DNA from: Chitinispirillia bacterium
GTDB lineage: Bacteria; Fibrobacterota; Chitinivibrionia; Chitinivibrionales; Chitinispirillaceae
DNA: 50,885 nucleotides
Direction: 5' to 3'
NCBI GenBank assembly: GCA_009784115.1
Contig: WRCH01000008.1
Coordinates: 1 to 50,885, forward strand
Part shown: in pieces, positions 1 through 50,885 of the stretch
Numbering within the stretch: position 1 is the first letter of the stretch
How the letters are laid out: each line of letters opens with the position of its first letter
Notes under the pieces: generated by a model
The model's database searches: none
Seen by the model: the letters and a program-made list of their open reading frames with translations, nothing else
What the model was told of the DNA's origin: nothing
Made by a program: the position numbers and the translations under genes

Positions 1-255
1 GGGGTTGCGTGCGCGTAACCGTACCAGCGCCTCCTGCATCCTCCGCTCCCCAGGGGCTAAAGCCCCTGGTTACATCCTTGCACCCCTAAAGGGGTGCGGA
101 TTTCCTTAAGTTGACTGCATTGCACGCTTCCCCCCGTACGGCCCGGGGTTGTGTGACGGCGCCCCGTTGGGGCTAAGAAGAAATATTAGAGAAAATTCAG
201 TCCCAAGGTCTATTCGTTATTATGGCACGGTTATTGTTTCAATATAAGACCCACT
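1..255. repeat. Palindrome cluster at left end, no gene
   Basis: No convincing gene is seen here. The stretch holds short GC-rich palindromes: a 20-base one at 50-69 (arms CCAGGGGCT / AGCCCCTGG), one at 81-96 (CACCCCT / AGGGGTG), and GCCCC-GTT-GGGGC at 161-173. Bases 1-26 are identical to the last 26 bases of the window. Bases 103-123 recur as their reverse complement at 50767-50787. Similar palindromes occur at 18449-18495, 19664-19775 and 50809-50862, so this is a dispersed family. It resembles REP-like intergenic repeats, but I cannot name the family. Confidence 0.75.
223..238 (+). promoter_or_regulatory. Possible sigma54-type -24/-12 element
   Basis: A TGGCACG block at 223-229 is followed, at the spacing expected for an RpoN promoter, by TTGT at 234-237 (consensus TTGC). 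The -24 half is perfect and the -12 half has one mismatch. It sits only about 18 bases before the annotated ATG of the M23 peptidase, which would leave a very short leader. Either the true start is later or the match is fortuitous. Confidence is low. Confidence 0.3.
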
Positions 256-945
256 ATGATATTTCTCATAAATGAAAATAAATCGCGCAGACCGCAGAGG
301 TTATCCTCAATACATATTATATTAGCTGCCGTTCTCACTGTTTTTGTTATTTTGGGATATAGCCGGATTTTTCATAGCATAAGTGCGTGTCTGCTTGAGC
401 GCAGCGCGTTTAGCGCTGAAATTAAAAAACATGAGCGCCTTACTCAGCGCTCCGCGGCGCTGAATGAGCATCTCATTACATTAATCCAGCCCTCATACTA
501 TACTTTTCCGGCAGAATACGCCCCCGCTCACCCGTCGTCTGTTCCGCGCGGTATACCGTCAAAAGGATATATCACCTCACACTTTGGCTCTCGAACCGAT
601 CCTATTTCTCATGGAACAGCGTTTCACCTTGGTGTTGATATCGCGCAGTTAGCCGGTAAACCGGTTTGGGCGACCGCAAACGGAAAGGTGATTTTCGCGG
701 GCAGAAAACAGTATGGTGGAAATGTGGTAGAGGTGGATCATTTTGAAAGCGGCTATAAAACCATTTACGCTCATTTGCAAGCGATTAACGTGAGAGTTGG
801 GGAGAGCGTCGTGAGAGGTCAGAAATTAGGTACGGTAGGCACCACCGGAAGATCCACCGGTCCGCATCTGCATTACGAGGTTCATTTTAAGGGTAAACCG
901 ATAGACCCGGTATTGGTTATGGTTGATCCTGATGTTATGCTGTAG
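256..945 (+). CDS. M23 family metallopeptidase (LytM/EnvC-like)
   Basis: Predicted membrane-anchored zinc peptidase acting on peptidoglycan cross-links, 229 aa. A hydrophobic segment at about residues 19-36 looks like an N-terminal membrane anchor. A short linker then leads to a complete LytM/M23 domain at about residues 100-222. The family zinc ligands appear as H124 and D128 (HLGVD) and H206 in the HLH motif. The conserved catalytic histidines appear as H173 (YAHL) and H204, so the domain looks active rather than a degenerate EnvC-type activator. The ATG has no strong ribosome-binding site. The gene stands alone; a copy of the 105-bp inverted repeat begins seven bases after its stop. Family assignment is firm, the exact cell-wall role is not. 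Confidence 0.9.
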   Translation: MIFLINENKSRRPQRLSSIHIILAAVLTVFVILGYSRIFHSISACLLERSAFSAEIKKHERLTQRSAALNEHLITLIQPSYYTFPAEYAPAHPSSVPRGIPSKGYITSHFGSRTDPISHGTAFHLGVDIAQLAGKPVWATANGKVIFAGRKQYGGNVVEVDHFESGYKTIYAHLQAINVRVGESVVRGQKLGTVGTTGRSTGPHLHYEVHFKGKPIDPVLVMVDPDVML

Positions 946-951
946 ATTCGC

Positions 952-1056
952 TATACTGAGTAACGGCATAAATCTACACCGCACCGCACGCAACTGCACG
1001 TAGAGCCGTGAGGTTGCTTAGCGGCACAGTGTAGATTTATGCCGTGAAGCGGTATA
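952..1056. repeat. Dispersed ~105-bp inverted repeat, copy A
   Basis: Imperfect palindrome with a perfect 16-base arm pair (964-979 and 1029-1044), with outer ends TATAC and GTATA. The centre contains GCACGCAACTGCACG and GCTTAGCGGCACAGTG, both conserved in the other copies (17044-17143, 26570-26665, 41628-41733 inverted, 50711-50767 truncated). It lies just after the M23 gene stop and could fold into a long RNA hairpin, so it may double as a transcript end. TATA-flanked ends and dispersal suggest a MITE-like element (inference). Confidence 0.8.
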
Positions 1057-1096
1057 ACACTCAAAGGTTCGCCCCTATTTTTTTGTATCTATACCC

Positions 1097-1128
1097 CAAT
1101 CCTGAATTATATTGTTATATCAGGATTG
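1097..1128. promoter_or_regulatory. Inverted repeat upstream of lipoprotein pair
   Basis: A perfect 9-base inverted repeat (CAATCCTGA / TCAGGATTG) separated by a 14-base AT-rich spacer lies 63 bases before the lipoprotein start at 1191. There is no following T-run, so it is not a standard terminator. A dyad operator for the downstream pair is possible. Confidence 0.3.
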
Positions 1129-1190
1129 TAACCCTCTAATCTGAGTTTGAAATTTTTAATTTTAAAAAATTTTTTCAGGAGATTTGCGGT

Positions 1191-2261
1191 ATGAGTAAAC
1201 TACGCTTATTGAGCGTGCTGTTCGCGGCAATGTTTGCGGTGACGGCGTTTATTGGATGTGATGGCAGCAGCGGCGGCGGTACCGGCCCCGGAGTTCAGCG
1301 GGATTCTGATTTGATAGGCTATTGGGAGAATAATTCGGGCGGTGTTTTTGGAGGTGCGTGGGAGTTCAAAAGCGACGGCGCTTTGAATCAGTATCTTCCG
1401 AATATTGGAGATCCTATGGAATATACCTGGTATACTAAAGACGGCAGTATACACCTTACGCTTAAAGGTTTGCAGCAGGAAAGTCCGTCTATGCCCTATG
1501 GGTTCAACAGCGACAAGACTGAGTTGACACTGAATATACTTGGGGCGCCTCTCATTTATACCAAGAAGAGCGGCGGCGGCGATAACGGCAGAAGTTTTGA
1601 TTTAGGATTAGTCGGTACATGGGAGCTGTTAGCAGATGGTGTTCCTGATCCGGATCATGCTTACGTATTTTACAGCGATGAAACGTTCTCCTTTAACGGT
1701 GATAATAAGGGTAAAGCGCAGACAGAGGATGGTAATTTTTACTCTGTACAATTCCCGAACGACCCGTTGTTCTCTTATGTAATCAGTTCGGATGGAAATA
1801 CGCTTACTGTTACATCTGCCGGTATAAGCAGTGTTTATGCAAAGAAGGGCAGCATCGGCGGCGGCGATACTGTTATTGATTCACGGTTAGTTGGTACCTG
1901 GGAGTCGGCGGCGGCCGGTACGGTAATCATGTCCTACACGTTTACTAACGATGGATCACATTTTTTAAACGGTGAGACTATCGGTTATAAGGTAGTAACA
2001 AAAAACAATATTATCTATTCGGTAATAGACGGTGATGAAGCGGAGCTGTACGGTTATACAATCAGCTCAGACGGCAATACGCTTACTCTTTCAGTTGACG
2101 GGATAGAGATTGGGAGTTACACTAGGAAGGTAAATACCGGCGGCGGTGAAGATGGCGGCGGCAGCGGTGGTGACAATGGCGGCAATAACAGTACCCACCA
2201 TCTTGTTTTAACTGATAATGAGGCGTTGTTAGACGCTGAATATGGTATACGGTATGAGTAA
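1191..2261 (+). CDS. Lipoprotein with three repeated lipocalin-like domains
   Basis: Unrecognised surface or periplasmic lipoprotein, 356 aa. A signal peptide ends in a lipobox-like sequence with the acylated cysteine at about residue 23 (AFIGC). Three repeats of about 95 aa follow, each opening with a (D/R)LVGTWE-type strand, then a YTF-SDG-type hairpin and a SDGNTLTL-type strand. This pattern recalls lipocalin-like beta-barrel repeats. GGG-rich linkers join them. After repeat 3 a long G/D/N-rich linker ends in about 20 non-repeat residues rather than another domain, as if a fourth domain had been lost. The start is supported by AGGAGA upstream. The stop overlaps the start of the next, paralogous gene. 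Function unknown. Confidence 0.75.
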   Translation: MSKLRLLSVLFAAMFAVTAFIGCDGSSGGGTGPGVQRDSDLIGYWENNSGGVFGGAWEFKSDGALNQYLPNIGDPMEYTWYTKDGSIHLTLKGLQQESPSMPYGFNSDKTELTLNILGAPLIYTKKSGGGDNGRSFDLGLVGTWELLADGVPDPDHAYVFYSDETFSFNGDNKGKAQTEDGNFYSVQFPNDPLFSYVISSDGNTLTVTSAGISSVYAKKGSIGGGDTVIDSRLVGTWESAAAGTVIMSYTFTNDGSHFLNGETIGYKVVTKNNIIYSVIDGDEAELYGYTISSDGNTLTLSVDGIEIGSYTRKVNTGGGEDGGGSGGDNGGNNSTHHLVLTDNEALLDAEYGIRYE

Positions 2262-3189
2262 AATACGTTTATTTGTTTTACTGTTCGCGGCAGTATTCGC
2301 GATGACGGCGGTGTTCGTTGGATGTGATGGCAGCGGCGCCGGTAACGATAATGACGGTGACACCCCGCCATCCTACAGCATTGATCCTGAATTAGCAGGC
2401 GCATGGGAGTATATAGCGGCAGGCAGGGTGCTTTTGGCGTACACGTTTAACAGTGATGGAACATATTTCATAGACGGTGAAAAACAGCCTTTTAAGGTGA
2501 TGACAAAAAATGATACGATCTATACAGCAGAGAGTGATAAAGAGGTTAAAAAGTACAGTTATAAAATCAGCGGCGGCACGCTTACTCTTACAAATCTCAG
2601 CACCGGGAACAAAGTTGCGGATTTTACTAAGGAGGGCAGCGGCGGCAGTAATAATGGCAGCGGCAACAACGTAACTTTTGATTTGGAATTAGTAGGTATA
2701 TGGGTATCGCCCAGCGGAACCCACGAGTTTAGAAGTGACAGAACATATCTGAGGCATGGCGTTATTCAGCCTGATAAATTGGTAACAAGAGGCGGTGTAA
2801 TCTATTCTGTGGCTGTTGATAATGTAGAGACAGAGATATTCCGATACGCAATCCTCTCTAACGGCACTGAACTTATTCTTACATACGATGGCGGCGGGTT
2901 TATTGAGCTTACCAAGCAGCAGGGCAGCGGCCGCGATCTTGATCCAAGGTTAGTGGGTACATGGGAGCTTTTAGTGGATGGTGCAGCTGATCCCAATGAG
3001 GCGTATACATTTAACAGCGACGGGATGTCCTCTTATAACGGTATTCCATTAGGTAAATTAGAGACAGAAAATGGTAAGCTGTACCCTGCAGGAAGTAATT
3101 CGGAACTGTTTACTTACGTAATCAGTCCGGATGGTCAAACGCTTTCTGCAACAACTGCCGGTATAACTTTACATTGGGCTAAAAAATAA
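2254..3189 (+). CDS. Paralogous lipoprotein with three repeated domains
   Basis: Tandem paralogue of the preceding lipoprotein, 311 aa from the chosen start. I chose the ATG at 2254 (MSKIRLF) over the in-frame ATG at 2242, because the first 25 codons then align with the start of the upstream gene at both protein and DNA level, including the shared GGTATGAGTAAA context. A signal peptide and lipobox (FVGC, about residue 24) precede three repeats, each beginning ELAGAWE, ELVGIWV or RLVGTWE. The last repeat resembles repeat 2 of the upstream gene most closely (DPNEAYTFNSDG versus DPDHAYVFYSDE), which suggests duplication with domain shuffling. The start overlaps the upstream stop by eight bases, implying coupled translation. 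Function unknown. Confidence 0.75.
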   Translation: MSKIRLFVLLFAAVFAMTAVFVGCDGSGAGNDNDGDTPPSYSIDPELAGAWEYIAAGRVLLAYTFNSDGTYFIDGEKQPFKVMTKNDTIYTAESDKEVKKYSYKISGGTLTLTNLSTGNKVADFTKEGSGGSNNGSGNNVTFDLELVGIWVSPSGTHEFRSDRTYLRHGVIQPDKLVTRGGVIYSVAVDNVETEIFRYAILSNGTELILTYDGGGFIELTKQQGSGRDLDPRLVGTWELLVDGAADPNEAYTFNSDGMSSYNGIPLGKLETENGKLYPAGSNSELFTYVISPDGQTLSATTAGITLHWAKK

Positions 3190-3206
3190 ACTAGGGTTAT
3201 TTATAG

Positions 3207-3887
3207 ATGGATAACGGTTCAACCCTTGAGTCCCGCCTCAAAGAGATGCGCGATAGAATCGCGTCTGCGTGCTCGCGGGCGGGACGCGGCGCGGAGTCGG
3301 TGCGGCTTATCGCCGTCACCAAAAATCACAGCGCCGATACTGTGCAGAGACTTATTGATCTTGGGGTGACTGATATTGGTGAAAACCGCGTTCAGGAGAT
3401 AGAGAGCAAGGCGCCGTATCTCAAAGGTGATTACACGCTGCACATGATAGGTCACCTGCAAACAAATAAGGCGCAAAAGGTATGGCCCCATGTAGGGTGG
3501 ATTCAGTCAATAGATAGAGAACGTCTTATAGAGCGCCTTGATTCAATCTATCCCGGCGGCCCCAAAATGCAGGTGCTTGTAGAAGTGAACACTTCCGGCG
3601 AAGAGTCAAAATCAGGATGTGATCCCAAAACGTGTGAAACGCTCTGTGAGCTTGTTACCAAAAGTAAATCACTCGAACTAAAAGGACTTATGACAATAGG
3701 ACCTCTTAATGGTGATGAGCGCGCGGTAAAGAGTGCATTTCAACGGTTACGGAAGCTGTCGGAAAAATGCTGCTCATGGATTGACGCACCGGAGCTCTCA
3801 ATGGGAATGAGCGGCGATTTTGAATGGGCGATAGAGCAGGGATCAACAATGGTACGCATAGGAACCGCGCTTGTTGGTGAGAGGTAA
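3207..3887 (+). CDS. yggS: YggS/PROSC family PLP homeostasis protein
   Basis: Single-domain alanine-racemase-fold protein of 226 aa, the usual length. It binds pyridoxal 5'-phosphate and buffers free PLP and amino-acid pools; no enzymatic reaction is established for the family. The PLP lysine is K39 in LIAVTKN. Other family signatures are IGENRVQE, HMIGHLQTNK, VEVNTSGEESKSG near residue 125, GLMTIGP and LSMGMSGDFEWAIEQGSTMVRIG at the C terminus. It lies 17 bases after the lipoprotein pair and about 140 bases before divIVA. yggS (ylmE) next to divIVA is a recurring arrangement in other phyla, where the genes sit close to division functions. Confidence 0.95.
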   Translation: MDNGSTLESRLKEMRDRIASACSRAGRGAESVRLIAVTKNHSADTVQRLIDLGVTDIGENRVQEIESKAPYLKGDYTLHMIGHLQTNKAQKVWPHVGWIQSIDRERLIERLDSIYPGGPKMQVLVEVNTSGEESKSGCDPKTCETLCELVTKSKSLELKGLMTIGPLNGDERAVKSAFQRLRKLSEKCCSWIDAPELSMGMSGDFEWAIEQGSTMVRIGTALVGER

Positions 3888-3943
3888 AAAACAGCTCCGT
3901 CTCCAAATGGGATACCGCCTCTGCCTACTCATTATATTATATT

Positions 3944-4007
3944 TGTTAGTTACAGGAAGTATCTGCGGATAAATGATGATTTGACGCTTAATGCGCAATA
4001 ACTAACA
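3944..4007. promoter_or_regulatory. Inverted repeat in the yggS-divIVA gap
   Basis: A perfect 9-base inverted repeat (TGTTAGTTA at 3944-3952, TAACTAACA at 3999-4007) brackets 46 bases that include a TTGACG hexamer at 3981-3986. It ends 20 bases before the divIVA ATG. It could be an operator or leader stem for divIVA. No obvious -10 box is seen at proper spacing, so this is tentative. Confidence 0.25.
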
Positions 4008-4027
4008 CATAAGAAAGCGAACCGAAG

Positions 4028-4651
4028 ATGAAACTTACGCCTCTTGACATTAGAAAGCAGCCGTTCCCCAAGGTTATAAGGGGATTTGATCCTGACGCGG
4101 TCAACAGTTTCCTTGAGCATGTGGCTAATGACTTTCAGGAGATTGTAAGTCAGAATAACGAGTTTGCAACTAAGCTCAAAGCGCTGGAGCAGCAGCTTGA
4201 GAGTTATACCAAAATCGAAAAGGTGTTAAACGAAACGCTCCTCACCGCCCAAAGAAGCAGCGACGAAGCGAAAGTAAACGCCCAAAAAGAGGCTGAGCTT
4301 ATAATAAAAGACGCCCACATCCGTGCCGATCGCTACGAGAGCGAAACGCGCCGCCGTGTTGACTTGCTCGAAAATGAGATTATCTCCATACGCAACCAGC
4401 GCGACAGCTTCCTCGCGCGCTTCAGCGCGATGCTCACAACTCAGCAGAATCTGCTTGAGGTAATAAGCGGCGAACTGCGAAGCGGCGACACTATATCAAT
4501 GCGTTCTAAACAGGAACAGCAGCCTGAACCCGAACAAAAACAATATCAGCAATTGAAGACGAGTGCGTCTATTATTAAGGATGATGATTACGGTGATGAC
4601 GATGATGAGGTGGTTGGCGATATGCCGTCTCAGCCCGTTATCATTGGGTGA
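4028..4651 (+). CDS. divIVA: DivIVA domain protein
   Basis: Coiled-coil cytoplasmic protein of 207 aa. The N-terminal DivIVA signature occupies residues 1-40 (LTPLDIRKQPF, RGFDPDAVNSFLEHV). In the family this part binds curved membrane and recruits division or growth proteins. A long heptad-rich coiled coil follows at about residues 40-150, and a Q/E-rich then acidic DDD-rich tail at about 165-200. Its position after yggS and upstream (by two cassettes) of ileS matches the ylm-divIVA-ileS neighbourhood of other bacteria and supports a division or septum role. DivIVA in a Gram-negative envelope is less usual but known from several phyla. Confidence 0.88.
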   Translation: MKLTPLDIRKQPFPKVIRGFDPDAVNSFLEHVANDFQEIVSQNNEFATKLKALEQQLESYTKIEKVLNETLLTAQRSSDEAKVNAQKEAELIIKDAHIRADRYESETRRRVDLLENEIISIRNQRDSFLARFSAMLTTQQNLLEVISGELRSGDTISMRSKQEQQPEPEQKQYQQLKTSASIIKDDDYGDDDDEVVGDMPSQPVIIG

Positions 4652-4789
4652 GACAGCGGCAGTCAATTCAATAAGATATATGGATGATTATAAATCACTC
4701 TTATGATAATGATGTTAATATAAAGACTCGGCAAAGTGACAAGGTTTGTCATGCGCCGTTCTGATCACAGTTAAAAAGGATTCTAAACC

Positions 4790-5617
4790 ATGGAACAACT
4801 CTTCGAAAAAATTCAGGAAGCAAAATCATTTATTCAAAGTAAAGTCGGACAGGATACAAAACCTGCCTTTGGGATTATCCTTGGCACAGGACTTGGCGGA
4901 TTGGCAAAAAGTATCCAGGCAAAACACGTAATCCCTTATGAAGAGATCCCTCACTTTCCTCTTTCTACAGTTGAAGAACATGCCGGTAAACTTATCTTTG
5001 GAACTCTGGCAGGTAAAGAGGTTATGGCCATGCAGGGGCGTTTTCATTTTTATGAGGGCTACTCCATGCAGCAGATTGTTTTTCCTGTACGGGTGATGAA
5101 GTTTTTGGACGTCAAGACACTCATTATATCAAACGCCTGCGGCGGGATAAATCCGCTTTTCCCTCCGGGGACGATTATGAATATTACAGATCATATTAAT
5201 TTACTGCCGGGAAACCCGCTCATCGGCCCTAATGATCCGCGCGTTGGTCTTCGTTTCCCTGACATGTCTGAGCCTTATTCAAATGAGCTGATTGAATTAG
5301 CCGCCAAAGTGGCTCTTGACAACAAAATAAAACTTGAAAGAGGCGTCTACGCCGCAATGACCGGCCCGTCGCTTGAAACAAAAGCTGAATACCGGATGTT
5401 GAAAATTTTGGGGGCTGACGTAATAGGCATGAGTACAGTTCCCGAAGTGATCGCGGCAGTACATGCGGGGATTAAGGTTCTTGGGTTTTCGGTGATTACA
5501 GATTCCTGTCTGCCCGACGCGCTTGAACCGGCTGACATTAAAAAAATTATTGCTGTTGCCGATAAGGCGGAGCCAGTGCTTGTAAAGCTAATCGAGAAAG
5601 TTTTGACGGCGTTATAA
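4790..5617 (+). CDS. punA: Purine nucleoside phosphorylase, class I trimeric type
   Basis: Cytosolic enzyme of 275 aa that converts inosine or guanosine plus phosphate to free base plus ribose-1-phosphate in purine salvage. Family features are [12 protein letters not shown] near residue 27 (phosphate loop), the GRFHFYEGY phosphate/ribose segment near residue 84, NACGGIN near 118, [15 protein letters not shown] near 190 and [11 protein letters not shown] near 214. Asn in the VITDSC segment near residue 240 is replaced by Asp, so base specificity should not be assumed. The ATG at 4790 is preceded by AAGGA. It stands between divIVA and the restriction-modification cassette and is probably a resident gene. 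Confidence 0.93.
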
Positions 5618-5727
5618 AAGGGTAGTATTGTTGGTATGTACATTATACAGAGAACGTGAAATTGTTTTTTATTTTTATGAGTTGATACTGGCGGTAAAAC
5701 AGTAATGTATCGTAATAGTAACATTTT

Positions 5728-8292
5728 ATGAAAAAAACAAAATCATATAAATACGAGCAGCCGGCGGTTGAATTGCTGAAAGTGGCGGAACGTTGTGTGC
5801 CATATAATCCGCGTACGTATGTCAGCCTGTTCAGTAGTGCCGGTGTAGGTTGTTATGGCTTCAAAGAGAGCTTATTTCACTGTGTAGCTACAGTGGAATT
5901 ATTGGAAAGACGACTTAAAATTCAAGCGCATAATCAAAAATGTACCCATGAAGATGGCTATATTAGTGGAGATTTAACTACAAAAGAGGTAAAAGATAAA
6001 GTCTTTGCCGAACTGAATCGGTGGAAGAGGCTGTATAACGTAGGTGATTTGGATGTCTTAATCGCCACCCCGCCATGTCAGGGAATGTCAGTTGCCAATC
6101 ATAAGAAAAAAGATGAATTGAAACGTAATTCTTTAGTAATCGAGTCAATTAAACTTACCAAAGAGATAAAGCCTAAATTTTTCATTTTTGAAAACGTTAG
6201 AGCGTTTCTTACGTCAATTTGTACGGATATTGATAATGAAGATAAGCCTATTGGACAAGCTATAGACTATAATTTATCCGGTTATTATAATATCCATACA
6301 CAAATACTTAATTTTAAAAATTACGGTAGTCCATCAAGCCGTACACGAACACTCGTGATTGGGGTTCGTAAAGACCTGAAAGAAATTACACCGATAGATG
6401 TTTTTCCCGATCAACATCCCGAACGAACTTTACGTGATATTATAGGTCATCTGCCATCTCTAAAAAAAATGGGCGAACTAAGCAGGAACGATATCTATCA
6501 TAATTTTCGTCAATATTCGCCACATATGGAAAATTGGATTGCAAATATTAAAGAGGGGCAATCTGCATTTGAAAATACAGATCAAACAAAAATACCACAT
6601 CGTATTAAAGATGGTGTTATTGTTTACAACACACACAAAAATGGTGATAAATATACTCGTCAATACTGGGATAAAGTAGCCCCGTGTATTCATACTCGTA
6701 ATGATATTTTAGCAAGCCAAAACACCATTCATCCAACGGATAATAGGGTTTTTAGTGTTAGAGAAGTTATGCTGATGATGTCTGTCCCCAATTCGTTTAA
6801 ATGGTCTGAAATATCTTTAGATAAACTTAATGCTATGTCACTCAAAGAGAAGTCTGAGTTTCTAAAAAAAGAAGAAATGAACATCCGCCAGTGTTTGGGA
6901 GAGGCAGTGCCAACGGCCATTTTACGGCAGATTGCAAATAAAATCGGTAAATTTTTATCGCAAAATGAATATACTGAACATGAATTTGTTGATATTATCC
7001 AGGAAAAAAAATTAGTAGAACACAAACGTCTGCTGAAATATATTAGTGAAGACACTTCGATGAGTTTTGCGCAATTGTCTAAGATTGCCGAACTGGCTAA
7101 TGCGCAGAGAGAAAATAATGCCGCTTTCTATACGCGTCAGGATATATGCTACTCAATAATCAAAAATCTGCCCGAAGCAAAAACGTATACGACGCTTAAT
7201 ATATTGGAGCCGTCTATCGGGGTTGGTAATTTTTTGCCGATATTGATTAAAAAATACAAAAGTGTTCCTGTTGTCAATATTGATGTGGTGGATGTTGACA
7301 AAAATAACATTGAATTGCTGAGAGAGTTGGTCAAAAAAATAGACATTCCGTCAAATATTTCAATTAACTACATTAATGATGATTTTTTATTGCACCCATT
7401 TGAAAAACGTTATGATATTATTGTTGGAAATCCGCCATATAAGAAAATCATAAAAGAGAAAACGAAATTGTCACATTATAAAGCAAATGCATATAACGAT
7501 GATACAAATAATGTATTTGCTTTTTTTATCGAAAAAGCGATGTGGCTAGGTGATACAGTTTCGTTAATTGTACCCAAAAGTGTAATTAATGCGCCTGAGT
7601 TTAATAAAACTCGCAAGTTGATGAATAAACACCGTATTTCACGAATAATTGACTTCGGTGAAAAAGGTTTTAAAGGAGTAAAAATTGAAACAATTAGTTT
7701 CATTTTAAATACAAAAGAGAAATCGGATATTACGGTTGTTGAATCATATATTACGAATGGCGTGTTTGCGCACAAGCAATCCTACATTGCAGACAGCTTT
7801 TTTCCGTATTGGTTGATATATCGTAATGAGTACTTTGATACAGTTGCCGCTAAACTAAAATTTAATATTTTTAAAGCGTACAGAGATAGATGTATCACAA
7901 AAGCTATAACCAAAAATATTGGTAAGATCAGAGTGCTAAAGTCTCGCAATATAGGAAATAATGAGATAATTGATATTCCCGACTATGATTGCTACATGGA
8001 TGATATAAGTTATTTGGATGTTACCAAATTTTTAAATCAAAAAAACTGTATTTTATTGCCAAATCTTACGTACAGTCCTCGTGCCTGTATTTTACCGCCA
8101 AATAGCATTGCCGATGGTTCAGTTGCAATCCTTACGCCGATAGACAAAAATACAAAAATGACGGAGCGCGATTTGGCGTTTTACGCGACAGATGAGTTTA
8201 CAAAATTTTATGCAGTAGCTAGAAATATGGGAAGCAGATCATTAAACATTGATAATAACTCCGTTTTCTTTTTTGGAAAGTTAAAGCAATAA
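5728..8292 (+). CDS. Fused m5C-m6A DNA methyltransferase of a type II R-M system
   Basis: Single 854-aa polypeptide carrying two complete methyltransferase domains. Residues about 30-415 form a C5-cytosine methyltransferase: motif I FSSAGVGCYGF (35-45), motif IV TPPCQGMS with catalytic C117, motif VI ENV (155-157), motif VIII SRTRT (about 204-208) and C-terminal motifs IX-X ending in GEAVPTAILRQIANKI. Residues about 450-854 form an N6-adenine methyltransferase with SAM motif EPSIGVGNF (494-502), catalytic NPPY (568-571) and a C-terminal region likely to be the target-recognition domain. Fused m5C/m6A enzymes are known for type IIS systems with asymmetric sites, for example M.Esp3I, where each strand needs a different methylation. 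The gene is AT-richer than its neighbours and lies four bases before an HNH nuclease gene. Recognition sequence unknown. Confidence 0.92.
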   Translation: MKKTKSYKYEQPAVELLKVAERCVPYNPRTYVSLFSSAGVGCYGFKESLFHCVATVELLERRLKIQAHNQKCTHEDGYISGDLTTKEVKDKVFAELNRWKRLYNVGDLDVLIATPPCQGMSVANHKKKDELKRNSLVIESIKLTKEIKPKFFIFENVRAFLTSICTDIDNEDKPIGQAIDYNLSGYYNIHTQILNFKNYGSPSSRTRTLVIGVRKDLKEITPIDVFPDQHPERTLRDIIGHLPSLKKMGELSRNDIYHNFRQYSPHMENWIANIKEGQSAFENTDQTKIPHRIKDGVIVYNTHKNGDKYTRQYWDKVAPCIHTRNDILASQNTIHPTDNRVFSVREVMLMMSVPNSFKWSEISLDKLNAMSLKEKSEFLKKEEMNIRQCLGEAVPTAILRQIANKIGKFLSQNEYTEHEFVDIIQEKKLVEHKRLLKYISEDTSMSFAQLSKIAELANAQRENNAAFYTRQDICYSIIKNLPEAKTYTTLNILEPSIGVGNFLPILIKKYKSVPVVNIDVVDVDKNNIELLRELVKKIDIPSNISINYINDDFLLHPFEKRYDIIVGNPPYKKIIKEKTKLSHYKANAYNDDTNNVFAFFIEKAMWLGDTVSLIVPKSVINAPEFNKTRKLMNKHRISRIIDFGEKGFKGVKIETISFILNTKEKSDITVVESYITNGVFAHKQSYIADSFFPYWLIYRNEYFDTVAAKLKFNIFKAYRDRCITKAITKNIGKIRVLKSRNIGNNEIIDIPDYDCYMDDISYLDVTKFLNQKNCILLPNLTYSPRACILPPNSIADGSVAILTPIDKNTKMTERDLAFYATDEFTKFYAVARNMGSRSLNIDNNSVFFFGKLKQ

Positions 8293-8296
8293 ATAT

Positions 8297-9484
8297 ATGG
8301 AACGACAGATTGCAGAATATCTTGATCAATATAATTTTGATGTTAGAAAGACAAAAAACAGCCGTTTTATGGATCAGAAATGCACGCCTGATGTAATTTG
8401 CGCTGTTTGTGAATGTGTCGTAGAATATGTAAAAGATAACGTAAGTATTCAATTTACAAAAAATGACATTTGGAAATCTGAATATGCTAATAATTTGATT
8501 ACAGAATCATTTTCCAAGCCAAATTTATCGAAAGAAGATGCAAAAAGTGAGTACGATAAATTTTTCTCACAGCCGCTTAAAGCTCTGTCATACGCCAAAA
8601 TATTGAATGAAGAAAAGATCGGAACAACAAATTATTATAATGTAAGAAACGCTGAAATACTGCAATATATCTCGTTACGTGAAAAGAGCGCATTGTTTTT
8701 TCTTGATTGTTTTTTAACAAAAACAATGGAAGAAAGCGGTATGATACAATCGTTCAATACTTTTTTTCAGCGACAAAATAGTGCTTCATTGAAAGACCTG
8801 TGCGATGGATTGCTGCAGTTGTACCGTACCAATACTGCAATTAAAGGTGATTACGAACCGCCGCGTATTTACAACAAAATTATTAATATTCTCGCTTTTA
8901 AGCGCAAAGCAAAAGGAATTGTGAAAGGCAAAGTTTCTAAAAATACGCTTACAATTGATGAAATAAGATATAATCGTATAAATTGGCGTGATTTAAATAA
9001 AGATAAAACAATATCACGCCAAGCATACAACGAATTATTTCAACAAAACATTGGCGATAGCAAAGGTTATTATAAATATTATGTTCAAAAAGCGAAAAAA
9101 CTTGTTAGACAGTTACACCCATACAGTGAAATCCACAGGTTTCCTGAATACCCCGGATTGCAGGCGCACCATATTTTTATGGAAAGTGAATTCCCTGAAA
9201 TAGCAGATTATCCCGAAAATATTATCTGTACAACACCTAATCAGCATTTCTATAGGGCGCACCCAAATAATCGAACTTCTGTCGTTGACTCAGGTTATCA
9301 GTTAATTTGTTTACTCTGCAAGCTGGATACCATAGAAATGGATATCCGTTCAGGTAGCAATAATTATTCATTGTCAGATTTTGTAAATGTCTTAAATATC
9401 GGATTCGATACAAGTACATTTACTATGCAAATGGATTATGAAGAAATTAAACATCGAATCGTTAAGAATGCTATCCATCTGTGA
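8297..9484 (+). CDS. HNH-motif restriction endonuclease, partner of the fused methyltransferase
   Basis: Predicted nuclease of 395 aa. The only recognisable motif is in the C-terminal third: AHHIFMESEFPE with H291-H292, N308 in ENIICTTP and H317 in NQHFYRAHP, a beta-beta-alpha-metal (HNH) active site. The N-terminal 280 residues have no motif I recognise; they probably hold DNA-recognition and dimerisation parts, including a lysine-rich segment at about 195-225. The start lies four bases after the methyltransferase stop, so the pair is one operon and the identification as the cognate restriction enzyme is contextual. HNH catalytic sites are known in type IIS enzymes such as Eco31I. Base composition is AT-rich like the methyltransferase and unlike ileS. 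Confidence 0.82.
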   Translation: MERQIAEYLDQYNFDVRKTKNSRFMDQKCTPDVICAVCECVVEYVKDNVSIQFTKNDIWKSEYANNLITESFSKPNLSKEDAKSEYDKFFSQPLKALSYAKILNEEKIGTTNYYNVRNAEILQYISLREKSALFFLDCFLTKTMEESGMIQSFNTFFQRQNSASLKDLCDGLLQLYRTNTAIKGDYEPPRIYNKIINILAFKRKAKGIVKGKVSKNTLTIDEIRYNRINWRDLNKDKTISRQAYNELFQQNIGDSKGYYKYYVQKAKKLVRQLHPYSEIHRFPEYPGLQAHHIFMESEFPEIADYPENIICTTPNQHFYRAHPNNRTSVVDSGYQLICLLCKLDTIEMDIRSGSNNYSLSDFVNVLNIGFDTSTFTMQMDYEEIKHRIVKNAIHL

Positions 9485-9595
9485 AAGTTTAAAAAAAATG
9501 TAATATGGTTTTATTCAAAACAACTAAACAGATAAACTATTTTATGTTTCAAAGTATAGTGATTCGCAAAAGGATGGAGATTAATTAAGGACAAT

Positions 9596-12500
9596 ATGAA
9601 ACAGGAACATTTTCAAAACGTAAATACCCAAATAAGATTTCCTCAAATAGAATCAGAGATTCTTGACTTATGGAACAAAGAGGAAACTTTTAAGAAGTCG
9701 CTTGAAGCTACAGCTAAAGAGCAGGCGTTCGTATTTTATGACGGCCCCCCTTTCGCTACGGGACTGCCTCACTACGGCCATTTATTGGCGGGGACGCTAA
9801 AAGATATAATTCCGCGCTACTGGACTATGCGCGGGTATAATGTTGAACGCCGCTTTGGCTGGGACTGTCACGGACTGCCGGTTGAAAATGAGATGGAAAA
9901 AGAGTTCAAGGTATCGGGTAAGCGTGATATTGAAAAACTTGGCATCCACGTATTTAACGAAGCGTGTCGCTCTATTGTTCTGCGCTATACGGGTCAGTGG
10001 GAAAAAGTTGTTAACAGGATGGGGCGATGGGTTGATTTTGTAAATCAATACCGCACTATGGATCCGCCGTATATGGAAAGTATTTGGTGGGTGTTTAAGC
10101 AGGTGTGGGAGAAGGAACTTATTTACAGAGGGTTTCGGGTGCAGCCATATTGTCCAAGATGCGCTACTCCGCTCTCAAATTTTGAGGTTAACGAAGGGTA
10201 TAAGGAGATCAGCGGTCCGTCTATTACGGTGATGTTTCCTCTTGTTGATGATCCGTCCACAAAAATATTAGTGTGGACTACAACGCCGTGGACACTGCCG
10301 TCTAATGTTGCGCTTGCAGTTGGGGCTGATATCACATATCTCAAAATTAAGGATGGTGATAATACTTACATCATCGCAAAAGACCGGCTTGGCGCTTATT
10401 ACAAAGATGTGTCGACCGTTGAGATCATCAGCGAAATAAAAGGCAGTGATCTTGTCGGATTACGTTATGTTCCAATGTTTGATTACTTCAAGGACAAAGA
10501 CCCGCGTTTCTTCACTGTCACCGCGGCTGATTTTGTATCAACGGAAGACGGAGCAGGTATCGTACACATCGCGCCTGCGTTTGGTGAGGATGACTTTGCG
10601 GTCGGTCAAAAATTGGGATTGCCTATTGTTTGTCCGGTAGATGACGAAGGAAAATTTACAGAAGAAGTTCCGCAGTGGAAAGGCAAACTCGTTTATACTG
10701 CCGATGATGAAATCATCCGCCATATAAAATCAATAGAAAGAATGTTTCATAAAACAGCAACTGTCCACAGATACCCTCATTGTTACCGTTGTGATACTGC
10801 TCTCATCTATAAGGCGATCACAACATGGTTTATGAAAATTGATCCGCTAAAACCCAATATGCTTCACAACAACGAGCAGATTCATTGGGTGCCGTCTCAT
10901 CTCCAAACAGGCCGCTTCGGTAAAGGGATAGCAAGTGCGCCCGATTGGAACATATCAAGGAATCGCTATTGGGGAACTCCTCTTCCAGTGTGGCTGTGCG
11001 AATGCGGTCATACGGAGTGCGTTGGCGGACTTGACGAACTGCATAAGCTTGTTGGTAATGGTAATAAATCAGCCGGTGAAAATATCCACGCCCAAACAGC
11101 ACGCAAAGTACAGGAAAGCTTGAAGACGGATGACGTGGCGAAACGGATGTCTGACGCCGGTATTGATCAATCATGGACGCAGATGCTGAAAGATGTTGAG
11201 ATCAGCAGTGTTGATATCCATCGCCATATAGTTGACGAGCTTGAAGCAAAATGTCCTAAATGCAAAGCATTAATGCACCGTACAACAGAGGTGCTTGACT
11301 GCTGGTTTGAATCGGGTTCGATGCCTTACGCGCAGCAGCATTATCCATTTGAAAACAAAGAGGTCTTCGAGAAAAATTTCCCGGCAGATTTTATCGCCGA
11401 GGGACTCGATCAAACACGCGGATGGTTTTATACGCTGACTGTTTTGGCTGGCGCGCTCTTTTCAAAACCTGCTTTTAAAAATGTAATTGTCAACGGAATT
11501 ATTCTCGCTGAGGACGGAAAAAAGTTATCAAAACGTTTGCGAAACTATGCTCCGCCGGAAGAAGTCCTTAATGATTTAGGCGCCGACAGTCTTCGACTGT
11601 TTTTGATAAATTCTCCGGCAGTAAAGGCCGAAGACTTACGCTTTTCAGAAAAAGGCGTTATGGAAATGTCGCGTGCGGTGCTTCTGCCTTTCTGGAACGC
11701 GTATTCATTTTTTGTGACTTATGCTAATGTTGACGGATGGAAACCAGCGAGTGAAGAGCTGCCTCAAAGTCAGGCGGAACTTGACAGGTGGATAATATCA
11801 CTGTTGAATGACGTCATTGCATCAGTCAACAAAGAGATGGAGCGCTACAATCTATACAAAGTAGTTCCGCTTCTCGTTGACTTTATCGACAATCTCACAA
11901 ACTGGTATATCCGCAGAAGCCGCCGCAGGTTTTGGAAGAGTGAGAACGACGGCGATAAGATGGCGGCTTACGGAACGCTCTACTATGTATTGGTTCAGTT
12001 CTCAAAAGTCATGGCACCGTTTTTGCCTTTTTTAACCGAGGCAATCTATAGAAATCTTGTCGTTGGAAAAATTGAAGGCGCGCCGTCAAGCGTGCATTTG
12101 ACAAAATATCCTTGTGCTGTAGAGACAACGATTGACGAAGATCTTGGTTTAAAGATGCAGCTTGTGCGTCAGGCGGTGACTATGGGACGCAGCATGCGCA
12201 GTCGTTTTACTATAAAGACCCGTCAGCCACTCAGTGAGTTTACAATTGTTCTCGCGGATAAGCGCAAAATCGATCTCATTAAAGATATGGAAGCGCTCAT
12301 AAAAGATGAACTCAATGTGAAAAAAGTAACATTCGATTCTCAGGAAGAGCGCGTAGTAAGCGTGAGCGCTAAACCAAATTTCAAAAAACTTGGGAAATTG
12401 TTTGGTCCCTCTATGAAAGAGGCTTCCGCAATAATCGAAAAATTCAGTAACGCCGATATAAAAACGCTTGAATCCGGCTCAACAATAGAGGTTCTTGGAA

Positions 12501-12877
12501 AAACGCTTACGTATGAAGATATAGAGATCCGCCGTACAAAGCATGAGGGCGTAGAGGTTCAGACAGAGGGCGAGCTTACTATTGGGCTTGAAACCACTAT
12601 CACTCCTGATCTTAAAAACGAGTGTATGGCAAGGGAGTTTGTAAACCGTGTTCAGAATCTTCGCAAAAGCAGTGGATTTAATGTCAGTGATCGGATTATC
12701 ATCCACACTGCTTGTCCTGCGGAGATTGAAAGCGCATTGAAACAGTTTAATGAGTACGTTTGCGCGGAGACTCTCGCTGTTGACATACAATTCAATAGTG
12801 AGATGTCTCAAAACGGTGAAGTGGCAGATGTGGAAGATCTCGCGTTAAAGATAAAAGTAGAAAAAACGGAGGCGTAA
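9596..12877 (+). CDS. ileS: Isoleucyl-tRNA synthetase
   Basis: Class I aminoacyl-tRNA synthetase of 1093 aa that charges tRNA-Ile in the cytoplasm. The HIGH signature reads GLPHYGHLLAG near residue 58 and the KMSKS loop reads KKLSKRL near residue 640. Between them lies the CP1 editing domain (TTTPWTLPSN, GAGIVHIAPAFGEDDF). Cysteine pairs (YCPRC, CYRC, CECG, CPKC) look like zinc knuckles. The length and long C-terminal extension match the eukaryote-like IleS2 group, which in other organisms is often less mupirocin-sensitive; that property is not shown here. The AAGGA before the ATG fits. No T-box leader was found in the 110-base gap after the nuclease gene. The stop is one base from the next gene. 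Confidence 0.97.
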   Translation: MKQEHFQNVNTQIRFPQIESEILDLWNKEETFKKSLEATAKEQAFVFYDGPPFATGLPHYGHLLAGTLKDIIPRYWTMRGYNVERRFGWDCHGLPVENEMEKEFKVSGKRDIEKLGIHVFNEACRSIVLRYTGQWEKVVNRMGRWVDFVNQYRTMDPPYMESIWWVFKQVWEKELIYRGFRVQPYCPRCATPLSNFEVNEGYKEISGPSITVMFPLVDDPSTKILVWTTTPWTLPSNVALAVGADITYLKIKDGDNTYIIAKDRLGAYYKDVSTVEIISEIKGSDLVGLRYVPMFDYFKDKDPRFFTVTAADFVSTEDGAGIVHIAPAFGEDDFAVGQKLGLPIVCPVDDEGKFTEEVPQWKGKLVYTADDEIIRHIKSIERMFHKTATVHRYPHCYRCDTALIYKAITTWFMKIDPLKPNMLHNNEQIHWVPSHLQTGRFGKGIASAPDWNISRNRYWGTPLPVWLCECGHTECVGGLDELHKLVGNGNKSAGENIHAQTARKVQESLKTDDVAKRMSDAGIDQSWTQMLKDVEISSVDIHRHIVDELEAKCPKCKALMHRTTEVLDCWFESGSMPYAQQHYPFENKEVFEKNFPADFIAEGLDQTRGWFYTLTVLAGALFSKPAFKNVIVNGIILAEDGKKLSKRLRNYAPPEEVLNDLGADSLRLFLINSPAVKAEDLRFSEKGVMEMSRAVLLPFWNAYSFFVTYANVDGWKPASEELPQSQAELDRWIISLLNDVIASVNKEMERYNLYKVVPLLVDFIDNLTNWYIRRSRRRFWKSENDGDKMAAYGTLYYVLVQFSKVMAPFLPFLTEAIYRNLVVGKIEGAPSSVHLTKYPCAVETTIDEDLGLKMQLVRQAVTMGRSMRSRFTIKTRQPLSEFTIVLADKRKIDLIKDMEALIKDELNVKKVTFDSQEERVVSVSAKPNFKKLGKLFGPSMKEASAIIEKFSNADIKTLESGSTIEVLGKTLTYEDIEIRRTKHEGVEVQTEGELTIGLETTITPDLKNECMAREFVNRVQNLRKSSGFNVSDRIIIHTACPAEIESALKQFNEYVCAETLAVDIQFNSEMSQNGEVADVEDLALKIKVEKTEA

Positions 12878-12881
12878 GCTG
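12868..12881 (+). promoter_or_regulatory. Shine-Dalgarno plus CTG start of the LpxL-like gene
   Basis: GGAGG at 12868-12872 inside the last ileS codons is followed six bases later by CTG (12879-12881), one base after the ileS TAA. The reading frame from this CTG stays open and gives a typical basic, then hydrophobic N terminus. The first ATG is 33 codons further on, inside conserved sequence and without a ribosome-binding site. Confidence 0.65.
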
Positions 12882-13814
12882 AAAATTCTGCGGCGCATAA
12901 AAAAGAAAATCCCAAGACGCCACAGGGAGCTTTTTCTCGGCTATGCGGCCCAAGCAGGGTTATTTATAGGCCGTAACATGCCAAGGCGTTTGGGCCTGAT
13001 GCTGTTTTCTTTTCTTGGAATGTGTTTTTACTATATTTCTCATAGAGAGCGCTGCCGCACGCTTCATCACTTAAATTTTATTTATGGTGATGAGTGGGGT
13101 GAGCGCAAAATAAAAAGTGTTGCTTTAGAGGTCTTCAAGAATGCTGGGAAAAATTTGTTTGACGGTGTAAATTTAGGAGCCATGAGCGAAGAGGAACTCG
13201 ACAAAGTTGTATCATCCGACAGTCTTCATAAGTTTAAAGAAGCTTATGACAAAGGCAAGGGAGTCGTTGGTATTGTTGCGCATCTAGGCTGTTTTGAGAT
13301 GCTGCTGCATCTTTTTTCTTTGAAAGGCATGAAGAGTTTTGCCATAGGCAGAAAATTTGACAATGAGAAAGTAGACGAGGTGGTACGCGCCATGAGAAGC
13401 GGGCCTGACATTGAATACATGGACCGCTCTGAAAACAGCCGCAAGGTGATACGTTTTTTACAACAGGGCCGCGTAATGGGCGCTCTCATTGATCAAGATA
13501 CAAAAGTAGAGGGAGTTTTTGCTGATTTTCTGGGGCAGCCTGCCTTCACTCCAAGCGGCCCGATGCACATTGCCATGAAGTTTAACATCCCGGCGTTTGT
13601 AGTTGTTACCGCGCGTATAAAGGGTGATAAACATTATGTATTTGTAAGCGATCAGCTCTCACTTGACGATACCGGGGATTTTAATAATGATCTTATATCC
13701 AATGTACAGAAAGCTAACGATATCATAAGCCATTATATAAACAAATTCCCGGAGCAATGGGTATGGATGCACAAGCGCTGGGCTACTAAACCTGAAAATG
13801 TAACACAGAAATAG
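12879..13814 (+). CDS. LpxL/HtrB-like lipid A acyltransferase
   Basis: Inner-membrane acyltransferase of the LpxL/LpxM (lysophospholipid acyltransferase) family, expected to add a secondary acyl chain to lipid A. From a CTG start at 12879 it is 311 aa, the normal length; the first ATG (12978) would give 278 aa and remove conserved N-terminal sequence (PRRHRELFLG, FIGRNMPRRLG). The catalytic H-x4-E motif is in VAHLGCFEML. Other family marks are GRKFDN, a run like VMGALIDQD, and the C-terminal PEQWVWMHKRWAT. It sits directly after ileS and before lptC/lptA, forming an envelope-lipid set. Which acyl position it serves cannot be told. Confidence 0.85.
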   Translation: MKILRRIKKKIPRRHRELFLGYAAQAGLFIGRNMPRRLGLMLFSFLGMCFYYISHRERCRTLHHLNFIYGDEWGERKIKSVALEVFKNAGKNLFDGVNLGAMSEEELDKVVSSDSLHKFKEAYDKGKGVVGIVAHLGCFEMLLHLFSLKGMKSFAIGRKFDNEKVDEVVRAMRSGPDIEYMDRSENSRKVIRFLQQGRVMGALIDQDTKVEGVFADFLGQPAFTPSGPMHIAMKFNIPAFVVVTARIKGDKHYVFVSDQLSLDDTGDFNNDLISNVQKANDIISHYINKFPEQWVWMHKRWATKPENVTQK

Positions 13815-13815
13815 T

Positions 13816-14406
13816 ATGTTTAAAATAAGAAAAATATTGTCTTTATTGTTCTTTGCGGTCATTTGTTTTTTTCCCAGCTGCGGATCGCCGAAAGAGACGA
13901 TTCCTGTTGCCGGTGAAGAGATTATCACAGAACCGCGCCAAGAGTTCGGCGGTGCCGCCTTCTTCTTCTATGAAAACGAAATCAGACGCTGGAGGCTTGA
14001 TGCCGATTTCATGAGCCGTCCCTTAACAGACTCGGGAAGAGTTCTTGTAGTTCCGGTGCAGATAATGGTCTACGACTCTCTTGGCAAGCCGGCAACGCGT
14101 ATAGTTGCGGACAGCGGCTCTACCGATTCCGTAATGGAGCAGTTTGACTTATGGGGCAGCGTACTTATCAGAACCGAAGAGGGTATGACGGTAAAAAGCG
14201 AGCAGCTGCGCTGGTTTAAAGATGCGCGGAGAGTAACAAGCGATACATATGTTCAAATAGAAACCCCAAAGGGCGATATGCTCAGAGGCAGGGGGCTTGA
14301 AGCAAACGACAACTTCACCCGCTTCTCATTTAAAGCAAACGTAAGAGGAAAATTCCCCGACTTCAGAAAGCGCATAGAGGAAGAAGATGATTTCCTTAAA
14401 TTTTAA
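13816..14406 (+). CDS. lptC: LptC-like LPS transport lipoprotein
   Basis: Predicted LPS-bridge component of 196 aa that takes LPS from LptBFG and passes it to LptA. A signal peptide leads to a lipobox-like PSC (C22), so it appears lipid-anchored rather than held by a transmembrane helix as in E. coli. The body (about residues 55-190) has the LptC/OstA beta-jellyroll pattern: ENEIRRWRLDADF, a MVYDSLGKP turn, VEQFDLWGSV-type strands, then LRGRGLEANDNFTRFSF, close to the LptC signature GxGxxxNxxxxxF. It lies one base after the acyltransferase and overlaps the next, LptA-like frame by 20 bases if that gene starts at its first ATG. Confidence 0.83.
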   Translation: MFKIRKILSLLFFAVICFFPSCGSPKETIPVAGEEIITEPRQEFGGAAFFFYENEIRRWRLDADFMSRPLTDSGRVLVVPVQIMVYDSLGKPATRIVADSGSTDSVMEQFDLWGSVLIRTEEGMTVKSEQLRWFKDARRVTSDTYVQIETPKGDMLRGRGLEANDNFTRFSFKANVRGKFPDFRKRIEEEDDFLKF

Positions 14407-15880
14407 ATTAGGGGCGCAATTCGCAAGAGATTTACCGCGTTGCCGCCGTTGCGCCGTTTTATCGTTCTTAGGCGCTTTTGGAGGATGCTTGTCATATCGT
14501 ACTAAATTTTCGTCCTTGATTCTCCTTTTCGTCCTTATCATACTATGCCCGGCCAACACATCCGCCTCCACCGACGGCGCCCTTATCTTAGAACGCGCCA
14601 ATACAAACGAAAATGTCTACAGCGGCGGCGAACTTGTGAGTCATCTGCGCGGCAACGTTGTTTTCCGCTACGAAGATATGCGCATCTCCTCCGACGAAGC
14701 TACGTGGTGGAGAAAAGCCGGAAAAGTTCATTTCAGAAAAAATGTTCGGGTAGACCGCGCGGGAGATATTATTACCTGCGATCAGATGCGTTTTACAAGA
14801 GATAGAAATATGCTGACCGCAGCCGGACAGTTCCGCTATCAGGACAGCGCTCAAATTACATTCCTCAGCGGTAACGAGGCAGAGTATTCAGTTGATAAAA
14901 AAATATTTACTGTAAGAGGCAGGCCGCTTCTTGTCAGGAAAGACAGCACAGACGCAGACACGCTCTTTATCAGCGGACGCATTATGACTTATGACGACTC
15001 TCTCAAAGTGGCTACAGTTACAGACAGCGTGCGTATAACAAGAGGCAGTTTATTAGCAACATGCAGAACCGCGCAATATTTCACAGAAACGAGTATGGCT
15101 TACTTGCGCAGATCGCCGGAAGTTTTTTACGAGGGCCACCGCGTGGTCGGCGATACGATAGATCTTCACTTTGGCGAAGAGACGCTTAAAAGCGCGCGCG
15201 TTGTAGGTAACTCTCACGGACGCTATACGGAAGTTGCAGCCTCGTCAAATGATACATCCGTTACGTATATTTGGAGCGACAGTTTACTTTTGACAATGTC
15301 TGATTCGGGGCAGATGGAAACGATGAAGGCTTACGGCAAAGTACATGGCCGCTACATTGAAGTAGCTCCTTTGTCAAATGACACATCCGTCACCAATATT
15401 TGGAGTGACAGCTTACTATTGACAATGACCGCCGACTCCGGACAGGGGCGCCTGGAGGCGATGAGGGCTTTTGGCAATGTGCACGGCCATTATCTTGAAA
15501 TTTCATCTGTGTCAAGCGATACGGCAATCACCAATATTTGGAGCGACAGTTTATTATTGACAATGTCTGAAACTAGAAAGCTTGATTCCATACAGGCTTT
15601 TGGCCGTGTTATAAGCCGTTACTTTGCGGCGGGCGACAGCGCGAGGGCAAATGAGGTTACCGGCCGTACGATGGTTTTAAAATTCAGTGAGGCCGGTAAA
15701 ATTGAAAGAGCTCACGTATCAGGCAACGCCAAAAGCATCTACTACATAGAGGAGTCGGACGGCGGCGGCAGAAACGAGGCGAGCGGAGATCAGATCATCG
15801 TGAGCTTTGTGCTTGGCCGCGCGAGGCTTCTGCACTTAAGAGGAAACGCACGCGGAACATTTTTCCCTAATGTTAATTAA
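14387..15880 (+). CDS. lptA: Enlarged LptA/OstA-like periplasmic protein with tandem repeats
   Basis: Periplasmic LPS-bridge protein of the LptA (OstA) fold, unusually long at up to 497 aa versus about 180 for E. coli LptA. A hydrophobic signal (SSLILLFVLIILCPANTSAS) ends near residue 61. OstA-type strands follow (GGELVSHLRGNVVFRYEDMRISSDEA; VHFRKNVRV). Three near-identical tandem units of 43-46 aa (HGRY/HGHY...NIWSDSLLLTM...AFG) occupy 15215-15343, 15344-15481 and 15482-15610. The start is uncertain: ATG at 14387 overlaps lptC, but TTG at 14489, four bases after GGAGG, begins just before the signal peptide. The extra strands might lengthen the periplasmic bridge (inference). It converges with the phosphatase gene, overlapping by eight bases. 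Confidence 0.8.
   Translation: MISLNFKLGAQFARDLPRCRRCAVLSFLGAFGGCLSYRTKFSSLILLFVLIILCPANTSASTDGALILERANTNENVYSGGELVSHLRGNVVFRYEDMRISSDEATWWRKAGKVHFRKNVRVDRAGDIITCDQMRFTRDRNMLTAAGQFRYQDSAQITFLSGNEAEYSVDKKIFTVRGRPLLVRKDSTDADTLFISGRIMTYDDSLKVATVTDSVRITRGSLLATCRTAQYFTETSMAYLRRSPEVFYEGHRVVGDTIDLHFGEETLKSARVVGNSHGRYTEVAASSNDTSVTYIWSDSLLLTMSDSGQMETMKAYGKVHGRYIEVAPLSNDTSVTNIWSDSLLLTMTADSGQGRLEAMRAFGNVHGHYLEISSVSSDTAITNIWSDSLLLTMSETRKLDSIQAFGRVISRYFAAGDSARANEVTGRTMVLKFSEAGKIERAHVSGNAKSIYYIEESDGGGRNEASGDQIIVSFVLGRARLLHLRGNARGTFFPNVN
15215..15610 (+). repeat. Three tandem 129-138-bp coding repeats in lptA-like gene
   Basis: Three consecutive units (15215-15343, 15344-15481, 15482-15610) encode 43, 46 and 43 aa sharing IWSDSLLLTM and a closing AFG(N/R)V or AYGKV. 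DNA similarity is high around TTTGGAG(C/T)GACAG, so the units are recent duplications and could vary in number between strains. Confidence 0.85.
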
Positions 15881-17018
15881 GCATCAAGTATTTAATCTTT
15901 TTCGCAATATCAGTATTGTCAAATTTGCCCCTGAACAATTCACTGCCTGCGCCTATGGCGAATATCGGAACCGGTACGCCGGTGTGGCTTGTCGTAGTCC
16001 AGTGGTAGGTGTTATCATAAGCTTTGGTCAGGCCGCCTGTTTCGTGATCTGATGTTACGATTATAAGGGTTTTGCCGGGGTATTTCTCATAAAAATCAAG
16101 TGCGATTTTTACTGATTGCGAAAAGTCAATCATCTCATGAACCATAGCGTCATAATCATTATCATGGGATACAAAGTCTATTAATCCACCCTCTGCCATA
16201 AAGAAAAAGCCGTTAGCGTTTTTAAGGCGCTCGATTCCTGTCCGCGTAAAATCGGCAAGCGTCCATCCGGCATCGCCGCCGCGGTCAATCGCCCTGACAA
16301 GCGTTTCCGGATGATGGCCGAATCCCTGTACCATCAAAATTTTTTGCGGCGGCGGCGCTGCCGCTAAATCCTCTTTTGTACGCACAATGGCGTAGCCCGC
16401 GCGAAAGATCCGATCATAAATGTTCTCTGTCTCCCCCGCCTCGTTAACGCTCATTGGGTGCAAAAAACCGGAACCGGCAAAAAAATGAAAACCGGATGGC
16501 GCAAGCTGGGCTGCTATAGCGTGGTAGTTGTAACGGCTCTCTTCGCTTGCGTAAAACGCGGCAGGCGTTGCGTGGTCTATACTTACGCTTGTGGCGATTC
16601 CTATTTTATAACCGAGTTTTTTCAGATCGTAGGTAAAACTTTTTAAAACCCGCCCCTGCGGATCTATACCAACAACTTCATTATTTATCTTGACCCCTGC
16701 GGCAATTGCGGTACCGGCAGCCGATGAACACGTTACTTTATTATTAGCTGAATGCGTAGTAACCTCCCCTGTAACAGGGAATTGTGTGAATGAGAGAGCG
16801 CCGTTACCGCTCCAAACAGCATTCTGCGATGTCAAGTACGCCTGCGCAGCCTCGATATGAGCGTAACCCATTCCGTCGCCTATAAACAGGAAAACATATT
16901 TTGGCTTCTGATGCCTTGCAGGTTTATGGTCATTTTCATTCTGATCAACACAGGAGATTAAAAACGCGGCGGTAATAATAAACATCAATAAGAGTGATTT
17001 ATTGAATTTTATCTTCAT
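15873..17018 (-). CDS. Alkaline phosphatase family lipoprotein
   Basis: Secreted phosphomonoesterase of the PhoA superfamily, 381 aa. The signal peptide ends in lipobox LISC (C23), so the enzyme should be membrane-tethered. Metal-site segments are FIGDGMGY (D48), SIDHATPAA, a DFVSHDNDYDAM segment, TSDHETGG and a final histidine in TTTSHTGVPVPIF. The nucleophile loop reads VTCSSAAGTA: the serine is S98, and the residue before it is Cys where E. coli PhoA has Asp101. It converges with the lptA-like gene. A good ribosome-binding site (GGGGGAG) precedes the ATG, and a 100-bp dispersed repeat begins 25 bases upstream. No PHO box was recognised. Confidence 0.92.
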   Translation of the reverse strand: MKIKFNKSLLLMFIITAAFLISCVDQNENDHKPARHQKPKYVFLFIGDGMGYAHIEAAQAYLTSQNAVWSGNGALSFTQFPVTGEVTTHSANNKVTCSSAAGTAIAAGVKINNEVVGIDPQGRVLKSFTYDLKKLGYKIGIATSVSIDHATPAAFYASEESRYNYHAIAAQLAPSGFHFFAGSGFLHPMSVNEAGETENIYDRIFRAGYAIVRTKEDLAAAPPPQKILMVQGFGHHPETLVRAIDRGGDAGWTLADFTRTGIERLKNANGFFFMAEGGLIDFVSHDNDYDAMVHEMIDFSQSVKIALDFYEKYPGKTLIIVTSDHETGGLTKAYDNTYHWTTTSHTGVPVPIFAIGAGSELFRGKFDNTDIAKKIKYLMLN

Positions 17019-17043
17019 GGATTGTCTCCCCCCTGTATATTGA

Positions 17044-17143
17044 TATACTGGTACACGCCTCTACACTGCACCGCACGCAACTGCGCGCAGGGCCGTGAGA
17101 CTGCTTAGCGGCATAGTGTAAACTTGTACCGTCATGCAGTATA
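17044..17143. repeat. Dispersed ~105-bp inverted repeat, copy B
   Basis: Same orientation as the copy at 952-1056. It has TATACTGGTACACG at the left, ACCGTCATGCAGTATA at the right, and the conserved core CGCACGCAACTGCGCG with GCTTAGCGGCATAGTG. It lies between the acyltransferase stop (17256) and the phosphatase start (17018), so it would be in the phosphatase leader or promoter region. Confidence 0.8.
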
Positions 17144-17255
17144 TAGCAATATACTCTCCGAAACTCACCGCCCGAAATTCGTCGTTACAATAATATAGTT
17201 TTTGAGTTGCTGTTACTTTTAATATTTCGAGCATCTAGCCAAAAATATGCGCTGC

Positions 17256-17783
17256 TCATTTTGATATTGCTGTCTTGCCTGCTATCACCTCTTTGTTTCG
17301 TATGACAAGCGGTTTTAACCCTCTGGTAAAACTTTTTACTTCATTATGAGAAGTCAAAGGCACAGTAACTCTGGCTATCGGGCCGGCTTTCGGCGGCCCC
17401 CAGAGTGTATTTGGCGGTACGTTTTTTGAAACCACAGTACCGGCCTGAATAACGGAGCCTTTCCCGATTCGTACATTTGGCAGAATAACGCAATTGGGGC
17501 CGATAAAAACATCCTCTTCGATGTGAACAGGCCCAGCGCTTGCGCTGTCACGCCGCTGCCCCCAGTAAAGATGGGCGATGATTGTGGTTTTAAGCCCGAT
17601 AGTACAGTTGTCTTCTATGGTAATTACTTCCGGATGTATCTCGTCAATATAAACATACTGACTGATCCAAACATTTTTACCGATCTTAACTCCTCTTAAT
17701 CTATGAAGCGCCGGACGCAGTGAATTGCCGCCCGGTATTTCATAAGCGGCCCTGCGCAATATCCTCTGTAACATCTGATTCAT
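17256..17783 (-). CDS. Hexapeptide-repeat acyltransferase
   Basis: Cytosolic left-handed beta-helix acyltransferase (WbbJ/LacA-like), 175 aa. It probably O-acetylates a sugar of a surface polysaccharide using acetyl-CoA. Hexapeptide turns are visible in VKIGKNVWISQYVYID, VITIEDNCTIG, VHIEEDVFIGPNCVILPNVRIGKG and VIQAGTVVSKNVPPNTLWG. The histidine in IIAHLYWG is a candidate catalytic base. Its start lies 44 bases inside the upstream ubiX, so the two are translationally coupled. Neighbouring glycosyltransferase and sugar-mutase-like genes suggest an envelope glycan pathway; the acceptor is unknown. Confidence 0.85.
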   Translation of the reverse strand: MNQMLQRILRRAAYEIPGGNSLRPALHRLRGVKIGKNVWISQYVYIDEIHPEVITIEDNCTIGLKTTIIAHLYWGQRRDSASAGPVHIEEDVFIGPNCVILPNVRIGKGSVIQAGTVVSKNVPPNTLWGPPKAGPIARVTVPLTSHNEVKSFTRGLKPLVIRNKEVIAGKTAISK

Positions 17784-18402
17784 TTATTGCCCCTTTGCTG
17801 TATGGATTCTCAATTGCCGATTTTTTATTTACTAAAGTTTGGCCGCAGCCGTTCCATCTTATCGAAGATTCGCTTTTAATATCAAGTAAATCAAGTATTC
17901 TGCAGGATGTTTGTGTTACTATATCATTAATACTTTGAGGGCTTGTATAAAACTGCGGAACAGGCGGAGTGATGAGAGCGCCGGACTCAGCCGCTTGCAG
18001 CATAAGTTTTAAATGTCCCAAATGCAGCGGCGTCTCCCTCACACTTAAAATTAGCCGCCGTTTCTCTTTGAGCGTTACGTCCGCGGCTCTTGATATGAGA
18101 GTATCACAATGACAATTAGCTATTGCGGAGAGCGTCTTTATGGAGCAGGGGATAACAACCATAGCGTCAACTTGAAATGATCCGCTTGCGATAGGTGCGC
18201 AAAAGTCCTCATTGTCATAGATACGGTAAGCGAGTCTGCTTATCTCTTTAAGATCATATTCTGTTTCGAGATCAAGCACTGTGAGCGCGGCGCGGCTGAT
18301 TACGAGATGCACTTCTGCTGTGTGGTGCAGGAGTTCGAGCAGACGTACCGCGTATATTGATCCGGAGGCTCCGCTTATCCCGACTATGATTTTTCTTTTC
18401 AT
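17740..18402 (-). CDS. ubiX: UbiX/Pad1 flavin prenyltransferase
   Basis: Makes prenylated FMN, the cofactor of UbiD decarboxylases, from FMN and dimethylallyl phosphate. From the chosen ATG (18402, MKRKIIVG) it is 220 aa; the upstream ATG at 18444 would add 14 unrelated residues. Rossmann-like flavoprotein features are VGISGASGSIYAVRLLELL (residues 5-24), PIASGSF, VIPCSIKTLSAIA near residue 95, and LILSVRETPLHLGHLKLM (R and E of the active site). The C-terminal 25 residues overlap the acyltransferase start and look like an extension. The partner ubiD lies 1.6 kb upstream in the same direction. Confidence 0.94.
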   Translation of the reverse strand: MKRKIIVGISGASGSIYAVRLLELLHHTAEVHLVISRAALTVLDLETEYDLKEISRLAYRIYDNEDFCAPIASGSFQVDAMVVIPCSIKTLSAIANCHCDTLISRAADVTLKEKRRLILSVRETPLHLGHLKLMLQAAESGALITPPVPQFYTSPQSINDIVTQTSCRILDLLDIKSESSIRWNGCGQTLVNKKSAIENPYSKGAINESDVTEDIAQGRL

Positions 18403-18444
18403 TTTTGCTTTCTCCGCCGTATCACCACATTCATACCACATCAC

Positions 18445-18510
18445 CCCGCCCCGGGTTAAAACCCGGGGTTATAGATATTGCGTCCTTTCAGGACGGGGAA
18501 AATGTAAAAA
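18445..18510. repeat. GC-rich palindromes between ubiX and upstream gene
   Basis: Two palindromes: 18449-18468 (CCCCGGGTT-AA-AACCCGGGG) and 18481-18495 (CGTCCT-TTC-AGGACG). They belong to the same short-palindrome family as the clusters at the window ends and at 19664-19775. Neither is followed by a T-run on either strand. Confidence 0.7.
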
Positions 18511-19521
18511 TCAGTATTCTATCTTTATATAAAGACTTCTGCTGTATCCGTCAACAGACGCAATAAAACTGCCGTCTTCAAGCTGATGCGCGTCTATGTG
18601 GTGCATCCCGCGCCGTGCCCATCTGAATTTACCGCCGGTCAATACAGGATTTATTGAGTGTGATTTTTCAACATACTCAACTCTGTTAAGAGTAACTATT
18701 TGGAAAGCATTGAGTCTTTTACCATAGGATGTTTTACAATCCTGCGCGAGCCAGTATCTGTTACCATCTATGAGAGGTATCCTCCCCCCCGGCCTTGACC
18801 GTGAAGCATTATCACGCACTATTGGGCTTGACGGATGCTCACTATAAGGGCCGCGCAGCGAATCAGCGAAAAAAAGGCGTGTTACATTGTGTTTTTGCGG
18901 AGAACCGTTTGCAATAATCCACCATGTACCGCCATCTTCAAAAACGACATGATCTCCAAATTCTCCATGCAAAAGAACATCTGTAAACTCCCAGTTATAA
19001 GGAAAATTCAATGCTTTGTATAGACGAAGTTCTCCTGACTCAGCTGATTCCGGAATCATATAGTATTCGTCATCATTCAAAAACACTAATGGATATGAAA
19101 GGTGAAATGGTTCACTAAGCACGACTTTGCGATAATCCCATGAAAGTCCGTCCTGACTCTCAGCCAATGAAATAACGCCCTTATTTGTGAGAGCATTAAG
19201 CGCTTCAAAAAACATATACCATCTATCATCTTTTTTAATCATGAAAGGATCAGCGACAAACTCCGCTTTTATATCGTTAACGTCGCTTGCGGTCAGAACC
19301 GGATTAACTACTCCTTCTGCCGGACGGAGTTCAAAGGGGGAAACTCCTGTGTATATGCCTATAGCCCAATCATTTTTGTTAAACGTGGTTATTCGTGATC
19401 TGTTTTTTACTAATGCGGTGATGCCTGCCGTAAGAAAGATTACAGCGATTATCACCAAATAACAGTGATATCGTTTACGCTTCTTATGCGTGAAGCTGCT
19501 CATTGTTTTATATATCCTCAT
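18511..19521 (-). CDS. Membrane-anchored GH43-like/GINT1-N beta-propeller protein
   Basis: Predicted 336-aa protein with a basic N terminus, one transmembrane segment (about residues 19-38) and an extracytoplasmic five-bladed propeller. The sequence (DWAIGIYTG, ADPFMIKKDDRWYMFFEAL, VISLAESQDGLSW, YPLVF..DEYYMIPES, RLYKALNFPYNWE, GDHVVFEDGGTWWI) resembles the N-terminal domain named after plant glucosamine inositolphosphorylceramide transferase, which is related to GH43-type propellers. In bacteria such domains occur with polysaccharide genes. Catalytic function is unproven. The start could be ATG 19521 or ATG 19503; neither has a strong ribosome-binding site. It lies between ubiX and ubiD, in an envelope-glycan setting. 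Confidence 0.72.
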   Translation of the reverse strand: MRIYKTMSSFTHKKRKRYHCYLVIIAVIFLTAGITALVKNRSRITTFNKNDWAIGIYTGVSPFELRPAEGVVNPVLTASDVNDIKAEFVADPFMIKKDDRWYMFFEALNALTNKGVISLAESQDGLSWDYRKVVLSEPFHLSYPLVFLNDDEYYMIPESAESGELRLYKALNFPYNWEFTDVLLHGEFGDHVVFEDGGTWWIIANGSPQKHNVTRLFFADSLRGPYSEHPSSPIVRDNASRSRPGGRIPLIDGNRYWLAQDCKTSYGKRLNAFQIVTLNRVEYVEKSHSINPVLTGGKFRWARRGMHHIDAHQLEDGSFIASVDGYSRSLYIKIEY

Positions 19522-20001
19522 TTTTTAATAAAAAAGAGAATTCAATCCGCAGCTCAAAGAGAGCAAATTTTTAGCCAATAAAAAATGGGAGGTCCGATAT
19601 TTCAAGTTTTTCAAAAATGCGGCATAAATCCCACATACCGTCACGCGTAACCCACACAACGCACAGGGTTAAAACCCTGCGCTGCACGCTTTCACCCCTA
19701 AAGGGGTGCGGAAAAACACATCTGCTCCTCGCCCCTTTAGGGGCGAAAGAGTGTAACCAAGGGCTTTAGCCCCTGGCTCTCAAAGTCAAAACAGCGCCCC
19801 ATTCCGCAAAAACTAATGCAAATACACCGTAAAAAAACACCCTTCTTTTAACAAAAAATAACCTGTCAAACAAAAACTTGCTCATACCGCCCCCAAAATA
19901 ATTTGAAATAGTGTTGATATGTCAAATGATGAAATCTTACTTTATAATAAAATACAATAGGGAAACGCGGCGGACCTCTTTTATTAAAATTGAGGATTAA
20001 A
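19522..20001. repeat. 480-base gap: palindrome cluster and ORF remnant
   Basis: Contains four GC-rich palindromes: 19664-19679 (CAGGGTT/AACCCTG), 19693-19708 (CACCCCT/AGGGGTG), 19730-19745 (CGCCCCT/AGGGGCG) and one around 19760-19775. An 8-base inverted pair, GAGGTCCG at 19589-19596 and CGGACCTC at 19971-19978, brackets about 390 bases. A 39-codon minus-strand frame runs from 19885 into the palindromes. The cluster may mark an insertion or deletion scar between ubiD and the propeller gene. Confidence 0.65.
19766..19885 (-). pseudogene. Short membrane-protein ORF ending in a palindrome (possible remnant)
   Basis: A 39-codon frame starts at ATG 19885 behind GGGGGCGG. It encodes a basic N terminus (MSKFLFDRLFFVKRR) followed by one hydrophobic helix (VFFYGVFALVFAEWGAVLTL), then stops inside the GGGGCTAAAGCCC palindrome. 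It looks like the first helix of a multi-pass membrane protein cut off by the repeat cluster, but it could be a genuine small membrane protein or chance. Confidence 0.35.
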
Positions 20002-21051
20002 TCAATGAAAAAGCGAACCCAATCTTCCGCTCATTTGAAACAGTTTAAAATTTCTATTTTTGAGACAGGCGTTTTGTATTTTTTGCCGAATTTTTGAGCC
20101 GTGAAAGTCAACTAAGCCAAATTTTGACAGAAAAGATAAAAGTTCATGATCTTCTCCTCCCGCCGCTCCCACCGCAGTACCGCGGAATATAGGATTGTTT
20201 CGGTGCATGATACTTTTAACCTCAAACAGATACGCGGCAGGATTTGAGCTTGCGATACCGGCATAGTCAAGGTAAGGCCCATCCTTAACTCGGAAGTCAG
20301 GCTTGACCTCTCCCTCAATAACGATTTCTGAATTAGCCGGGATCTCTAAGTCAACACTATTGCATTTGACAAGCTCTAAAGGTTTCTGAGATAGAGCGCC
20401 TGCCATCGCAAATTCATCCATACTATAAGGAAACGCGGCTGCTCCGCACATAACAGCCGCTTCGCTTACCCCTATGCAAACTGCCATTTCAAGCGGTTTG
20501 CATTGCAGCTTGGCTAACTTCAAATGCAGTGACAGATGGCTAAACGGAGAGACGCTTATAGACGCTGTCGTTTTTGATAAAATCTGCATCCTGTAAATGC
20601 CGATATTACGGCTTCTCCTCAATGGATCTTTTGTAACATTAAGATGCCATGTCCCAATAAATCTTCCGCCGTCAATCTCACTCCACCAAGGAACAGGAAA
20701 TTTGTATAGATCAATATCTTTACCAAATAAGATATTATCATGTAAAGGGATTTTATCATTAACTATAACAGGAATATATGGATTTTTTAACCGTTCTTTG
20801 AATATCGCTCTGATATGACTCTCTTTGAGAGTATGGGGAAATCCAAGAGCCGCCGCGATCAATTTATTATTGCTCATCGCTCCTGTAAGTACAGAGTTAT
20901 TTGGATAATCTTTGATATTTGTGAATAAAAGAGCTGACTTGGCTTCCCGCGTCATAGCGCCAATCTCATATTTCCAATCAACTTGTTTCTCTATGCGGGT
21001 AAGCAGTTTCTGTTTGTCTATTTCAGAGATAAACGAGCGCAAATCCATCAT
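20002..21051 (-). CDS. ubiD: UbiD family decarboxylase, short form
   Basis: Predicted prenyl-FMN-dependent (de)carboxylase, 349 aa from ATG 21051 (MMDLRSFI). The longer frame to 21087 would run into the upstream gene; the chosen start lies one base after that gene's TAA, behind GAGGTG. Family features include MTREAKSALLF, LTGAMSNNKLIAAALG, the GRFIGTWHLNVTKDP and RNIGIYRMQ segments (cofactor-site Arg), PANSEIVIEGEV and DGPYLDYAG. It lacks about 100 residues of C-terminal sequence found in classical UbiD (about 450-500 aa) and ends FHGSKIRQKIQNACLKN. I cannot tell whether this is a short subfamily or a truncation. ubiX downstream should supply its cofactor. Substrate unknown; a quinone precursor or aromatic acid is possible. 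Confidence 0.82.
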   Translation of the reverse strand: MMDLRSFISEIDKQKLLTRIEKQVDWKYEIGAMTREAKSALLFTNIKDYPNNSVLTGAMSNNKLIAAALGFPHTLKESHIRAIFKERLKNPYIPVIVNDKIPLHDNILFGKDIDLYKFPVPWWSEIDGGRFIGTWHLNVTKDPLRRSRNIGIYRMQILSKTTASISVSPFSHLSLHLKLAKLQCKPLEMAVCIGVSEAAVMCGAAAFPYSMDEFAMAGALSQKPLELVKCNSVDLEIPANSEIVIEGEVKPDFRVKDGPYLDYAGIASSNPAAYLFEVKSIMHRNNPIFRGTAVGAAGGEDHELLSFLSKFGLVDFHGSKIRQKIQNACLKNRNFKLFQMSGRLGSLFH

Positions 21052-21052
21052 A

Positions 21053-22387
21053 TTACAGCACCTCTTCCATACATCCAATTTTTTCACAAATATCCCGTGC
21101 AGCTTTTACACCTAAAATAAACGCGTCTTCCATAGAAGAGTACTCCCATGAACCAAAACGTCCGGCAGAATAGATGTTTTTACTTTGAAGATAGTTTTTA
21201 ATTATGCGAAGACTCTCTTGGCGCTGATTGTCAAAAAGTACATATCCGTAAGGGATATCAAGCGTTTTTTCACACACGACTTGCTCTTTATTATGAAGTA
21301 TCCCCATCTTTATGAGATCATCAATACATTTATCTCTTGCCAATTCAGCATCAATCCCTTTTTCAAGATCGTAAGAGATTTCAAGATAAATCGAACCGTG
21401 TCCCTGCGGCGCCATAGCAGAGCTAAAATTATTTGTAAAGCCGAATCTGTGAAATAGATACTCATCTTCCGGCACGTAAATCCAATGCCTGTTGCCAAGA
21501 TTTCCTTTAATCCCCAAGTTGATATTAAGGACAGAGACCGCTCTAAGTTTTGCGGACGCGTCTTTAATTTCGTCGGGAATATCATCGTTGATACTTGCTA
21601 CAAGCAGCGGGAGCGGCTGAGTGGAGATGATAAAATCATAGCTCACTCTCCTACCCTGTGATGTCACTAAGATTTGTTCTGACGGGATGATTTTGCTGAC
21701 GGACTCATCGAGATTAACGTTATGAAGACCCGCGGTCATGGCGTTCACCATAGACTCTATACCGCCGATTTTTGGATAGAAAAAATGGCTGTTATAACCA
21801 TGCTCACCGCTCATGTCACAGAGCGCGCCTTCAATAAGCATTTTTAAGTCAGAAGATGGTACGAATCGTCCGCCGGCGTCAGGAGTAAGTTCTTTGGGAT
21901 GGACTCTGTAAATTTTACTGTTATAGGGGATCATAAAGTGGCGGCCGATTCCATCACCAAAATACGCCCTTATCCACTCCTCAAAAGTTTTTATATCACC
22001 TTTATCACCTGTAAAATATTGTTTGCTATACTCATAGAGACATTCAGAAATCACATTTGACGGAAGTCCAAACAGATTTGCCTGAAACGGATAACGGGTA
22101 TATACATTTTTTGAATAGATCCACGCGTCTCTGTTTTTCTGCTCAAGTATACTTCCGATTAAATCAAAAACATAGCTTTTAAAAAAATCGTTACTAAAAT
22201 GCAGAAGATGTCCTGTGTAATCAAAAAGGAACTCTCCCTCTCTTTCTGTACGGCACAAACCTCCTGCTCTTGCTTCCTTTTCAAACGAAATATAATCAAG
22301 TGAAAATCCCTCGTTTTTTTTCTGTTTAATTTCCTGCGCAGCGCCAATCCCCGCAAGTCCGCAACCTATTATTGCCGCATTTTTCAT
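21053..22387 (-). CDS. FAD/NAD(P)-binding amine-oxidase-like or UDP-galactopyranose-mutase-like protein
   Basis: Flavoprotein of 444 aa. The N terminus is a dinucleotide-binding fold (AAIIGCGLAGIGAAQEI, residues 4-20), then FEKEARAGGLCRTE, a classic second FAD motif. FDYTGHLLHFS and YPFQANLFGLP near residues 56-110 resemble UDP-galactopyranose mutase and related protoporphyrinogen-oxidase-like sugar enzymes. The C-terminal SAGRFGSWEYSSMEDAFILGVKAA is the third FAD contact. It overlaps the start of the glycosyltransferase gene end by four bases (22384-22387) and ends one base before ubiD. With GT4 and the acyltransferase it fits a surface-glycan pathway. Exact reaction unknown. Confidence 0.85.
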   Translation of the reverse strand: MKNAAIIGCGLAGIGAAQEIKQKKNEGFSLDYISFEKEARAGGLCRTEREGEFLFDYTGHLLHFSNDFFKSYVFDLIGSILEQKNRDAWIYSKNVYTRYPFQANLFGLPSNVISECLYEYSKQYFTGDKGDIKTFEEWIRAYFGDGIGRHFMIPYNSKIYRVHPKELTPDAGGRFVPSSDLKMLIEGALCDMSGEHGYNSHFFYPKIGGIESMVNAMTAGLHNVNLDESVSKIIPSEQILVTSQGRRVSYDFIISTQPLPLLVASINDDIPDEIKDASAKLRAVSVLNINLGIKGNLGNRHWIYVPEDEYLFHRFGFTNNFSSAMAPQGHGSIYLEISYDLEKGIDAELARDKCIDDLIKMGILHNKEQVVCEKTLDIPYGYVLFDNQRQESLRIIKNYLQSKNIYSAGRFGSWEYSSMEDAFILGVKAARDICEKIGCMEEVL

Positions 22388-23592
22388 ACACGCTCCGCCA
22401 TAACTTTTTTGCCTTTTGCCGACTTAGGCGATTCTGTCTTTTTATGATATAACTCTAAATAAAGCTCTTGAAGCGAAGCAGTGAATTTAGACGGATGAAA
22501 AACCGTAAACGCTCTTTTTTGTCCGGCAATTCCCATTTTTTGCGCCTTGGATTCATCATTTAACAAAGTAAGAAGAGCGGAGGCCATCGCCTGCGGACTG
22601 TTAGGCCGTACAAGAATTCCTGTTTTGCCGTCCTCAACTAATTCCGGATTACCGCCCACATCGGTTGACACAACGGCAAGCCCCGCAGCCATAGCTTCAA
22701 GAATGACAATCGGACACCCTTCTGTCCGCGATGACAGAACAAAAATATCAAACGCTTTGAGCGCTTCAAAAACATTTGCTTTGTAGCCTGAGAACTCCAC
22801 AACTTTTGATAATCCAAGATCATCGCACTGTTTTTTAAGCTGATCTTCAAGCGGCCCTGTGCCAACAATACAAAGCCTTGCCTGACTATACGAGGACGAG
22901 ACAATTTTCGTAGCTTCCAAAAGCTTGTCAATAGATTTTTCATCTGAAAGCCGGCCTATAAAACCTATTGTTTTTATATCACTTGATCGTGAAAATTTTG
23001 TATTTTGAGCCGCTTTCAATTTCTCTAAATTAAACGGCGGATAGATTATCCGAAATGGACTTTGCTTATCGTCACTATTCTTGCTTTTTTCCTCCATCCC
23101 ATCTTCCCACTCTTGTTTTATAAACTGCGAAGTTACGACAAAAGAGTCGCATTTCTTAAGAGCCGCAGATGTAAACGGCTGCAAAACTTTATCCCTTAAG
23201 CGGCCAAAGCGGGAGGGTGCGGTATCCTTAAGCGTCATCTCTGTCCCTATAATCACAGGTACTTTTGCCATTCGCGCGGCAATTGAACCAATAAGATTCG
23301 CCTTTAATACATGGGTTTGAACCACATGAGGCTTATACTCTTTAAGAAAAGAGAGAAGGCTGACAAAACTTTGCGGTTCAAATACAACTTTTTGAGGGAC
23401 GCCAAGGTTGAATATTTTCCCCCCAAGCCGCTCAAACTTCTCTCCAAAAGCGTTGCCTGAATATTCAAAAACACATACTCCGAGTTCAAAGCGTTTATGA
23501 TCTAAATTCTGCGCCATTATGGTAAGTATTTCAATTAAGCCGTTAAAGACGTCGAATGATTTATATATGTGCAGGATTTTTATTTTTTGCAT
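22384..23592 (-). CDS. GT4 family glycosyltransferase
   Basis: GT-B fold retaining glycosyltransferase, 402 aa, cytosolic or membrane-associated. The N-terminal domain begins KIKILHIYKSFDVFNGLIEIL. The C-terminal Rossmann domain carries IGFIGRLSDEKSIDKLLEA, LCIVGTGPLEDQLKK and the family donor-site E-x7-E motif in RTEGCPIVILEAMAAG, followed by VVSTDVGGNPELVEDGKTGILV. It probably transfers a hexose from a nucleotide sugar to a lipid-linked or surface glycan. It is first in a run of minus-strand envelope genes. GGGAG stands before the ATG, and a sigma54-type element lies about 55 bases upstream. Confidence 0.93.
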   Translation of the reverse strand: MQKIKILHIYKSFDVFNGLIEILTIMAQNLDHKRFELGVCVFEYSGNAFGEKFERLGGKIFNLGVPQKVVFEPQSFVSLLSFLKEYKPHVVQTHVLKANLIGSIAARMAKVPVIIGTEMTLKDTAPSRFGRLRDKVLQPFTSAALKKCDSFVVTSQFIKQEWEDGMEEKSKNSDDKQSPFRIIYPPFNLEKLKAAQNTKFSRSSDIKTIGFIGRLSDEKSIDKLLEATKIVSSSYSQARLCIVGTGPLEDQLKKQCDDLGLSKVVEFSGYKANVFEALKAFDIFVLSSRTEGCPIVILEAMAAGLAVVSTDVGGNPELVEDGKTGILVRPNSPQAMASALLTLLNDESKAQKMGIAGQKRAFTVFHPSKFTASLQELYLELYHKKTESPKSAKGKKVMAERV

Positions 23593-23649
23593 TTTGACTC
23601 TCCCTATTCTCCTTGTTTAAAAAGTCTTAATTAAATATTTTGGAAAAAG

Positions 23650-23668
23650 CAATTGGTGTACCAAATGC
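23650..23668 (-). promoter_or_regulatory. Sigma54-type promoter upstream of GT4
   Basis: On the minus strand the sequence reads TTGGTAC-N5-TTGCT, with GG and GC exactly 12 bases apart as required for an RpoN -24/-12 promoter. The surrounding 21 bases (CATTTGGTACACCAATTGC) differ at only two positions from those upstream of groES. The predicted start point would leave a leader of about 50 bases. No enhancer site was identified. Confidence 0.5.
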
Positions 23669-23730
23669 GGTATGGTAGAAGACAGGGGGTTGAATAGCGC
23701 GGAGTTTGCGGTTTAAATTTAGGGCGCCGC

Positions 23731-24897
23731 TCACACAACGGGAGTCGGAGTAAAAAGCTGCGTAAAAGTCTTCTGCGCGAAGTGATCAGTCATCCCCGCG
23801 ATATAATCAGTCACAACACGCCACGAGGGAGTATCTGTATCATAATTAGTGTTTTTTATAAAATTAAAAAACGTCTCCATGAGAGGCGCTTCTTTTATGA
23901 TATTGTTGACTTCTGAACTATTTTGACCGCGCTGTGAGGTTGTAAAAAAATCATCTAACTCATCAAAAAGCAGCTTAATCATATTAGCTGCCTTGCTCGA
24001 CTTACTCTCTACCTCATCGTGCAGATAGATGTATTTATAGTTAAACTTCTTGAGTTCATTCATCAACCCAAAAATCTCTTCGCTCATCTCTATTGAATCT
24101 TTGCCGGCGCTGTTCGCGATGGTATCGTTTACAAAAACTCCAATAATCTGTCCATTTTCCGTCCCCAATGTTTTAGTAACACCGCTTGGGATATCGCTCT
24201 TTTTTATGAGCTTTGCTTTAAGCGCATCTTCAAGATCACGGCCAAGATAAGCGATTCTGTCAACAAGCCGAACCAAACACCCCTCTAAAGTCGCAGGCAG
24301 AAACCCGCGTCCATTTAATGAATCAAGTTCACGCAGATCACGCCCGCGGTTGGGAGCCACTACCCTGTCAAAACTCTCCCCGCAATGCGTAGCTATTCCG
24401 TCTCTCACTTCGTAAGTGAGATTAAGGCCGCTGCCGTGATTTGTAAGCATATCCACAACTCTAAGACCGTGTATCTCGTGCATAAACCCGCCCGGTACAC
24501 CTCTCTTTTTGAGTATACCGTCAAGCTCACGCTCTCCTGTATGTCCAAATGGAGGATGACCGAGATCATGCCCTTTGGCAATCGCGTTTATGAGATCGGT
24601 GTTTAGATTAAGGCAGCGCCCTATTACAGACGCTATGCTTGACACGTGCAAGACGTGCTCCATGCGTGTGCAGATATGATCATTATCCGGCGACAAAAAG
24701 ACCTGTGTTTTATGTTTTAACCGCCTAAACGGGGGTGAGTGGAGAATACGGGTCTCATCGCGCGCAAATTCTAACCTGAAAGGATCGCTCTTTATGGGAG
24801 AACGGCGGCCTAAAGATTCGCTGCTCTTCTTTGCAAACGGACTGAGCTTCTCCTCATCCGCGAGCAATATGTTCTTTATATTTTCATAAACTGTCAT
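23731..24897 (-). CDS. dgt: dGTPase-like HD-domain triphosphohydrolase
   Basis: Cytosolic HD-superfamily enzyme of 388 aa, of the short dGTPase-like type. It hydrolyses dNTPs to deoxynucleosides plus triphosphate and influences dNTP pools. Signature segments are SPFRRLKHKTQVF (as PPFRRLKHKTQVF, about residue 55), TRMEHVLHVSSIA (H81), AIAKGHDLGHPPFGHTGE with H110-D111, and VDRIAYLGRDLEDA near residue 215. Substrate preference within the family varies and cannot be read from sequence. It ends about 140 bases before the glycosyltransferase gene and begins 22 bases after the phosphatase gene, so it may be co-transcribed with that one. Confidence 0.93.
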   Translation of the reverse strand: MTVYENIKNILLADEEKLSPFAKKSSESLGRRSPIKSDPFRLEFARDETRILHSPPFRRLKHKTQVFLSPDNDHICTRMEHVLHVSSIASVIGRCLNLNTDLINAIAKGHDLGHPPFGHTGERELDGILKKRGVPGGFMHEIHGLRVVDMLTNHGSGLNLTYEVRDGIATHCGESFDRVVAPNRGRDLRELDSLNGRGFLPATLEGCLVRLVDRIAYLGRDLEDALKAKLIKKSDIPSGVTKTLGTENGQIIGVFVNDTIANSAGKDSIEMSEEIFGLMNELKKFNYKYIYLHDEVESKSSKAANMIKLLFDELDDFFTTSQRGQNSSEVNNIIKEAPLMETFFNFIKNTNYDTDTPSWRVVTDYIAGMTDHFAQKTFTQLFTPTPVV

Positions 24898-24918
24898 AAT
24901 AAATTTACGTGAGTTCTT

Positions 24919-25392
24919 TCACTGTGATGATATTTCATATTCCAAAAGAAAATTTTTGATAAACTCCTCCTGCTCAGGAGTCTCTACAGCGGGTCTTGCC
25001 CTGCGGACTGTTGAAATCGCCTTTTTAAAAGGGAGTGAAAGATATTTTCCAACGACACAGGCGAGTACAAGACCTGTGCGCCCAATACCCGCGTGACAAT
25101 GAACGCACACACCTTTTTCCCGGTTCATCGTTTCAATAATTTCATCAATCATCAATGAAAATTCACTGAGTGACGACGGTGTTCCAAAATCTGTTATGGG
25201 GTGATAGACCCATGTGAGCGCAAGCTCAGAACACTTTTTTTGAACAGCGCCGCTTGGCTTCATAAGTGATACTATCGTATTCACTCCCTGCTCCGCAAGC
25301 CACGACACGTCATCGCGTTCCCTTTTGCACTCGGGCAGCGCGGATCCGCAAAGCTTTCCCTGTATAACCCATGAAAAATTTCCAGCGCTCAT
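24919..25392 (-). CDS. Dual-specificity / tyrosine phosphatase-like protein
   Basis: Cysteine-dependent phosphatase of 157 aa. The P-loop is HCHAGIGRTG (C99 nucleophile, R105). D68 in YHPITDFG is a likely general acid, and the DSP-type helix follows. No signal peptide, so cytosolic. The TFxxx-like C-terminal segment RRARPAVETPEQEEFIKNFL is typical of the DSP/cyclin-dependent kinase-inhibitor-like group. Possible substrates include phosphoproteins, phosphoinositides or sugar phosphates; nothing in the context decides. It lies between the M23/LysM gene and the dGTPase, all in one direction with small gaps, suggesting one transcript. Confidence 0.87.
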   Translation of the reverse strand: MSAGNFSWVIQGKLCGSALPECKRERDDVSWLAEQGVNTIVSLMKPSGAVQKKCSELALTWVYHPITDFGTPSSLSEFSLMIDEIIETMNREKGVCVHCHAGIGRTGLVLACVVGKYLSLPFKKAISTVRRARPAVETPEQEEFIKNFLLEYEISSQ

Positions 25393-25419
25393 TGTAAAAA
25401 CTCTCCCCGGTATGATCGG

Positions 25420-26514
25420 TTAGTTGCCGGTTGACTCACTGCCAACGCTTGCTTTTTCGATATGCCGCTCATCGCCGGCTTCTGTCAGTTCGATATCCTG
25501 TTCGTCATCATCTTCCGGCGGTTCGGCATGCTGTTCGCCGCCGCTTACCTGCCCTGTATCAGATATCTGCAGGAAGTTCTCCCTGGGGTCAACAGTTCTG
25601 TCTGTACGCACAACAAGCCGTCTTCCTACACGCAGTGTAGTGCGCGGCGTAATGCCGTTCATTCTGCACAGAGCGTTTACGGTAGTGCCGTAGCGCCTTG
25701 CGATACTTCCAAGATTTTCACCCCGCCGGACGGTATGAATTACTCTCTGCCTTTGCACGGTGAGATATTCAAAATTATCTCTTGTTAATACAAGGGTATC
25801 GCTTCGGAGTCTGAAGTTTTCAAAATCCATAATATATTCGGGATTAAACGGTTCGCCGAAGTAGCGGATTTCAAAGTGCAGGTGAGGCCCTGTCGAGCGT
25901 CCTGTATTGCCTCCAAGACCAACAATATCGCCCGCTCTTATTTGTTGATTAACCTCAACCGTTACCCGGCTGAGATGCCCGTAAAGAGTTTCAAGACCGC
26001 TATGATGGCGCACAACAACTACGTTGCCGTAGCCGCGCCTGTCAAACTGTATCACTCTCACTATACCATCCATAGCGCAGAGAATCGGGTCGCCGGTGTT
26101 AAGCCTGAGGTCTATGCCGTAATGCCACATATATCTGCGGGGCCCGAATCTTGATGTTACACGTTCATTAATAGGATGCACAAAATGTCTGTTCAAAGAG
26201 GAATCGGCAATCACAATTTTTACCGTATCATTAGGGCCGAGGGTACGGTAATCAAAGCGGCCGGAGTTTATCCTGTGATTACTCCACGCGTAGGTGGTAT
26301 CAATACCCATAAAATCATCATTTGTCAAATCATCAAAAAGCGAACTGAAATCCTGACCCTCTTCCTCGCGAAACAGCGCCTCAGCGAGACTGTCTCCAAT
26401 GCTGCTGTGGTTATGCTCAAAGGCGTCGGCGAAATCGATATCCGCTACAGAAGCGCGCAGCGCCAGTGCAAAGAGAGAAATTATGAATAATGTATAGATA
26501 CTGATTGATTTCAT
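25420..26514 (-). CDS. Secreted M23 metallopeptidase with LysM domain
   Basis: Periplasmic or exported peptidoglycan hydrolase, 364 aa. A signal peptide (residues 1-23) precedes an acidic linker. The M23 domain spans about 110-225 with zinc ligands H131, D135 and H213 and catalytic-type H180 (YGHL) and H211 (HLHFE). A single LysM domain (about 259-302: HTVRRGENLGSIARRYG...NALCRMNG) should bind the glycan strands. The C-terminal 60 residues are strongly acidic and low-complexity. LysM following M23 is the reverse of the NlpD arrangement. An active-site complement is present, so it is probably a true endopeptidase. The upstream region holds repeat copy C. Confidence 0.93.
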   Translation of the reverse strand: MKSISIYTLFIISLFALALRASVADIDFADAFEHNHSSIGDSLAEALFREEEGQDFSSLFDDLTNDDFMGIDTTYAWSNHRINSGRFDYRTLGPNDTVKIVIADSSLNRHFVHPINERVTSRFGPRRYMWHYGIDLRLNTGDPILCAMDGIVRVIQFDRRGYGNVVVVRHHSGLETLYGHLSRVTVEVNQQIRAGDIVGLGGNTGRSTGPHLHFEIRYFGEPFNPEYIMDFENFRLRSDTLVLTRDNFEYLTVQRQRVIHTVRRGENLGSIARRYGTTVNALCRMNGITPRTTLRVGRRLVVRTDRTVDPRENFLQISDTGQVSGGEQHAEPPEDDDEQDIELTEAGDERHIEKASVGSESTGN

Positions 26515-26569
26515 AAATATTAAACAGCCCCGTCACTATCAAAAAAAAGACGCGTGTCTGAACCGCAAT

Positions 26570-26665
26570 TATAAGACATAAATCTACACTGCACCGCACA
26601 ACTGCACGCGGGACCGGCTCTGATGCTTAGCGGTACAGTGCAGATTTATGCCATTATTCAGTATA
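26570..26665. repeat. Dispersed ~105-bp inverted repeat, copy C
   Basis: Arms CATAAATCTACACTGCACCG and GTGCAGATTTATG, core GCACAACTGCACGCGGGACCGG and GCTTAGCGGTACAGTG, right end CAGTATA. The left end is eroded. It lies between the divergent M23/LysM and HIT genes, so it may affect the leaders of either. Confidence 0.78.
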
Positions 26666-26784
26666 TTGCAAAATTTATGCGCTCTTTTCCAATTCTACTA
26701 AATATAACAACTTATGCGCTAAAAAAGAAACTTTTTATTATATTGCTTAAAGTTCTATATATCCCCCTATGAAAGGAAACATAC

Positions 26785-27132
26785 ATGAACAGCTGTCTGT
26801 TTTGCAAAATCTCAGCAGGCGAACTGCCTGCCGATAAACTTTACGAGGACGAAAACGCGATTGTCATACGCGATATCAATCCTCAATCACCCCACCATTT
26901 TTTGGCTATCCCCAAAAAGCACTACCCCGCCGTACACGACATCCCTCAGAATGAGATGCCGCCGCTTTTCGCAGGATTAATGAACGCCGTATGTCAAGCG
27001 CTTAACTCAAGCGGTCTTCATAACGCCGGCTACAGGCTTGTAATCAACAGCGGCGATACTGCCGGACAAACTGTTCCCCACCTGCACATCCACATCCTTG
27101 GCGGCCGTCAATTGGAATGGCCTCCGGGGTGA
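26785..27132 (+). CDS. HIT family hydrolase (HinT-like)
   Basis: Small cytosolic histidine-triad protein, 115 aa, normal length for the HinT branch, which hydrolyses adenosine 5'-phosphoramidates such as aminoacyl-AMP. The N-terminal SCLFCKISAGELPADKLYED and DINPQSPHHFLAIPKKH segments and the triad VPHLHIHILGGR (H99, H101, H103) are complete. GAAAGGA precedes the ATG. It is the only plus-strand gene in a long minus-strand stretch. It converges with ftsZ across a 12-bp GC hairpin. Confidence 0.95.
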   Translation: MNSCLFCKISAGELPADKLYEDENAIVIRDINPQSPHHFLAIPKKHYPAVHDIPQNEMPPLFAGLMNAVCQALNSSGLHNAGYRLVINSGDTAGQTVPHLHIHILGGRQLEWPPG

Positions 27133-27136
27133 TAGA

Positions 27137-27165
27137 GCAGGGGCGGGGGCAAGCCCCGCCCCTGC
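27137..27165. terminator. GC hairpin between convergent HIT and ftsZ genes
   Basis: Perfect 12-base inverted repeat (GCAGGGGCGGGG at 27137-27148, CCCCGCCCCTGC at 27154-27165) with a 5-base loop, placed between the HIT stop and the ftsZ stop. There is no T-run on either side, so it is not a canonical intrinsic terminator. It may still block both transcripts or belong to the palindrome family. Confidence 0.5.
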
Positions 27166-27171
27166 GATTAA

Positions 27172-28530
27172 TTACTGCTGCTGCTTTCTGATGAATGTCG
27201 GGATATCGTCCAGCTCTTCACCGCCGTAAGGCAAACCGCTGTATTTTGGTGAATACGGATTTGCGTTTACGTTTTGTTCCCATGGCGGACTCCACTTTGT
27301 ATCATAAGCCTGACCTCTGAACTGTTCAGGTTTTTTGACTGCTGATGGATTTTCAGAAGCAGTCGGTTTTGGCGCCTCAGCTTCGGCAGCAGGCTGTACC
27401 GCGGACGGAGTCTGCGCCATCATCACCGCTTCAACCGGCGATTTTTGGACAGCAGGCTCGGATGCAGGCAGTTCAAGAGTTGTCTGCTCAACTTTGTTTT
27501 CCCGAACAGGGAGATTGAGTCTCATACCGCCTGTGGAACGGTCATCCTTTAACTTTTCCATCTCCTTATCGTTAAACCCTGTCGCTATCACTGTTACCTG
27601 TATCTTACCTTTCATAGCGGGATCGGTAACCGCGCCAAAAATAATATTGGTTTCGGAGTCCTTACCGACAGCCTTGTATACAACCTCTGTAGCATCGGCA
27701 ACATCATACATGCCAAGGTCATCGCCGCCGGTGATATTGATCAGAAGACCGCGCGCTCCGGCTATTGATATATCGTCAAGCAGCGGACTGTGAATTGCGC
27801 TCTCTGCCGCAAGTACCGCGCGGTCTTCACCCTCGGCAATGCCGGTACCCATAATCGCGTCTCCCATATCTTTCATTACAGTCTTTACATCCGCGAAGTC
27901 AAGATTAACGATACCATTTACAGTAATGAGATCTGAGATACCTTTTGTTCCCTGATGAAGCACATCATCAGCTGTTTTAAACGCGTCAATAAGAGGAGTG
28001 TTTCTGTCAGAGATTGAGAGAACTTTCTGATTGGGGATAACGATTATCGTATCAACATTTTTTCTCAGATCGTCAATACCCTTTTTAGCGTTGCGGTCAC
28101 GCACACGGCCTTCAAACAGAAATGGACGTGTCACGATAGCAACTGTAAGAATGCCAAGTTCCTTAGCGATCTCCGCAACAACCGCCGCTCCGCCGGTTCC
28201 TGTGCCGCCGCCCATACCCGCGGTAATAAACACCATATCCGCACCGATCAAAACCTCTTTGATCCTCTCTCTGCTCTCTTCCATAGCGGCGCGGCCCACC
28301 TCAGGATTTGCACCGGCCCCAAGACCTTTTGTGAGCTTCTCACCGGCCTGAATACGTGTGGGAGCATTGTTGTTGTCAAGCGCCATAGCGTCGGTATTGA
28401 TCGCTATAAACTCAACCCCTCTAAGCCCTGCGTCAACCATGCGCTTAACAGCATTTCCGCCTGCTCCGCCTACGCCGATAACCTTCATTTTTGCGACGGC
28501 TGCAAATGTCTCATCTAACTCGATTCTCAT
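27172..28530 (-). CDS. ftsZ: Cell division protein FtsZ
   Basis: Tubulin-like GTPase of 452 aa that forms the Z ring. The GTP-binding loop GGGTGTGGA is at about residues 107-115; [15 protein letters not shown] opens the fold and NTDAMAL is the T3-type loop. The polymerising core ends near residue 320. A variable linker rich in P, A and E runs to about 430, and the conserved C-terminal peptide ([11 protein letters not shown]) that binds FtsA closes the protein. It is the last gene of the dcw run, 58 bases after ftsA, and converges with the HIT gene. Confidence 0.98.
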
Positions 28531-28588
28531 GTAAAACCTCCCCGTTTTTTGGTGATAATTATCTATAATATTTTTTTTCTATTCGCTG

Positions 28589-29821
28589 TTAAAAAAACTC
28601 TTTGGCCCATGATATCATTTTGTCTATCGCGCTGCGATAGTTGCTGTTTCCCCCGCCGCCTTTTTTACCTTTTTTGTCACCGCCGCACATCTCTGCCGCA
28701 TACATGCACAAACCGATTCCTGTTGCGTGAGCCGGTGAACGGGCAGCTTCCGTCAGTCCGCCGAAACGGCTTGGAACTCCAAGTTTTACCGGCAGTTTGA
28801 AGATGCTTTCCGCTTTGTCTCTCATTCCTTCCATAAGCGACCCGCCTCCTGTAAGTACTATGCCGGCTCCGAGCATGTCAGCGTATTCGGTCCGTTCAAT
28901 CTCTCTTAACACATGAGAAAGTATCTCTTCTACCCTCGGCTCTATAATGTTTACAACCGTCTCACGTTCAACCTCACGGTCATCATGCCCCCCAAGACCT
29001 CCGGGCACGTTGATAAATTCCTTACCGCGCAAAAGGGGAAGATAGGCGCACCCATTCGCTTTTTTTATCTCTTCCGCTTTTTCTATAGGCGTACCCAAAA
29101 CCATCGCAATATCCTTTGTAACATTGCTCCCGCCAAATGCAACCACGGCACTGTGCCTGATACTTTCATCAAAGTAAATTGCAACATCTGTAGTGCCGCC
29201 GCCAATATCAATGAGCGCAACTCCAAGCTCTTTCTCATCTTTTTCAAGCACGGCGTAGCTTGACGCTAAAGGTTCAAGCACCAAGTCAATCACTCTAAGC
29301 CCCGCGTTCTCTACACACTTCATTATGTTCTGAGCGCTTGCTATCGCACCGGTGATGATATGGATTTTAGTTTGAAGCCTGACGCCGCACATCCCAAGGG
29401 GATCTTTAATTCCCTTCTGGTCATCAACAATAAACTCCTGAGGAATAATGTGGAGTATTTCGCGGTCTTTAGAAATTTGCACCGCTTTTGCAGAGTCAAT
29501 CGCTCTTTCAATATCTTCCTTGGTTATCTCTTTGTCTATCGCGACAACACCGTTAGAGTTGATATTATTGATATGACTGCCGGCAATACCCACCCAAACA
29601 GCATCAACATCCACCCCGGCCATAAGTTCAGCTTCTTCCACAGCTTTCTTTATGGAATTTACAGTTTTTGCAATATCAACCACAGCTCCCTTACGCAATC
29701 CGTCAGAAGGGCTGATACCAACGCCTATCACCTTAAGCTGCCCATTCTCCCCAAGCTCAGTAATAATACAAGCAATCTTAGTAGTCCCAATGTCAAGCCC
29801 AACAAACATATTACTATCCAT
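28589..29821 (-). CDS. ftsA: Cell division protein FtsA
   Basis: Actin-like ATPase of 410 aa from the chosen start, which tethers FtsZ to the membrane. I chose ATG 29821 (MDSNMFVGLDIGTTK) because GAGGGG stands eight bases upstream and the phosphate-1 loop then lies at the usual position; the open frame extends to 29878 with no supporting site. Phosphate-2 IDIGGGTTDVAIY and adenosine motif GIVLTGGGSLMEGM are present. The C-terminal SAIDKMISWAKEFF is the amphipathic membrane-targeting helix after a glycine/lysine linker. It sits between ftsQ and ftsZ as in the standard order. Confidence 0.97.
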   Translation of the reverse strand: MDSNMFVGLDIGTTKIACIITELGENGQLKVIGVGISPSDGLRKGAVVDIAKTVNSIKKAVEEAELMAGVDVDAVWVGIAGSHINNINSNGVVAIDKEITKEDIERAIDSAKAVQISKDREILHIIPQEFIVDDQKGIKDPLGMCGVRLQTKIHIITGAIASAQNIMKCVENAGLRVIDLVLEPLASSYAVLEKDEKELGVALIDIGGGTTDVAIYFDESIRHSAVVAFGGSNVTKDIAMVLGTPIEKAEEIKKANGCAYLPLLRGKEFINVPGGLGGHDDREVERETVVNIIEPRVEEILSHVLREIERTEYADMLGAGIVLTGGGSLMEGMRDKAESIFKLPVKLGVPSRFGGLTEAARSPAHATGIGLCMYAAEMCGGDKKGKKGGGGNSNYRSAIDKMISWAKEFF

Positions 29822-29840
29822 ACCCACCCCTCTTTTATTT

Positions 29841-29874
29841 GTGATCGGATTTGCGTCATCGTGATCGGATTTGC
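29841..29874. repeat. 20-bp tandem duplication upstream of ftsA
   Basis: GTGATCGGATTTGC occurs at 29841-29854 and again at 29861-29874 with a period of 20 bases, just upstream of the ftsA ribosome-binding site on the minus strand. Probably a small local duplication. Confidence 0.6.
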
Positions 29875-29906
29875 CCAAGAGCCCCCTGTCACCGTGCTAA
29901 TCGTCC

Positions 29907-29982
29907 CTGCTTTTATCAAAATCTATCATTTAGTACAGACAGGACATGTCCTGTCTCTGCTTTTATGAAAATCAATCATTTA
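29907..29982. repeat. Perfect 20-bp palindrome between 26-bp direct repeats
   Basis: A perfect palindrome at 29937-29956 (AGACAGGACATGTCCTGTCT) lies between two 26-base direct repeats (29907-29932 and 29957-29982, two mismatches) that begin CTGCTTTTAT. The right-hand repeat contains the ftsQ stop codon. The layout looks like an insertion that duplicated its target, or a tandem duplication of the ftsQ tail plus palindrome. It is the only sizeable gap within the ftsQ-ftsA-ftsZ end of the cluster. Confidence 0.7.
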
Positions 29983-30801
29983 CAACATAGAGAGATATGC
30001 AAGACCTCTATATCTCAAATCCGCGTGCACTGGCTCTCTATTATCCTGCATAAGCCTCTCTCTAAGCGCTTTCATGTGCCCAAGCCTCTTCTCTATATCA
30101 TTAGAACCGATTGTATACTCTGTACGTTCAGATTTAAAAATCAGATTGACTGACGAGCTGTCGCTAAAATCAATCTGAGATATCTGTCTAAAAAAAGCGC
30201 CGCCCAAATTCCCGGCTGTTTTCTTTATAGTGTTAAACGTTTCAAGTTTTATTGTATCGCTTAAACCGGCGCTGCCCAAAGTTATAAGCGGCAGATCATA
30301 ATACTGTCCGGGCGCCGCGTTAAAACGTATTCCATTCTTGTCAACAAGTTTTATACCGCCATCCAAAACAAGAGCGACTGGAGTACGCTCGGTAATTCTA
30401 AGTACAGTTTTTTTATCACGGCCGCTTTTAACACTGAGCCTCTCTATCTCAGGTATTGCGGCGGCAGCCTTGATAACCGCATCTTTTTTAATAGAAAGAG
30501 AGTCACTCTTATTTATCAAAGAATCAACTGCTGTCTTAAGCAAAAGTGTTGTTTGCGCGCTCCCGTTTACTATCTGAAATTCGGCAGAGAGTTCACTCTT
30601 TGATTTAAACGTTGATTTAACCGCTTCACTAACATAACTGCTTACTGCCGGGCTGTGTTCATAAACCGCAAAGAGAACCGCTGCGATAAGCGCCGCAATA
30701 ATACCGGCGGAGCCAATCTTCTTTACACGGCGCGGCCTTTTTGCGCGCTGCTCTGCAATCGCTATTTTGCGGTTAGCTCCTATACGTTTTACTTTTGACA
30801 T
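29980..30801 (-). CDS. ftsQ: Cell division protein FtsQ/DivIB
   Basis: Bitopic inner-membrane divisome protein, 273 aa from ATG 30801 (MSKVKRIG). That start overlaps the murC TGA by one base; the open frame to 30840 would lie 40 bases inside murC. A basic cytoplasmic tail precedes the transmembrane helix (about residues 30-50, IIAALIAAVLFAVYEH). A POTRA-like region follows (TLLLKTAVDSLINKSDSLSIKKDAVIKAAAAIPEIERLSVKSGRD), then the FtsQ domain with RTPVALVLDGGIKLVDKNGIRF. Sequence conservation is low, as usual for FtsQ, but topology, the POTRA-FtsQ pattern and position between murC and ftsA agree. Confidence 0.9.
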   Translation of the reverse strand: MSKVKRIGANRKIAIAEQRAKRPRRVKKIGSAGIIAALIAAVLFAVYEHSPAVSSYVSEAVKSTFKSKSELSAEFQIVNGSAQTTLLLKTAVDSLINKSDSLSIKKDAVIKAAAAIPEIERLSVKSGRDKKTVLRITERTPVALVLDGGIKLVDKNGIRFNAAPGQYYDLPLITLGSAGLSDTIKLETFNTIKKTAGNLGGAFFRQISQIDFSDSSSVNLIFKSERTEYTIGSNDIEKRLGHMKALRERLMQDNREPVHADLRYRGLAYLSML

Positions 30802-32177
30802 CAGCTCTTTACTCCCGCGAACTGATATGCGCTCTCCCAAATGTCGCCTGCACCCATGAAAATCACAAGGTCGCCGTCTTTAGTTTTCTCGCGTAGATTC
30901 TCGGCGATTTCATCTTTGTCATTAACATAAACCGCTTTTGTTTCCGCTGTTGTATTTGTATTGATATTGTCAACAATATCTTTGGCATTTACACCCGGTA
31001 TAGGCTGCTCACGCGATTTGAAAATGTCAGTCACGAAAACAAGGTCCGCGGCGCTCAGAGCGTGCGCGAACTGATTTAAAAAATCACGGGTGCGGGAGTA
31101 GAGATGCGGCTGAAACACAGCAACTATACGCCCCTTTGAGCGAAATTTTCTAGCGGCGTCAAGCGTAGCGCTGATTTCACCGGGATGATGCGCGTAGTCA
31201 TCTACAACAGTAACTCCGTTCACCGTACCTATCATCTCAAACCTCCTCTTAACTCCCTGAAAGCGTGATAGTGTATTAACAATTTTTTCAAATTCGATTC
31301 CCATCTCCAAAGATACCGCTATAGCGGCCAAGACGTTTTTTACATTATGAAGACCGGGGATATTTACAGTTACCGTCCCAAGTTTCTTTCCTTTATGCAA
31401 AACAGCAAACACTGTCTGCCCATTTTCAAAATTAACATCGCAGGCTCTGTAGTCTGCTTTTGGATTGATGCCGTAAGTAATGATACTTCTTTGAATCCTC
31501 GGCAAAACACTATCGACGCCCTCATCATCAATACAGGCGATAACCGCGCCGTCAAAAGGAACTATCTCTGTAAACTCAACAAACGTATCTTTGATGTCGT
31601 TCAAATCCTTATAGCAATCAAGATGATCGGCTTCGATATTTGTAATGATCGCGATTGACGGATACATTGCTAAAAAGGAGCGGTCATACTCATCCGCCTC
31701 AGCTACAATAACTCCGCCGCTTCCGATAATGGCGTGAGAGCCGGACGCTTTAAACATCCCGCCGACAAGAACTGTAGGAGAGACGCCCGCATCTGTGAGT
31801 ACACTTCCTACAAGCGACGTTGTGGTTGTTTTTCCATGAGTTCCTGATATACAGACAGTAAAGTTAGAACGCATGATATCGCCAAGAACCTCCGCCCTTC
31901 TTATCATCGGGATACCATTCTTGGCGGCAAAAATACGCTCCGGATTATCCTCTTTCACAGCGCTTGAATACACGAGGATATCCGCGTCTCTAACAAAAAC
32001 AGGTTCATGGTTATACTGGATATCAACACCAAGCGCTTCCAAATGGTGCGTTGCGGCGGATTTTGTCCGATCAGAACCGGTAATGCGGTGACCGCGCGAC
32101 AAAAGCGCTTCCGCGAGAGGAGCCATGCCCGCTCCGCCGATACCAACCATGTGAATATTTTTTGTAAATTGTTTCAT
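30801..32177 (-). CDS. murC: UDP-N-acetylmuramate--L-alanine ligase
   Basis: Cytosolic Mur ligase of 458 aa that adds L-Ala to UDP-MurNAc with ATP. The N-terminal IHMVGIGGAGMAPLAEAL (residues 8-25) is the MurC-type UDP-binding loop. The ATP loop is CISGTHGKTTTTSLVG near residue 110. EADEYDRSFL and NIEADHLDCY follow, and the C-terminal FQPHLYSRT and DVFVTDIF-type segments (LVFVTDIFKSREQP) are MurC-specific. It starts one base after the ftsW stop; murG, usually found here, is absent. Confidence 0.97.
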   Translation of the reverse strand: MKQFTKNIHMVGIGGAGMAPLAEALLSRGHRITGSDRTKSAATHHLEALGVDIQYNHEPVFVRDADILVYSSAVKEDNPERIFAAKNGIPMIRRAEVLGDIMRSNFTVCISGTHGKTTTTSLVGSVLTDAGVSPTVLVGGMFKASGSHAIIGSGGVIVAEADEYDRSFLAMYPSIAIITNIEADHLDCYKDLNDIKDTFVEFTEIVPFDGAVIACIDDEGVDSVLPRIQRSIITYGINPKADYRACDVNFENGQTVFAVLHKGKKLGTVTVNIPGLHNVKNVLAAIAVSLEMGIEFEKIVNTLSRFQGVKRRFEMIGTVNGVTVVDDYAHHPGEISATLDAARKFRSKGRIVAVFQPHLYSRTRDFLNQFAHALSAADLVFVTDIFKSREQPIPGVNAKDIVDNINTNTTAETKAVYVNDKDEIAENLREKTKDGDLVIFMGAGDIWESAYQFAGVKS

Positions 32178-32178
32178 A

Positions 32179-33318
32179 TCAGCTCTTGCGAGAACGCCCT
32201 CCTGTAAAAATGGGCATTGATCCCTCTTTTGTCTGGCTCGATATATTAAGTAAAATACCCATACTGCTCATTGTAAATATGAGACTCATCCCGCCGTAAC
32301 TTAAAAAAGGCATTGGTATTCCTGTCGGCGGAACGAGTCCTGTAGTGACAGACGAGTGCACCAAAGCATAAAGCGCTATTACCATAGTAAATCCAAACGC
32401 GATGAGCTGACCCATACGGTCAGGAGCGTTAAGCGCAATACGCATTCCTCTATAGATGACAAACGCGAATATCGCAAAGACTATCATGATTCCCAAAAAA
32501 CCGAACTCTTCACCCAATATTGAGAGAATAAAATCGGTATGCGGTTCTGGCAGGTAAAAATATTTCTGTTCCCCTCTGCCAAGCCCCATGCCAAACATAC
32601 CTCCCCGCCCCAAACCTATTAAAGACTGGGTGACCTGATATCCAATACCGCTGCTGTGTTCGGAAAGATTCATAAAGCTAATAACACGCAGCATTCTATA
32701 CGGCTTGATGAGCACCATAAGCACAGCAAAAGGTATCATAAGAGCCGCTGTTCCGACAAGATGAGCTACTTTGGCGCCTGACATAAAAAGAATAGCGAAC
32801 GCCGTAAGCGCAATAATAATACTTGTTGAAAAATCGGGCCCCAAAATTACAAGACCGCATATTATTCCTATACGCACGTAATGCGGAATAAGAGAGCGCC
32901 AGTTGTCAAAATTTGCTCCCGGTTCACTGCATTTTTTCGCAAGCAGCAGCACAAGAGCCATACGGCCGAAATCTGAAGCCTGAAACCGTATCGACCCAAT
33001 TGTGATCCAGCGCTTTGCGCCTTTAATAGCATGACTGTCGGGAAGAAAAAACACATAGACAAGCAGGATCATCGCGATAATAAAAAGTATGCCGCTGTAT
33101 TTACCCCAAAAATGATAGTCAACATTTATAAAAATCATAAAACAGCCAACCGCGAGAAGCGCGCGGACTACTTGACGCGAAAGAAAAAAGTCCGCGCCGC
33201 CGAAATTCTTCTGCGCCACGGCAAAAGAGGAGCTGTACACGAGTACAATACCCAGCCCAAGGAGCAGAAGCGCCGCTCCAAAGAGCCACATATCCATCTT
33301 CGCGTATTTACCTATCAC
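32179..33318 (-). CDS. ftsW: FtsW, SEDS peptidoglycan glycosyltransferase
   Basis: Polytopic inner-membrane SEDS protein, 379 aa, with about ten hydrophobic helices. In current models it polymerises lipid II glycan strands at the septum together with its cognate class B PBP, here FtsI. Signatures include KGAKRWITIGSIRFQASDFGRM, GPDFSTSIIIALTAFAILF and the C-terminal TGLVPPTGIPMPFLSYGG. The start codon is GTG (33318) in a GTGA overlap with murD, which suggests coupled translation; M8 is an alternative. Membership in the dcw run argues for FtsW rather than RodA. Confidence 0.96.
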   Translation of the reverse strand: MIGKYAKMDMWLFGAALLLLGLGIVLVYSSSFAVAQKNFGGADFFLSRQVVRALLAVGCFMIFINVDYHFWGKYSGILFIIAMILLVYVFFLPDSHAIKGAKRWITIGSIRFQASDFGRMALVLLLAKKCSEPGANFDNWRSLIPHYVRIGIICGLVILGPDFSTSIIIALTAFAILFMSGAKVAHLVGTAALMIPFAVLMVLIKPYRMLRVISFMNLSEHSSGIGYQVTQSLIGLGRGGMFGMGLGRGEQKYFYLPEPHTDFILSILGEEFGFLGIMIVFAIFAFVIYRGMRIALNAPDRMGQLIAFGFTMVIALYALVHSSVTTGLVPPTGIPMPFLSYGGMSLIFTMSSMGILLNISSQTKEGSMPIFTGGRSRKS

Positions 33319-34721
33319 TGCGCGGCCGCCTTTCGCTTGGCGAGAGCGTTTACCATATCCTTAAAAACTTCGCCCCGATGTTCGAAATTTTTAAACATAT
33401 CAAAACTTGAACACCCGGGAGAAAAAATCACTCTCTCTCCGGCCTGCGCGTTTTTAAACGCAATGTCAATTGCTTCATCAAGTGTTTTGGCTTTGGATAC
33501 CGGCGCAAGTCCCTCAAATTGTGAAGACATACGCTGTGATGCTTCGCCAATCAACACGATACTCTTTACATTAGCGAGTATCGCGTCTTTAATCAGAGAA
33601 AAATCGCAGCCCTTATCTCTGCCGCCTGCTATAAGATGGATTTTGGAATCAAACGCGCTAACCGCGCATTCAATTGATTCGGCAGTAGTTGACTTACTGT
33701 CATTATAAAATTTAATCCCGCTGATATCCGCAACATATTCTAATCTATGAGGAAGACCGCCAAACGAGCAAAGTCCCTCAGCAATACGGTCAGGATCCGC
33801 TCCGCCGCAAAGCGCCATAGCGGAGGCAGCGCAGGCATTTATACAGTTATGTTTTCCGCCAAGTTTCATGGCCGAGACATCTTCCAATATAATGCCGGTT
33901 TTTCCATTGAATTGATACTTAATACTCTTATCTGACAAATACACACAATCTTTGCCATTATCAGCAAGACCAAACATCACTACTTTCGTTTGGGATGCGA
34001 ATTCATCCGCCCATTTACTAAGAATGGGATCATCCATATTCAATACCAAATATTCGTGATTTGTCAAATTCATAGCGATTCGCTTTTTGGCATTATAATA
34101 CTCTGTTTCACTTGGATAGCGGTCTAAGTGATTTTTCATCAAGTTAATTACTGCCGCTGCCTTTGGTTTAAAATTATGGATCGTTTCAAGTTGAAAACTT
34201 GAAACTTCCGCAACTACCACCGCCTTTTCGTCCGTAAGCTCCGGAGTTACGCTTATCACCGGTAAACCAATATTTCCTGCCACTACTGCATTAAAACCTG
34301 ACGCTTTCATCACAGCGCCCAAAAGTGAAACTGTCGTACTTTTTCCTGATGAGCCTGTTACCGCAAGAAAAGGCGCGTTTGACACACGAAACCCAAGCTC
34401 CATCTCAGACCATACCGGTATACCTTTTTTATCAGCTTTTTTAAGTACGTCAAGATCACTGCAAACTCCCGGCGAGAGGATGATGAGATCGCTCTCAAGT
34501 ACTTTTTCGCTATGTGTCAACGCTTCACTCTCAACATCAGCCAAACCGTTATCGCTCAAAACCTTATCAAGCTGACTGCGACCGCAGCTATCGCTGATAA
34601 ACACTACCGTACCCCTTGAGCGGAAATACTGCGCCGCGGCAATACCGCTCTTAGCCAAGCCGATAACAGAAACCCGCTTGGGAGCTACATTTTTTATATT
34701 GTCAAATACATCAACTGCCAT
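33315..34721 (-). CDS. murD: UDP-N-acetylmuramoylalanine--D-glutamate ligase
   Basis: Cytosolic Mur ligase of 468 aa that adds D-Glu to UDP-MurNAc-L-Ala. N-terminal VSVIGLAKSGIAAAQYF is the Rossmann-like UDP-binding segment. The ATP loop is AVTGSSGKSTTVSLLG near residue 120. EVSSFQLETI, NLMKNHLDRY, LPHRLEYV and YNDSKSTTAES are MurD markers, and FSPGCSSFDMFKNFEHRGEVF closes domain 3. It follows murF after 59 bases, where mraY would normally be found, and overlaps ftsW by four bases. Confidence 0.97.
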   Translation of the reverse strand: MAVDVFDNIKNVAPKRVSVIGLAKSGIAAAQYFRSRGTVVFISDSCGRSQLDKVLSDNGLADVESEALTHSEKVLESDLIILSPGVCSDLDVLKKADKKGIPVWSEMELGFRVSNAPFLAVTGSSGKSTTVSLLGAVMKASGFNAVVAGNIGLPVISVTPELTDEKAVVVAEVSSFQLETIHNFKPKAAAVINLMKNHLDRYPSETEYYNAKKRIAMNLTNHEYLVLNMDDPILSKWADEFASQTKVVMFGLADNGKDCVYLSDKSIKYQFNGKTGIILEDVSAMKLGGKHNCINACAASAMALCGGADPDRIAEGLCSFGGLPHRLEYVADISGIKFYNDSKSTTAESIECAVSAFDSKIHLIAGGRDKGCDFSLIKDAILANVKSIVLIGEASQRMSSQFEGLAPVSKAKTLDEAIDIAFKNAQAGERVIFSPGCSSFDMFKNFEHRGEVFKDMVNALAKRKAAAQ

Positions 34722-34780
34722 AATGAAAATCCTTCAGCTTCTTAACATTTTTACATCACCAAGCATACCGGCATTCACAG

Positions 34781-36181
34781 TTAAAATTCTTCAAATACTT
34801 TTTCAAGCCCTACACTGCGTGATCCTTTAAGGAGTACTGTCTCTCCCTCTTCAAGCACAGAACGGCATAGCTTAAGCGCTTCAGCAGAATCGGCGGCACA
34901 AAATATTTTCTTTGATGACAATCCTGCCTTTACCGCGCCCGAAGCCACGTATTCCGAAAACTTGCCGACAGCGATTACTTTTTGTACATCTGACTTTACA
35001 AGTTCTTCACCAAGTTTGAGATGAAGTTTATTTGAATACTGTTCAAGCTCACCCATATCGCCCACAATCGCAACGCGGTTCTTTTTATTCGGCGTTACAT
35101 CCGTCAAATACTGTATGGCGCTGCTCATTGACGAAGGATTTGCGTTATAGCAATCAACTATAAATTTTATCCCCTTCTTCTGCTCAATCAATCCTCTGAG
35201 TGAAACAGGTTTAAAGGAAGCGATAGCATCGCGTATTATATCGTCATCTATTCTGCATCTCTTTGCAATGTAAATTGCGGGAAGCGCAGCGTATACAAAA
35301 TGTCTTCCCGGCATGGAGAGAGAGTACTCATTTCCATCTACCGAAAAGTCAACACGTTTTTCTGTGACGTTTATATTTGCCGCTCTTACATCACACTTTT
35401 TTGACATACCAAAGAAAACCGATTTGAGTCCGCGCTCACGCGCTCCCTCTATAAGCCTTTTGTCATCGCCGTTTAGAAGCATAAATCCATCTTTGCTTAA
35501 TCCCTCAGAGATTTCAAACTTTGCTATAGTCGTCCTCTCAAGCGAACCGAAAAGTCCCACGTGAGCATAACCAATATTTGTAATAACGGCAATGTCGGGC
35601 GCACAAATCTTTGAGAGCGGCTTTATCTCTCCTACGTGATTTGCACCCATCTCAAGAACGCCAACCCACTCATCTCCATCAAACTTCAAAATGCTTAACG
35701 GTACTCCGATATGATTATTCCAGTTTGTATATGTCTCGCCTACTTTTACAACCTCACGCAGAATGGATGAAATAAAACTTCTTGTTGTCGTTTTTCCGTT
35801 AGACCCTGTAACTCCAACAACCAAAAGCCCCATCTCCTTGCGGTATCTTGCGGCCATCTTTTGCAATGATTTAAGCGTATTTGAAACTACTATACACTTG
35901 CCGCGGTATTTTTCAGGGACAGCTTTAATACCTTTTTTGTCAACAATAGCGGCGATAGCGCCAAGTTCAAACGCAGACTGTACATAACGGTGACCATCGT
36001 CAGTATCGCTGCGCAGCGCCGCGAAGATGTCACCCTTTGTCACTTTGCGCGAATCGTTCCAAATTGTATTTACCTCGCGCTTGCGAAGTGTCTCTGAAAT
36101 TTCAGATTCCGCTTTCCCCCAATCAATGAGAGAACCTATTGTGAGCGATGTCTTTGAGTTCTGCTTATGATTATGATGCAT
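34781..36181 (-). CDS. murF: UDP-MurNAc-tripeptide--D-alanyl-D-alanine ligase
   Basis: Cytosolic Mur ligase of 466 aa that adds D-Ala-D-Ala to the UDP-MurNAc tripeptide. DSRKVTKGDIFAALRSDTDDGHRYV is the MurF N-terminal domain. The ATP loop is GVTGSNGKTTTRSFI near residue 125, followed by EMGANHVGEIKPL and NIGYAHVGLFGS. The FIVDCYNANPSSM segment is MurF-specific, and VLLKGSRSVGLEKV closes the protein. The start overlaps the murE end by 11 bases. The first ten residues are His/Asn rich and may not be translated if a later start is used. Confidence 0.97.
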   Translation of the reverse strand: MHHNHKQNSKTSLTIGSLIDWGKAESEISETLRKREVNTIWNDSRKVTKGDIFAALRSDTDDGHRYVQSAFELGAIAAIVDKKGIKAVPEKYRGKCIVVSNTLKSLQKMAARYRKEMGLLVVGVTGSNGKTTTRSFISSILREVVKVGETYTNWNNHIGVPLSILKFDGDEWVGVLEMGANHVGEIKPLSKICAPDIAVITNIGYAHVGLFGSLERTTIAKFEISEGLSKDGFMLLNGDDKRLIEGARERGLKSVFFGMSKKCDVRAANINVTEKRVDFSVDGNEYSLSMPGRHFVYAALPAIYIAKRCRIDDDIIRDAIASFKPVSLRGLIEQKKGIKFIVDCYNANPSSMSSAIQYLTDVTPNKKNRVAIVGDMGELEQYSNKLHLKLGEELVKSDVQKVIAVGKFSEYVASGAVKAGLSSKKIFCAADSAEALKLCRSVLEEGETVLLKGSRSVGLEKVFEEF

Positions 36182-37679
36182 TGTTAGCCGCCATTTCTTT
36201 GTAAATTTCTGTTACGACCTCTTTGTCATCAAAATGATGACGTACACCGAAAATTTCCTGATAATTCTCATGCCCTTTACCTGCAATGACTATACAATCA
36301 CCGCTGCGGGCGTTTTGCAAGGCACACTTTATAGCTTCCCTGCGGTCTTCAATAACTATGTGCGGAAAGTCAAGCGGAACCGCTCTAACTATATCATCAA
36401 TAATAGCCCTAGGTTTTTCTGTACGGGGGTTATCGGATGTGATAACTGTTTGATCGCAGTTCTCCGCAACCGCTTTAGCCATTAGCGGACGCTTTGTTTT
36501 ATCGCGGTCGCCGCCGCATCCAAATACGCAAGTCAGACGACCCTGTGTGAGATCGCGCGATGTTTTCAATATGTTTACAAGCGCGTCAGGCGTATGTGCG
36601 TAATCTACTACGACTGTGAACGGCGCATTGATATCGACTTTGTCCATTCTTCCCGGGACGGCAGACGCCTGCGCAAGCGCATCACTTATAACATTATGAG
36701 AAATATTTAAGGCAAAGCCGCCGCAGATAAGGGCTGTCATGTTATAAATATTAAAAAAACCTCTCAGAGTACTTTTAAAACTAAACTGCTGACCGTTATA
36801 TGAAATGTCAACGCTGCAACCGTCCCAATCGCATTTATAGTCAACGATTCTTACTTGTGCGTCTTCGCTTTTACCGTAAGTTAATAAGGACGCAAAGGAC
36901 AACAGGGACACTTGGGATTGTAATTCCCGGTACAGCCTTCTTCCGTATTCATCGTCGATGTTTATTGCGCCTTTGCCGTTTTGTTTTACGTATTGCGTGA
37001 AGAGCAGCTTCTTTGCCTGATAGTACTCTTCCATTGATGAGTGGAAGTCAAGGTGATCCTGTGTGAGATTAGTCCATACCGCAAGATCGTAATTCATTCC
37101 CGCGACACGCTTTAATGTAAGCGAATGTGATGATACTTCCATTACAACGCTTTTAGGCTTGAGATCAGCCTGAGAGATATATCTGAACAGATCAAGTGAT
37201 TCAGGCGTGGTATGAGACGCGCTGATTTTATTTAGTCCAAAGCTATTTTCAACTGTCCCAAACATCCACGAATATTCTTTGCCGTAAAGGGTGTCAAAAA
37301 GTGTTTCAAAAAGATAAGCTGTTGTTGTCTTACCATTCGTACCGGTAATCCCTGCAGAGATAAATTCCGATGTATCAACATCAAAAAACGTACGTCCCAA
37401 AATACCAACGGCTTCTCTTGCGCAAGGTACAACTGCCCACGGGATATTATCATTTAATACTTTTTGACAATTCTCGGAAATAATTGCTACAGCTCCAGCT
37501 TTTTGTGCCGATATAATAAAAGAGTTACCATCAGCTTTATGTCCTGAGATTGCAACATACACAGACCCTGCTTTCACACGGCGGGAGTCGTATACAATGT
37601 CACTGACAACAGGATCAGCCGCGCCGCCCCTGTCAGTCACGTTTATCCCCGATTTTTTTAAAAGCTCGCCAAACTTCAT
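36171..37679 (-). CDS. murE: UDP-MurNAc-L-Ala-D-Glu--2,6-diaminopimelate ligase
   Basis: Cytosolic Mur ligase of 502 aa from ATG 37679 (MKFGELLKKSG), which overlaps the ftsI TGA by four bases; the open frame to 37718 lies inside ftsI and is not needed. The ATP loop is AGITGTNGKTTTAYLF. DSRRVKAGSVYVAI is the UDP-binding domain. The acceptor-specificity motif is DNPR (about residue 416), diagnostic of meso-diaminopimelate rather than lysine, so the organism should make DAP-type peptidoglycan. VFGCGGDRDKTKRPLM and IVIAGKGHENYQE complete the signature. Confidence 0.97.
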   Translation of the reverse strand: MKFGELLKKSGINVTDRGGAADPVVSDIVYDSRRVKAGSVYVAISGHKADGNSFIISAQKAGAVAIISENCQKVLNDNIPWAVVPCAREAVGILGRTFFDVDTSEFISAGITGTNGKTTTAYLFETLFDTLYGKEYSWMFGTVENSFGLNKISASHTTPESLDLFRYISQADLKPKSVVMEVSSHSLTLKRVAGMNYDLAVWTNLTQDHLDFHSSMEEYYQAKKLLFTQYVKQNGKGAINIDDEYGRRLYRELQSQVSLLSFASLLTYGKSEDAQVRIVDYKCDWDGCSVDISYNGQQFSFKSTLRGFFNIYNMTALICGGFALNISHNVISDALAQASAVPGRMDKVDINAPFTVVVDYAHTPDALVNILKTSRDLTQGRLTCVFGCGGDRDKTKRPLMAKAVAENCDQTVITSDNPRTEKPRAIIDDIVRAVPLDFPHIVIEDRREAIKCALQNARSGDCIVIAGKGHENYQEIFGVRHHFDDKEVVTEIYKEMAANNAS

Positions 37680-39646
37680 TTTTTCTCTGTTCTCTGCCGC
37701 GAGGCGAAAAGCGTACAAATTTCTGACGCGCTTACTATTTTACCAGCCGCAATACTTTGCTTTCTGACAACTCCGCTGCCTTGCACATACACGGGAATGC
37801 CGCTTGTATTCAGGATGTTAAACGCATCTCTTAAATCTTTTCCTACACAATCAGGCACTACTCTTACTACACTATCCGCTATTATTGCATGTTCATCAGT
37901 AAACAAAACCACCTCTGTAAGTTTTCTCCCCAGTAAACTTCCTGCGGCAGGGATTTGATGACGGATAAGATCGCCCTGCCCTACAAACTGAAAAGTGATA
38001 TTTAAAGAGTCAAGCTGCTGCGACACGCTAGTTTTTGTCTGTCCCGCAAAATCAGGCAGCCTCGCTTGACTGCCTTGTGACTCAGCAGCTGCAGCCACAA
38101 CCGGTCTTCCCAAAACTTTCTCACTGAATTCAAGCTCAGGATGCGCGAGTACCTGACTCATTATTTTTCTAAAAGCGGGAGCTGCCGTTGCGCCTCCTCC
38201 TGTGATACCTGACGGTTCGTCAATCACCACACCGCATAAAAGTACAGGATTATCAGCGGGGAGAAATCCGATAAATGACGACCAGTGCCTTGTCCTTGAG
38301 TACCCGCCCGCTTCAGGCTTTCTGCTTGTTCCGGTTTTACCGGCCACGCTAACACCCGGCACTGCGGCTAATCTTCCGGTTCCGTTTGTAACCACATCGG
38401 CAAGCATTCTGCGAAGTGTCACAGATACGTCTTCAGAAACGACTCTGCGCACCGGCTTTACATCTGAGCTCATAACAACCGAACCGTTTTGCCGCGTTAT
38501 CTTTTCGTAGATAACAGGCGATACAAGCACACCGCCGTTTGCCGCAGCCGCATAAGGGAGCATCATTTGTAAAAATGTTGCGGATATCTCATAGCCCATA
38601 GCCATAGTAACTCTTGAACGGCCCGACCATGAGCGCACCGGATGCAGAATCCCGGTCTCTTCACCGGGGAGAGAGACTCCGGTCTTTGCCCCAAATCCAA
38701 AATCGCGGTTGTAGCGAAAGAAAAGATCGTTTGTAAAGCCGCTTGCTACGCGCGCGAAACAGACGTTGCTTGAGACAGCAAAAGCAGTTGTGAAAGTGAT
38801 AAGCTGCCGCGGCACTTCATCTCTAATCACTTCCCCGAAGATCTCGAATATGCCATTGTTGCCGTCAATCAAATCACTCTCTTGAACCATATTCTCCTGT
38901 AAAGCTATAGCGGCAGTAACAAGTTTAAAGGTTGAGCCGGGTTCATACACCTGGTTTATTGATTTATTCTGTCTTTGACTCATTGTAAACGAAGAGGGGA
39001 TATTGGGATTAAACGACGGTTCATTAGCCATTGCAAGAATTTTGCCTGTGTGAGGATCCATAATGATAACCATCCCGCCCTTAGCGCTGAGTGATTCTAC
39101 CGTTTGTTTAAGAACCGACTGCGCTATCCTTTGTATATTCATATCAATTGTCAAATGAAGATCGTGGCCGTCTTTGGGGTCTTTGCCCGGCATCCCGATT
39201 TTTCTATAGGTTCTGTGCTTGCCGTCTTTCTGAACCATCTCCCAGCCGTCTTCTCCCCTTAACTGGTGATCAAAAGTAAACTCCACCCCGCCAAGACCGT
39301 AACCATCTCTTCCCACGTAACCAAGAAGAGGCCCCCCTACTTCACCCGCGGGATATATACGCTGTAAAACAGCTTTTGCGCCCGCGCGCCCCTCTTCAAC
39401 CCCAAGCGCCTCCAAGTTCATCGAAATCTGCCCCGGAACACTTGACGCGAGAAGCGTTCCTCTGCGGTCATAAATATTGCCGCGCTTTGCGTTTATTATT
39501 CTTCTTTGTTCCGCCTGATTTTTACTGCGCAGAGTATATTTCTCTCCGTCAATAATCTGTATTGTAAAGAGCTTCCACACCACTGTCAAACAAAACAGTG
39601 TAAGCAGCGCCGAAACAAACACAAGCCTCATCTTAAACTGATTCAC
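37676..39646 (-). CDS. ftsI: FtsI/PBP3-type transpeptidase with two PASTA domains
   Basis: Class B penicillin-binding protein of 656 aa from a GTG start at 39646, in a TAGTG overlap with ftsL. An upstream TTG (39682) and a downstream ATG (39631) are alternatives. A membrane helix (about residues 7-25) is followed by the PBP dimerisation region and the transpeptidase domain with EPGSTFK (Ser238, Lys241), SSN (292-294) and KTG (437-439). Two C-terminal PASTA domains (about 533-590 and 595-648) follow, as in spore- and Gram-positive-type PBPs; proteobacterial FtsI lacks them. It forms the septal synthase with FtsW and sits between ftsL and murE. Confidence 0.95.
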   Translation of the reverse strand: MNQFKMRLVFVSALLTLFCLTVVWKLFTIQIIDGEKYTLRSKNQAEQRRIINAKRGNIYDRRGTLLASSVPGQISMNLEALGVEEGRAGAKAVLQRIYPAGEVGGPLLGYVGRDGYGLGGVEFTFDHQLRGEDGWEMVQKDGKHRTYRKIGMPGKDPKDGHDLHLTIDMNIQRIAQSVLKQTVESLSAKGGMVIIMDPHTGKILAMANEPSFNPNIPSSFTMSQRQNKSINQVYEPGSTFKLVTAAIALQENMVQESDLIDGNNGIFEIFGEVIRDEVPRQLITFTTAFAVSSNVCFARVASGFTNDLFFRYNRDFGFGAKTGVSLPGEETGILHPVRSWSGRSRVTMAMGYEISATFLQMMLPYAAAANGGVLVSPVIYEKITRQNGSVVMSSDVKPVRRVVSEDVSVTLRRMLADVVTNGTGRLAAVPGVSVAGKTGTSRKPEAGGYSRTRHWSSFIGFLPADNPVLLCGVVIDEPSGITGGGATAAPAFRKIMSQVLAHPELEFSEKVLGRPVVAAAAESQGSQARLPDFAGQTKTSVSQQLDSLNITFQFVGQGDLIRHQIPAAGSLLGRKLTEVVLFTDEHAIIADSVVRVVPDCVGKDLRDAFNILNTSGIPVYVQGSGVVRKQSIAAGKIVSASEICTLFASRQRTEKK

Positions 39647-40035
39647 TACCCTCGTTCCCTTAAAAGAGAGCCGTTTACCCAATCAAAAACTTTACTCATC
39701 CAACTCTCTTTGTAAACATTAACGCCCGAAACCTTAATAACCTCTATCTGAGAGGAGGATGGATACTCAAGCCCATAGCTCTTCGCAAGCCGTTCAACTC
39801 TTGCGGTTGATGAGAGGCTGCTTGATTTAAGTTTCAGCGCGGCGATCTCTCTGTTGAGAGCATTAATGGTATCCGCTTTGGCTTCAAGTTTTATTGACGT
39901 CTGATTAATATAAGACTGTTTGTAAACAAGCGCAAGCGGCCCCAGCATCGCTATAACTACAATGCAAACGCCAACAAGCATTATGCGCAGACGCACAACC
40001 GGTTCACTGTTTTTTATTTGGCGCGCGCTGTTCAT
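39646..40035 (-). CDS. ftsL: FtsL-like divisome protein
   Basis: Small bitopic membrane protein, 129 aa. A basic cytoplasmic tail (1-17) precedes one transmembrane helix (about 18-40, IMLVGVCIVVIAMLGPLALVY) and a leucine/heptad-like coiled coil (about 45-90, KADTINALNREIAALKLKSSSLSS). ARVERLAKSYGLEYP matches the conserved end of FtsL domains, which bind FtsQ and FtsB. Identification rests on topology and position between rsmH and ftsI, because FtsL sequences diverge strongly. The start overlaps the rsmH stop by one base. Confidence 0.88.
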   Translation of the reverse strand: MNSARQIKNSEPVVRLRIMLVGVCIVVIAMLGPLALVYKQSYINQTSIKLEAKADTINALNREIAALKLKSSSLSSTARVERLAKSYGLEYPSSSQIEVIKVSGVNVYKESWMSKVFDWVNGSLLRERG

Positions 40036-40985
40036 TATGACAATGCTCCTGCTGTACGCTGCGCTGCTCTTAAACGTGCGCTTCGTGAGCGTGTATTTTT
40101 TGCGATCTCATCTTCCGTTGCTGCAACTACCTTTTTAGTTATGCGCTTAAATAATACAACTTTCTTGCATTTGCATATGAGCACTTCGGGGCCGCATTCG
40201 CACTTTTCTTCACCTTTGCGCATAAATTCTTTTACCATGCGGTCTTCAAGCGAATGGTATGAGATCACCGCGAGCCTTCCGCCTTCTTTTAAATATTTTA
40301 CCGATTTATCAAGAAAAACTGATAACTCTTCGAGCTCACTGTTAACCGCAATGCGAAGCGCCTGAAACAATTTCGCAAACACCTGTATCTTTACATTAGC
40401 GCCATATTCCTTGACGATACAGGCTTTAAGATCGGAAGATGTGAGAAGCGCGTTATGTTTCATATAGTTTTTTATTACCGCAGCCATTCTGCGGCTGTTT
40501 CTGATTTCACCGTATTTTTCAAGTATCTGCGCAAGTTCGCTCTCACTTTTTTCCTCAAGAAGCTCCCGCGCGGTTAACCCTTTTCCCTGATCCATCCTCA
40601 TGTCAAGATCAGACTCTTTCATGTACATAAACCCGCGCTCCGGTTCGTCAATTTGACGGGAAGAAACGCCGAGGTCAACAAATAATCCATCTATCCTGTC
40701 AATACCGTATTTCCCTAAAACTGAATCGAACTGTGAAAACCGAGACTGCTCTATAATCACTTTTGCCTTGATATCTGCAAAGCCGTTTTCATTGACATTT
40801 TTGATAGCTTCAGCGTCTCTGTCAATCCCTATCGCAGTACCTTTATAAGAAAGAATCCCTGCTATCGCTCTGAAATGCCCGCCCCCGCCAAGAGTGCCAT
40901 CTACATATATACCGTCATTATTAGTCACTAATAATGAGAGCGTCTCATTTAGAAGCACCGGAACATGATACACCAAACCGCTCAC
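40035..40985 (-). CDS. rsmH: 16S rRNA (cytosine-1402-N4)-methyltransferase RsmH
   Basis: SAM-dependent methyltransferase of 316 aa acting on C1402 of 16S rRNA. YHVPVLLNETLSLL begins the protein and DGTLGGGGHFRAIA (about residue 30) is the SAM loop. DGLFVDLGVSSRQIDEPERGFMY and the RLAVISYHSLEDRMVKEFM segment are family signatures, with the zinc-like CECGPEVLICKCKK near residue 265. The start codon is GTG in a GTGA overlap with mraZ, so the pair is translationally coupled. Confidence 0.97.
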   Translation of the reverse strand: MSGLVYHVPVLLNETLSLLVTNNDGIYVDGTLGGGGHFRAIAGILSYKGTAIGIDRDAEAIKNVNENGFADIKAKVIIEQSRFSQFDSVLGKYGIDRIDGLFVDLGVSSRQIDEPERGFMYMKESDLDMRMDQGKGLTARELLEEKSESELAQILEKYGEIRNSRRMAAVIKNYMKHNALLTSSDLKACIVKEYGANVKIQVFAKLFQALRIAVNSELEELSVFLDKSVKYLKEGGRLAVISYHSLEDRMVKEFMRKGEEKCECGPEVLICKCKKVVLFKRITKKVVAATEDEIAKNTRSRSARLRAAQRTAGALS

Positions 40986-41437
40986 TGTATCCCGCCAAGC
41001 TCAGCTTCAGCCTCAAAAAACGCGTCATCAAAACTCGCCGACATCGCTTCCTGACACTCTTTATACTTGGCGGTATCCCACAACTCTATATAGTTCGCCA
41101 TACCTACAAGCGTTACCTCTTTACCTATTCCAGCGTGTTTCATAAGAGAAAGGGTAAGTACTATCCGTTTTTGCGCGTCAAGAGTTGAGTCGTTCATATT
41201 ACCGAATATCATCTGTTTAAGCGAAAGATTCTTTGGAGTATCGGGAAGCGCCTTTAATTGCGCAACACGCTTAAACCAAGCTGTTTTGGGGTAGATCCAA
41301 AGATTGTTTTTGGGGCCGCATGTGACAAAAAAACGCTCCTCATCCTCAGGCAGAAGCTCTTTGCGGAACTTTGCAGGAATGTTCACTCTGCCGTTAGCGT
41401 CAACAGAATGGTCGTAATTGCCGAAAAAACTTGCCAC
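40982..41437 (-). CDS. mraZ: Transcriptional regulator MraZ
   Basis: DNA-binding protein of 151 aa with two SpoVT-AbrB-like domains: FFGNYDHSVDANGRVNIPAKFR (residues 4-25) and the second repeat containing STLDAQKRIVLTLSLMKHAGIG (about 83-104). MraZ represses its own dcw promoter in E. coli by binding phased TGGG-type repeats. The start codon is GTG (41437), eight bases after GGGGG; an overlapping ATG two bases upstream is out of frame. Putative operator boxes lie 16 to 60 bases upstream, so autoregulation is likely. Confidence 0.96.
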   Translation of the reverse strand: MASFFGNYDHSVDANGRVNIPAKFRKELLPEDEERFFVTCGPKNNLWIYPKTAWFKRVAQLKALPDTPKNLSLKQMIFGNMNDSTLDAQKRIVLTLSLMKHAGIGKEVTLVGMANYIELWDTAKYKECQEAMSASFDDAFFEAEAELGGIQ

Positions 41438-41452
41438 ATATCCCCCAAAACT

Positions 41453-41497
41453 ACCCGTACAAACCCGTTATCACGTTATAATTACCCGTGCCTACCC
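41453..41497 (-). promoter_or_regulatory. Predicted MraZ operator: four phased GGGT boxes
   Basis: On the minus strand GGGT occurs at 41497-41494, 41487-41484, 41466-41463 and 41456-41453. The members of each pair are 10 bases apart and the pairs are 21 bases apart, so all four fall on nearly the same face of the helix. E. coli MraZ binds TGGG repeats separated by 5-base spacers, the same 10-base period. The boxes start just after the predicted -10 element, a good position for autorepression. Confidence 0.7.
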
Positions 41498-41501
41498 ATT
41501 A

Positions 41502-41530
41502 ATAATACTTCTTTCATGGGATAGAGTCAA
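41502..41530 (-). promoter_or_regulatory. Sigma70-type promoter of the dcw cluster
   Basis: Minus-strand -35 TTGACT (41530-41525) and -10 TATTAT (41507-41502) separated by exactly 17 bases. Each hexamer has one mismatch to consensus. The predicted transcript start near 41495 falls within the first GGGT boxes, about 58 bases before the mraZ GTG. Confidence 0.65.
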
Positions 41531-41757
41531 GATATTTCGTATAAAAAATTTGTGACGGCGGCGATGTTTGGAATTTAAGCGTTTTAGAGGGATAAAAAGT
41601 ATGATTGCGTCCCGTTTGGGGTGCGGGTATACTGCATGACGGCACGCGTTTACACTGTGCCGCCAAGCAACAGAACCGGCCCTGCGTGCAGTTGCGTGCG
41701 GTACAGTGCAGATGCGTGCCGTGTACCGGTATAGCTGCTAAGAAACTACGCTAAACT
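41531..41757. other. Gap between mraZ promoter and esterase gene
   Basis: Upstream of the mraZ promoter the gap to the esterase stop (41758) holds repeat copy D (41628-41733) and otherwise no gene. With the mraZ promoter and operator, the whole mraZ-esterase gap is 320 bases. No clear terminator with a T-run for the esterase transcript is visible; the palindromic repeat may serve that role. Confidence 0.5.
41628..41733. repeat. Dispersed ~105-bp inverted repeat, copy D (inverted)
   Basis: Read on the minus strand it aligns end to end with the copies at 952-1056 and 17044-17143: TATACCGGTACACGGCA at the left, core CGCACGCAACTGCACGCAGG, then GCTTGGCGGCACAGTG, and right end GCCGTCATGCAGTATA. 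It is one of the most complete copies. It lies in the 3' region of the esterase operon. Confidence 0.82.
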
Positions 41758-43275
41758 CTAAAAAATACCTCTCAAAAAGTTATAGAGGTGCGGAGTCATA
41801 ACAGTTTGGTTATGGCCTGAACCGGGAACAAAATGCCAAACGTTGTCAAATCCGCGCTGCGTGAGAGCGGTGCTGATATTTTGCGGACCATTGCCTACGA
41901 TGTTGCCTTCAGGCTCCGCTCCGCTGACGAATATCAGCCACGGTCTCGGAGCGTTGGCCGCCCCCGCTCTGGAATCGCGGATATTATTAGCTGTCGTAGA
42001 AACTGCAGGCGGGTCGCCAAGTCCGACAAACCCAATCTTATCGGGGTGCGCCATCCATATACGAACCGCCATGTTCCCGCCCATAGAGAATCCTGTTATG
42101 GCGACATTTTCTCTGCCGGGCGCCACCGGGAAATTCTCCAACATATACGGGTGGAGGTTAGACGCCCAGTCGTCAATGGAGTTAGCGTATGCGCTCATAG
42201 CCTGCATGGTATTACCGACATCCACTTCTGCCTGAGTGACAGGCGTCCACTGATTTTGGTACACAATAATCATATCTTTAGCCTCTCCCGAAGCCACGAG
42301 ATTGCCAAGAATTGTGCGGGAATTCATATCGTTGGCCCGTGCGCTGCCGGTTATGCCGTGACCGAAATACATGACCGGAAACAATCTGCCATCGTCGTGA
42401 TTGGGCGGCAAAACTACAACTGCCGTATGAGTTCCGCCGAACCTGCTTGATGGATAGGTGATAGTTTGGTTTGTTCCGTAGGTGTTACCAGATGTGGGAG
42501 CACGTGTAGCCTCCGACGGAACAGTATTAGTCATCATCTGCCGGACAGCTGCCGTGCGCGCGGTGTCGGTGACGGGGGTGCCTAGTCCGGGAGTACCGCT
42601 CAAGTTTATAGTCTGCAATCGGTGCGTTCCGGTTACCGGTCTGAAATGAACCACGCGGGATTGATAACCGAAAGTAACGGCGGCCCTTGTTGGTTCAACG
42701 GTTATTGTTATGTCGCCGACAGCATTTGCGGCGTTCGCTGAACGCGGATTCCCTGCGCCGCCCGTAAACGATACGTTAATGTTAAAATTTCCGCCGCGGT
42801 GTGAGACGCGGAAAGCGTTTGTATGAGATCTGTCCGCTCCACGAACCCTGATCATATAAGCGCCCGCCGCCAAATTTTGGCGTGATATACCGGCTGTCCT
42901 GTGAATGGCGTCTGCCGCCGCGCCCATAACGCGCCTGCCGTCTAACGAGTAGACAGAAATATTAGCTTTTTGATACGCGGAATTGCCCGGCAAATTCAAC
43001 GTGACCGTACCGCGCGTATGTGTAATTGCCGGAGCGTTTTGCGCACGTAAACCCAATTGCGTAACAGAAGTATTTTCCGACATTGGGATTCTAAGGGTAT
43101 CTACCGCGTTGGCTTCTGCAGTAATCGTATTGCCTACAGGCGTACCGTCTCTGTGCGCGGTAATCGTGGCTGTTGTGTTGGTTCTAACGGGTATGAGCGA
43201 ATAGTCTTGCGCTATTGCACTGCCCGAAAAAGTCATAACCATCAATACCCATGTAATTTTTTTTACGTACATCAT
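41758..43275 (-). CDS. Secreted CE1-like carbohydrate esterase with internal sorting-like module
   Basis: Secreted esterase of 505 aa. After a signal peptide (1-22) comes a basic, beta-rich region with a module at about residues 95-160 (ANISVYSLDGRRVMG...NLAAGAYMIRVRG). This module is very like the C-terminal modules of the two neighbouring xylanases but here is internal. A linker leads to an alpha/beta-hydrolase domain (about 255-505) of the esterase-D/feruloyl-acetylxylan type: FPVMYFGHGITGS, nucleophile S397 in GFSMGGN, and catalytic-type H488 in GSGHNQ. It probably removes feruloyl or acetyl groups from arabinoxylan. It is the third gene of the xylan operon, 25 bases after GH43. Confidence 0.83.
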   Translation of the reverse strand: MMYVKKITWVLMVMTFSGSAIAQDYSLIPVRTNTTATITAHRDGTPVGNTITAEANAVDTLRIPMSENTSVTQLGLRAQNAPAITHTRGTVTLNLPGNSAYQKANISVYSLDGRRVMGAAADAIHRTAGISRQNLAAGAYMIRVRGADRSHTNAFRVSHRGGNFNINVSFTGGAGNPRSANAANAVGDITITVEPTRAAVTFGYQSRVVHFRPVTGTHRLQTINLSGTPGLGTPVTDTARTAAVRQMMTNTVPSEATRAPTSGNTYGTNQTITYPSSRFGGTHTAVVVLPPNHDDGRLFPVMYFGHGITGSARANDMNSRTILGNLVASGEAKDMIIVYQNQWTPVTQAEVDVGNTMQAMSAYANSIDDWASNLHPYMLENFPVAPGRENVAITGFSMGGNMAVRIWMAHPDKIGFVGLGDPPAVSTTANNIRDSRAGAANAPRPWLIFVSGAEPEGNIVGNGPQNISTALTQRGFDNVWHFVPGSGHNQTVMTPHLYNFLRGIF

Positions 43276-43300
43276 GATAAAACCTTTCAGAAATCAATAT

Positions 43301-45553
43301 CTACCTCAACACGACATTAGACACCAGCTTCGTATTATTCTTAACTCCCCTTGCCTCAATAATATACGCGCCCGCCGGGATTTCACGCAAGGATATTTTT
43401 GAGCTGCCCTGCGTATCGAATTTAGCGACTGTCTTTCCTGCCATGCTGACAACTCTTATCTGTACCTTTGAATCGGCGGGCGCGTTTACATTCAGCATTC
43501 TCGCTCTGACTGTTACCATTTGATGACTGCCGCGTATGTTGTTTTGAGCGGTTTGTATCGACGTCGCTCCGCTGCGCCCCGGAGCCTGCGCGTTTTCTGC
43601 GCCGCCCATCGCGTCGTCTATAAAAAAGTTCACCGTGGAACCCGGCGTCTCTACGTACAGCACAAGATTCGCCGCACCGGTCGGGATCGGGAATCTCGGA
43701 TTCTCAAGCATTACCCACTGGCCGGATACCGCCTCTTTTGAATCAATCTCCTCGTAAAAGGTTTCTGTGCCCAAGTTATATTGCAGCGTGTATTTGAATG
43801 TTACGGCGCTCTGAGCCATCGCCAAGACGCTGAAACTGTAGTTGCTGCCGGGGACAAATATACTTGTACTGAGACTTAACGACGGGCCTTGAAAATTTTC
43901 GGTGCGGCCGCTTACGGCAAGCGACCTTGAACCGTTAGCTGCCTGCGTGTTGACGTTTGCAACCGTACCGGCGCCAAAGCGGGGCTCCCAGCCGTTTACG
44001 TTACCGGATGTTTCAAACGTATGATGGAAGAAGTATCCGTCCGCATCGGGCCCCGCGGCCGCTTGGTGGAATTGATACGAGCTCAAACGGAGCAGCTCCG
44101 AACCGGTTCCCCTAAACACAAGGTAAAGAAAATTTTGAACTCCGGCTGCGTTTGTAATATCCGCTTCAAAATTTCTATAGGCGGTCCAGCTGCCTGTTGA
44201 CGCTACGGTTACGGTTCCAATTAGAGTTCCGGTTGGGCTTCCTGTTCTAAACTCAATTGTGCCGCCGGATGAATTGTTGCTTGCGGCGCGCACCGTTACT
44301 CTGGAAGCTCCGGCGCCGAAATCAACTCCTTTAAGACGAATCCAGTTGTTATTGGCAAGTCTTGTGAGTATCATGCCTTCGCCGGGTATTGAATCGGCTC
44401 TCATTCCGGGATGCCCGGTTGCCGTTGGAGTGCTTGATTGCCTGTTCAGTGTTGTCGCGCCTATGGTAGTGAATGGATTAAAGTTCTTTATCTGCGCGAC
44501 GCCGTCATGTGTAACTACGACCTCTCTCATCGTACCGTCGGCATTGTACACCAAAGAGTCTACGCTGATATTTCGCAGATTGGCGTTATCGCTTGGGACA
44601 TTATTGGCGTTTGCCACCCTGCGGTCGTGATAGAACATGTACCACTTGCCTTTATATTCTATAATCGCCTGGTGATTGTTGTTGTGCCTGTTGATGTTTT
44701 GATTGCCGATCGCCGGGTTGCGCAGTACCGGACCTCTAAAAGTGAACGGCCCCATAGGATTGTCGCCCGTCATATACATGATAGCCGCGTTTGGCTGCCC
44801 GTCGCCGCCGGCGAAATTGTTGACATAAGAAAAATAGTAGATACCATTGCGCTTGTGCATGTAAGCGGCTTCAAAGGAGCGGGGCGCGTGAATGGTTACC
44901 GCGTTTATTGTGTTGTTGGCTTCTCTGCGCAGAGAAACCATATCGTCATTGAGCCTTATCACGCGGAAATTTTCGCCGGGGCCGGGAGTATCGTTTGCGT
45001 TACCGCCGCCGTAGTACAGATACGCCTGACCGTCGTCGTCAACAAACACGGCCGGATCAAACAGCCAAGGAACGTTGCAGTTTGTACACGTATTTCTGTC
45101 AACGAGCGCCGGGGTCGTCCCCCCGTTCGCCGGTCTCAACACATCCCTAAAAGGCCCGTATGGACTGGCCGCGGTTACAACCCCAACCGGACCTCCCGCA
45201 CCGCAGGGATAAAGAAAAACCGAATCCCTGCGAACAGCGGCGCCCGGAGCATAAGCGCGGGCAGAAGCGGCGGTTCCGCGATTCCAATCACGGGGCACCC
45301 GAAACACCTCGCCGTGATCAGTCCAGTTCGCCATATCGTCGGTGGAGACTAACGTATAGGCTTGAATCAAGTAATCGTTAGGGGGGCTTTGGTCATCGTT
45401 GGAAGCGTAGACATAAAGCCTCTCATTCCAAACAATAGGCTGAGGGTCGGCGGTGTACTTGTGGCTCAGGATTGGGTTAGCCAGAAGCGGGGCCGCGATG
45501 GCAGCAATTAAAATTGTCAGGATAAAAATACGATTCCGTTTTACTTTATTCAC
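43301..45553 (-). CDS. GH43 arabinofuranosidase/xylosidase with CBM6, CBM22-like and terminal sorting-like module
   Basis: Secreted modular enzyme of 750 aa with a signal peptide at 1-25. The GH43 propeller occupies about 28-345 with the three family carboxylates: base D36 (TADPQPIV), D166 (WLFDPAVFVDDDG) and acid E228 (RSFEAAYMHKRNG). A CBM6-like domain follows (about 365-490, GMILTRLANNNWIRLKGVDFG...), then a CBM4/9/22-like beta-sandwich (about 505-650) and a C-terminal module (about 680-750) ending LVSNVVLR. The last module, shared with the GH10 protein, resembles the Fibrobacter basic terminal domain or T9SS-type sorting domains. The start is GTG behind AAGGAG. Substrate is probably arabinoxylan side chains. 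Confidence 0.92.
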   Translation of the reverse strand: MNKVKRNRIFILTILIAAIAAPLLANPILSHKYTADPQPIVWNERLYVYASNDDQSPPNDYLIQAYTLVSTDDMANWTDHGEVFRVPRDWNRGTAASARAYAPGAAVRRDSVFLYPCGAGGPVGVVTAASPYGPFRDVLRPANGGTTPALVDRNTCTNCNVPWLFDPAVFVDDDGQAYLYYGGGNANDTPGPGENFRVIRLNDDMVSLRREANNTINAVTIHAPRSFEAAYMHKRNGIYYFSYVNNFAGGDGQPNAAIMYMTGDNPMGPFTFRGPVLRNPAIGNQNINRHNNNHQAIIEYKGKWYMFYHDRRVANANNVPSDNANLRNISVDSLVYNADGTMREVVVTHDGVAQIKNFNPFTTIGATTLNRQSSTPTATGHPGMRADSIPGEGMILTRLANNNWIRLKGVDFGAGASRVTVRAASNNSSGGTIEFRTGSPTGTLIGTVTVASTGSWTAYRNFEADITNAAGVQNFLYLVFRGTGSELLRLSSYQFHQAAAGPDADGYFFHHTFETSGNVNGWEPRFGAGTVANVNTQAANGSRSLAVSGRTENFQGPSLSLSTSIFVPGSNYSFSVLAMAQSAVTFKYTLQYNLGTETFYEEIDSKEAVSGQWVMLENPRFPIPTGAANLVLYVETPGSTVNFFIDDAMGGAENAQAPGRSGATSIQTAQNNIRGSHQMVTVRARMLNVNAPADSKVQIRVVSMAGKTVAKFDTQGSSKISLREIPAGAYIIEARGVKNNTKLVSNVVLR

Positions 45554-45569
45554 GACATTCTCCTTTTAT

Positions 45570-48107
45570 TTACCTCAACACCACGTTAGACACCATCTTT
45601 TTACCATCCTTAACGCGTCTTGCTTCCACGATATAACTTCCCGCGGGAATTTTGCGCAATGACAAGTTTGATCTGCCGTTCGCGTTAAAACTCGCGACTG
45701 TCCTTCCTGACAAATTCACAATCCTTATATTAACTTCGGAACCATCTAACGCGTTGATGGCCAATGTCCGCCCTCTTACAGCTATAAGCGGCTGCGTATG
45801 ACGCGCGTTGTTGCTTCCCAAAATATTTGTCTGGCCGCCTAACGTACCATTGGGATTGATTACTCTTCCCGCCGCCGCGGCTGAGGCGTTGTCAATATAG
45901 AAATTGTGCAAAGATCTCGGCATTTCAACGTATAAGAGCACATTCGAAGCGCCGGCGGGTATAGCGAAGCTTGTGTTTGCCAATTGAACCCACTGCGTGT
46001 TCTCTGCCTGCGCTACCGCCACTTGAGCATAGCGGGTCGTATCGCGGAGATCATACTGCATCGTAAGCTGGATGGTGTCTGTTCTAATGTCCATTGTATG
46101 GCGTCCGTCATCATAGAGTGCCATCACGCTGAAACTGTAGCTGCTGCCCGGGACAAACGCAGCTGTGCTTAAGGATAACGCCGCGCCGTTCCATTCGGCT
46201 GTGCGTCCGCTTGCCATAAGCGATCTCTCGCCGCCAAACTTTTGGGCGCTTGAGACCGCGGCAGACGCGGCTCCGCGTCCCGTCCAGCCCTGTACGCCGC
46301 ACCCGTCCTCAAAGGTGTGTAAAAATATAAAGCCGCTTGGTACCGGGTCACAAACAGGAAGCGTGCTGTTATTGCCGAAAGTTGGATTATTCCCGTCGCC
46401 CCACTGCGGCTGTGGAACTATCCCCGCAACCGCGTCATAAGCGGGCTTGCGGTTCAAATTACGGTCATGAAGCAGCGGCGCCGCGTTAGTTCTGCCCGCG
46501 CGTCTTGTAATCCATGAGTTGCCGTCGTCGGGCCCCCACATACATATAGCCGTAAAATTTCCCATTGCGGGATCTGCGTTTATAGCTATCGCGTGTTCAA
46601 AAATAGCCCTATATACATTGGGCTGATTGCTTAAAAAATTGCTGTTATCGGTATCGCTGCCCTGATTTGTAACAACGTCTAACTCGGTGATTTGAACCTC
46701 AAAACCCGGGCCTATCTGCGCGTATCTTGTCATGGCTTCGCGGTAGCGGTTTAAGTTTGACCAGTGCGTCGTACTCGGGTCGGCGCTTATATGCCCCTGC
46801 ATACCCATACCGTCTAAAAGACCGGCAGTGTAGAGCGGCCGCAGGAAAGTATTTATGATGTAATCACGCTTTGTTGGGTCGAACTCGTTATAATCATTAT
46901 AAAAAAGTTTTGTATGCGCGGGAGCGTGTCTGCGCGCCGCTTCAAAGCAGGTTCTCACCCAGCTTGTATTAGTGTTTCCGTAAATAGCCTGCCACGGAGA
47001 GTTCCCCGGAGCGGCGCCCGCGCCGCCCGCGCCTTCGAGGTCAAATCCCGGGAGCCGCGGCCCCGCCGTACCCGAAACCCTTACAAACTCATTTACCACG
47101 TCATAAGCGTAAAGATTGAGCGCGGGATATTGAGTGCGGTACAGAGCGAACAAGTTTTGCGTGTAACTGTCGATACGCGAATTCATAGTAGCCGCCGAAG
47201 CCCACGGAATCGCGCTGTTGGCATGATTGCGGTAATCGGTAGCGTCGCTTACATTTTGCAGGAAAAACCATTGCGGGGTTTGACCGTGCCAAAAAAGAAC
47301 GTGTCCGCGCATGGGAATGTTATGTCTCACACAAAACTCCATAATCCTTGCCGCGCCGATGTTGAAAACTGCTCTGATGTTAGTATTGGTAGAGTTAGTT
47401 CTTGACATTGTAGCATCGGGTTTATGCTCGTTTTCCGCTGTAACGCTGTTGTATTCAAGCCGGATCAAATTCTGTATATTTGTGCTGTTCGCCGTTGTGC
47501 CGTTAAGGATGTTGCCTACGCGGAAGTGGCTTGCGTAAATATCCTTGAGACCAACATTGGCCGGTGTGGACGCCGCTGCCGTCATCTTCGTGAGATTTGT
47601 ATTCCTTCCTGTTATCACGAACTCGTCAAAGTAAAAATCAATCGTACTATTTGTGGTAATGAAAAATGTTGGATTGAGACTGCCTTTAGGTGTAGCGTAG
47701 GCAGCGGTGAGCGGCGTCCATTTATTAGGAACCGCGGTTCCTGCCGCGATAACTTTCGATCCGTAGGTATTGACGTCCGGCATAAACCAGCTGAGAGTCA
47801 AATTAAATGTTTCTAACGAAGACCCAGTGTGTCTGACATACACGCTGTAGTTGTACGTCTCGCCGCCGTCAACATAAAAACCCTTATCTGATACCGCGCC
47901 GTCATCAGGCGATTTCCTCTCCGTCACCATCATCCCGCGGGAAAAATTGTACCCCGCCCCATTGACCGCGGTGAGCTGGGTGTAATCGCCGGCATTTGTC
48001 CATCCGTCAAAATTAACCTCAAAACTGTCGCGGATAATAACCGATTGGGCAGAGAGCGCCAGCGCCAGCGCCGCGCACATCATTACTGCGGTAAAGAACT
48101 TTTTCAT
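45570..48107 (-). CDS. GH10 endo-1,4-beta-xylanase with flanking CBM22-like domains
   Basis: Secreted xylanase of 845 aa: signal peptide (1-20), N-terminal CBM22/CBM4_9-like domain (about 24-168), GH10 barrel (about 185-570), second CBM-like beta-sandwich (about 605-755, close to that of the GH43 protein) and a C-terminal module (775-845) ending MVSNVVLR. GH10 catalytic residues are acid/base E340 in YDVVNEFV and nucleophile E475 in VQITELDVV; HVLFWHGQTPQWF is also typical. It hydrolyses the xylan backbone outside the cell. It is first in the operon, with AAGGAG before the ATG and GH43 starting 16 bases after its stop. Confidence 0.96.
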   Translation of the reverse strand: MKKFFTAVMMCAALALALSAQSVIIRDSFEVNFDGWTNAGDYTQLTAVNGAGYNFSRGMMVTERKSPDDGAVSDKGFYVDGGETYNYSVYVRHTGSSLETFNLTLSWFMPDVNTYGSKVIAAGTAVPNKWTPLTAAYATPKGSLNPTFFITTNSTIDFYFDEFVITGRNTNLTKMTAAASTPANVGLKDIYASHFRVGNILNGTTANSTNIQNLIRLEYNSVTAENEHKPDATMSRTNSTNTNIRAVFNIGAARIMEFCVRHNIPMRGHVLFWHGQTPQWFFLQNVSDATDYRNHANSAIPWASAATMNSRIDSYTQNLFALYRTQYPALNLYAYDVVNEFVRVSGTAGPRLPGFDLEGAGGAGAAPGNSPWQAIYGNTNTSWVRTCFEAARRHAPAHTKLFYNDYNEFDPTKRDYIINTFLRPLYTAGLLDGMGMQGHISADPSTTHWSNLNRYREAMTRYAQIGPGFEVQITELDVVTNQGSDTDNSNFLSNQPNVYRAIFEHAIAINADPAMGNFTAICMWGPDDGNSWITRRAGRTNAAPLLHDRNLNRKPAYDAVAGIVPQPQWGDGNNPTFGNNSTLPVCDPVPSGFIFLHTFEDGCGVQGWTGRGAASAAVSSAQKFGGERSLMASGRTAEWNGAALSLSTAAFVPGSSYSFSVMALYDDGRHTMDIRTDTIQLTMQYDLRDTTRYAQVAVAQAENTQWVQLANTSFAIPAGASNVLLYVEMPRSLHNFYIDNASAAAAGRVINPNGTLGGQTNILGSNNARHTQPLIAVRGRTLAINALDGSEVNIRIVNLSGRTVASFNANGRSNLSLRKIPAGSYIVEARRVKDGKKMVSNVVLR

Positions 48108-48144
48108 ATCGAACTCCTTTTATAAGGTTAGTGTCTTTTTTATT

Positions 48145-48173
48145 AATATAAACATTTTCCACGCGCCATGCAA
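48145..48173 (-). promoter_or_regulatory. Sigma70-type promoter of the xylan operon
   Basis: Minus-strand -35 TTGCAT (48173-48168) and -10 TATATT (48150-48145) with a 17-base spacer, about 38 bases upstream of the GH10 ATG. The -10 has one mismatch to consensus. No catabolite-repression or regulator site was recognised nearby. Confidence 0.55.
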
Positions 48174-48388
48174 GACATTTTTTATAAAAATTAAAAATTA
48201 GTTCACCAAGCTAAACGCAAAATATGGGAAAAATCAATTAACCATGTTTTTAATAAAAATTTTTTTAAAAAAACTTCACCAAAGGATGGTAATGTCCCTC
48301 GTAACGTTCATCGTCAACCGATGGAGAGTCTTTCGCTTTCCGTGATGCAATTCGAGATTTTTAAATAGAAGTTAAAAACGTGGACACA

Positions 48389-50187
<1,799 letters not shown>

Positions 50188-50246
50188 TTACAGTCTCCTT
50201 AATTTAATAAGATTTATTTTTGACAATTAATAATCAACACATGTCT

Positions 50247-50531
50247 TTAAATCACAGCCAAAACATCGCTCTCACGAACTATGAGATATTCTACGCCGTC
50301 AACAGTTACCTCTGTGCCCGCGTATTTGCCATAGAGGACTTTATCGCCTTTTTTGAGAGTCATCTCTATTCTCTGACCTTTGTCATTAGTTTTGCCGGGG
50401 CCTACAGCTACAACTTCGCCCTTTTGCGGCTTCTCTTTTGCGTTATCGGGGATGTAGATTCCGCCGCTTGTTTTCTCCTGAGCGTCCATAGCTTTGAGGA
50501 TGACGCGGTCTTCCATCGGTCTTACGTTCAT
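50247..50531 (-). CDS. groS: Co-chaperonin GroES
   Basis: Heptameric GroEL lid, 94 aa, standard length. [36 protein letters not shown] contains the mobile loop at about residues 18-32, and [30 protein letters not shown] forms the C-terminal strands. AGGAGG precedes the ATG. Upstream there is a near-perfect sigma54-type promoter and no recognisable CIRCE element, so regulation may differ from the usual HrcA/CIRCE control. Confidence 0.98.
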
Positions 50532-50596
50532 GATATTAAATCCTCCTGAAAAAGTGTTGATAAATTAAACCAATTATTTGTTGACCCCAAATTAAG

Positions 50597-50614
50597 CAAT
50601 TCGTGTGCCAAATG
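50597..50614 (-). promoter_or_regulatory. Sigma54-type promoter of groESL
   Basis: Minus strand TTGGCAC-N5-TTGC matches the RpoN -24/-12 consensus at every defined position, with GG and GC 12 bases apart. It would give a leader of about 58 bases to the groES ATG. The same 21-base context, with two changes, precedes the GT4 gene at 23592. Confidence 0.6.
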
Positions 50615-50710
50615 GCTTTCGGGGTTGTATTTGGCTGATTTGAGAGACAAGCCAATAACGAGTGTTCTAATATGAAACACTTTGTTTCGTTTTAACGCGG
50701 GAGCTGATTA

Positions 50711-50767
50711 TATACCGGTGTACGGCATAAATTGGCACTGCGCCGCACGCAGCTGCACGCAGGACCG
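50711..50767. repeat. Dispersed inverted repeat, copy E (truncated)
   Basis: Left half only: TATACCGGTGTACGGCATAAAT, then GCACTGCGCCGCACGCAGCTG and GCACGCAGGACCG. It then joins a 21-base segment (50767-50787) whose reverse complement is at 103-123. The right half of the element is missing here, consistent with deletion or a recombination junction. Confidence 0.7.
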
Positions 50768-50885
50768 CAATGCAGTCAACTTAAGGATTTTTCTACATGT
50801 TTCTCCGTTTCCAGCGCCCCTTTAGGGGAGCTTAGATTGTAACCCAGGGCTTCAGCCCTGGGGTTGCGTGCGCGTAACCGTACCA

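Follow-up and report, generated by a model that had tools for sequence, protein, structure and literature searches.

A predicted HpyAV-like type IIS restriction-modification system with a fused m5C-m6A methyltransferase in a Chitinispirillia bacterium

Results

A two-gene module between pnp and ileS

Within the window (the whole stretch of DNA that was analysed, 50,885 nucleotides of contig WRCH01000008.1), two open reading frames follow each other on the plus strand: 5728-8292 encodes a protein of 854 aa and 8297-9484 a protein of 395 aa, with a gap of 4 bp, exactly as the original prediction had described them. Together with their flanks, they form a module with the following features:

5618-9595 (no strand): inserted module, 3978 bp, between pnp (4790-5617) and ileS (9596-12877), recognized by its low GC content and by neighbours that touch elsewhere
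5728-8292 (+): fused m5C and gamma-class m6A DNA methyltransferase, M.HpyAV-like, 854 aa, assigned from Pfam, PADLOC, motifs and model
6367-6690 (+): presumed m5C target-recognition region, residues 214-321, between motifs VIII and IX; placed by motif order and conserved like the catalytic part
7828-8289 (+): presumed m6A target-recognition region, residues about 701-854; aligns with the C-terminal domain of M.TaqI and CamA in a model search, and is conserved
8297-9484 (+): putative HpyAV-like type IIS restriction endonuclease, 395 aa, with a C-terminal HNH site of the beta-beta-alpha-Me type, assigned from PDLC03488, invariant HNH residues and model
9167-9247 (+): HNH active site, H291, H292, N308 and H317, with the same spacing as H294, H295, N311 and H320 of HpyAV

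The GC content of the module is 23-36%, compared with 45% in its surroundings. In ten further genomes of the host family, the two genes that it separates overlap or are directly adjacent, and the splitting by AT-rich DNA of a junction that is contiguous in these ten relatives indicates that the module was acquired horizontally. The only other genome from this genus lacks the system at pnp-ileS and harbors a distinct HpyAV-like system at another locus (46% and 35% identical). The nearest methyltransferases are those of Bacteroidales (75-76% identity for Tannerella and 76% for genome G416), a similarity which suggests that the module was probably derived from this order.

In the nearest relative (G001), the module is absent from the pnp-ileS junction (L013:2316-2560), which instead contains approximately 236 bp of GC-rich repeats made up of palindrome-like units. 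Upstream in the window (1191-3189), two adjoining lipoprotein-like genes harbor repeated units of the 'LVGTWE...YTF..DG' type and are apparently tandem paralogues.

The fused methyltransferase

The 854-aa protein is composed of an m5C half (approximately residues 30-410), a linker (411-450) and an m6A half (451-854). All of the motifs on which its earlier description as a fused m5C-m6A methyltransferase was based could be located: PPC at 115-117 (including C117), ENV at 155 and SRTRT at 204 in the first half, and EPSIGVGNF at 494 and NPPY at 568 in the second. Pfam agrees, with a complete C5-cytosine methylase domain (residues 31-407, E 3e-39) and an Eco57I-type N6-adenine methylase domain (residues 527-646, E 2e-16). 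In the AlphaFold2 model of the protein (pLDDT 84), the m6A half covers almost all of M.TaqI (highest TM-score on the target, 0.75) and matches CamA and M.BseCI as well. On the basis of the match with M.TaqI and CamA, the modelled m6A half is of the gamma-class fold, and the alignment with almost all of M.TaqI implies that it carries a C-terminal recognition domain of its own. Moreover, the two methyltransferases are encoded by separate genes in Hin4II and on an Acinetobacter plasmid, which suggests that the halves are self-sufficient. The question raised at the outset for structure prediction, namely whether the protein has one or two recognition domains, is thus answered in favour of two separate ones.

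The nuclease

The HNH active site proposed for the 395-aa protein was confirmed, since the HH...N...H residues (HH-x15-N-x8-H) are invariant in 23 homologues. The protein belongs to no Pfam family and has no match to the Pfam HNH models. In its AlphaFold2 model (pLDDT 86), the HNH part is preceded by two helical domains, both of which have a beta-hairpin at their end. A sequence search of the PDB revealed no relative, and a fold search with the model gave nothing below E 0.1, the weak matches being to winged-helix and O-methyltransferase folds only. That the nuclease binds DNA through a winged helix is only a guess.

Assignment to the HpyAV/Hin4II family

Likeness to HpyAV and Hin4II was gauged by profile models, published protein lengths and catalytic residues. 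The large protein matches the PADLOC model PDLC03277 (823 positions) over residues 30-853 of 854 (E 5e-231). Two shorter models, PDLC03370 (387 positions, 4e-148) and PDLC03382 (445 positions, 1e-92), cover its two halves. The sole PADLOC match of the nuclease is PDLC03488 (E 4e-107, residues 3-377). Published lengths are 823 aa for M.HpyAV, 387 aa for M1.Hin4II and 445 aa for M2.Hin4II (PMC2816704), and from these equal lengths we infer that the PADLOC models stand for the HpyAV/Hin4II methyltransferases. M.HpyAV combines m5C and m6A domains in one protein encoded upstream of the nuclease gene, HpyAV cuts CCTTC(6/5), as does Hin4II, and HpyAV mutants revealed that cleavage requires H294, H295, N311 and H320 (PMC2816704). 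In vivo, 92-96% of sites carry the marks of M.HpyAV, namely m5C in CCTTC and, on the opposite strand, m6A in GGAAG (3'-5') (PMC3936762).

These comparisons make it very probable that the system is a new member of the HpyAV/Hin4II type IIS restriction-modification family, and as such of a known kind. The nuclease, for which the original prediction could name no similarity beyond the HNH motif, acquires HpyAV as a named relative through PDLC03488 and the spacing of its residues. The type IIS-like reading of the original prediction, with a different methylation on each strand of an asymmetric site, is supported.

The probable target site

The presumed recognition regions were compared among 20 methyltransferases, and both are conserved as much as the rest of the protein (42-81% to relatives); the m5C region is 78-81% identical to the nearest Bacteroidales proteins. 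Between L056 and L003, which are paired with different nuclease lineages, the recognition regions are 85% and 82% identical.

CCTTC was fixed as the candidate before counting. The window contains 33 CCTTC sites, compared with 82.5 +/- 9 expected from dinucleotide shuffles. In host genes (a sample of 255 genes, 400 kb plus the window minus the module), 248 sites were observed and 702 expected under synonymous codon shuffling (O/E 0.35, z -19). In the host genome (G000), CCTTC ranks sixth of 508 pentamers in depletion (O/E 0.36), and in G533, which encodes a fused single-chain enzyme, it is the most depleted of the 508 (O/E 0.13). Low values were also found in the carriers G066 (O/E 0.11, only 3 sites versus 31) and G064 (0.38). 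Of the 17 carriers in all, however, nine have an O/E of 0.8-1.0 and another four one of 0.59-0.68, and a non-carrier, G010, is at 0.59; carriers (without G000) and non-carriers showed no significant difference in CCTTC depletion (p 0.12). This unevenness among carriers makes the specificity probable rather than demonstrated, and the depletion could also stem from an earlier system of the lineage with CCTTC as its target. Taken as a prediction from sequence, CCTTC is the likely target.

It is unlikely that a system belonging to the HpyAV family by descent recognizes here another asymmetric site, for example one that is one base off CCTTC. Drift of specificity is possible in type IIS families, and the nuclease is only 35-50% identical to most of its relatives. 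Furthermore, several motifs are rarer than CCTTC in the host (G000, L078-L097), namely CCAGG/CCTGG (that is, CCWGG; O/E 0.14), CCAGA/TCTGG (0.17) and GGACC/GGTCC (GGWCC; 0.29), and this stronger depletion suggests that other restriction systems exist or once existed there. Nevertheless, both recognition regions are conserved like the catalytic parts even across nuclease lineages, and the pentamer with these high depletion ranks in the host and in the fused-enzyme relative had been named beforehand. The same evidence weighs against the earlier proposal of an unknown, possibly new specificity.

A decayed or inactive system, whether an orphan methyltransferase or a remnant, is still less probable. 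The genome is of MAG quality, some relatives (L002 and L007) have broken methyltransferase genes, and a simple scan for promoters and terminators, uninformative in itself, found none that was clear. However, both frames of the window are intact, their catalytic motifs are complete, and CCTTC is under-represented in the host genome.

Other family assignments and the relatives of the system

Enzymes of the Alw26I/Eco31I/Esp3I family, two of which (Esp3I and Eco31I) the original prediction had named as relatives, are type IIS systems with an HNH nuclease and m5C plus m6A protection, as the NCBIfam description also states. Their general plan is alike, and the m6A core of the window protein does match TIGR02987, the model for the m6A methyltransferases of these enzymes. 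However, it scores 59.8 bits, far under the cut-off of 353.5, and the NCBIfam nuclease models of this family gave no match up to E = 1, whereas HpyAV-type models fit end to end. Since the profiles of the Alw26I/Eco31I/Esp3I family accept neither protein, membership was rejected and is considered highly improbable.

Homologous M-R pairs occur in Bacteroidota, Bacillota, the phylum of the window itself, plasmids and viral contigs, and because they recur across these groups, the two-gene pairing is far beyond chance. In nearly all relatives, M precedes R and is co-directional with it. At each of the eight named genome loci that were found by the methyltransferase alone, the same nuclease family adjoins it, and likewise on the plasmids and viral contigs. 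The scenario of an unrelated homing-type HNH nuclease that lies beside the methyltransferase by chance, raised in the original prediction as a case against its own reading and compatible with the lack of a Pfam family, can be practically discarded, since the co-occurrence of the same two families across phyla refutes chance adjacency. The nuclease is carried by 5 of the 168 genomes of the phylum, and of 393 genomes sampled from the order to which a Tannerella genome belongs, 8 had a match, one of them weak. When viral contigs were scanned, the single nuclease sequence as query revealed nothing, while alignments revealed 10 and 6 loci.

Several relatives exhibit a different architecture. In L058:2336-6148 (G533), a single frame of 1270 aa combines the m5C and m6A methyltransferases with the HNH nuclease through a linker of about 27 aa, and the M-M-R junction has no sign of a frameshift in the assembled sequence (as distinct from raw reads). 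In L054:5155-7914 (G191), an HpyAV-like nuclease is extended by a C-terminal MACPF domain (Pfam E 4e-12) and TPR-like repeats to a total of 919 aa. At the viral contig locus L064:626-6260, a single fused methyltransferase precedes two distinct nucleases of this family, which are separated from each other by a small gene. In L059:639-4368 (G384), a fused methyltransferase that is 44% identical adjoins a different, classical HNH_2-type nuclease (Pfam E 1e-9), the middle part of which matches the HpyAV-type nuclease profile only weakly. In addition, an unnamed family of small proteins (WEHNEEQGAWGSEGRIHC) is encoded beside the system at numerous loci, in most cases immediately 3' of the nuclease (for example L062:9248-9628, L055:5575-5946, L003:9770-10138 and L064:4375-5001), and is absent from the window. 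Neither PADLOC nor PHROGs gave a match for this family, and its longest member alone has a weak Tudor-like tail in Pfam.

Exchange of nucleases beside similar methyltransferases

Comparison of the window with the Tannerella locus L003 showed that the methyltransferases are 75% identical and the nucleases 38%, and between G416 and L003 the corresponding values are 82-83% and 40%. The nucleases of the window and G416 are 75% identical. In the methyltransferase tree, the window, G416 and L003 are clustered together (98/97), while in the nuclease tree the window and G416 are positioned with Saprospiraceae L005 and G191 (99/99), apart from other Bacteroidales. Forcing the conflicting groups together was rejected for both the methyltransferase tree (p-AU 2e-6) and the nuclease tree (p-AU 4e-5 to 8e-5), for groups that were picked after the trees were seen.

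The coexistence of methyltransferases 75-83% alike with nucleases about 39% alike argues for the exchange of modules at a constant target. Moreover, a methyltransferase must protect against both nucleases, so that exchange in turn argues for a common target. It seems somewhat more probable than not that the nuclease gene acts as an exchangeable cassette, in which cutters that are approximately 40% identical have been swapped beside methyltransferases that are 75-83% identical, with the recognition regions kept and the target fixed; M-M-R fusion and one-methyltransferase, two-nuclease forms would also have been explored. The two nucleases of L064 are 39% alike, and their layout with one methyltransferase might resemble an intermediate of such an exchange.

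Discussion

For the HpyAV/Hin4II-type reading of the locus, the following mechanism is proposed. The N-terminal half of the methyltransferase would produce m5C in CCTTC, and the C-terminal half, using its own recognition domain, would produce m6A in the complementary GAAGG, so that the asymmetric site would carry a mark on each strand. The HNH nuclease (395 aa) would bind unmethylated CCTTC, probably via its helical N-terminal domains, and would cut at a short distance downstream (at 6/5 for HpyAV), and cutting at unmethylated CCTTC would lead to the destruction of unmethylated incoming DNA. What the sequence shows directly is the membership of the family, the conservation of the catalytic residues, the order of the genes and the insertion of the module between pnp and ileS. 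The target, the 6/5 position of the cut, the activity of the system and its role in defence are presumed.

The system itself is ordinary, and some interest lies in the exchange of nucleases and in the architectural variants of the family. For annotation, 'unknown specificity' is replaced by a concrete and cheap prediction, namely m5C/m6A at CCTTC/GAAGG and a 6/5 cut. Nearly the same methyltransferases paired with nucleases of different lineages offer a natural experiment on the co-evolution of recognition and cleavage genes under a fixed target, the single-chain M-M-R relative is a candidate for a compact type IIS enzyme, and the nuclease is one for which the PDB yielded no sequence-related solved structure.

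Among known systems, HpyAV of Helicobacter pylori 26695 (hp0053 nuclease and hp0054 fused methyltransferase, CCTTC 6/5) resembles the window system in its fused m5C-m6A methyltransferase, which is of comparable length and precedes a separate, co-directional HNH nuclease, and in the identical spacing of the four catalytic residues that are proven for HpyAV. However, the nuclease of the window has 395 aa and HpyAV 419 aa, and the sequences are divergent: the Bacteroides stercoris relative of the window subgroup is listed at 33% (nuclease) and 43% (methyltransferase) identity to HpyAV. Hin4II of Haemophilus influenzae, also CCTTC 6/5, has the same set of enzymes, and the 387- and 445-position models cover the halves of the window protein, but its two methyltransferases are separate genes, in contrast to the fusion in the window. 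A member of the family would be expected to cleave 6/5 downstream and to be more active with Mn, Ni and Co than with Mg. The putative system Bst43183ORF2897P of B. stercoris, a fused member in the published family table (856 + 390 aa; PMC2816704), is likened to the window by these listed lengths and belongs to the Bacteroidales subgroup that holds the window methyltransferase. The Bacteroidales nucleases of similar length to that of Bst43183ORF2897P (L055 and L057) are 36-38% identical to the window nuclease, which represents another lineage.
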